Source of the DNA: Microcystis aeruginosa LEGE 91341
GTDB taxonomy: Bacteria; Cyanobacteriota; Cyanobacteriia; Cyanobacteriales; Microcystaceae
Direction: 5' to 3'
NCBI RefSeq assembly: GCF_015206885.1
Contig: NZ_JADEXY010000023.1
Span: forward strand, 1 to 37,386
Length of the DNA: 37,386 nucleotides
Both the position numbers and the translations under genes were made by a program. How positions within the stretch are numbered: the stretch's first letter is position 1; each line of letters opens with the position of its first letter. The notes beneath the pieces were generated by a model that worked only from the letters and a program-made list of their open reading frames with translations, made no database searches and was not told the DNA's origin. Below, piece after piece: positions 1 through 37,386 of the stretch.

Positions 1-1
1 A

Positions 2-109
2 TCATCAAGATATAGGAATCGGAGACGGCGTTTTGGTCTGAGATTTAATTTAATCGCTGGCATTTACAACTATGAACTTGCTTTAGGCTATCATCAAGTA
101 GCTGAATAA
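2..109 (+). pseudogene. C-terminal fragment of an IS transposase (window-edge partial)
   Basis: The frame is open from the window edge and encodes about 35 residues ending at TAA 107-109. The peptide is basic and includes RNRRRRFGLRFNLIAGIYNYEL-like content, which I recognise from memory as the usual C-terminus of DDE transposases (IS5-like) in cyanobacteria. It is followed two bases later by a sequence resembling an IS end. Whether the gene is complete upstream cannot be seen. The family assignment is from memory only. Confidence 0.55.
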
Positions 110-110
110 G

Positions 111-128
111 ACTTTTGCAGGAGGTCTA
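111..128. repeat. Probable right terminal inverted repeat of the upstream IS
   Basis: The sequence acttttgcaggaggtcta directly follows the transposase stop. Its last 10 to 12 bases resemble the right end of the MITE-like element near 10330-10341 (acaagaggtcta), which suggests one IS family with an autonomous and a non-autonomous member. The left end lies outside the window. Confidence 0.4.
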
Positions 129-361
129 GTAAAAGTTTGCCAGTTTAGCAGCATAATTCACCTGGGGATGATCGGGGAATAGGAACAGAAAAATTATCTA
201 CACTCACCCAAATCCTTGCTTCTGTCCACTCTCCCCGCAATCATACAACTTCCGGCGGTGTTTTTCGTCAAAGACAAAATATGATAGGCTAACCGAAGGT
301 ATAGGCAAGACGGCTGCGGGTTAGGAAATGGGATGAAAGAGGAGTGAGTTAACCAAAATCA
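129..361. other. Spacer between IS end and permease gene
   Basis: No confident gene. A 47-codon open stretch at 149-292 (+) ends at TAA 290-292 and has a protein-like composition (ending GGVFRQRQNMIG). It is preceded by an in-frame TAG at 146-148 and has no start codon, so it may be the 3' remnant of a gene cut by the IS or simply chance. A weak AGGAG lies at 340-344, 17 bases before the next start codon, which is too far to be a convincing ribosome site. Confidence 0.3.
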
Positions 362-1525
362 ATGATTAAGAAAAAGATTTCTTACTGGGTAAATGGAGGT
401 ATTGCCCTCATTGATCGCTATCTGATCAGCCAACTACTACCACCATTTTTATTTAGTGTTGGTTTATTTGCCTCTTTGGGAGTAGCGATCAGCAATCTTT
501 CCGATTTAGCTAATCAGGTAGTTGATGCTAATCTCCCCCTTGCCTCGGCCCTAGAAATTCTCCTGTTAAAAGTGCCAGAGTTTGTCAGTTATTCCCTGCC
601 AGTTTCTCTTTTACTGGCCACTTTAATCACCTACGGACGTTTAAGTAGTGATAGCGAAACCGTTGCCCTGCAAAGCTGCGGAGTCACTCTTTACCGTCTT
701 TTTATACCCACTTTTTGCCTAAGTTTAATAGTTACAGTTGTGACATTTTTATTAAATGAATATGTGGTTCCCAATGCTAATTATCGAGCCACAGAAATTT
801 TAGTGCAGAAAATTAATAAAGAAGCAAACTTTTGGAAAAACAAAGACTTTTACTATCCCGATTATGAAATAAAAACCCTAGAAAATGGTACGATTAATCG
901 CAATTTAAGAAGTTTATTTTATGCTGAACAATTTGACGGGGAAAAGATGAAAACTGTCACCGTTATCCGTTGGCTAAAACAAGAATTAAATCAAATTATT
1001 ATTGCCGATTCGGCCCGCTGGAATGCCGTCGATAACGTCTGGGACTTTTTTAACGGCATTATCTATGAATTAACCCCCCCTAACGCCTCCTATAGCCAAG
1101 TTATCCCCTTTAAAGCCGAAAAAATCGCTTTATCTCGCTCTGCTTTCGATTTTGCTCGTCAAAGCCGGGATCCCTACGAGATGAACATACCACAGGCGAT
1201 CGAATATGTGCAACTGCTCAAACTCAGTGGCGATGATAAGAGAGTCAGGTTTTTTCAAGTGCGAATCCAGCAAAAAATCGCCTTTCCCTTTGTCTGTATC
1301 GTCTTTGCCACCATAGGTTGTGCCTTGGGTTCTCTACCGCAAAGAATTAGTCGGGGAACCAGTTTTGGTCTCAGTGTCGCTATTGTTTTCCTCTATTATC
1401 TTTTAAACTTCCTTGTCGGCAGCTTGGGACTAACCGCCACCCTCTCCCCCTTCCTAGCTGCCTGGCTGCCTAACTTTTTCGGTTTTGGTTTAGGTCTGTG
1501 GTTATTATGGCGACTTAACGGTTAG
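362..1525 (+). CDS. LptF/LptG family (YjgP/YjgQ) permease
   Basis: A 387-aa inner-membrane protein of the LptF/LptG family, the permease half of the ABC machine that extracts lipopolysaccharide from the inner membrane and drives it over the LptA bridge. The predicted plan is typical: an N-terminal DRYLISQLLPPFLFSVGLF membrane segment near residues 18-37, further hydrophobic segments near 60-90 and 110-130, a periplasmic beta-rich domain (about 135-270), then three C-terminal hydrophobic segments (about 305-385). The length is close to the usual 360-390 aa. Cyanobacteria often carry a single such gene, so it may serve as both LptF and LptG; this is inference. ATG 362 is the first start after the IS debris. 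No lptB or lptA is visible nearby; the upstream DNA ends in an IS, which may have broken a former operon. Confidence 0.88.
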   Translation: MIKKKISYWVNGGIALIDRYLISQLLPPFLFSVGLFASLGVAISNLSDLANQVVDANLPLASALEILLLKVPEFVSYSLPVSLLLATLITYGRLSSDSETVALQSCGVTLYRLFIPTFCLSLIVTVVTFLLNEYVVPNANYRATEILVQKINKEANFWKNKDFYYPDYEIKTLENGTINRNLRSLFYAEQFDGEKMKTVTVIRWLKQELNQIIIADSARWNAVDNVWDFFNGIIYELTPPNASYSQVIPFKAEKIALSRSAFDFARQSRDPYEMNIPQAIEYVQLLKLSGDDKRVRFFQVRIQQKIAFPFVCIVFATIGCALGSLPQRISRGTSFGLSVAIVFLYYLLNFLVGSLGLTATLSPFLAAWLPNFFGFGLGLWLLWRLNG

Positions 1526-1663
1526 ACTTTTTTGAAAATTTTCGTCAAGATTAGGAGACGTAGAGTTATAGCAGGACCCTTAGATCTATGTTTCCCTTTT
1601 TCTTTAACACTTGTGGCAGCACTTCCCGCCAAGAATATCAAGAGCTTAAATTAAAGTTATCAT

Positions 1664-1691
1664 GATACTAAATCCGTTGAGTATAGGCTAC
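1664..1691 (+). repeat. Dispersed repeat, 28 bp identical to 20549-20576 (inverted)
   Basis: The 28 bases starting gatactaaatccgttgag are an exact reverse-complement match to 20549-20576, about 19 kb away. The similarity continues with mismatches to about 1706 (ctacatatcaggagaggca against ctacttatgaggacaggca). At the second site the motif is one end of a short element with atactaaat termini, so this copy is probably the surviving end of the same MITE family, interrupted by the insertion at 1707. Confidence 0.75.
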
Positions 1692-1706
1692 ATATCAGGA
1701 GAGGCA

Positions 1707-1830
1707 CGGGAGCATCTCACCTTTGTAACCCCTAAATCAGGTTTTTATGTCAAGCTATTTTGAAAGCCTTGCTAGAAAACAGTTTTAGGGATAAGTATAA
1801 TTACTCACTTGCATAAATGAGATGCTCCCG
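1707..1830. mobile_element. MITE-like element, 124 bp, 13-bp perfect TIRs
   Basis: The ends cgggagcatctca (1707-1719) and tgagatgctcccg (1818-1830) are perfect 13-bp inverted repeats. The flanks carry a 7-bp direct repeat, agaggca, at 1700-1706 and 1831-1837, readable as 8 bp (gagaggca) if the boundary is shifted by one base. The interior has no coding capacity. A target duplication of 7 to 8 bp and ends starting GGG would fit a derivative of an ISL3-like element, but this family call is inference. Confidence 0.75.
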
Positions 1831-1966
1831 AGAGGCAGGCTTTTCTTCCCTAGCTGTTGAGAGAGTCAGCTTTTAGTAGCTCGCTTTCTACTGCTATTGT
1901 CAACTGTTTCCTCAGTCCTCCAGTAATCTTTAACATTTCCTCAAGACTTAGAAAATCAACTAGATA

Positions 1967-3976
1967 CTATGTACTGTGACGAGAAAAGCCTTCCTTAGTC
2001 AATCGTTGCAAAAATTGCAAAAAGTTATCTCGAATTTTATCTGTAGCCTGGAGAGTAAGATGGTTCTCATCGGAATAGAGCCTTTGATTATCCTGTACAG
2101 CATGACAATACTTCTCACTCTGAGGACATAGTAAGGCAAAGGGATCGAAAGCGACTAAATTGGGAATGCTCTCAATTTCCCGACGTAGAATGATTGTAAA
2201 TTTCTCATTCTTTTTCGCTAGTTCTTCCCGCTCCATCTTGACGAAACACTTATCCGATGGCTTTCTCCTGAACCATTCTTGAGTACACAAGTCTAAAGGA
2301 TATAAATTAGGCATCTCAGGAGTTGGCAACATAACAACTATTTTTGTATTCTGATTGTCTTGAGCAAACTTCTTAAGCTCCTTCAGCCATTCTAATAGAG
2401 CATCTTGAGGGTTTTCTGTTACTCCCGATTCAAGATAATAATTGATTCTCTCGTATCTCCTTGTGCCAATACGCGGCTGTCCAAAATAATAAGCGAGGTA
2501 GGAAGATAGAATGATGATATTGTTTTCTTGAGGATCTAAACGATTAATTTGATTATATACTTTTTTGTTTAGGGTTTTATTATTGTTCTGATTTTTGGAT
2601 AAGGTCATTCCTCCTAAGGAACTGGAATAGTCCATAGTTGGGAATATGGTGGCGTTAATTGCTACTACTTTGCTATTCATTTTAAGCTCCTCAGCCACCT
2701 TTTCTACCATTTCTTTGTAACGAAAAGCGTGACTATCACCAATAACAATTATATTACCTTGCTTTTTATCCCGTACTATTACAGATTTTTTCTCGGAGAT
2801 ATTATCTGGCTTTTCCGGATTCTTGCTGCCTGTATATAAAGCTCTTGCGGGGGAGGATAGAAGTCCGATTAATAGGACAGTTGCCATCGCATAAGCAGTT
2901 ATACCATATAGTATAGATTTCCCTTGAGAGTTAGACCATTGCTTATGTCTAAAGGGTTTTTCTACCCAATAGTAAGAAGCAAGAGAAGCTAATACTATGC
3001 ACAGTAATTGTATAGGGAATGTCCATAAATTGATCCCCACGGTCAATTTACTTAAAACAATTACTGCCCAATGCCAGAGATACAAAGAGTAGGAAATTAA
3101 ACCAATAAAAACAACCTGGGGCTGAGTGAGTAGGTTGAATATCTTGGTTTGAGGACGTAGGGAAGTAATGGCTATTGCTGTTAATAATACACAGGCGATT
3201 GTTACGAGGACAATAAATTGACTCGGTACAAACATAATGGCTAGTAGGCATAATATAGCTATACCAGCAGGCAACTTTTTCAGATAATCGTGAAGGAAAC
3301 TTTTACGATTGTATAGGAAAAGGAAAAGGAGACTCCCTGCCCCCATCTCCCAAAAACGAGAAGTCATCAGGAAGTATGCCCCTGGTTGATAGGCTGCGTT
3401 AAAGTGAATGAAAGAGACTAGGGAAGCAGTGGAAAGCAAGCACATCAACCAAAAAAGATTTTTCGCTCCTTTGACGGTTTGCTGAGTAAAGCCTGTTAAC
3501 CAAACTAAAAAGGGAAATAATAGATAAAACTGCTCCTCAACGCCTAAAGACCAAGTGTGAGTAAAAATGTTCCTCTCTGCCCACACCCCAAAATAGTCGG
3601 TGGCTTGCTTAAGCAGATAAAGATTTGAGACTCCGAAAAGAGACCCGATTCCCGTTCTGAGAGAGGCTATAGGATAAACTTCAAATAGGCAAATGATAAT
3701 GCTGCTAATAATTACGCACAGCACTAGAGCGGGCATCAGACGCTTTACTCTTCTTCCATAGAATCCCCCAATAAATTCCTTAAAGTTTTTCTGCGTTCGC
3801 TTCGCTAGAGATGCAGTGATTACATAACCAGAAATAACAAAAAAAATATCTACACCTAGATAACCACTGGGCAATAGGTCTTTGTTAAAATGGTTAATAA
3901 TTACGGCTAACACAGCTATAGCTCTGAGTCCGTCAATCTCAGGTCTATAGCTACTCGCAGATTTACTTATATCCAT
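1967..3976 (-). CDS. Membrane O-acyltransferase (acyltransferase 3 family) with SGNH domain
   Basis: A 669-aa OafA-like protein that probably transfers acetyl or another acyl group to cell-surface glycans. The N-terminal half is an acyltransferase-3 membrane domain: the start YRPEIDGLRAIAVLAV with the conserved histidine (about H29), then GVDIFFVISGYVI, the FYGRRVKRLMP arginine motif, THTWSLGVEEQFYLLFP, and about ten hydrophobic segments up to residue 380. The C-terminal half is a SGNH-hydrolase-like domain, with GDSHAFRY (S415) and the DENH block (D636, H639). Both catalytic sets appear intact and the length is normal for the fused class. ATG 3974-3976 has no Shine-Dalgarno sequence. It stands alone between lptF/G and purA, with AT-rich flanks and MITEs on its 3' side, which suggests an acquired surface-modification gene. 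The glycan substrate cannot be told. Confidence 0.9.
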   Translation of the reverse strand: MDISKSASSYRPEIDGLRAIAVLAVIINHFNKDLLPSGYLGVDIFFVISGYVITASLAKRTQKNFKEFIGGFYGRRVKRLMPALVLCVIISSIIICLFEVYPIASLRTGIGSLFGVSNLYLLKQATDYFGVWAERNIFTHTWSLGVEEQFYLLFPFLVWLTGFTQQTVKGAKNLFWLMCLLSTASLVSFIHFNAAYQPGAYFLMTSRFWEMGAGSLLFLFLYNRKSFLHDYLKKLPAGIAILCLLAIMFVPSQFIVLVTIACVLLTAIAITSLRPQTKIFNLLTQPQVVFIGLISYSLYLWHWAVIVLSKLTVGINLWTFPIQLLCIVLASLASYYWVEKPFRHKQWSNSQGKSILYGITAYAMATVLLIGLLSSPARALYTGSKNPEKPDNISEKKSVIVRDKKQGNIIVIGDSHAFRYKEMVEKVAEELKMNSKVVAINATIFPTMDYSSSLGGMTLSKNQNNNKTLNKKVYNQINRLDPQENNIIILSSYLAYYFGQPRIGTRRYERINYYLESGVTENPQDALLEWLKELKKFAQDNQNTKIVVMLPTPEMPNLYPLDLCTQEWFRRKPSDKCFVKMEREELAKKNEKFTIILRREIESIPNLVAFDPFALLCPQSEKYCHAVQDNQRLYSDENHLTLQATDKIRDNFLQFLQRLTKEGFSRHST

Positions 3977-5741
<1,765 letters not shown>

Positions 5742-5768
5742 ATCATTGCTAAAGAGGATTAGTCAACT

Positions 5769-6326
5769 ATGCAAGTTAGCGTTGAATGTCAAAAAAGACC
5801 CGAAAATATTAACCCCCGGGCCCTACGTCGTCAGGGTTTGATTCCGGCGGTTCTCTATGGCCACAACGGCACGGAATCGGTTTCTCTGGTGGTGGGAGAA
5901 AAAGCGGCCTTAACCCTGCTTAAAAAGGCTTCGGTAAATAATACCCTGGTGGATGTGAATGTTCCCGAAATGCCCTGGACGGGAAAAGCTTTGATCCAAG
6001 AGGTACAATCTCATCCCTGGAAAAGAAATCTCTATCACCTCAGTTTCTTCTCGGTATCTGCCCACGGTAAGCTCGATATCGTCGTTCCCATTAAGGCCAT
6101 TGGAGAAGCGATCGGAACCAAACAGGGCGGTTTAATCGAACAGTTCGTTAACGAAGTTAATGTCTCCTGTATTGCCGATAATATCCCGGAAGTGATCGAA
6201 TTTGATGTGTCGGGGATCGGTGTGGGGCAATCCCTGCTCGTGGGTGATTTAAAAATGCCGGAAGGGGTGACTTTAAAAGATGATCCCCATACCACCGTTT
6301 TTGCCATTGTTGCCGCTAAACGGTAA
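5769..6326 (+). CDS. rplY: 50S ribosomal protein L25 (TL5/CTC type)
   Basis: A 185-aa protein of the bL25 family in its long form. Residues 1-90 match the 5S-rRNA-binding L25 domain (start VECQKRPENINPRALRRQGLIPAVLYG), and residues about 95-180 match the extra beta-domain of the TL5/CTC stress-type proteins (LDIVVPIKAIGEAIGTKQGG, then IPEVIEFDVSGIGVGQSL). It binds 5S rRNA at the central protuberance of the large subunit. A purine-rich AGAGGA lies about 10 bases before the ATG. It sits 27 bases after purA and most likely shares its transcript. Nothing unusual was seen in the sequence. Confidence 0.93.
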   Translation: MQVSVECQKRPENINPRALRRQGLIPAVLYGHNGTESVSLVVGEKAALTLLKKASVNNTLVDVNVPEMPWTGKALIQEVQSHPWKRNLYHLSFFSVSAHGKLDIVVPIKAIGEAIGTKQGGLIEQFVNEVNVSCIADNIPEVIEFDVSGIGVGQSLLVGDLKMPEGVTLKDDPHTTVFAIVAAKR

Positions 6327-6372
6327 ATTCAGTGATCGGTGGTCGGGTGATAGGGTTTTGGGGTGATAGGCT

Positions 6373-6449
6373 GTTGGGGTTTTAGGGTTTTAGTTGAAAT
6401 TCCCCCACTTCCCCACTTCCCCACTTCCCCACTTCCCCACTTCCCCACT
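6373..6449. repeat. Dispersed G-tract/C-tract repeat with ccccactt tandem array
   Basis: A ggggttttagggtttt tract leads into about five to six tandem copies of the octamer ccccactt (about 6403-6449). The same arrangement recurs at 14235-14336 and twice at 37203-37386, so it is a dispersed family, not a local slippage product. Confidence 0.75.
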
Positions 6450-6864
6450 CTGCCATAACTGCTACTGCATACTTTGTGCTTTTTGTCAAAAAAACTTTTT
6501 CTTTGCAATAAAACTACACAAAAAAAAGATCATCGTTATGGGTGAAATTGACCGATTTACCCGTCTCAATTGGGATCACCCTGTAGGTGTAGCAAGGGTT
6601 TCAACCATTGCTGTCCAAAAAAGCACAGAATAACCCACTATGAAATTCTATCAAATCGCTGTAACCATTGCAATCTCGTTGTTAAATAAAAATCCTTCTC
6701 AATTAATTCTTAAGAATTTATAAATATTGCGAAATGTTAATTTAAATATTTTCAAGTTTTTGGAGTCAATAGATAATTTTTGTTTATCTTTAGCCAGTAT
6801 TGGGTTAGAAGTCAGTCATCAGTTATCAGTGTCAGCTTTTTTCTCCCCTCTCCCCTGCTCCCAT

Positions 6865-6972
6865 CTACTGGGGAGTTAGATCACAAAAACACTTAAATAG
6901 CTCCTCGCGGGCGGATTCGATTGATAATAATTCTTCCAGATAGTTTTTAGCAAATTGGTCATGAGGTTTCAT
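6865..6972 (-). pseudogene. N-terminal remnant of an Rpn/PD-(D/E)XK nuclease-like family protein
   Basis: The reverse strand encodes 35 residues starting MKPHDQFAKNYLEELLS and ending at TAG (6865-6867). This start resembles the N-terminus of a large cyanobacterial family of Rpn-like/DUF4351 proteins (typically DxFAKxYLEELLSPLG), which normally run to 200-300 aa. Here the match stops after the LEELLS motif and the frame soon ends, so it looks like a truncated leftover. The family link is from memory and rests on about 17 residues. Confidence 0.4.
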
Positions 6973-7084
6973 CGATCGAGGCGAAGAAAAAAATGGTAAG
7001 ATTAGTTAAAGAAAATGATACAAATATACGTTGATTAGACAAAAAAAGTTATAAGTAAAAGAAAAGTTTATCTTCCTCAGCACA

Positions 7085-8071
7085 ATGACGAGAAAAGAAC
7101 AGCCCCACTCGTGGTTTTCAAGAAAACCCTTGGACTGGAAACAATCCAGGGCTATGTGGCGCGATTTATGGTCAGAAGCGTCCCTCGATTTTCCCTATCT
7201 AGCTTTGATTGTTAGTTCTTGTACGATCGCTACTTTTGGCTTAGTTGCCAATAGTGCAGCCGTGATCATTGGGGCGATGATTATTGCACCTTTGATGTTG
7301 CCGATTCGTAGTCTGGCTTTTGGTGGTTTAATTGGCAGTTGGCGATTAATTCGTAAGTCAGCCCTGGCGATTTTAGTCGGTACGATTATCGCTTTAGCGA
7401 TAGCTTGGTTCCTAGGATTATTGATCGGAATTTCTGAATTTGGTAGTGAAATTCAAGCCCGTTCTCAACCCAATCTTTTAGATTTAGGAGTGGCAATTAC
7501 CGCAGGGGCAATCAGTGGTTATGCCAAAATAGAACCGAAAATTTCAGGTACTTTAGCGGGAACAGCGATTGCCGTGGCTTTAATGCCACCAGTTTGCACG
7601 ATTGGTTTAGGATTATCCCAAGGCAATTGGATCCTAAGTTTGGGAGCAACTCTGTTATATATTACCAATTTATTAGGCATTGCTCTCTCCTGTTTGTTGG
7701 TCTTTTTGCTGGCAGGTTATTCTAATTTTCATCGGGCGCGTAACGCTCTAATTTTGACTTCTATCCTGACAGCGGTTCTGCTAATTCCCTTAGGAATAAG
7801 TTTTGCAACTCTGGCTAATCAAGCTCGCTTAGAAAGGCTGATCAAAAAAGCTTTATTACAACGAACGATTACTTTTCAACGGGCAGAATTATTGGAATCT
7901 TCGATTAATTGGCTCAAGCAGCCTCCCCAGGTGAGATTAGTCGTAAGAACTGCGGAAAGCATCACCCCCAGACAGGTAGAATTGTTGGAAGAATTTATTA
8001 CTAAGGAAATGGGGCGACCTTTTCAATTAAATGTCTTGGTTTCTAAGGTTAATGAAGTCACTTCGCCAGAA

Positions 8072-8074
<3 letters not shown>
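7085..8074 (+). CDS. DUF389 family membrane protein
   Basis: A 329-aa integral membrane protein. Residues about 38-215 form the DUF389 domain, with typical blocks VANSAAVIIGAMIIAPLMLPI (near 54-74), DLGVAITAGAISGYAKI and ISGTLAGTAIAVALMPPVC, and about six hydrophobic segments. A soluble C-terminal tail of about 90 residues follows the last one (near 221-245). The biochemical role of the family is not established, so none is assigned. ATG 7085 follows an AT-rich leader with no strong ribosome site. The stop codon TAA (8072-8074) lies inside the first bases of a MITE-like repeat, so the original C-terminus may have been altered by that insertion. The gene stands alone. Confidence 0.88.
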
Positions 8075-8248
<174 letters not shown>

Positions 8249-8335
8249 GCGTCGAGAAAATTGGCTGAAGTAATGACAAACAAGGATTAATTCGCTATCT
8301 TAATGTTTGATATTTAATCTATAGGTAGGGTTCAG

Positions 8336-8599
8336 GTGAGTGGCGGCAATCGACCAGAAAGCACGGCTTATGTGCGGATAATTAAGCAATCTTGGCAAAC
8401 GGGGAAATTAGAGGGGGAAGTGCGGACGGAACAATATCAATGGCGTTTTCAGTGGCATTTTCTTCAAGGCAAGTTATTAGTACAACCTTCCCTAGGTAGG
8501 GCTTTGATTTTTGAACCCTTGAATCGGTTTTTAGAACGCTACGATTATCAATTAGAACCGGGAGGAGATTATGAATTTACAGTGCGATCAAAATTTTGA
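8336..8599 (+). CDS. Small conserved cyanobacterial protein (DUF3146-like)
   Basis: An 87-aa soluble protein rich in aromatic residues (YQWRFQWHFLQGKL) and ending YQLEPGGDYEFTVRSKF. From memory it resembles DUF3146, a family of about 90 aa confined to cyanobacteria and with no known function. No catalytic motif, signal peptide or membrane segment is visible. The start is GTG 8336: an in-frame TAA lies at 8315-8317 and no ATG lies between, and ggtaggg 5-11 bases upstream can serve as ribosome site. The stop codon 8597-8599 touches the right end of the adjacent IS605-type element, which is convergent. Confidence 0.7.
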   Translation: MSGGNRPESTAYVRIIKQSWQTGKLEGEVRTEQYQWRFQWHFLQGKLLVQPSLGRALIFEPLNRFLERYDYQLEPGGDYEFTVRSKF

Positions 8600-8780
8600 C
8601 ACTCCCGTTGCCTAAAGGCGTGGGGATTCTTGGTTCACCGAGATCACTTGCTTAGACAGAATCGCTTCTGAAAAAGTAGAGGTATTCTCTCCCCAAGCGT
8701 TTATCGGGTCTAGCCCGAAAGTTCCCGTATGCCCTACGGTACTTAACCCTTTTTTAAGGATATTGATAGCGGCGTTTTCA
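8600..8780 (-). ncRNA. Candidate omega RNA (reRNA) scaffold overlapping the tnpB 3' end
   Basis: In IS200/IS605 elements the guide RNA of TnpB is transcribed through the 3' end of tnpB and the right end, with the guide taken from DNA just past the element. The position fits: the last codons of tnpB (VNQESPRL) are encoded within the right-end hairpin region. The guide would then be copied from the minus strand of the DUF3146 3' end (below 8598). Extent and function are inferred by analogy only. Confidence 0.4.
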
Positions 8781-9823
8781 TCCCTGTCCAAAACACACCC
8801 ACATTTGCACTGATGGGTTCTAGTCGATAAAGATTTTTTAATAACTTCACCACAGTTTGAACAGTTTTGACTTGTATAGTTCGGTGGGATAGCAATTGTT
8901 ATCTTGCCGAATTTAAGTCCAAAATATTCTATCCATTCTCGAAACTGATACCAGGCCGCATCATTTATCGATTTAGCTAAACAATGATTCTTGACTAAGT
9001 TCTTAATTCTTAAATCTTCGTAGGCTATCACATCGTTAGAGTGAACTACGCACCTTGCTAACTTTACAGCAAAGTCTTTACGTTGCCTACTTATTTTAAG
9101 ATGAGCCTTAGCTAATCTTTGTCTAGCTTTTTGACGATTTTTACCTCCCTTTTTCTTTTTAGATAACCGTCTTTGAAGCCGCTTTAATTTTTTCTCGGAC
9201 TTTCTCAAGAATTTAGGATTGTCAACTTTATTACCCTCGTGGTCAGTATAGAAAGAAGCTAACCCCACATCTAAGCCGATACACTTACCTGATGGTTCAA
9301 CATCTTCTTTAACATCACAAGAAAGAACAAACTGGCAATAATAACCATCGCCTCTACGAACTAATCTAACCCGTTTAATGTCAGACTGTTGAAAGTATCC
9401 TAAGTCCCAAGTCCCTTTTAGTTTAAGTGTTCCAATCTCCTTTTTATCACTGAAATGGATGGTTTTAGGGTTAAGAAGCTTCCATCCTGTTGTTTTATAC
9501 TCAACGGAACGGGAAAACTTCTTAAACTGAGGATAGCCTTTCTTTCCTGCTACCTTCTTTTTACAATTATCAAAGAAACGGGAAATAGAAGACCATGCTC
9601 TTTCAGCCGATGCTTGCCTTGCTTGGGAATTTAACTCACCAGCAAATTTAAAGTCGTGCGCTAAAACCCGACAATAAGCCGATAGGTCGTATTTATCCGC
9701 ACCCTTGTTATCCATCCAATACCTTAGGCATTTATTACGGATGAATTGAGCGGTGCGAATAGCATCGTCTATAGCTTGATATTGTTTTGTTTTAGCCTCA
9801 ACTTTAAATTCTAGAACAAACAT
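8612..9823 (-). CDS. tnpB: TnpB, RNA-guided nuclease of IS200/IS605 type
   Basis: A 403-aa TnpB, the compact ancestor-like relative of Cas12 that cuts DNA guided by an RNA from its own element. An N-terminal helix-turn-helix/OrfB region (MFVLEFKVEAKTKQYQAID) leads to the RuvC-like core: GLDVG (D185), AYEDL (E269) and LDRDENAA (D346/D348), with the zinc-ribbon CSNCG...CKCG between the last two. All key residues are present and the length is normal, so the enzyme may be active. A basic stretch (about 210-250) probably binds the RNA. The C-terminal extension after NILKKGL overlaps the predicted guide-RNA scaffold. ATG 9821-9823 is used. No tnpA is adjacent. Confidence 0.92.
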   Translation of the reverse strand: MFVLEFKVEAKTKQYQAIDDAIRTAQFIRNKCLRYWMDNKGADKYDLSAYCRVLAHDFKFAGELNSQARQASAERAWSSISRFFDNCKKKVAGKKGYPQFKKFSRSVEYKTTGWKLLNPKTIHFSDKKEIGTLKLKGTWDLGYFQQSDIKRVRLVRRGDGYYCQFVLSCDVKEDVEPSGKCIGLDVGLASFYTDHEGNKVDNPKFLRKSEKKLKRLQRRLSKKKKGGKNRQKARQRLAKAHLKISRQRKDFAVKLARCVVHSNDVIAYEDLRIKNLVKNHCLAKSINDAAWYQFREWIEYFGLKFGKITIAIPPNYTSQNCSNCGEVIKKSLSTRTHQCKCGCVLDRDENAAINILKKGLSTVGHTGTFGLDPINAWGENTSTFSEAILSKQVISVNQESPRL

Positions 9824-9863
9824 TTACGCTAGGCTTGACAGTATAAACCTAGTTTAGCACACT

Positions 9864-9969
9864 TAAGTAGTCATGCAAAATTAATTTCCTAGTGAAGATA
9901 GGCAAGAGGCAAGAGGCAAGAGGCAAGAGCGGGGTTAGATATGTGTAATTAATTTTGCCTAGGTACTTA
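9864..9969. mobile_element. MITE-like element, copy 2, with a different heptamer core
   Basis: Same orientation and same ends as the element at 8072-8248 (taagtagtcatgcaaaatta on the left, aattaattttgcctaggtactta on the right). The core is shorter and consists of about four copies of aagaggc (9899-9927) instead of gagacag. It lies 40 bases beyond the tnpB start, so the two copies bracket the DUF3146-tnpB segment. Confidence 0.65.
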
Positions 9970-10479
9970 AGACTAAATTGACAACCTATCATTGAAAAAC
10001 CGCCCGGTCGTGCGGGGAACCTTAAACCCAAATTTTCGGTAAATATGGGGGATTGAATTACAGGTTTTCTCCTAAGGATGAAGTTTAACCTAATTTGGCC
10101 TCATAAAAGGAAAACCTTGTACCTCATCATTAAGATAAACGCCTATTGTTCAAGAGAAATTAAACCTCTTGCATAATTAATTTTTCAGGGTTCAAAAACG
10201 GTAAAAATAAGCATTAAATAGCATAAAGTCTATAAATAGACCATTTAACTGATTATTATTCATTCTTAATTCTCCTGACTACTGGCTACTGGCTACTGAC
10301 TCCTAAACCTAACAACAATTTTTGATTTTTACAAGAGGTCTATTGACGGTTTAGGGACAACCCGGCCAAGATGCTAGGTTTTTACAGGAAGTTTTTTGAT
10401 TTAAATCCCACTGGTTAGGCTAAAATTCAGCCATAGCAAAGCGTTATATTAACGATAAGAATTTTTAGGAATAAGGGAA
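9970..10479. other. Spacer upstream of argC
   Basis: No gene was found. It holds a GC-rich patch near 10001-10020, AT-rich DNA, and a MITE-like unit (10163-10341). The last 40 bases include gttatatt near 10443 and a purine-rich aggaataaggg just before argC, which can serve as ribosome site. Confidence 0.5.
10163..10341. mobile_element. Possible MITE with acctcttg termini
   Basis: Inverted ends aacctcttgca (10163-10173) and tacaagaggtc (10330-10340) enclose 179 bp with no coding capacity. The interior holds a short tandem tract of ctactgg (about 10276-10295). The right end resembles the IS end at 117-128, so this may be a non-autonomous derivative of that IS. No clear target duplication was found. 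Confidence 0.4.
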
Positions 10480-11541
10480 ATGACGCAAGAACAGAAGGTT
10501 TCAGTGGGTATTGTCGGCGCTTCCGGATATGGTGGCGTACAGTTGGTACGTTTGCTCAAAGAACATCCCTTAGTAGAATTAGTCTATCTGGGGGGTGATA
10601 GTAGCGCGGGGAAACCCTACAGCGATTTATATCCCCATCTCGGTCATAGCATTAATCTTAATGTGGAGGCGATCGATTTAGAGATAATTGCCTCCCGTTG
10701 TCAAGTGGTTTTCTTGGGTTTACCCAATGGTTTAGCCTGTGATTTAGCCCCTCCTTTGATCGCTAAAGGGTGTAAAGTTTTGGATCTGTCGGCAGATTAT
10801 CGTTTTACTAGCCTAGAAACCTATAGTAAATGGTATGGCAAGGAACGTCAGGATCAAGCGATCGCCTCTACGGCTGTGTACGGTTTACCGGAACTTTATC
10901 GGGAAGAGATTAAAAATGCCTCTTTGATCGGTTGCCCCGGATGTTATCCTACTGCTAGTTTAATGGCGATTTCTCCTCTGTTAAAACAGGGTTTAATTCT
11001 CCCGGAAACCACGATTATCGATGCCAAATCGGGAACTTCGGGAGGGGGAAGACAAGCTAAGATTAATATGTTATTGGCAGAAGCAGATAGTTCGATCGGG
11101 GCCTATAATGTAGCTGGAAAACACCGTCATACTCCCGAAATTGAGCAGATTTGCGGTGATTTAGCCGGTCATGAGGTGCGCGTCCAGTTTACTCCCCATT
11201 TAATGCCCATGGTTCGGGGTATCCTGTCCACAGTCTATGCAACACTGCGGGATCCCAATCTGGTGCGGGATGATTTGATCACTATCTACAATGCTTTTTA
11301 TCGCACTTCTCCCTTTGTCAAAATCCTACCCGGGGGAGTCTATCCACAAACTAAATGGGCCTGTGGTACTAATTTATGTTATCTCGGTATTGAAGTGGAT
11401 CCGAGAACCGATCGAGTGATCGTGATGTCAGCGATCGATAATTTAGTTAAGGGACAATCGGGACAAGCGGTACAATGTCTCAATCTCATGATGGGTTGGG
11501 AAGAATCCCTTGGTTTACCGCAAATGTGTTTTTATCCCTAA
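10480..11541 (+). CDS. argC: N-acetyl-gamma-glutamyl-phosphate reductase
   Basis: A 353-aa ArgC that reduces N-acetylglutamyl phosphate to the semialdehyde with NADPH, the third step of arginine synthesis in the cytosol. The N-terminal dinucleotide-binding motif is [17 protein letters not shown] (about 9-25). FLGLPNG and DLSADYRF follow. The catalytic cysteine is C155 in [10 protein letters not shown], and [11 protein letters not shown] and the histidine block [11 protein letters not shown] are intact. The length matches the long bacterial type. An aggaataaggg tract precedes ATG 10480. It is a single gene convergent with dacB. Confidence 0.96.
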
Positions 11542-11552
11542 AAATTCGGCTT

Positions 11553-11571
11553 GGGCGCAAGCTTTGCGCCC
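11553..11571. terminator. GC-rich hairpin between argC and dacB
   Basis: A perfect 8-bp stem (gggcgcaa / ttgcgccc) with a 3-base loop lies 11 bases after the argC stop. It lacks a T-run, so termination strength is doubtful. I recall very similar gggcgcaa..ttgcgccc palindromes as common small dispersed repeats in cyanobacteria. Confidence 0.4.
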
Positions 11572-11666
11572 CTACATTGCAGCTGGTATGATTGGTAGGG
11601 CCCCATAGTGTACGCCCTCCCTTCGATCAGATTTGCTCATCACCATAACCTTTTAGCCAATCAATT

Positions 11667-12959
11667 CTAGAAACCTTGACTTATTCGACTGGGATCACCT
11701 AGAAAGGCTCTTGCAGGAATCGATCCTTGAGTCGCTTCTGGGAGAATTTGCCAGTGTTGATCTAAAGCTTGTAACACCCGATCCTGCTGATTTCTGAATC
11801 CCTCGATATTGCTACTACCGGCATTCATAATTACAAACCAAACTTTACCCCTTTCTTGGGTGGGAATTTCTCCAGCTAAGGCACTAACTTGGGCTAAAGT
11901 TCCAGTTTTAATCATCACTCCTTTAGGAATGGCCCGCCACTGCATAGTTCCTTTGGTATCACGTCCCCCCACCGGAAATAAATCGGCGACTTTGATCGGT
12001 TGATTGGCTAACTTGCGATCCAATGCTTTCAGAATCTCAATAACTGCCCGGGGAGACAAGCGATTTTCTACCCCCAATCCCGAACCATTAATTAATTGAA
12101 TTTCCTCCGCTCCTACCCCAGTAATTTTAGTATTAATTGCGTCCACTGCCGCCGGACCACCGAGCAGTTCGGCTAACATTTCTGACATGACGTTGTTACT
12201 ATAAATATTCATCTGACGCAACAGTTCCGTTAAAGTTAAGGACTGATGACGCAATAATAATTGGGCATTTTCGGGGCGAATTTGACTGGCTCGAACCATG
12301 CCCAAAATCTTCACCTGTGGGGCTTTTGTGCCGCTAGGAAGGCTCTGAAAAGCTTTTTGGGTTTCTTTTGACCATTTCGATTGATTAAGCCCAATTTTTA
12401 GCAATTCTCCCGCTTTGAGGGGATCGGTTTGAAAATTCATGGCGAATTGACCCGTAATGATCAGATCGCCTTTGACCTGACGGATGCCTAATTGATCGAG
12501 GCCATTGCCCACTGCGATCGCTTCTTCCCAGACAAAAAGCGGATCCCCTTCCCCTTCAATAATTAAATCTCCCTCTAACACTCCGTTTTTTACCTCTCCC
12601 GTTGTGTAAAAACGGGTAGCAAAACGATGATCGAGGGGCCAGGTTTCCACGGCGGCGAGAGTAGTGGCGATTTTAGTTAAAGAAGCCCCCGAAGCGGGCA
12701 GATTACCCTGATGATCAGCTAAATCAGCCCATTCCGTCTCAATTAAGACCCGTTGTTGACTAGAGTTTAAACCTTTTTTAGTCAAGTCTTGCAGATAATC
12801 GGCCACGATCGCCGCTACCCGGGGATCGGGAGCGGTGGGAAGGTCAAAAATAGGCTGATTTTGCCAAGAAATTAGGGGAATATTGGCGATCGGTTGGGAT
12901 TGTCCCCCTAGCCAACCGAAGAGAAAGCCGAAAACTGCCAAATTAAAAACTGAGAACAT
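11667..12959 (-). CDS. dacB: D-alanyl-D-alanine carboxypeptidase/endopeptidase (peptidase S13, PBP4-like)
   Basis: A 430-aa penicillin-binding protein of peptidase family S13, which trims or cleaves peptidoglycan cross-links in the periplasm. The N-terminal MFSVFNLAVFGFLFGWLGG is a signal peptide or membrane anchor. The three serine-acylase motifs are present: S93-L-T-K96 in GASLTK, S254-N-N256 in YSNN, and K351-T-G in IKTGT. Compared with E. coli PBP4 it is shorter and the domain inserted after SxxK is reduced. GEGDPLF and GSGLGVENRLSP are family blocks. ATG 12957-12959 is divergent from plsX, leaving a spacer that must hold both promoters. Confidence 0.93.
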   Translation of the reverse strand: MFSVFNLAVFGFLFGWLGGQSQPIANIPLISWQNQPIFDLPTAPDPRVAAIVADYLQDLTKKGLNSSQQRVLIETEWADLADHQGNLPASGASLTKIATTLAAVETWPLDHRFATRFYTTGEVKNGVLEGDLIIEGEGDPLFVWEEAIAVGNGLDQLGIRQVKGDLIITGQFAMNFQTDPLKAGELLKIGLNQSKWSKETQKAFQSLPSGTKAPQVKILGMVRASQIRPENAQLLLRHQSLTLTELLRQMNIYSNNVMSEMLAELLGGPAAVDAINTKITGVGAEEIQLINGSGLGVENRLSPRAVIEILKALDRKLANQPIKVADLFPVGGRDTKGTMQWRAIPKGVMIKTGTLAQVSALAGEIPTQERGKVWFVIMNAGSSNIEGFRNQQDRVLQALDQHWQILPEATQGSIPARAFLGDPSRISQGF

Positions 12960-13108
12960 CTTTTCCTTAATCGCAATGATGCCTTATTGTATAGAGATGA
13001 TTGGTAATTTTTAACAATTGCTCGATCAGAAAACACTAATCCTCGATCGGCCAGCTTTTGTCAAGAGCTGCCGCTCAACTTATTAAAGATTTCTATCCCA
13101 CTGACTCA

Positions 13109-14164
13109 ATGGCAGAAACGGCATTAAATCGGGCAAGAATCGCGGTAGATGCGATGGGAGGTGACTACGCTCCCAACGAGATTATCGCGGGATCGATGCG
13201 AGCTTCCGAAGAATTAGATGTAGAAGTATTATTAGTCGGCGATTCTGAACGGATTGAGGCTTATTTCCAGCATCATCCCCGTCCCAAGAATCTCACGATC
13301 GTCCACGCAGAGGAAGTGGTGGCCATGGACGAAGAGCCGATCACCGCTATCCGTCGCAAACCGGCGGCCTCGATTAATGTGGCCATGGATTTAGTCAAAC
13401 AAAATCGCGCCGATGCGGTGGTGGCCGCTGGTCACTCCGGGGCAGCCATGGCGGCGGCGTTACTGCGTTTAGGTCGTTTGAAAGGAATCGATCGCCCGGC
13501 GATCGGTGCGGTGCTGCCGACGATGTTGGCGGGTAAATCGGTGATTATCCTCGATGTCGGGGCGAATGTGGACTGTAAACCCAAATATTTAGAGCAGTTT
13601 GCCCTAATGGGAACAATTTACAGTAAATACGTTATGGGGGTTGAAGATCCGAAAGTCGGGTTACTCAATATCGGTGAAGAACCCAGCAAAGGTAACGATC
13701 TCGCCCTAAAAACCTACGAATTATTAGAAAATAACCAGCAAATTCCCTTTATCGGCAATGCTGAGGGCCGGGATGTGCTATCGGGACAATTCGATGTGAT
13801 CGTCTGCGATGGTTTTGTCGGCAATGTCCTGTTAAAATTTGCCGAAGCGGTGGGAGGAGTTATCCTACAAATTCTCAAAGAGGAATTACCTAGGGGGATA
13901 CAGGGTAAAGTCGGGACGGCTTTAATTAAACCCAATCTTAAACAGATTAAACAACGCATGGATCACGCGGAACACGGTGGTGCGCTGTTATTTGGAGTCG
14001 ATGGGGTCTGTGTGATCAGTCACGGCAGTTCCCAAGCGCCTTCAATTTTTAACGCCATCCGACAGGCGAAAAATGCCGTCGATAATCGCGTTTCTGAGCG
14101 CATTCAAGCCTACAATGACCACCATCATCAATTAAAAAAGTTGTCGGTGAACAGTGAAGATTAA
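13109..14164 (+). CDS. plsX: Phosphate acyltransferase PlsX
   Basis: A 351-aa PlsX from the ATG at 13109. It converts acyl-ACP to acyl-phosphate, the substrate of PlsY, and so starts phospholipid synthesis at the membrane surface. The conserved start RIAVDAMGGDYAPNEI is clear, followed by EEVVAMDEEP, GHSGAAMAAALLRLGRLKG, LDVGANVDCKP, NIGEEPSKGND and the C-terminal HAEHGGALLFGVDGVCVISHGSS. An in-frame TTG at 13058 would add 17 residues (368 aa), but those residues are not family-like and 351 aa fits the usual length, so ATG is preferred. It leads the plsX-fabH-fabD group, though repeats separate it from fabH. Confidence 0.94.
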   Translation: MAETALNRARIAVDAMGGDYAPNEIIAGSMRASEELDVEVLLVGDSERIEAYFQHHPRPKNLTIVHAEEVVAMDEEPITAIRRKPAASINVAMDLVKQNRADAVVAAGHSGAAMAAALLRLGRLKGIDRPAIGAVLPTMLAGKSVIILDVGANVDCKPKYLEQFALMGTIYSKYVMGVEDPKVGLLNIGEEPSKGNDLALKTYELLENNQQIPFIGNAEGRDVLSGQFDVIVCDGFVGNVLLKFAEAVGGVILQILKEELPRGIQGKVGTALIKPNLKQIKQRMDHAEHGGALLFGVDGVCVISHGSSQAPSIFNAIRQAKNAVDNRVSERIQAYNDHHHQLKKLSVNSED

Positions 14165-14408
14165 GCTGTCAGCCATCTTGAAGCCGTCGGTCGTCGGGAG
14201 TCAGGAGACTCCGAGACAGGAGACTCCGAGATAGGGGTTTAGGGGTTTAGGGGTTTAGGGAAATTTCAGCCAAATGCCCCACTTCCCCCCGCAACGCGCA
14301 CGAAGTGGTCTCCCCACTTCCCCACTTCCCCACTTGCCACTTGCCACTGATAACTGATAACTGACCCACTGATAACTGATAACTGATAACTGAAAAAGGG
14401 GGAATATT
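14165..14408. repeat. Dispersed short-repeat cluster between plsX and fabH
   Basis: The whole spacer is made of short repeats: ggagactcc units (about 14207-14230), tandem ggggttta (about 14235-14260), ccccactt units (14277-14336), and six or more taactgataactga units (about 14345-14392). The gaaaaaggggga that precedes fabH, its probable ribosome site, begins where the repeats end. No gene was seen. Confidence 0.75.
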
Positions 14409-15410
14409 TTGAACGGATTCGGGGCAGCCGTCGTCATTACGGGTTGTGGATCGGCCACACCAGCGCAATTTCTCAGTAATGAAGAACTCAGCCAAATTGT
14501 CGAGACTTCCGATGAGTGGATTAAAAGTCGCACAGGCATCGGTAAACGCCATTTAGCAGATCGATCGGTGTCTTTAAGCCAATTAGCGTCCCAAGCGGCG
14601 ATTAAGGCTCTAGAAATGGCTCAGGTGTCGCCTAGGGAGGTCGATCTGATTCTTTTGGCTACTTCTACCCCCGATGATCTGTTCGGTAGTGCGGCCCAAG
14701 TTCAAAGTCAGATCGGGGCCAATCGGGCGATCGCTTTTGATCTCACTGCCGCCTGTTCAGGTTTTCTGGTGGCATTAGTCACCGCCACCCAGTTTATCCG
14801 TACTGGTACTTACCGCAATGTCTTAGTTATCGGGGCCGATGTTCTCTCCCGTTGGGTGGATTGGAACGATCGTGCTACCTGTGTCCTCTTTGGTGATGGG
14901 GCAGGGGCGGTTCTTTGTCAAGCAAATGATACAAAAGATAACATTCTCGGTTTTGAACTCCATAGCGACGGTAGCCAGAATGGTTCTCTTAATCTCGCCT
15001 ACGAGGGAGAGGAATTGCCCCTTAAGGAGGGGGTAAGGGTTCAAAAAGGAACCTATACGCCCCTAAAGATGAACGGACGGGAAGTATATCGTTTTGCCGT
15101 GGCGAAAGTGCCAGAGGTCATCGAAAAAGCTCTCTATCGGGCTAATTTAACCACCAGTGACATCGATTGGTTAGTTCTGCACCAAGCTAATCAAAGAATT
15201 ATGGACGCGGTGAGCGATCGCCTGAAACTGCCTCCGGAAAAAGTGATCAGCAATCTCAGCGAGTATGGCAACACTTCCGCGGCCTCGATTCCTCTAGCCC
15301 TCGATGAAGCTGTCAGGAGTGGTAAGGTCAAAAAAGGTGATATTATTGCTTCTTCCGGCTTTGGTGCTGGTTTAACTTGGGGTGGGATTATCTTCCGTTG
15401 GGGAGATTAA
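14409..15410 (+). CDS. fabH: 3-oxoacyl-ACP synthase III (KAS III)
   Basis: A 333-aa KAS III that condenses acetyl-CoA with malonyl-ACP to start fatty-acid synthesis. The catalytic triad is visible: C116 in TAACSGF, H258 in LHQANQRI and N288 in YGNTSAAS. ETSDEWIKSRTGI and the C-terminal GFGAGLTWGG are family blocks, and the length is typical. The start is TTG 14409, preceded by an AAAGGGGGA ribosome site at good distance. No ATG or GTG lies in the right place. It follows plsX in the same direction after a 244-bp repeat cluster, which may have separated the two transcriptionally. Confidence 0.96.
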   Translation: MNGFGAAVVITGCGSATPAQFLSNEELSQIVETSDEWIKSRTGIGKRHLADRSVSLSQLASQAAIKALEMAQVSPREVDLILLATSTPDDLFGSAAQVQSQIGANRAIAFDLTAACSGFLVALVTATQFIRTGTYRNVLVIGADVLSRWVDWNDRATCVLFGDGAGAVLCQANDTKDNILGFELHSDGSQNGSLNLAYEGEELPLKEGVRVQKGTYTPLKMNGREVYRFAVAKVPEVIEKALYRANLTTSDIDWLVLHQANQRIMDAVSDRLKLPPEKVISNLSEYGNTSAASIPLALDEAVRSGKVKKGDIIASSGFGAGLTWGGIIFRWGD

Positions 15411-15415
15411 TTCAG

Positions 15416-15464
15416 TGATCAGTAAACAGTAAATAATGAAACATGATTTGCTGTTTACTGATCA
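15416..15464. terminator. 14-bp perfect inverted repeat after fabH
   Basis: The arms tgatcagtaaacag (15416-15429) and ctgtttactgatca (15451-15464) pair perfectly around a 21-base loop, five bases after the fabH stop. There is no T-run, so it is either a weak terminator or an mRNA-stabilising hairpin derived from the dispersed tcagttatcag-type repeats. Confidence 0.45.
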
Positions 15465-15587
15465 GTAGTCGGACATAAATTCTGTTGTCTATCTTAAGAA
15501 ATGTAAATTGGCGCAATTCTTACTGACTACTGACTCCTGACTACTGACTCCTTACCCCACAGTTAACTTTACTTTTGTCCAACTACT
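15464..15587. mobile_element. Probable MITE between fabH and fabD
   Basis: Inverted ends agtagtcggaca (15464-15475) and tgtccaactact (15576-15587) match at 11 of 12 positions and enclose 124 bp without an ORF. The interior has a tandem tract of ctgactactgactcc units (about 15522-15552). TIRs of this agtagttggacaaaa type are, from memory, common in cyanobacterial MITEs; the parent family is not identified. Confidence 0.5.
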
Positions 15588-15628
15588 TAACTGACCAAAA
15601 CACATCTATCTATCTATTTTAAGAACTT

Positions 15629-16555
15629 ATGAAAACAGCGTGGATATTCCCGGGACAAGGATCGCAAGCGTTAGGAATGATTGGAGATTTAGCGGAAAGT
15701 GCGCTTGGCCAAGAGAGATTAGAAATAGCAGAAAAAATCCTCGGTTGGTCGGTGTTAGAAAAATGTCAAGGGGATGAAGAAACCCTATCTCGTACTCTTT
15801 ATACTCAACCTTGTTTATTTGTGGTGGAGAGTATTTTAGCGGATTTGTTGCAAGAAAAAGGTCATTTTCCCGATCTAGTTGCTGGCCATAGTCTCGGTGA
15901 ATATTCCGCTTTATATGCGGCCAGGGTGTTTAATTTTGAAACAGGATTAAATCTAGTTCAAAACCGTTCCCGTTTGATGGATGCGGCCGAAGGTGGTAAA
16001 ATGGCCGCCTTAATGAAATTTGATCGCACCAGTCTAGAGACAGTGGTTAATCAGACGGAAAATGTAGTTATTGCTAATGATAATAGTGCTGAACAAGTGG
16101 TAATTTCTGGGACTCCTGAAGCGGTGGATTTGGTATTAGGTCAAGTGAAAGTTAAGCGGGTTATGCAGTTAAAAGTATCTGGTGCTTTTCACTCTCCCTT
16201 GATGGAAAATGCCGCTATTCAGTTTCGGCAGATTTTAGAATTAGTTAATTTCCAAAAAGCGAAAGTTCCCGTGATTTCTAATGTGGATCCGAGCAATCCT
16301 ACCCAGGACGGGGAACAATTAAAAAAATATCTGATCCAGCAGATGACTAGCTCGGTTCGCTGGCGAGAAATTATGTTAAAATTGCCAGATGTGGGTGTGG
16401 AAAAAGCGATCGAAGTCGGTCCGGGTAAAGTTTTAACTGGTTTAATTAAACGAACTACTCCCGCAATTGAGTTAGAAAATATTAGTCAATTAGCTGATAT
16501 ATCCAAGAATAGTGACGATGTTATATTCCAGGGTTCATTAATTGGTGTTGGTTAA
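15629..16555 (+). CDS. fabD: Malonyl-CoA:ACP transacylase
   Basis: A 308-aa FabD that moves malonyl from CoA to acyl carrier protein and so supplies the extender for FabH and later condensing enzymes. The start TAWIFPGQGSQALGM is canonical. The nucleophile is S88 in AGHSLGEYSAL and the partner histidine is H188 in GAFHSPLM. NVDPSNPTQD and EVGPGKVLTGLIKR complete the family pattern. Length is normal. ATG 15629 has no strong ribosome site, only an AT-rich leader with a tatctatctat tract. A strong intrinsic terminator follows. Confidence 0.96.
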   Translation: MKTAWIFPGQGSQALGMIGDLAESALGQERLEIAEKILGWSVLEKCQGDEETLSRTLYTQPCLFVVESILADLLQEKGHFPDLVAGHSLGEYSALYAARVFNFETGLNLVQNRSRLMDAAEGGKMAALMKFDRTSLETVVNQTENVVIANDNSAEQVVISGTPEAVDLVLGQVKVKRVMQLKVSGAFHSPLMENAAIQFRQILELVNFQKAKVPVISNVDPSNPTQDGEQLKKYLIQQMTSSVRWREIMLKLPDVGVEKAIEVGPGKVLTGLIKRTTPAIELENISQLADISKNSDDVIFQGSLIGVG

Positions 16556-16592
16556 ATTATCTGGCAACATTTTCGATGAAGTAAATTGATGG

Positions 16593-16626
16593 ATACCTAG
16601 CCAAAAATTTGGTTAGGTATTTTTTT
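16593..16626. terminator. Intrinsic terminator for fabD, overlapping the moeA stop
   Basis: A 13-bp stem (atacctagccaaa / tttggttaggtat, one G-U pair) with a 2-base loop is followed by T6 (16621-16626). It lies about 40 bases after fabD. The T-run runs into the moeA stop codon (16625-16627 on the minus strand), so the two convergent genes nearly touch. Confidence 0.8.
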
Positions 16627-17845
16627 AGTAAACTATCATAACTTCTACTGTTTCTCCTGCTTGTATAGTAGTTTTACCCTGGGGAATTATGGCTAAAGCA
16701 TTAGTACCCGCTAAATTAATTAAATTAGCTGAATTGTGTTGTCCAGAAGCGAGTTTAAATTGATAAACTCCCTCGATAATTTCTATTTTTCCCCAGAGAT
16801 AAACTTCTCTTTGTCCCTTAGATTTGAGAGTATCGCGGGTGATAACTCGCAGAAATTTATTCTGATAATCTGTCAATCCTGATAATTTTTTAATGGCCAT
16901 TTGCACGAAGCGCCAACAGGAAACTAAAGCAGAGACGGGATTACCGGGGATACCAAAGTAAATACAACCGTTAGGAAAAGTAGCAAAGGTTAGGGGTTTA
17001 CCCGGTTGAATAGCAACGCTGCGAATCAGAATTTCTGCTCCTAATTCCCCTAAAATTCCCTCGATATAATCGTAATCTCCCACGGAAACACCTCCGGTGG
17101 AAAGGACGATAGCACTAGAATTAATGGCTTTTCTGATAGTTTCTCTGAGAAGATCAGGATTATCTTTGATTATACCTAAAGGTCTGGGAATTGCTCCTAA
17201 ACTGGCGACAAATGCGGTTAAAGCGTAGCGATTTGAGTCAATAATTTGACCTTTTTGGAGGGTTTCATCGGGATTAATTAATTCATCTCCCGTGGAGAAA
17301 ATTGCCACTTTCGGACGGGAAAAAACTGTTAATTCGGTAGCTTGTGCCGTGGCTAAAACTGCTATTTCTGGAGAATTAAGGGCAATACCAGCTTTTAATA
17401 AGGTATTTCCGGCTTGATAGAATGTGCCGCGTTGACGCACGAAAAGACCTATTTTTTCGGGAGGGATAAGAATCGCCACCCGCTCCCCTTTTTGTTGAGT
17501 ATTTTCCTGCATGATAATCGTATCACTGCCGGCGGGTAACATCGCTCCTGTAAATATTCGGGCTGTTTCTCCCGGTTGAATAATTTTTTTGGGGACTTTG
17601 CCGGCGGGAATTTCGGCGATAATCTTTAAAGTAACGGGATTTTCTGGGTTAGTATCTTTAACATCTTCGTAACGGACAGCATAGCCATCCATTGCGGAAT
17701 TATCCCAATAGGGAAAATCTAAATCGCTGCTGATATCTTCGGCTAAAATGCGCCCAAAAGCTGCCTCTAGAGAAACTTTTTCTGTTTCTGGTTGGGGTTG
17801 AATTTGAGTTAAAATTATAGATTCTGCTTCTTTGACTGAGTACAT
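16625..17845 (-). CDS. moeA: Molybdopterin molybdenumtransferase
   Basis: A 406-aa MoeA that inserts molybdate into adenylated molybdopterin, the last step of molybdenum-cofactor synthesis in the cytosol. Family blocks are visible: DFPYWDNSAMDGYAVR (about 43-58), IFTGAMLPAGSDTIIMQE, STGDELINPDETLQKGQIIDSN, LSTGGVSVGDYDYI and YFGIPGNPVSALVSC, ending with the small beta domain. Length is normal. It starts at ATG 17843-17845, only 11 bases from the divergent glsA start. No other Mo-cofactor gene lies in the window. Confidence 0.95.
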   Translation of the reverse strand: MYSVKEAESIILTQIQPQPETEKVSLEAAFGRILAEDISSDLDFPYWDNSAMDGYAVRYEDVKDTNPENPVTLKIIAEIPAGKVPKKIIQPGETARIFTGAMLPAGSDTIIMQENTQQKGERVAILIPPEKIGLFVRQRGTFYQAGNTLLKAGIALNSPEIAVLATAQATELTVFSRPKVAIFSTGDELINPDETLQKGQIIDSNRYALTAFVASLGAIPRPLGIIKDNPDLLRETIRKAINSSAIVLSTGGVSVGDYDYIEGILGELGAEILIRSVAIQPGKPLTFATFPNGCIYFGIPGNPVSALVSCWRFVQMAIKKLSGLTDYQNKFLRVITRDTLKSKGQREVYLWGKIEIIEGVYQFKLASGQHNSANLINLAGTNALAIIPQGKTTIQAGETVEVMIVY

Positions 17846-17856
17846 GGATTAAACAA

Positions 17857-18744
17857 ATGAACCGATTAGCTGGATTAAGGGTGGAAGATATAAAAGCTTG
17901 GATCGGGGAAGTGCATTTATCGGATATGAAGGGTCAGACTCCCTATTATATACCAGTTTTGAACCGAGTTCATCCGGAGATTTTCGCTCTTCAGATTCAC
18001 TCTCTTGAGGGGGAGATTTTGTCTTGGGGGGATGAAACTGTAACTTTTCCTTTGATGAGTGTGATTAAACCTTTTTTGTTATTATATCTTTTAACTCATT
18101 TAGGGGAAGATGCTGTTTTTCGTCGCGTGGGAAAACAAGCTTCTAGTTATCCTTTTAATTCCTTAACTCAACTGCAAGAGGATCGAGGGTTTCCCCGTAA
18201 TCCTCTGATTAACAGTGGTGCGATCGCATTGGCGGATTTATTAGGAGGGGAAACGCCAGAATCTCGCTGTGAAAATTTGCTTTTATGGTTAAATAAAATG
18301 GGTAATTGTCAATTATTTCTCGATGGCTCTGTGCTTGAATCTGTTCACTCTTATCCTAATGAACACAATCAAGCTTTAAGCTTAGAATTAGAAAAAAATG
18401 GTTATATCAGTCATCGTTATTTAGCTCTGGAAACCTACAATCGAATCTGTTGTTTGTCTGGAAAAATTGCCGATCTTGCTAATTTAGGTAAGTTGATTTT
18501 AGCTGCTCCTTACGCTAAAATTATTCTAGAAATCATGACTAATTGCGGTCTTTATGAAGCTTCCCAACAATTTGCCCTTGAGGTGGGTTTTCCTACAAAA
18601 TCAGGAGTTAGTGGAGCTTTATTATCTATTGTACCAAAACAGGGAGCGATCGCTTGTTATAGTCCTCTGTTAAATGAGCAAGGTAATTCAATTTTAGGTC
18701 TAGATTTATTAACAAAATTAAGTAATTTTTTCAAGGAAATTTAA
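17857..18744 (+). CDS. glsA: Glutaminase (GlsA family)
   Basis: A 295-aa glutaminase of the serine-dependent, beta-lactamase-fold family, which hydrolyses glutamine to glutamate and ammonia. The nucleophile motif is S68-V-I-K71 in LMSVIKPF; the more usual form is S-I-S-K, so the middle residues differ while Ser and Lys are kept. The asparagine block NPLINSGAIAL, the YN..YISHRYLALETYNR region and KSGVSGALLSIVP are present. The length is slightly short but complete. ATG 17857 has no clear ribosome site; the 11-bp gap to moeA means that the promoters of both genes must extend into each other's coding region. The glycosyltransferase gene follows after 3 bases. Confidence 0.9.
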   Translation: MNRLAGLRVEDIKAWIGEVHLSDMKGQTPYYIPVLNRVHPEIFALQIHSLEGEILSWGDETVTFPLMSVIKPFLLLYLLTHLGEDAVFRRVGKQASSYPFNSLTQLQEDRGFPRNPLINSGAIALADLLGGETPESRCENLLLWLNKMGNCQLFLDGSVLESVHSYPNEHNQALSLELEKNGYISHRYLALETYNRICCLSGKIADLANLGKLILAAPYAKIILEIMTNCGLYEASQQFALEVGFPTKSGVSGALLSIVPKQGAIACYSPLLNEQGNSILGLDLLTKLSNFFKEI

Positions 18745-18747
18745 GCT

Positions 18748-20469
18748 ATGAAAACAAGATTTAACTTTTCAAAAAAACACCGATTCTATTTAGTAATTAT
18801 CTTGCTGATATTTATGGCTTTATGCGTCACCAGTTTATTTTTTCCCCTACCAGAATCCCTCAATTATGATGAAGGTTATCATTATGAAAGTGGAGTAGAA
18901 ATTCTCAGAGGTACGGCAGCGCAACGGGGATATCGCGATATTTATCATCGCAATATTATGCCAGCTTCAGCGCTGCATCCCCTAGTTGATCAAACAATAC
19001 AAAATATTTTTCCTATCTCTAAATATCTAAACTTAGAAAATAAGTTTTTTGGACGGTTTGCTACGATTATTATCTCAGTAATTCTAGCCATATATGTTTT
19101 TATCTGGTCAAAACAACTCTATGGAGTTTTAGCGGGATTTTTAGCTTTAATTCTCTATATTCTCGATCCTAATATTATCGGTCATTCAAGGATAATTACT
19201 CAAGATTTATTCGGAGCTGCTTCAATTTTTATTGCCGTTTATTATTTCTGGTCTTTCCTAAGATTTGGTGGCGGAAAAAATCTGATTTTAAGTATATTAA
19301 CTTTTGGAATTGCCCAGATTTGCCGCTTAACAGCAGTTTATTTAGTTCCCATCTATATAATTTTAAGCTTAGGTTTTTACCATCGGGCAATTATTCAATC
19401 TATTCAACAGAAAAATATTGCAGTTATTCAACAAGGAATTAAGCGCAGTATCCTCTATATATTAGCTCTGATTTTATCAACAATATTAATCATAAATATT
19501 GGTTATTCTTTCGAGAGAAGTGGTACACAATTGGGAGATTATCAATTTCTCAGTCATAGTTTTAAGCAACTGCAAACCTATTCTGTCTTAAAATCTTTGT
19601 CGATTCCTATTCCCGCTGCTTATCTGCAAGCATTAGACTTCGGTAAGTATAAACAAGAAACAGGTTTTGGTAGTGGAATGCCCTATCTTTTGGGACAGTT
19701 AGGATTTATAGTTGATCCTGTGAAAGGATTCCAAATTAAGGGATTTCCCCAATATTTTCTGATCGCTTTTCTCTATAAAGTACCCATAGCTACTCAAATA
19801 TTTATCTGGTTGGGATTTATCAGTTTATTTCTCTGGAGAAAACAGTTAAATTTTTGGCAGAATGAAGCTTTTTTGATTATTCCCACTGTCTTATATTTTA
19901 TCTTAATGAGTTCTAACACTGCTCAAATAGGTATTAGATATATTTTGATGATTTTCCCCTTTTTATTTGTCTTTGCTAGTCGGATTCTTACCAGTTGGCC
20001 AGCTTATAAAAGATCCTATCGCATTTTAATTATTGTCCTGATCTTTTACCTACTAATTTCCAATCTTTCCTATTTTCCCCATTATATTTCCTATTTTAAC
20101 GAATTAGTTATTAATCGCACAATGAGTTATCAAATTCTGGCCGATTCCAATTTAGATTGGGGACAAAATAAAAATTATCTGCAAGACTATCTCCAAAAAC
20201 ATCCTAACGCTCTCTTTATTCGTTATGACGGAGATAATAAACTTAATTTAGTCATCGAGAATCAAAAAGTTGCACCCTCACAGGTTTCTCTCGATAATCC
20301 GATTAATTTACTGGTGATAGAAGCTAATCAATTAATCGGTATTACCACCGATTCTAACCATTTTTACTGGCTGCGTTCTAGTCGTCAACCTATTGATCAT
20401 CTTGCTTATAGTTACCTAATTTTCAATATTTCCTCTCAAGATGCAGCCAATATTTTTGGTAAAAATTAG
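18748..20469 (+). CDS. Multi-pass membrane glycosyltransferase of GT-C fold (GT39/ArnT-like)
   Basis: A 573-aa membrane protein with an N-terminal hydrophobic segment (about 13-32) followed by the acidic loop NYDEGYHYESGVEIL, where D41-E42 match the catalytic acidic pair of GT-C enzymes that use lipid-linked sugars. About ten further hydrophobic segments extend to residue 455, then a C-terminal extracytoplasmic region of about 115 residues (ADSNLDWGQNKNYL). This points to a dolichyl-phosphate-mannose or undecaprenyl-phosphate-sugar dependent transferase acting on the outer face of the membrane; donor and acceptor are unknown. The ATG lies 3 bases after the glsA stop, so the two are probably translated from one mRNA although their functions are unrelated. 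Confidence 0.8.
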   Translation: MKTRFNFSKKHRFYLVIILLIFMALCVTSLFFPLPESLNYDEGYHYESGVEILRGTAAQRGYRDIYHRNIMPASALHPLVDQTIQNIFPISKYLNLENKFFGRFATIIISVILAIYVFIWSKQLYGVLAGFLALILYILDPNIIGHSRIITQDLFGAASIFIAVYYFWSFLRFGGGKNLILSILTFGIAQICRLTAVYLVPIYIILSLGFYHRAIIQSIQQKNIAVIQQGIKRSILYILALILSTILIINIGYSFERSGTQLGDYQFLSHSFKQLQTYSVLKSLSIPIPAAYLQALDFGKYKQETGFGSGMPYLLGQLGFIVDPVKGFQIKGFPQYFLIAFLYKVPIATQIFIWLGFISLFLWRKQLNFWQNEAFLIIPTVLYFILMSSNTAQIGIRYILMIFPFLFVFASRILTSWPAYKRSYRILIIVLIFYLLISNLSYFPHYISYFNELVINRTMSYQILADSNLDWGQNKNYLQDYLQKHPNALFIRYDGDNKLNLVIENQKVAPSQVSLDNPINLLVIEANQLIGITTDSNHFYWLRSSRQPIDHLAYSYLIFNISSQDAANIFGKN

Positions 20470-20481
20470 AAACTATTAATC

Positions 20482-20575
20482 ATACTAAATCTGGTTATTA
20501 AAGACTGATTATTTATTCCTCCTTTTGCATGAGTGCCTGTCCTCATAAGTAGCCTATACTCAACGGATTTAGTAT
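20482..20575. mobile_element. Short MITE-like element with atactaaat ends
   Basis: The 94-bp unit begins atactaaatc and ends with its inverse gatttagtat (imperfect beyond 9-10 bp). Its right 28 bases (20549-20576) equal the reverse complement of 1664-1691. It starts 12 bases after the glycosyltransferase stop. No coding capacity. Confidence 0.6.
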
Positions 20576-20777
20576 CAGAATAATATAGCAAAAAATGGGT
20601 TATTTAGGACGCTTTCAATTTTCAAACTCTTATCGGTCAAGGGTTTCAGCGATTGATTGTCCTAACCACCCCGATCTTTGCTATAGAATGACCTCGCACG
20701 TCTGGAAGCGGAACCCTTCGAGATCGAAGAGGGAAAGTGCAAGGGTTTTGAGTCCCTCGGATCGATTTCTCAACCTT

Positions 20778-20815
20778 GGTTTTGGCACTTTTTTGGCTAA
20801 AAAAGTGCCAAAACC
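20778..20815. terminator. 17-bp perfect hairpin downstream of the RTX gene
   Basis: The arms ggttttggcactttttt (20778-20794) and aaaaaagtgccaaaacc (20799-20815) pair perfectly with loop ggct. It lies 29 bases past the stop codon of the minus-strand RTX gene and may end or protect its mRNA. No T-run follows on the minus strand, so Rho-independent termination in the classical sense is uncertain. Confidence 0.5.
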
Positions 20816-20844
20816 GTTTTCCAGTAACTTTCAGCAAACCCTAC

Positions 20845-23800
20845 TTAGGCTTGAATAACAATGTCATTCTCATTTAGCTGTGGGATGCCATTAAGAGTGG
20901 CAAAAAGTGCGCCATTGCCTAAGCCATTGCTGGCACCATTTTGGTTGTAGAATAGATTACCCGTTGCTAAATTGTAAACGATTTTAGCACTACTGGAACC
21001 AACTAAGGCTAGTTCGTTAGCAGCATCGTTAATAGTGGCAAATTCAGCGGCTTGTAAGTTGTTAGCGACGCTACTGACAAGAGCATTGAAAGAGGTTTTA
21101 CTCAGGATAATTTTGTCACTTCCTTTAATAAAGTCGCTGATACTATCAACGCCAAAACCACTGGTATTAAAGACAGGACCACTGCCAAAGGGGACAGGGT
21201 CACTGGCCTCGCTGTGTGGGGGAATTATCGGACCGGCAATTCTACCCGCACCACTGCCAAAGAAGAAAGAGTCGCTGCCATCGCCGCCAACAAGAAGATC
21301 ATTTCCAACACCACCAAGCAGGGTGTCGTTACCTGCGCCACCAAGGAGAGTGTCATGGCCATCTAATCCCTTGAGTAGGTTATTACCGCTGTTACCAGTG
21401 ATGACATTATCTAGATTGTTACCTGTCCCGTTGGTGTTGTCATTGCCTACCAAGGTGAGGTCTTCGATGTTGACGGTGAGAGTGTGATTTACAGAAGACT
21501 GGACGGTATCTTTGCCTTCTCCAGCACTTTCGATGATCACATCACGGCTGTTGTCAAGGATATAGGTGTCGTCACCAGTACCTCCCACTAGGCGATCAGT
21601 TCCTAAACCCCCGTTAAGTACATCGTTACCTTCGCCGCCGTTCAGGGTGTCGTTACCTTCGCCGCCGTTCAGGTTATCGTTGCCCAGACCACCGTTCAGT
21701 TCGTTATTACCCGCATTACCAAAAATGTCATTAACCCCATCGTTACCTGTGCCTTTTAGATTAGCCGTACCTTGCAGAGTTAGGTTTTCGAGGTAGGTGC
21801 CGACCAAGCTATAGTCAAGAGTGCTGTAAACAGTGTCGGTTCCTTGGCCATCTAATTCGATAATCGTGTCATCTAGATTATCTAGATAGTAGGAGTCGTT
21901 ACCGAGACCGCCAATCATAATATCGGCTCCGGTTCCACCGTTTAAGACATCATCTTGTGGCCCACCAATGAGGAGATTACTAACACTATCACCTGTGAGA
22001 TTGGCTTTGCCGGTGATGCCACTGGCATCAATATTCTCGAAGTTTTTGACGACGATGCCTGTAAAGTCCGTATTGGTGAATTGATTGGTGCTAGATGCGA
22101 GGTTAAAGGTAAATGTTTGGTTGGCGTTTCCATCTTTTAAGACAAAAATGTCGTTTCCTCCCGCACCATCAAAATTATCGTTATTTTGTAGGTTGGCAAC
22201 GCTGACATCGAAGATGTCAAAATCGCTGGTTCCTACTAAGTTATCGAGGTTAGGGGTAGCGGTGAAGGTGACTGGTAAATCGTTAACGGTGATGGTGAAT
22301 TTTTGGCTAAAGCTGGCTCCTGCTGCATCGGTGGTTTGTACCCGTACACTGTAGCTATTTTTAACCGCAAAGTCGAAGATGGCGTTACTGCGGAGTTCAC
22401 CGTTGACTAGGGTGAATGAGCCATTATCGTTATCTCCCTCGCCGGACACTAGGCTATAGATGAAAGTGTCGTTTAAGTCTGCATCGGTACTGCTAAAACT
22501 GCCGATTACTGTACCAATTGGTTGATTTTCGTCAATGAAGGCGGTGGGTTGATTGTCGATAATGAAGGCGTTTGTTAAGGCTAAAGCGGTGGGGGTGTCG
22601 TTAACTCCATTAATAGTGAGGTTTACGGTAGCAATGTCAGTAGAAGTGCCACTGGTGAGGCTATAGCTAAAGGTTTCGGTTTGGCTTTCCCCTACTTTCA
22701 GGGAGTCGAATTGTTGGTTGGGGTTATAGGTAAATGTGCCATCAGCATTAACTGTCAGTATGGCCCCGGATTCTAGGGTAAGAGCTTGACCGACATTTGT
22801 GGTTAGGCCATTAACGGCGGTGAGGGTTAAACTTCCTCCCCCAATACTGCTGTCATTGGTCAGAAGATTGCCCGTTTTGGTAGTGTCTTCGTCGGTGCTG
22901 AAGCTATCGCCTACGGCTACGGCTAAGACGTTAATCACGGCGGCGGCTACTTTGTTTTCTAGGTTAGTGCCGGTGTTGTTGGTGACAACGGTAGAAAAGG
23001 GGACTGTGCCTTGGAGCGCATCAACGTAATCTTCGGTCAGGGTAGTCTGGGCGACGGTTTGGGCTTTGAAAATATCGGTGGCGCTGGTGGCGTTGAGGAT
23101 GGTGTTGTTGAAGCCGCCGGCAATTAGTTGGGCGGAAGCGGGAATGGCGTTGACTAAGGGTTGGAATTGGGTGGTAATGCCAGGATTGGCGGTGGTCAAA
23201 ATACCGGCTGTTCCGGTTAACAGGTTACTGACTTGGGTTGTGTTGCCGAGGTCGAGGGAGCCGTTTTTGATGGCATTGACTAGGGTTGTATTAAAGGCAT
23301 CGTTCCAAGCGTCGGGGGTTAGGCTGGGAATTAGGGTGGTAACGGTGCTGGCGACTTCCCGCATACCGTTGATTAGGGTTTGGACGGCAACCTGAGCAGA
23401 GAGGATTTTGAGGCCGTCGGTGGAACCACTTTGGGCGGCTTCTACGGGGTCAAAGGTGGTCAGGTTAACGCCACTGGGCAGGCCGAGGGCGGTTTTGAGT
23501 TGGGTTTGAGCTTCTTCGGAGGTGAGTCCGGTTTTGGTTAATTCGGTGATTAAGCTGGTTAAGGGGGTGATGACGGTGGAGCCTGTGGTGGCTTTGAGGG
23601 TTCCCGTGAAGGTTTGCCCGGTAATTGCGTCGGTTCCGCCTACGAGGACGTACTGCCCTTCGGAGGGGTCAATCTCGCCGTTGCCGTTGGTGTCAAATTC
23701 GTTGCTGATGGTTAGGTCGTAATTACCGGTGGAGTCGGTGGTGGTGAAGGGTTCATCGGGGTCTTGAATGCCGTTGAGGTTAGCATCAAAGAAGACGGTG

Positions 23801-26800
23801 GCTCCTGAAATAGGGCCATCTAAGCCCTTACCGGCGGCGGTTTGCGCTGTATTGCCATAAATGGCATCGGTATTAAGGTTGGAGCCAATGACAGTTTGAT
23901 CTTTAGTGGCTGAACTGGAAGCGGTGTTGCCAGTAAAGATGGTTGTAGAGCCGATGTTGACCGTCGCGGGGGTAGATGGCATCCCCTGATTATTGATTTT
24001 ATTTTGGGTATCAATGGCTGATTGAGTCATGGCAAAAATTGCGCCGCCATAGCCCGATGCCCCACTAGGAGCGTTGGCTGTGTTATTGGTGAACTGGGAA
24101 TTATTGGTAATGATGACAGTCCCCGTGCGGATAAAGATGGCTCCGCCCATGCCTGCGCCACCGACTCCGCCCTTGGCACCAAATCCGTCGAGGCCGCCCC
24201 TGCCGCCCTTGCCGCTGCCGCCCCAGATGCGGCCGATGCCGCCGTCGCCGCCGCTGCCGCCGCTGCCGCCGAAGCCGCCGAAGCCGCCGCTGCCGCCGTC
24301 GCCGCCGCTGCCGCCGATGCCGCCGCTGCCGCCGTCGCCGCCGCTGCCGCCGCTGCCGCCGCTGCCGCCGCTGCCGCCGCTGCCGCCGATGCCGCCGATG
24401 CCGCCGATGCCGCCGAAGCCGCCGAAGCCGCCGTCGCCGCCGTTGCCGCCGTCGCCGCCGTCAACACCCAAGAGTCCAAGACCAGAATAATCGCTACTAT
24501 TACCTCCCCCGATCGCCTGATTTCCTTCAAACGTCACTTTATCTAAGGTGACATTGCCATCATAAATAAATAAAGCGCCGCCCATACCCGCAGCTCCCCT
24601 GCCGCCTTGAGCAACGCCGCCCTTGAGAGTTAGATTTTTGAAGGTGACATCCACGATGCCATTGCTTCCTTTATCGGTAAAAATGGCGGGATCATAGTCC
24701 TGATATTTTTCAATTCCCCCATAGACAAAGAAAATCGGACGATCTGCCGTATCCACTTGACCATTGTTATTATTATCGCCACTGATGGTGAATCCTTGTC
24801 CATCAATGATCATGTCGCTGTTAATCAGGGTTTTCATGCGAATAACATCACTACCAAAGTTAAGACGCACGTTCGTTGTCAGCTTGATGGTATCTAAGCC
24901 CGCCGTATTATTAGCCTGTTTAATCGCCCAACTCAAACTGCCTACGGTATTTCCTAAACCGTTATCTGTGGCCTGGGTGACTTCAAAAAGATTGGCTGGT
25001 TCATTAACATCGGTAACGGTAATGGCTACCGCTTTAGTCGCTGTCAAACTGCCGTCACTAACATTAACAACAATATCATAAACATTATTGCCGCCATTAT
25101 CGCTGGGAGCCTCAAAATTAGGAGCAGTTTTAAAGGTAACTAAGCCAGTATTACTAATATTAAATAAACCCGCATCTGTTCCCGTTAAACTGTAGGTTAA
25201 GGTAGCATTTTCGGGATCACTGGCAACCGTTGTATAAACTGTGCCTGTGCTATTTTCAGCAAAACTGACAGCACTTCCACTGGTAATAACTGGAATTTCA
25301 TTTACATTGGTAACGGTAATGGCTACCGCTTTAGTCGCTGTCAAACTTCCGTCACTGACATTAACGATAATGTCATAAATATTATTGCCGCCATTATCGC
25401 TGGGATCAAAATTAGGAGCAGTTTTAAAAGTAACTAAGCCAGTATTACTAATATTAAATAAACCCGCATCTGTTCCCGTTAAACTGTAGGTTAAGGTAGC
25501 ATTTTCGGGATCACTGGCAATAGTGGTATAAACTGTGCCTGTGCCATTTTCAGCAAAATTGACAGCATTTCCACTGGTAATAACTGGAATTTCATTTACA
25601 TTGGTAACGGTAATGGCTACCGCTTTAGTCGCTGTCAAACTTCCGTCACTAACATTAACAACAATATCATAAACATTATTGCCGCCATTATCGCTGGGAG
25701 CCTCAAAATTAGGAGCAGTTTTAAAGGTAACTAAGCCAGTATTACTACCAATATTAAATAAACTCGCATCTGTTCCCGTTAAACTGTAGGTTAAGGTAGC
25801 ATTTTCGGGATCACTGGCAACCGTTGTGTAAACCGTGCCTGTGCCATTTTCAGCAAAATTGACAGCATTTCCACTGGTAATAGTCGGCGGCTGGTTAGGG
25901 GGATTGGCGGTTTGAAAATTCCAAGTAGTATTATTACCAATACCCGCATAATTATTGGTAGCTAAATCCTGAATTGCACCGCTATCAATTTGAACATAAT
26001 AAGCCGTGCTGTAGGCTAAATCATTGACAGGATTAATAGTCAATTGACTGCCACTAATCGTGATATTACTCGACGTAACCGCCAGGGTTTCCACTACCGA
26101 ATTATCTGAAACCTTGCGAATAACAATATTGCCCGTCCCCTTCTGGATTGCTTCATTAAAATTAATCACGAGATTTGCCCCAATGGCCACGCCTGTCGCC
26201 TCATCATTGGGATTCAAACTGTTAATTGTAGGGGGAGTGCTATCGAGGGTGACACCAGCGGCTCCAAAAAAGGCTAATTTCCCCGTTGTGCTGGTTTTAT
26301 TAATGCTGACACTCTGCAAAATCTTGGCACTATTGGGCGTAAACCTCAATCCAAACAGTTTGATGTCATTGGTAATGCCTGCCGATGAACCGAGAGCCGA
26401 CGCATTGGGGGTACTGACGTTTAGGGTTTGGGATAAATAATATCGGTCTTGGGATTCGGTGATATTTCCTCCGATGTACCAGTCAGGAACCGTACCGGTA
26501 GCGGTAGAATTGGTGCCATCACTGTAATTAAACGTGACGGTAATATTACTCGCTCCGCCGCCCGATGTGGCAAAAAGATGAAGGGCAGAATAGGCTTGGT
26601 TGGTGACATTAAACGTGACAAAGGTTCCTGTCGCTGTTGCTAAGATGCCGTTGTTGCCATTGTTGGCATTGTCGTAGAGAAGGTCAAAAGCCGGATGGTA
26701 AGTATTAGCCGCAAATACGCCATTATCGGGTAAACCTTGACTGCTGTTTCCGCCCTTGTCCACCGCAAAAGATTGGGTCATTAAGCTGTAGTTAGCGTCA

Positions 26801-26883
26801 ATGGCTGTTTGGCTGGTGTCACTACCATTAACGATGAGGTCGCTGGTGAAGAGGGAGGTTAGGTCAAAGTTAATGGTGGCCAT
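20845..26883 (-). CDS. Giant RTX adhesin with cadherin-like and Gly-rich regions
   Basis: A 2012-aa protein probably exported by type I secretion and held at or released from the cell surface. Order (approximate residues): N-terminal beta-rich domain (1-213); SbsA/Big_5-type Ig domain (214-325, TPPTINSLNPNDEATGV); three near-identical cadherin-like repeats (331-624, NFAENGTGTVY.. DPENATLTYSLTGTD); a beta-helix-like region (640-800); a (Gly-Gly-X)n tract (806-904); a SdrD-B-like segment with two EF-hand-like loops (DANLNGIQDPDE, DTNGNGEIDPSE; 1021-1068); a helical stretch (1095-1310); a VCBS-like domain (1318-1428); another cadherin-like domain (1428-1543); RTX nonapeptides such as GGEGNDTLN (1648-1874); and a C-terminal secretion region. 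There is no Sec signal peptide, as expected for RTX proteins. Ca2+ is the likely ligand. No type I transporter genes are adjacent. ATG 26881-26883 is preceded by GAGGA. Confidence 0.88.
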   Translation of the reverse strand: MATINFDLTSLFTSDLIVNGSDTSQTAIDANYSLMTQSFAVDKGGNSSQGLPDNGVFAANTYHPAFDLLYDNANNGNNGILATATGTFVTFNVTNQAYSALHLFATSGGGASNITVTFNYSDGTNSTATGTVPDWYIGGNITESQDRYYLSQTLNVSTPNASALGSSAGITNDIKLFGLRFTPNSAKILQSVSINKTSTTGKLAFFGAAGVTLDSTPPTINSLNPNDEATGVAIGANLVINFNEAIQKGTGNIVIRKVSDNSVVETLAVTSSNITISGSQLTINPVNDLAYSTAYYVQIDSGAIQDLATNNYAGIGNNTTWNFQTANPPNQPPTITSGNAVNFAENGTGTVYTTVASDPENATLTYSLTGTDASLFNIGSNTGLVTFKTAPNFEAPSDNGGNNVYDIVVNVSDGSLTATKAVAITVTNVNEIPVITSGNAVNFAENGTGTVYTTIASDPENATLTYSLTGTDAGLFNISNTGLVTFKTAPNFDPSDNGGNNIYDIIVNVSDGSLTATKAVAITVTNVNEIPVITSGSAVSFAENSTGTVYTTVASDPENATLTYSLTGTDAGLFNISNTGLVTFKTAPNFEAPSDNGGNNVYDIVVNVSDGSLTATKAVAITVTDVNEPANLFEVTQATDNGLGNTVGSLSWAIKQANNTAGLDTIKLTTNVRLNFGSDVIRMKTLINSDMIIDGQGFTISGDNNNNGQVDTADRPIFFVYGGIEKYQDYDPAIFTDKGSNGIVDVTFKNLTLKGGVAQGGRGAAGMGGALFIYDGNVTLDKVTFEGNQAIGGGNSSDYSGLGLLGVDGGDGGNGGDGGFGGFGGIGGIGGIGGSGGSGGSGGSGGSGGDGGSGGIGGSGGDGGSGGFGGFGGSGGSGGDGGIGRIWGGSGKGGRGGLDGFGAKGGVGGAGMGGAIFIRTGTVIITNNSQFTNNTANAPSGASGYGGAIFAMTQSAIDTQNKINNQGMPSTPATVNIGSTTIFTGNTASSSATKDQTVIGSNLNTDAIYGNTAQTAAGKGLDGPISGATVFFDANLNGIQDPDEPFTTTDSTGNYDLTISNEFDTNGNGEIDPSEGQYVLVGGTDAITGQTFTGTLKATTGSTVITPLTSLITELTKTGLTSEEAQTQLKTALGLPSGVNLTTFDPVEAAQSGSTDGLKILSAQVAVQTLINGMREVASTVTTLIPSLTPDAWNDAFNTTLVNAIKNGSLDLGNTTQVSNLLTGTAGILTTANPGITTQFQPLVNAIPASAQLIAGGFNNTILNATSATDIFKAQTVAQTTLTEDYVDALQGTVPFSTVVTNNTGTNLENKVAAAVINVLAVAVGDSFSTDEDTTKTGNLLTNDSSIGGGSLTLTAVNGLTTNVGQALTLESGAILTVNADGTFTYNPNQQFDSLKVGESQTETFSYSLTSGTSTDIATVNLTINGVNDTPTALALTNAFIIDNQPTAFIDENQPIGTVIGSFSSTDADLNDTFIYSLVSGEGDNDNGSFTLVNGELRSNAIFDFAVKNSYSVRVQTTDAAGASFSQKFTITVNDLPVTFTATPNLDNLVGTSDFDIFDVSVANLQNNDNFDGAGGNDIFVLKDGNANQTFTFNLASSTNQFTNTDFTGIVVKNFENIDASGITGKANLTGDSVSNLLIGGPQDDVLNGGTGADIMIGGLGNDSYYLDNLDDTIIELDGQGTDTVYSTLDYSLVGTYLENLTLQGTANLKGTGNDGVNDIFGNAGNNELNGGLGNDNLNGGEGNDTLNGGEGNDVLNGGLGTDRLVGGTGDDTYILDNSRDVIIESAGEGKDTVQSSVNHTLTVNIEDLTLVGNDNTNGTGNNLDNVITGNSGNNLLKGLDGHDTLLGGAGNDTLLGGVGNDLLVGGDGSDSFFFGSGAGRIAGPIIPPHSEASDPVPFGSGPVFNTSGFGVDSISDFIKGSDKIILSKTSFNALVSSVANNLQAAEFATINDAANELALVGSSSAKIVYNLATGNLFYNQNGASNGLGNGALFATLNGIPQLNENDIVIQA
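24170..24466 (-). repeat. GC-rich trinucleotide-based tandem tract coding (Gly-Gly-X)n
   Basis: About 300 bp made almost entirely of gccgcc plus a variable triplet, encoding GGS, GGD, GGF and GGI units in the RTX protein. The base composition is far more GC-rich than the surrounding gene. Frames on both strands stay open through it because of the triplet pattern. Confidence 0.9.
25011..25900 (-). repeat. Three tandem cadherin-type repeats of about 294-297 bp
   Basis: The motif atggctaccgctttagtcgc begins at 25022, 25319 and 25613, giving periods of 297 and 294 bp. The copies are nearly identical at the DNA level; the middle one is one codon shorter (NFDPSDNGG against NFEAPSDNGG) and the first copy in protein order has an extra residue (NIGSNTG). 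This suggests recent duplication or ongoing gene conversion. Confidence 0.85.
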
Positions 26884-27333
26884 GGCGGCTATATCCTCGA
26901 TGTTCTGAAATTCATTGCCATATCTGCATTCTACAGGCGATATTTAATCCGATACTTTTTTGTTAACACACATTAACAATGCAGGCTCTTCGTTACTTGG
27001 TATGGTTCGATAGGGGGTATAAATCGACTAAATCCTTATCTGGCAAGAGACTTAATTGATTAGCTCGTTATAGATCGAAAACAATTGGCAAAAATCGCAG
27101 CAATGTCTTTCTCAAGGGTGCCATAACAAAAATTAACATTTATACAAGAAAACGGGTTTCTAAATAGGCGTTTGCATAAAACTGGTTGCTCAAAGAAACC
27201 CGTTTTCTCATTTGTTGCAAAGATGCGATCGCTAACGTCAAAGCGAGGCAGTTATTTGCTCAATTTTAGAGGTTTGCTGGCAAATTAGCATTTTTTGTGA
27301 TAGATTGCAACCATAGTAACTTTTTATACTTAA
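26884..27333. other. Divergent spacer between the RTX gene and the toxin-antitoxin pair
   Basis: AT-rich DNA that must hold the promoters for both sides. A palindromic repeat pair lies at 27147-27208 and a HIP1 octamer (gcgatcgc) near 27227. No gene was seen. Confidence 0.55.
27147..27208. repeat. 15-bp perfect inverted repeat of the agaaaacgggtttct family
   Basis: The arms agaaaacgggtttct (27147-27161) and agaaacccgttttct (27194-27208) are perfect inverses around a 32-base spacer. The same arm occurs three more times at 28003-28055, on the other side of the toxin-antitoxin genes. Confidence 0.75.
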
Positions 27334-27348
27334 TTGTCAGTAATAATC

Positions 27349-27594
27349 ATGAATGCCACAGCAATACGTCAACAAATAATTGAATCATTAGCTAATCTTT
27401 CTGGCGAACAATTATTGCAAATTAGAGAGTTAATCGAGCAAAATTTTTTACCTCAAATTAAACCTAAATCAGAAGAAGAAAGACAACAGTTAATTAAATC
27501 ATTACAAGGTAAATATGCTCACGCACCCACCAGTAGTGAAGATTTTGCCCAACAAAAACAAGCAGAAATTGATTGGGAGGAGCGTAATAGATGA
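27349..27594 (+). CDS. Antitoxin of a VapBC-like module
   Basis: An 81-aa acidic, mostly helical protein (IRQQIIESLANLSGEQLLQIRELIEQ, then a charged C-terminus ending DWEERNR). It overlaps the PIN toxin gene by 4 bases (ATGA at 27591-27594), which marks it as the antitoxin partner. The C-terminal half is probably the unstructured part that blocks the toxin's active site. An upstream TTG at 27334 would add five residues, but ATG 27349 is preferred. The exact antitoxin family is not recognised and no clear DNA-binding fold can be assigned by eye; the role rests on position and size. Confidence 0.75.
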   Translation: MNATAIRQQIIESLANLSGEQLLQIRELIEQNFLPQIKPKSEEERQQLIKSLQGKYAHAPTSSEDFAQQKQAEIDWEERNR

Positions 27595-27995
27595 ATATCA
27601 TTTTAGATGCTTGTGCTGTAATTGCTTTTTTTCGTAATGAAACAGGAGCGGATGTTGTCAGAGAAATCATCACTAATCAAAACAATAACAAAATCATTCA
27701 TCTGGTTAATCTTTGCGAAGTTTACTATAATTTTTATCGCGACATAGGAGAATCAGAAACAGAAAAACTAATTCAAGAATTAAGTGATATTAACATAAAA
27801 ACTCGCTTTGATTTAAGTAGCAAGTTTTGGCGACAAGTAAGCAAATATAAAGCACTAATTAAGCGCATTTCTTTAGCTGATTGTTTTGCTTTAACTTTAG
27901 CCAATCAAGAAAAAGGAGTTTTAGTTACTTCTGACAGAAAAGAATTTGAACCGATCATTCCTCTTAATATTTGTCAGATTAATTTTATTCGTTAA
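27591..27995 (+). CDS. PIN-domain toxin (VapC-like ribonuclease)
   Basis: A 134-aa PIN-domain protein, expected to be a Mg2+-dependent endoribonuclease that stops growth when its antitoxin is lost. The acidic active site is intact: D6 in NIILDACAV, E43 in NLCEVYYNF, D97 in SLADCFAL and D115 in VTSDRKEF. The gene starts inside the last codon of the antitoxin gene (ATGA overlap), so translation is coupled. Both genes are AT-rich, as is common for mobile toxin-antitoxin pairs. Targets (tRNA, rRNA or mRNA) cannot be read from sequence. It is convergent with the carotenoid oxygenase gene. Confidence 0.88.
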   Translation: MNIILDACAVIAFFRNETGADVVREIITNQNNNKIIHLVNLCEVYYNFYRDIGESETEKLIQELSDINIKTRFDLSSKFWRQVSKYKALIKRISLADCFALTLANQEKGVLVTSDRKEFEPIIPLNICQINFIR

Positions 27996-28002
27996 TAAGT
28001 CC

Positions 28003-28055
28003 AGAAAACAGGTTTCTCAAAGAAACCCGTTTTCTAATTAAGAAACCCGTTTTCT
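28003..28055. terminator. Triple palindromic repeat acting as likely bidirectional terminator
   Basis: Arms at 28003-28017 (agaaaacaggtttct), 28021-28035 and 28041-28055 (both agaaacccgttttct). The first two form a 15-bp hairpin with one mismatch and a 3-base loop, 7 bases after the toxin stop codon. The third arm overlaps the TAG stop codon (28054-28056) of the minus-strand oxygenase gene. Confidence 0.65.
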
Positions 28056-29478
28056 AAATAGCGCCTTTTTCTGATTTTTCTTGCCAAGTACCATGAAAAC
28101 TGGGAGGGATAACACTGGGTAATTGCAGACAGCAAAGGGGTTCTTTTTCTAACTGCTGACTGTCATAGATTCTCACTTGGCTGCTGTGATTATTGCCGTC
28201 GTAAACCACGACGATTAACCATCCCGTTTCTGGAGATAAACCATCGCAGACAAAAATCGGTTCACTTCCATAACAGTTATTTTCCAGATAAGCAATAGTT
28301 AACTTACCCGTGGAGTGATTATAACAAGCGGGAAGTCCGATAATTTCCCGACGAATATCGCTATCAGGACGATGGACAGCTAAAAAAGTATTTTGCCATT
28401 TTTGTCCCACCAGTTGCGGGGAAACCACGGGAAAATCACAGCTTAAATCTGAGAGAATTTCCTGATTAATCACTTTTGCTGATAGGGGATTAATAGTAAT
28501 ACTTGCTAATTTTCCGATGGCTAAGGTTTCGGTTTTACCCGTGGGAACTTCTTTTAAAAATTGATTAGTTTTAAAGTCATCATAACGGACAAAAACAATT
28601 TCAAGATTGCCTTGCTCATTCACATAACCATTAGCGAAGTGCCATTGAAACCATGAATCGGTAACACTTTCACTGACTAATTCCAGAGAATTTCGCTCAA
28701 AAATTAGTATTCTTGTTCCTAATTCTGGCTGCCACTGCATAGCATCACTAAAAGTTTTAAATCCCAACAGTATCGATAATTTATCCGCTTTTATCGGTGG
28801 AACGAAAAAGACGAGATACTGTCCTGCTAAAACAAAGTCATGCAGCAGAGACAATCTATCTAACTCAAAAGTGTTTTTCTGGATAATGTCACCAGTGGAG
28901 TCAGACTTATAGAGATTTAAACTAACTTTAGCACCGATTGTCACCCCGAAATTAAAAATCTCTCCTCTGGACAAATCTAGCTTAGGATGAGCGGAAAAAG
29001 TTTCCTTTGCTTGTAAGCTAGATAAATTATCTAAACCTAGGGTTTCTAAAGATTGTAAATCTAATTTATGGGGAAAACCTCCTTCCCAGAGAGCTAATAA
29101 TTTATCGGGTAAAGCTAACAGTGAGGTATTAGCGGCATTTTTTACCTCTTTTCCCCAATTATTCCAAAAAAAGCCGGGGACATTCATGCCATAATTAGGA
29201 AATAAATATTGATTAGCGGCGCTTTCTTGCTGATAACCAGCAGTCTGAACATAACGATAGGTGGCACTGGCTCCATTATCATGAAAATGTACAGCTAAAA
29301 TTGCACCATCTCCGTCAAACCAATGACCAACTTTTTGCTTACCTCTTTCTAATCTTCCCGGACCATTGCGATAGAGACTCCCCCGCAATCCATAGGGAAT
29401 TTTCCCCGATAATAGGGTTAATTGGGTTTCAGAAAATTCCCCTGCTGGTTTTTCTAGAGATTTTGCCCAAGCTTTCAT
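28054..29478 (-). CDS. Carotenoid/apocarotenoid cleavage oxygenase
   Basis: A 474-aa enzyme of the RPE65/CCD family, non-heme iron dioxygenases that cleave carotenoids or apocarotenoids into aldehydes. The four iron-binding histidines are visible: H164 in SAHPKLD, H213 in LLHDF, H280 in WFQWHFANG and H462 in SFHGTW. YRNGPGR and HWFDGDGA near the N-terminus are family blocks. Size and motifs fit the Synechocystis ACO (Diox1) type, which makes retinal from apocarotenals, but substrate choice cannot be told. ATG 29476-29478. The last codons overlap a palindromic repeat. Confidence 0.93.
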   Translation of the reverse strand: MKAWAKSLEKPAGEFSETQLTLLSGKIPYGLRGSLYRNGPGRLERGKQKVGHWFDGDGAILAVHFHDNGASATYRYVQTAGYQQESAANQYLFPNYGMNVPGFFWNNWGKEVKNAANTSLLALPDKLLALWEGGFPHKLDLQSLETLGLDNLSSLQAKETFSAHPKLDLSRGEIFNFGVTIGAKVSLNLYKSDSTGDIIQKNTFELDRLSLLHDFVLAGQYLVFFVPPIKADKLSILLGFKTFSDAMQWQPELGTRILIFERNSLELVSESVTDSWFQWHFANGYVNEQGNLEIVFVRYDDFKTNQFLKEVPTGKTETLAIGKLASITINPLSAKVINQEILSDLSCDFPVVSPQLVGQKWQNTFLAVHRPDSDIRREIIGLPACYNHSTGKLTIAYLENNCYGSEPIFVCDGLSPETGWLIVVVYDGNNHSSQVRIYDSQQLEKEPLCCLQLPSVIPPSFHGTWQEKSEKGAI

Positions 29479-29594
29479 AGATTTATTTTTTTAGTAATTA
29501 CATAGTTAAGTATAGCTCCAGACTAGGTTCAATGACGATAATTTCGGCAGTTTACCAGTTAATTAGTATTCGTCACAACCGATAAATTATATCA

Positions 29595-30287
29595 TTATAA
29601 AGTATCGGGATCAATTCCCAGAGAACGTATATATTCAGCTAAACGTTCAGCTTTAAGACGCTCTTGTTCTAATTGTAAACTCGCTTGTTCAGCTTTAAGA
29701 CGCTCTTGTTCTAACCTTTGAGATAACTCGATAGAACTTAAAAACTTCTGACCATCTAAACCATAAATTTCTAACCCATCTTCTCTCAAATCAAATCGGA
29801 TATTTAACCGAGGACTAACCCATCCCTTAATCTCAGGTATAGAACTTAATAGTCCTTCCTGTCTCAACCATCCTTGAAAATTATAAGAATCGGGATCATA
29901 AAGATAGTATTCTTCTACTCCATAACGTTGATAAAACAGTAGTTTTCGCTCCATTTCTTCTAAGCTATTAGAAGGGGAGAGAATTTCAAAAACCACTTGA
30001 GGAGCAATATTATCTTCTTGCCATTGTTTATAGGAACCCCTTCTTCCTTTCGGACGACCAAATACTACCATAACATCGGGAGCAACCGGTCCAGTAATTT
30101 TCTTATCTTGCACGGGATACCAGAGCAGATCCCCGGCAATAAAAACGTTAGGAGAAGTGGCAAAAAGAATCTCAAGATTTTCTTTGATTTTAACGATCCA
30201 TTCGTATTGTTCGGTATTATCGGCCATGGGTTTACCGTCACTGTCGGGGTATTCAATATCTGGATCAATAGCTGGTGTAAAGGTCAT
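29595..30287 (-). CDS. Uma2 (DUF820) family protein, downstream paralogue
   Basis: A 230-aa Uma2 protein with a predicted PD-(D/E)XK nuclease-like fold: the acidic residue in PVAPDVMVVFG, the glutamate in VVFEILSPSN and the following MERKLLFYQRYGVEEYYLYDP block. The family is very expanded in cyanobacteria; a restriction-like nuclease role is proposed but not proven. It is a tandem duplicate of the gene at 30309-30938, with nearly identical sequence to residue 190, but carries 20 extra residues in the C-terminal coiled coil (LEQERLKAE repeated at 14-residue spacing). A good AAGGAG lies 9-10 bases before the ATG. Both copies end LAEYIRSLGIDPDTL. Confidence 0.85.
   Translation of the reverse strand: MTFTPAIDPDIEYPDSDGKPMADNTEQYEWIVKIKENLEILFATSPNVFIAGDLLWYPVQDKKITGPVAPDVMVVFGRPKGRRGSYKQWQEDNIAPQVVFEILSPSNSLEEMERKLLFYQRYGVEEYYLYDPDSYNFQGWLRQEGLLSSIPEIKGWVSPRLNIRFDLREDGLEIYGLDGQKFLSSIELSQRLEQERLKAEQASLQLEQERLKAERLAEYIRSLGIDPDTL
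29645..29714 (-). repeat. 28-bp direct repeat coding the coiled-coil duplication
   Basis: The 28 bases starting gttcagctttaagacgctc at 29645 recur at 29687, exactly 42 bp apart (14 residues, two heptads). The paralogous gene lacks this region, so unequal recombination here explains the length difference. Confidence 0.85.
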
Positions 30288-30308
30288 AATTTCTGCTCCT
30301 TGAAATAT

Positions 30309-30938
30309 TCATAAGGTATCGGGATCAATTCCTAGAGAACGGATATATTCAGCTAAACGTTTAGCTTTTTGAGATAACTCAAGAGAAGTTAAAAATTTCT
30401 GACCATCTAAACTATAAATTTCTAACCCATCTTCTCTCAAATCAAATCGGATATTTAACCGAGGACTAACCCATCCCTTAATCTCAGGTATAGAACTTAA
30501 TAGTCCTTCCCGTCTCAACCATCCTTGAAAATTATAAGAATCGGGATCATAAAGATAGTATTCTTCTACTCCATAACGTTGATAAAACAGGAGTTTTCGC
30601 TCCATTTCTTCTAAGCTATTAGAAGGGGAGAGAATTTCAAAAACCACTTGAGGAGCAATATTATCTTCTTCCCATTGTTTATAGGAACCCCTTCTTCCTT
30701 TCGGACGACCAAATACTACCATAACATCGGGAGCAACCGGTCCAGTAATTTTCTTATCTTGCACGGGATACCAGAGCAGATCCCCGGCAATAAAAACGTT
30801 AGGAGAGTTAGCAAAGAGAATCTCAAGATTTTCTTTAATTTTCACGATCCATTCGTATTGTTCGGTATTATCGGCCATGGGTTTACCGTCACTATCGGGG
30901 TATTCAATATCTGGATCAATAGCTGGTGTAAAGGTCAT
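30309..30938 (-). CDS. Uma2 (DUF820) family protein, upstream paralogue
   Basis: A 210-aa Uma2 protein starting MTFTPAIDPDIEYP at ATG 30936-30938. An open frame extends further upstream to 31025, but that extra segment has no match in the paralogue, so the shorter start is chosen. It differs from the downstream copy at only a few positions (NSPNVF/TSPNVF, WEEDN/WQEDN, LRREG/LRQEG, YSLDG/YGLDG) and lacks the repeated coiled coil. Key acidic residues are kept. The ribosome site here is weaker (AGAGCAG in place of AGGAGCAG). 21 bases separate the two genes, which are probably co-transcribed. Confidence 0.83.
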   Translation of the reverse strand: MTFTPAIDPDIEYPDSDGKPMADNTEQYEWIVKIKENLEILFANSPNVFIAGDLLWYPVQDKKITGPVAPDVMVVFGRPKGRRGSYKQWEEDNIAPQVVFEILSPSNSLEEMERKLLFYQRYGVEEYYLYDPDSYNFQGWLRREGLLSSIPEIKGWVSPRLNIRFDLREDGLEIYSLDGQKFLTSLELSQKAKRLAEYIRSLGIDPDTL

Positions 30939-31168
30939 AATTTCTGCTCTGAGGTTATTTGTCTGAAAATTAAATTCTAGCAGCGACGTTATCTTTCCCC
31001 TGTAGTCCCAAAATAACATCGTCAATAAGGTTGATCAAAATGTTTGTGTACTTTTGTTAAAAAGAAAAAGTTTTTTTGACAAAAAGAACAACTTGTGCTA
31101 GTGAATAAATCTCTAACTTGGCAAAAATTCCCCAGACTAGAAGCTGATCGAGGATAGCGATCGAGAGT

Positions 31169-31174
31169 TATAAT
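31169..31174 (+). promoter_or_regulatory. Possible -10 box for the DUF29-SNF2 genes
   Basis: A perfect TATAAT lies 43 bases before the DUF29 start. The region 17 bases further upstream lacks a good TTGACA, so this may be an activator-dependent promoter, or chance. Confidence 0.35.
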
Positions 31175-31217
31175 CGAGCCATTACCCCGCGCTCCCAGTC
31201 GGGATGAGAAATCTATA

Positions 31218-31685
31218 ATGACCGCTCTCTACGAGGAAGATTTTGTTCTCTGGACGGAAAAAACCGCCGAACTGTTAAAGCGAAAAGAGTTTGACCTGGT
31301 GGACTGGGAAAACCTGATCGAGGAAGTAGAGTGCATGGGAAAAAGCGAGAGACAGGCAATAACGAGTTTATTAACCGTTTTAATTGAACACTTGCTAAAA
31401 CTATCCTATTGGGAATCGGAAAAAAAACGGAATGCCCGTCACTGGATAGTGGAGATCGCCGCTTTCCGATCGCAATTAGAACAAAAAATAGATAGTGCCA
31501 CCCTCGTCAACCATGCCTGCGATTCTTGGGAAAAAGCCTATTTAACCGCCAGAAAATCCCTGATTAACGCCAGAATCGTCGATAAAAATGCGATTCCCCT
31601 AGAGTCTATATTCACTCTCCAACAGGTATTAGACGGGGATTGGTTCCCGATCGATATCGAACCTTTTTTGGAAACCCGTCCATAA
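31218..31685 (+). CDS. DUF29 domain protein
   Basis: A 155-aa helical protein with the DUF29 signature: LYEEDFVLWTEKTAELLKRKEFDLVDWENLIEEVECMGKSERQ at 4-46, then LLTVLIEHLLKLSYW and a C-terminal WFP segment. DUF29 proteins are numerous in cyanobacteria and have no proven function; they often sit among mobile or defence-type genes. No catalytic motif can be named. The SNF2-type gene starts 54 bases after its stop in the same direction, so the two may form one transcript. Confidence 0.85.
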   Translation: MTALYEEDFVLWTEKTAELLKRKEFDLVDWENLIEEVECMGKSERQAITSLLTVLIEHLLKLSYWESEKKRNARHWIVEIAAFRSQLEQKIDSATLVNHACDSWEKAYLTARKSLINARIVDKNAIPLESIFTLQQVLDGDWFPIDIEPFLETRP

Positions 31686-31739
31686 ATTGCCGCCATATCC
31701 CCGCGAAAAGATTAGGATTATCCGCGAATATAACCGAAT

Positions 31740-33992
31740 ATGCAAGATATAGAGCAAATCCGCCGCCAACTCATCGAACGCTACCAAAAATTATCGACAC
31801 TAGATCAGGTGATCGTCCGTTTTTTTTTCCTAATCTATGAACCGATCGCCCGCAGCACTTTTCTAGACTGTTTAAATCAAGCTCATTACCGCGACGAGAA
31901 CAACCGGCGACTTAACGGCCAAACCCTGAAATCCCATTTAGATCTCCTCCTAGAAGCGGAAGTGATCACCCAAGACAAAGGCTACGGGCCGCGCTGTCAT
32001 CCCCTCCTCGTCGAGATTGCCAGCCGTGATAGCATTAGCAAGGGAGAATTCAAGCGTTTTGCCGAGATTATCAAGGCAAAACTGCCGCAGCCCCGAACTC
32101 GTTGGGATGAAAGCCTAGTTTTTCAGGGAAAAGATCAATTAATCCGAGAAATCCGTCTGGCCATCTATAGTCAGGATTTCGACTCGATCGAACAACAAAT
32201 CGCCGATTATCAGAAAACCAGCTATTCTTCCTCAAAAACCAGCCTAGAAGACCTTCTGGTTCTCATCTACGATAACCCCTTCGATGGGGATTGGTTACGG
32301 ACGCAACCGACCAAATTTCAAGCCCTAGCACTAAATAGCATTCTTGTCAAGGCTTTTGAAAAAATAACTCGCGCCGATGGGGCTTTTTCCCTCCTAGAAG
32401 AACTCTGTCAAGACCAGACCAGTGTTTCCGAAGCCCATTTGTGGCTCGAACAGGCAATCATCCGAGGACAAAGCGATAAAGTGCGTCGGTATCTCGATCG
32501 CCCCTTCCCGGAAAGCCAAGCAGCAGAAATCGGGGCGATACGGGGTTGGATTGCCTTTCTAGGGGGGGAAAACAGCAAAGCGATCCAAGAATATACCCTC
32601 GCCCTTAAAGCCCTAAAAAAAGCCAAAGGAAAACAAAAAATCTATTTTTCTTCGATTAGCGGCTTCTCCTTTATTTTCGCCCTCCTCAAAGAAGGAACCC
32701 CCGAACGTCTCGCCGAGGCCGCCAGCTATACCAGTTGGGTGACGCGTCAAAACGATCATCCTTTCAGTCCTATCTATGCCCGTCTGGAAAAAATCATCGC
32801 TGCCCGTCAGGGAGATATGCAGGCCAAAGACGCAATCATCGACGCGACGATCAATCCCTACCAAATGGGCCAGGGTCTAGAGACTCTTATCTGTAGTATC
32901 TGTCTCTACTGGATGAGTAGCGGCATCGCTAAAAAACATCTGCCCCGCCTACTCTTGCCCCTCTACAAAGATGCCAAGGCGGCCGGCTACCATTGGTTAG
33001 CCCTAGAAACCGGGGCCCTACTGTCCCGACTCGATCGAGCGCCGGAAACGGAGATGGTTATAAAATGGCATCTCCCTTCCCCCCTGGTGGATGCGATCGA
33101 ACCCCAAGAAGCTTGGCAACTGTGCCTGAATGCCTTGACTAATCTGTGCGCGCCAACACCAACCCCAGGTAAATCTAACCCCGTCGTCCGCCTTGCTTGG
33201 TTTCTCACTATCCATTCCGAGGATTATTTCCTGCAACCAAAAGAACAGAAACTCGACGCGCGGGGTAATTGGAGTCGTGGCCGTCCTGTTTCCCTTAAAC
33301 GTCTGCGAAAAACTGGAGAAATTGACTATTTAACCCCGCAAGACCTGAAAATTTGCGCCCATATCTTCGTGGAATCCAGTTACTATGGCCAGAACGAGTA
33401 TCACTTTGAGCGCCGGGCTATTATCGAACTGATCGGTCATCCCCTGGTGTTTTGGGAAGATTCCCCCAGAACGCGGGTAGAAATCGTCGCTGGGGAACCG
33501 GAATTGCGAGTAAGAAAGGACAAATCGGGTAAATTAATCCTGTCTTTACTGCCCGATCTCAGCGATCGCCAAGAAGTGCTGATTTGGAAAGATACCCCCA
33601 CTCGCATTAAGGTAATCGAAGTCAAGCCGGAACACCGAAGCATCGCCGACATTATCGGCAAAAGCAACCGCCTAGAAGTCCCCGACAAGGACCGGGAAAA
33701 AGTCCTGGCTGCGATCAATTCCCTGTCCGGGATCGTGACAGTACATTCCGATATCGGCGGAGGAAAAGCAGCCCGGTCAGTGGCAGCCGATAGTCAACCC
33801 CGGATTCATCTCTTACCGGCCGGAGAGGGTTTAAAAGTGGCGGTTCTCAGCCGTCCTTTTGGGGCAGCCGGTCCCTATTTCCAGCCCGGAAAAGGGGGAG
33901 AAACAGTAATCGCCGAGATCGAGGGGGAACGGCTGGAAACCACTAGGGATCTGGCCCTAGAGAAAAAACTAGCCCAAACGAGAAAAAACTAG
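31740..33992 (+). CDS. N-terminal half of a frameshifted SNF2-family protein
   Basis: 750 aa ending at a premature TAG (33990-33992). It begins MQDIEQIRRQLIERYQKLS and is mostly alpha-helical to residue about 480, with a tetratricopeptide-like look. A conserved block follows (GRPVSLKRLRKTGEIDYLTPQDLKI, then YHFERRAIIELIGHPLVFWED) that I associate with the regions preceding the ATPase core in bacterial SNF2-like proteins. It contains no helicase motifs. The last five residues (QTRKN after EKKLA) result from an exact 20-bp tandem duplication; removing one copy joins this frame to the ATPase half to give one 1390-aa protein. As it stands the product lacks the motor, unless a -1 shift at A AAA AAC (33983-33989) occurs. 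Confidence 0.8.
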   Translation: MQDIEQIRRQLIERYQKLSTLDQVIVRFFFLIYEPIARSTFLDCLNQAHYRDENNRRLNGQTLKSHLDLLLEAEVITQDKGYGPRCHPLLVEIASRDSISKGEFKRFAEIIKAKLPQPRTRWDESLVFQGKDQLIREIRLAIYSQDFDSIEQQIADYQKTSYSSSKTSLEDLLVLIYDNPFDGDWLRTQPTKFQALALNSILVKAFEKITRADGAFSLLEELCQDQTSVSEAHLWLEQAIIRGQSDKVRRYLDRPFPESQAAEIGAIRGWIAFLGGENSKAIQEYTLALKALKKAKGKQKIYFSSISGFSFIFALLKEGTPERLAEAASYTSWVTRQNDHPFSPIYARLEKIIAARQGDMQAKDAIIDATINPYQMGQGLETLICSICLYWMSSGIAKKHLPRLLLPLYKDAKAAGYHWLALETGALLSRLDRAPETEMVIKWHLPSPLVDAIEPQEAWQLCLNALTNLCAPTPTPGKSNPVVRLAWFLTIHSEDYFLQPKEQKLDARGNWSRGRPVSLKRLRKTGEIDYLTPQDLKICAHIFVESSYYGQNEYHFERRAIIELIGHPLVFWEDSPRTRVEIVAGEPELRVRKDKSGKLILSLLPDLSDRQEVLIWKDTPTRIKVIEVKPEHRSIADIIGKSNRLEVPDKDREKVLAAINSLSGIVTVHSDIGGGKAARSVAADSQPRIHLLPAGEGLKVAVLSRPFGAAGPYFQPGKGGETVIAEIEGERLETTRDLALEKKLAQTRKN

Positions 33993-33999
33993 CCCAAAC
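33960..33999. repeat. Exact 20-bp tandem duplication that breaks the SNF2 gene
   Basis: The unit gagaaaaaactagcccaaac occurs at 33960-33979 and again at 33980-33999 without a mismatch. Twenty bases shift the frame by -1 equivalent, so the upstream frame (codons at positions divisible by 3) meets TAG at 33990, while the downstream frame continues to 35932. Confidence 0.95.
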
Positions 34000-34096
34000 A
34001 GCGATCGATTCTTGTCCGATCCTGATCAGTTTTGAGGAAGAAAATGGGGAATGGCGGCTAGAAAATCCAGAGGATTGTCTAGATCTACTGCTGGAA

Positions 34097-35932
34097 TTGC
34101 GGGAATTAAACGATAGCGTCCTTGTGGAATGGCCAGAAGGGGAAAAATGGCGGGTGTCGCGTCAGCTTCGATTACAAGACCTACACCTAAATATCCACAG
34201 TCAACGGGATTGGTCTGCCGTCAGTGGTGAACTGCACCTAGAGGAGAAATCGGTGCTGAGTATGCAGGAGTTGATGAAATTGCTAGAGGGAGCGCCGGGG
34301 CGGTTTATTCCCCTCGGAGATGGTCAATTTCTGGCATTAACCGAGGCATTTCGGGAACGGTTACAGGAAATGCGTGCTTTCTCGGAAAAGTCCGGCGACG
34401 GTTTGCGGTTTCATCCCTTCGCTGCCCCGATTCTCTCGGAACTCACCGAGGAAGTGGGACAACTCAAGGCCGATAAACGTTGGCGCGATAATTTACAACG
34501 CTTTCAGGAGAGTCAGGATTTTACCCCGGAAGTCCCCTCAACTCTACAGGCAGAATTGCGCGACTATCAATTGGAAGGCTTTCGCTGGTTAGCTAGGCTG
34601 GCCCAGTGGGGGGCCGGGGCCTGTTTGGCCGATGATATGGGATTAGGGAAAACTTTACAGGCCCTGGCAGTGATCCTTACCCGCGCCTCGGAGGGACCGA
34701 CTTTAGCGATCGCTCCTACTTCAGTATGTTTGAACTGGATTAGTGAGGCGGAAAGGTTCGCACCCACCTTAAATATCATCCAATTGGGAACAGGCGATCG
34801 GCAAGCACTACTCGATCGACTGCAACCTTTCGATCTGTTGGTCTGTAGCTATGGGTTATTACAGCAGGAAGAAGTGGCTACCATGTTGGCCGGGGTAGAA
34901 TGGCGGACAATCGTTCTCGATGAGGCCCAAGCGATTAAGAATTTCTCCACCAAGCGATCGAAAGCAGCGATGAATCTGCGGGGGGATTTTAAACTAATCA
35001 CCACGGGAACACCGATCGAGAATCATTTAGGGGAATTATGGAATCTTTTCCGTTTTATTAACCCCGGATTGTTGGGATCCTTGGAAAGTTTTGATCGCCG
35101 TTTCGCCACCCCGATCGAAAAATACGGCGATAAAACCGCTCGCGAACAGTTAAAAAAACTGGTGCGGCCTTTCCTTCTCCGGCGCACAAAAAACCAAGTT
35201 CTGGCGGAATTACCGCCGCGTACCGAGATTTTAGTCCCGATCGAGTTAAGCGTCGAGGAGAAGGCGTTTTACGAGGCCTTACGGCGGCGTGCTTTGGAGA
35301 AATTAAGCGAGAGTGACAGTACCGCCGGAGCGAAACATCTCCAGGTACTGGCAGAGATCATGAAATTACGCCGGGCCTGCTGTCACCCGCAGCTAGTGGC
35401 TCCAGATTTGGATTTAGCCGGCTCGAAATTGTCCCGTTTCGGGGAAATTCTGGATGATTTATTGGATAATCAGCATAAAGCGTTGGTATTTAGTCAATTT
35501 GTCGATCATTTAGGGATTATCCGCAGTTATCTCGATCAAAGACAGATAAAATATCAATACCTCGATGGTAGTACCCCTGCTGGCGATCGGCAGAAACAGG
35601 TGAAAGCGTTTCAAGCGGGGGAAGGGGACGTATTTTTAATTAGTTTAAAAGCTGGGGGGACAGGATTAAATCTCACCGCAGCCGATTATGTTATCCATCT
35701 TGATCCCTGGTGGAATCCCGCAGTGGAGGATCAGGCTTCCGATCGCGCTCACCGCATCGGCCAAAAACGTCCGGTGACGATTTATCGCTTAGTGGCCAAG
35801 GATACGATCGAGGAAAAAATTGTCGATCTGCACCACCATAAACGCGATCTCGCCGATAGTTTATTGGAGGGAACCGACGCAAGCGGCAAGCTATCTACCG
35901 ACGAATTATTACGCTTAATGGCCGAGGGATAA
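34097..35932 (+). CDS. C-terminal half of the frameshifted SNF2 ATPase (motor domains)
   Basis: 611 aa from a possible TTG start, but the frame is open further upstream through the duplication and this is really the second half of one gene. It holds the complete SNF2/RapA-type motor: Walker A DDMGLGKT, motif Ia APTSVCLNW, Walker B DEAQAIKN, TGTPIENHLGELWNLFRFINPGLLG, then the C-terminal lobe with VFSQFVDHLG, YLDGSTPAGDRQ, SLKAGGTGLNLT and QASDRAHRIGQKRPV. With one duplicate copy removed, the Walker A lysine would be K964 and DEAQ 1054-1057. Such ATPases move along double-stranded DNA and remodel protein-DNA complexes; the bacterial role may be transcription recycling, repair or defence. It is convergent with the C-DES gene, 18 bases apart. 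Confidence 0.85.
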   Translation: MRELNDSVLVEWPEGEKWRVSRQLRLQDLHLNIHSQRDWSAVSGELHLEEKSVLSMQELMKLLEGAPGRFIPLGDGQFLALTEAFRERLQEMRAFSEKSGDGLRFHPFAAPILSELTEEVGQLKADKRWRDNLQRFQESQDFTPEVPSTLQAELRDYQLEGFRWLARLAQWGAGACLADDMGLGKTLQALAVILTRASEGPTLAIAPTSVCLNWISEAERFAPTLNIIQLGTGDRQALLDRLQPFDLLVCSYGLLQQEEVATMLAGVEWRTIVLDEAQAIKNFSTKRSKAAMNLRGDFKLITTGTPIENHLGELWNLFRFINPGLLGSLESFDRRFATPIEKYGDKTAREQLKKLVRPFLLRRTKNQVLAELPPRTEILVPIELSVEEKAFYEALRRRALEKLSESDSTAGAKHLQVLAEIMKLRRACCHPQLVAPDLDLAGSKLSRFGEILDDLLDNQHKALVFSQFVDHLGIIRSYLDQRQIKYQYLDGSTPAGDRQKQVKAFQAGEGDVFLISLKAGGTGLNLTAADYVIHLDPWWNPAVEDQASDRAHRIGQKRPVTIYRLVAKDTIEEKIVDLHHHKRDLADSLLEGTDASGKLSTDELLRLMAEG

Positions 35933-35950
35933 AAATATCCCCGACGCAGT

Positions 35951-37165
35951 TTAAACTAACTTTTTGATAGCCGCTACTAACTGCTCGATTTCTGAGGGCA
36001 AAGTGAAATAATGAACACAGGCACGCACACAGAGGGGGTCGAGGAGAGTTCGCAGTAAAAACCCTTGTTTTTCTAGCTGTTGTACTAAATTTTGTGGGGT
36101 GATGGCCGAGTCAATTTGAAAGGAAACTAAACCAGATTCCGGCGGAGAATTTTTTAAACATTTCACCCCTTGAATCGTTGTTAATTCCCCCCAGAGATAA
36201 GCCGCTAATTGACAGATTTTTTCGTATCTTTGTCCCCCATCACCCCAGGCGTTATGTACCGCAATAGTTGCCCTTAAACCCTCAAATTGAGGATAGGCAG
36301 AAGTAGCCACTTCAAAGCGTCTAGCGTCCGGTTTCCAACCGATAGGCTGTCCTTGCTTATCTGTTTCAATACCTCGCCAACCGATAAAAGTGGGCTGTAA
36401 ACTAGGGAAAATTTCGGGACGAATATACAATCCTCCCACACCAGCCGGTCCACACCACCATTTATGACCCGTAAAAGCATAACAATCGGCGGCAGTAGCG
36501 CTTAAATCCAGGGGCAAACAACCCACGGATTGGGCAGCATCCACCACCACTAAAACGGGTTTTTCGGTGACAGAATTATCATGACAAAGCTGCGAGATTT
36601 CCTTGAGGGGTAAAACCTGTCCAGTATTCCAGAGAACGTGACTGACCACCAAAACCCTAGTTTTTGGACGTAAATGAGCGGAAATAACTTCTATGGGGTT
36701 GCCGTCGTTTAAAGTTTCCCGAATAGGACAAGTGGAGATTTCCAGATGATAACGACGGGCAATTTCCCGAACTGTAGCGATAATTCCGGGGTGTTCACAA
36801 TCGGTTAGTAAAATATGTTCCCCTGCTTGCCAATCAACCCCCCAGAGGGCGATATTACAGCCTACAGTGACATCCTCGGTAATAGAGAGAGTGCTGGGGC
36901 TAATTCCCAACTCCTGAGCCATTTCTTGCCGTAGAAGTTCCGTTTTTTTGGCAATCCAATCGTTTACCTGTCCCGAAAAAGGACCCTTTTGTTGGAGAAA
37001 ATTATAGGTATCGATAATCGCTTCTAATCCGGCCTTGGGCAAGGTTCCCTGACCACCGAAATTAAAGTAAACTTTATTGCTAAGTCCCCGAAATTCCTGT
37101 CTTTGTTCAGCTAAATCCGGTTTACTAGGGGCGTAATCGAGGCTATTTTCGTCTAAATTCTGCAT
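35951..37165 (-). CDS. PLP-dependent cysteine/cystine C-S lyase (C-DES-like, aminotransferase class V)
   Basis: A 404-aa class V aminotransferase-fold enzyme. The PLP lysine is K235 in FTGHKWWCGPAGVGGLYI, with VVVDAAQSVG for the ring-binding aspartate and SHVLWNTGQVLPL. This pattern fits the Synechocystis C-DES enzyme, which releases sulfur from cystine or cysteine and can feed Fe-S cluster assembly, better than the NifS/SufS desulfurases, which have a C-terminal cysteine loop. Substrate is inferred from resemblance. ATG 37163-37165 is the first start and has no ribosome site. The start codon itself and all visible DNA upstream belong to a 118-bp tandem repeat, so its native promoter is either inside that repeat or beyond the window. 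Confidence 0.85.
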   Translation of the reverse strand: MQNLDENSLDYAPSKPDLAEQRQEFRGLSNKVYFNFGGQGTLPKAGLEAIIDTYNFLQQKGPFSGQVNDWIAKKTELLRQEMAQELGISPSTLSITEDVTVGCNIALWGVDWQAGEHILLTDCEHPGIIATVREIARRYHLEISTCPIRETLNDGNPIEVISAHLRPKTRVLVVSHVLWNTGQVLPLKEISQLCHDNSVTEKPVLVVVDAAQSVGCLPLDLSATAADCYAFTGHKWWCGPAGVGGLYIRPEIFPSLQPTFIGWRGIETDKQGQPIGWKPDARRFEVATSAYPQFEGLRATIAVHNAWGDGGQRYEKICQLAAYLWGELTTIQGVKCLKNSPPESGLVSFQIDSAITPQNLVQQLEKQGFLLRTLLDPLCVRACVHYFTLPSEIEQLVAAIKKLV

Positions 37166-37386
37166 AAGTGAGGAGATGAGGGGTCAGTTATCAGTTATCA
37201 GTTAGAAGGGGTTGGGTTTTGGGGTTTTAGGGTTTTGGGGTTTTGGGGTTTTAGTTGAATTCCCCACTTCCCCACTTCCCCATAAGCGAGGAGATGAGGG
37301 GTCAGTTATCAGTTATCAGTTAGAAGGGGTTGGGTTTTGGGGTTTTAGGGTTTTGGGGTTTTGGGGTTTTAGTTGAATTCCCCACT
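37163..37386. repeat. 118-bp tandem repeat containing the start codon of the C-DES-like gene
   Basis: The first unit (37163-37280) and the second (37281 to the window end) are identical except for one base near the start (aagtgagg against aagcgagg). Each has cataag, gaggagatgagg, tcagttatcag units, a run of ggggtttt blocks and ccccactt blocks, as in the dispersed repeats at 6373 and 14235. The second unit is cut by the window edge. Confidence 0.9.

Follow-up and report, generated by a model that had tools for sequence, protein, structure and literature searches.

Does a gene that carries a frame-breaking duplication, with a slippery heptamer set exactly before the new stop codon, represent a gene on its way out, a reversible switch, or a product that is rescued by frameshifting? 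The question is raised by a SNF2 gene in a Microcystis contig (the window, 37,386 bp, which is one entire contig of a draft assembly of 280 contigs). An earlier note, made from the sequence, had left these readings side by side. We consider it very likely that this is an ordinary and young loss of function by tandem duplication and that the affected SNF2 gene is an accessory one, repeatedly lost within the genus.

The duplication and its reading frames

The note had described two perfect 20-bp copies in a row, and the TRF program indeed reported a tandem pair at 33960-33999 (period 20, 2.0 copies, 100% match). Chance does not account for a perfect 20+20 tandem. In the 4.49-Mb assembly, the only two occurrences of the exact 20-mer are the members of this pair, which rules out a mobile or dispersed 20-bp element. 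There are no matching bases at the edges of the unit (the A before it versus its last base, C, and its first base, G, versus the following A), leaving no sign at its borders of a duplication via edge-matching bases.

The two reading frames are also as previously described, with the upstream ORF ending at the premature TAG and the ATPase half in another frame (Table 1). The upstream ORF (31740-33992), which aligns with the N half of the homologues, finishes with AGA AAA AAC TAG, so that its final RKN residues are the second 20-bp copy read in a new register. The frame of the ATPase motifs is open from 33947, upstream of the repeat, to the TAA at 35930-35932. Position 33983 is the third codon position of the upstream ORF and therefore A AAA AAC stands in the -1 register; a -1 shift at the heptamer reads AAA AAA CTA GCC CAA ACA GCG (KKLAQTA). 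Both the register and the outcome of the shift had been correctly recognized.

Table 1. Features of the interrupted SNF2 gene and its upstream neighbor (window coordinates).
Feature	Position	Strand	Remarks
DUF29 gene	31218..31685	+	54 bp before the SNF2 ORF
Upstream ORF	31740..33992	+	N-terminal half of the SNF2 protein, 750 aa
First 20-bp copy	33960..33979	+	TRF and exact 20-mer search
Second 20-bp copy, identical	33980..33999	+	single copy at the same place in 7 genus relatives
A AAA AAC heptamer	33983..33989	+	-1 register of the upstream ORF; the unit's Lys-Lys codons in another register
Premature TAG	33990..33992	+	depends on the CTA within the 20-bp unit
Motor half	33998..35932	+	644 codons plus stop, other frame; PF00176, PF00271

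The encoded protein

The motor half matched SNF2-rel_dom (PF00176) with 215.8 bits and Helicase_C (PF00271) with 91.5 bits, the cut-offs being 24.9 and 23.5, and an intact relative gave 214.1 and 90.9 bits. Both domains are above the Pfam cut-off and the protein is a member of the SNF2 family of ATPases. A profile of 65 homologues also matched solved SNF2 motors, the best being 1z63, a helicase of the snf2/rad54 family. By analogy with the family, ATP-driven movement on DNA is the likely activity. No further Pfam families were found at E<=0.01 in the motor half or in the intact relative, and the N half had no Pfam or NCBIfam match at this threshold, although two PADLOC models of DpdE touched it weakly (E 1.9e-5 and 0.0046).

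The motor half was strongly matched by PADLOC models that carry the labels DpdE and ZorD. An identity as a defense-system component (DpdE, ZorD or DrmD) taken from these names is not accepted, because the NCBIfam equivalog cut-offs were missed by far even by an intact relative, L040 (1390 aa). It reached 39.5 of the 500 bits required for DpdE, 239.6 of 1500 for ZorD and 85.3 of 950 for DrmD_b, as well as 460.8 of 1200 for the SCO1167-type helicase, and the window's motor half was likewise under the cut-offs. Hence, we claim no defense role. The likeness to bacterial SNF2 ATPases with DpdE- or ZorD-like motors lies in the C-terminal arrangement of SNF2-rel_dom and Helicase_C, whereas L040 stands apart from DpdE, ZorD and the SCO1167-type helicase by these low scores.

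The gene in other Microcystis genomes

A DNA search with positions 33400-34600 against 30 genomes matched nine, namely the strain's own, seven others of the genus and G016, from the same family. The genus set consisted of 12 Microcystis genomes, the window's own and 11 others. All seven genus matches span the 1201 query bases with 1181 bases, i.e., 20 fewer, and in the alignment the 20-mer site is single-copy in each of these seven orthologues among the 11 other genomes. The comparison with other strains proposed in the earlier note thus gave the one-copy allele in 7/7 genus orthologues and the two-copy allele in 0/7. The gene of G016 (63% match over part of the query) has one open frame across the duplication site.

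At the protein level, an orthologue (97-100% identity) was detected in 8 of the 12 genus genomes, the own included, and G002, G004, G008 and G011 contained paralogues only (<=42% identity). In five of the seven orthologues the gene is a single open frame of 1392 codons from stop to stop, in keeping with the full-length scale of about 1390 residues that had been anticipated. The remaining two are broken in different ways. G005 has one extra base at window position 33033, which could be a sequencing error, and G007 has 308 bp in place of window 30983-32896, with the DUF29 gene and the 5' part of the SNF2 gene absent. As for the genomes with no orthologue, G002 keeps only 5' pieces up to window position 32530, with the downstream flank 75 bp further on, in G004 and G008 the match begins with the downstream flank and there is no gene, and G011 retains the last 26 bases of the gene. 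Altogether, the 12 genomes include 5 intact genes, 3 broken ones (that of the window among them), 1 remnant and 3 without the gene. The aminotransferase gene located 3' of the SNF2 gene in the window is found in 12/12 genomes (95-100% identity), on a different contig from the SNF2 gene in G006. Given these repeated and differing breaks and absences, the SNF2 gene is, judging from the genomes compared, accessory in the genus, with several separate instances of damage or loss that took different forms.

The motor half is still open in G005 and G007 (968 and 1009 stop-to-stop codons), and in G007 its dN/dS is low (0.07-0.08 versus three relatives). A shorter motor-bearing protein might be useful in these strains. 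The upstream DUF29 gene is a possible operon partner of the SNF2 ORF.

Homologues beyond the genus

For a wider set we kept the best 80 of 591 candidate loci from genome_contigs (2 from Microcystis and 78 from other bacteria). Both halves are in one ORF at 79 of these best 80, which rules out a natural two-gene arrangement. The 80th locus, L113, has one open frame across the duplication site and its break comes later, in the motor half. In L058 and L086 the first part of the N half is in another frame, away from the duplication site, and at L053, L072 and L081 the ORF is truncated where the locus begins. By their record titles, the best 80 of 591 loci show a widespread long form, with cyanobacteria, proteobacteria, desulfobacteria, planctomycetes, Bacteroidetes and others represented. 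Residues 324-361 of the modelled fragment, a block that includes the duplication site, have 0 indels among 65 homologues. The site itself (351-357) lies inside a predicted helix (348-360; block pLDDT 87 and 91) in a structure model with an overall pLDDT of 82.8 and a pTM of 0.61.

These data bear on the idea of two separate working proteins, the second one made by translation restarting downstream of the TAG. The motor half is clean and its frame does offer start codons (TTG at 34097, GTG at 34124, ATG at 34262 and others), but the first of them is 105 nt past the stop, the halves share one ORF in nearly all the homologues mentioned and the cut would pass through the predicted helix. We give this idea practically no credence.

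Origin of the slippery heptamer

The codon on which the premature stop depends differs among the relatives, and both copies of the window carry CTA, where six of the seven have CTG and G007 has CTA. Since both copies and G007 share it, the CTA state most simply would have preceded the duplication. The difference is silent in the old frame; in the new frame CTA gives TAG right after the heptamer. In all seven genus orthologues A AAA AAC is already there in another register, and the heptamer of the window looks like a by-product, i.e., codons GAG AAA AAA CTA that the gene already had, seen in a different register. A stretch of Lys-Lys, one silent difference and the 2 mod 3 length of the duplication would then account for heptamer and stop. 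A caution arises from this, namely that a textbook slippery heptamer found in register before a stop can be generated incidentally when a Lys-Lys stretch is duplicated.

A proposed rescue by frameshifting

The alternative is that the arrangement works. Some full-length protein with seven extra residues would be made, either through a -1 shift of the ribosome on A AAA AAC or through RNA polymerase slippage on its six A. The site does have the X XXY YYZ pattern in the zero-frame register, immediately before the stop, and a -1 shift leads into the motor frame. IS1 naturally uses A6C as its shift motif, with about 2% reported from a plasmid system (available part of PMC12428005), and the accessible portion of PMC4066793 cites an A_AAA_AAC cluster among IS elements as a proven case for which no stimulator is established and reports that 39/64 heptamers shift more than twofold over background without one. 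The same sources contain arguments on the opposite side. Efficient heptamers in E. coli have a last codon that is all-purine or all-pyrimidine, and AAC is not the ZZN of this kind needed for high shifting (PMC4066793, in the part available), and A6C alone is described as effectively very low in E. coli (PMC12428005, likewise in part). We found no literature figure for A6C shifting in cyanobacteria. The insA-insB' site of IS1 is alike in having the same heptamer, in the -1 register, before a zero-frame stop, but there, as far as the available text of PMC12428005 goes, it serves the element's own regulation, while the arrangement of the window occurs in 0/7 orthologues and has no above-chance structure downstream.

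The 91 nt from the stop fold at chance level (z +1.36), with 187/200 shuffles folding at least as well in a pseudoknot-free search for a stimulatory structure, and the 181 nt around the site gave a z of -0.61. The heptamer is out of the slippery register in 7/7 genus orthologues, none of which has the heptamer-plus-stop arrangement. Moreover, the seven added residues would be placed in the predicted helix where no indel is seen among 65 homologues.

In 68.6 kb of the longest little-overlapping ORFs (>=150 codons) from the window and the loci of four relatives, in which some genes are repeated, A AAA AAC appears 6, 8 and 4 times in registers 0, 1 and 2. The four cases in the slippery register are the 33983 site, one in the motor half at 35188 and two others. 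When the window and eleven loci were counted with redundancy, the figures were 30, 20 and 7. The slippery register is thus the rarest (4/18; 7/57 in the redundant count), as if slippage mattered, although the numbers are small. In the window and the same kind of redundant set of eleven loci (L132-L142), A AAA AAG is distributed as 29, 11 and 1, so that the rarity is most pronounced for this heptamer, as if the efficient bacterial shifter were avoided.

Bacteria do use A6C as a genuine shift motif, and a low level of shifting here, of one per cent or below, is possible. As a rescue of the gene, the frameshifting proposed in the earlier note has no support apart from the bare heptamer, set against the other register in the orthologues and a stop that depends on CTG versus CTA, to which shuffle-level folding, the weakness of A6C and three other A AAA AAC in the same register can be added. 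We regard it as highly improbable.

A possible artefact or reversible switch

An assembly or sequencing artefact, with a real locus that is single-copy, should be considered in a draft of 280 contigs, the more so with one copy in 7/7 genus orthologues. Nevertheless, outside the duplication the gene matches that of the relatives and has no private indel, and a usual read is longer than the 40-bp tandem. Assemblers tend to collapse short tandem repeats rather than to create them. All in all, we find an artefact quite unlikely.

An unlikely explanation too, if slightly less so, is a phase-variable switch in which the two-copy state is OFF and the loss of one copy, by slippage or recombination, turns the gene ON. 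The locus has the appearance expected of it, an exact out-of-frame tandem duplication in an otherwise intact ORF with no second lesion, and there is a precedent in the duplications of pneumococcal capsule genes (Waite 2001 and 2003, cited through the available part of PMC4022640). In the type 3 capsule locus, cap8E and tts, as described there, a tandem duplication inside the ORF similarly stops the product. The same text leads one to expect reversion at about 1e-5 or less for duplications of at longest nine bp, and the 20-bp pair might revert at another rate. The duplication of the window, exact and out of frame, differs in affecting a different kind of gene, and in its case reversion or a mixed population is hypothetical. 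Furthermore, there are two copies only and no array, the two-copy allele appears in 0/7 genus orthologues, the unit edges have no matching bases and nothing seen marks the site as duplication-prone, and other strains have lost the gene through deletions. On the switch reading, the number of copies of a 20-bp unit would set a motor ATPase to ON or OFF. The composite version, an ON/OFF switch by the 20-bp duplication in part of the population with A6C leaking some full-length protein in the OFF state, seems to us very unlikely. The titles and abstract openings of the Microcystis papers found on tandem duplication, pseudogenes, frameshifting and SNF2 make no mention of this gene; snf2-family transcripts are mentioned once, in the available text of PMC5647855.

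A probable recent loss of function

The preferred explanation, a young loss of function, would proceed as follows. A 20-bp stretch of an intact SNF2 ATPase gene of about 1390 aa would have been duplicated head to tail in the lineage of this strain. Since 20 is not divisible by 3, translation of the second copy would fall into a wrong register and halt at the TAG at 33990. The product would be a 750-aa N-terminal fragment without motor, the motor half being left without a start codon near the stop, and the gene would be effectively off, a young loss and one among several independent ones in the genus. The single-copy state at 7/7 genus orthologues, the reading frames and the patchy loss are the directly observed part of this explanation; the direction of the change (a gain in this lineage), its youth and the lack of function of the halves are what we infer.

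The window gene was compared codon by codon with those of six relatives, excluding G007, which lacks the 5' part. No further private indel was found and the compared codons contain no stop other than the regular one, so the gene has one inactivating lesion against intact orthologues, the situation expected for a recent pseudogene. Codon changes specific to the window were 10 synonymous and 9 nonsynonymous (6 and 8 in the N half, 4 and 1 in the motor half), versus 115 and 36 summed over the other six relatives (uncorrected Fisher p 0.049, whole gene, and 0.074, N half). This is at most a hint of relaxed constraint on the window gene. The motor half is still clean, which youth explains, and continued use could too. 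The fresh pseudogene put forward in the earlier note therefore agrees with what we see, i.e., one-copy orthologues of which 5/7 are intact, no second lesion of its own and identical copies. It would offer a clean view of an early stage of gene loss, the same gene being repeatedly damaged or lost across the genus.

Other repeats in the window

Several other repeats were seen along the contig. Two tandem Uma2-family genes (PF05685) are located at 29598-30287 and 30312-31025, on the minus strand, and blastn suggests that their copy number differs among the relatives (about three in G005, two in G003 and one in G007). A 2012-aa ORF (20845-26883, minus strand) holds repeats at 25000-25882 and 24193-24460, three of 294 bp (98 codons) at 93% and about thirty of 9 bp. 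The contig end (37163-37386) has a 118-bp unit in 1.9 copies, 99% alike, with the sub-repeats GGGTTTTG and TCAGTTA. Another exact 20-bp unit (TRF, 1.9 copies) is found at 28020-28057, intergenic and amid AGAAACCCGTTTTCTAA-like repeats, in a stretch that varies among the four relatives compared.
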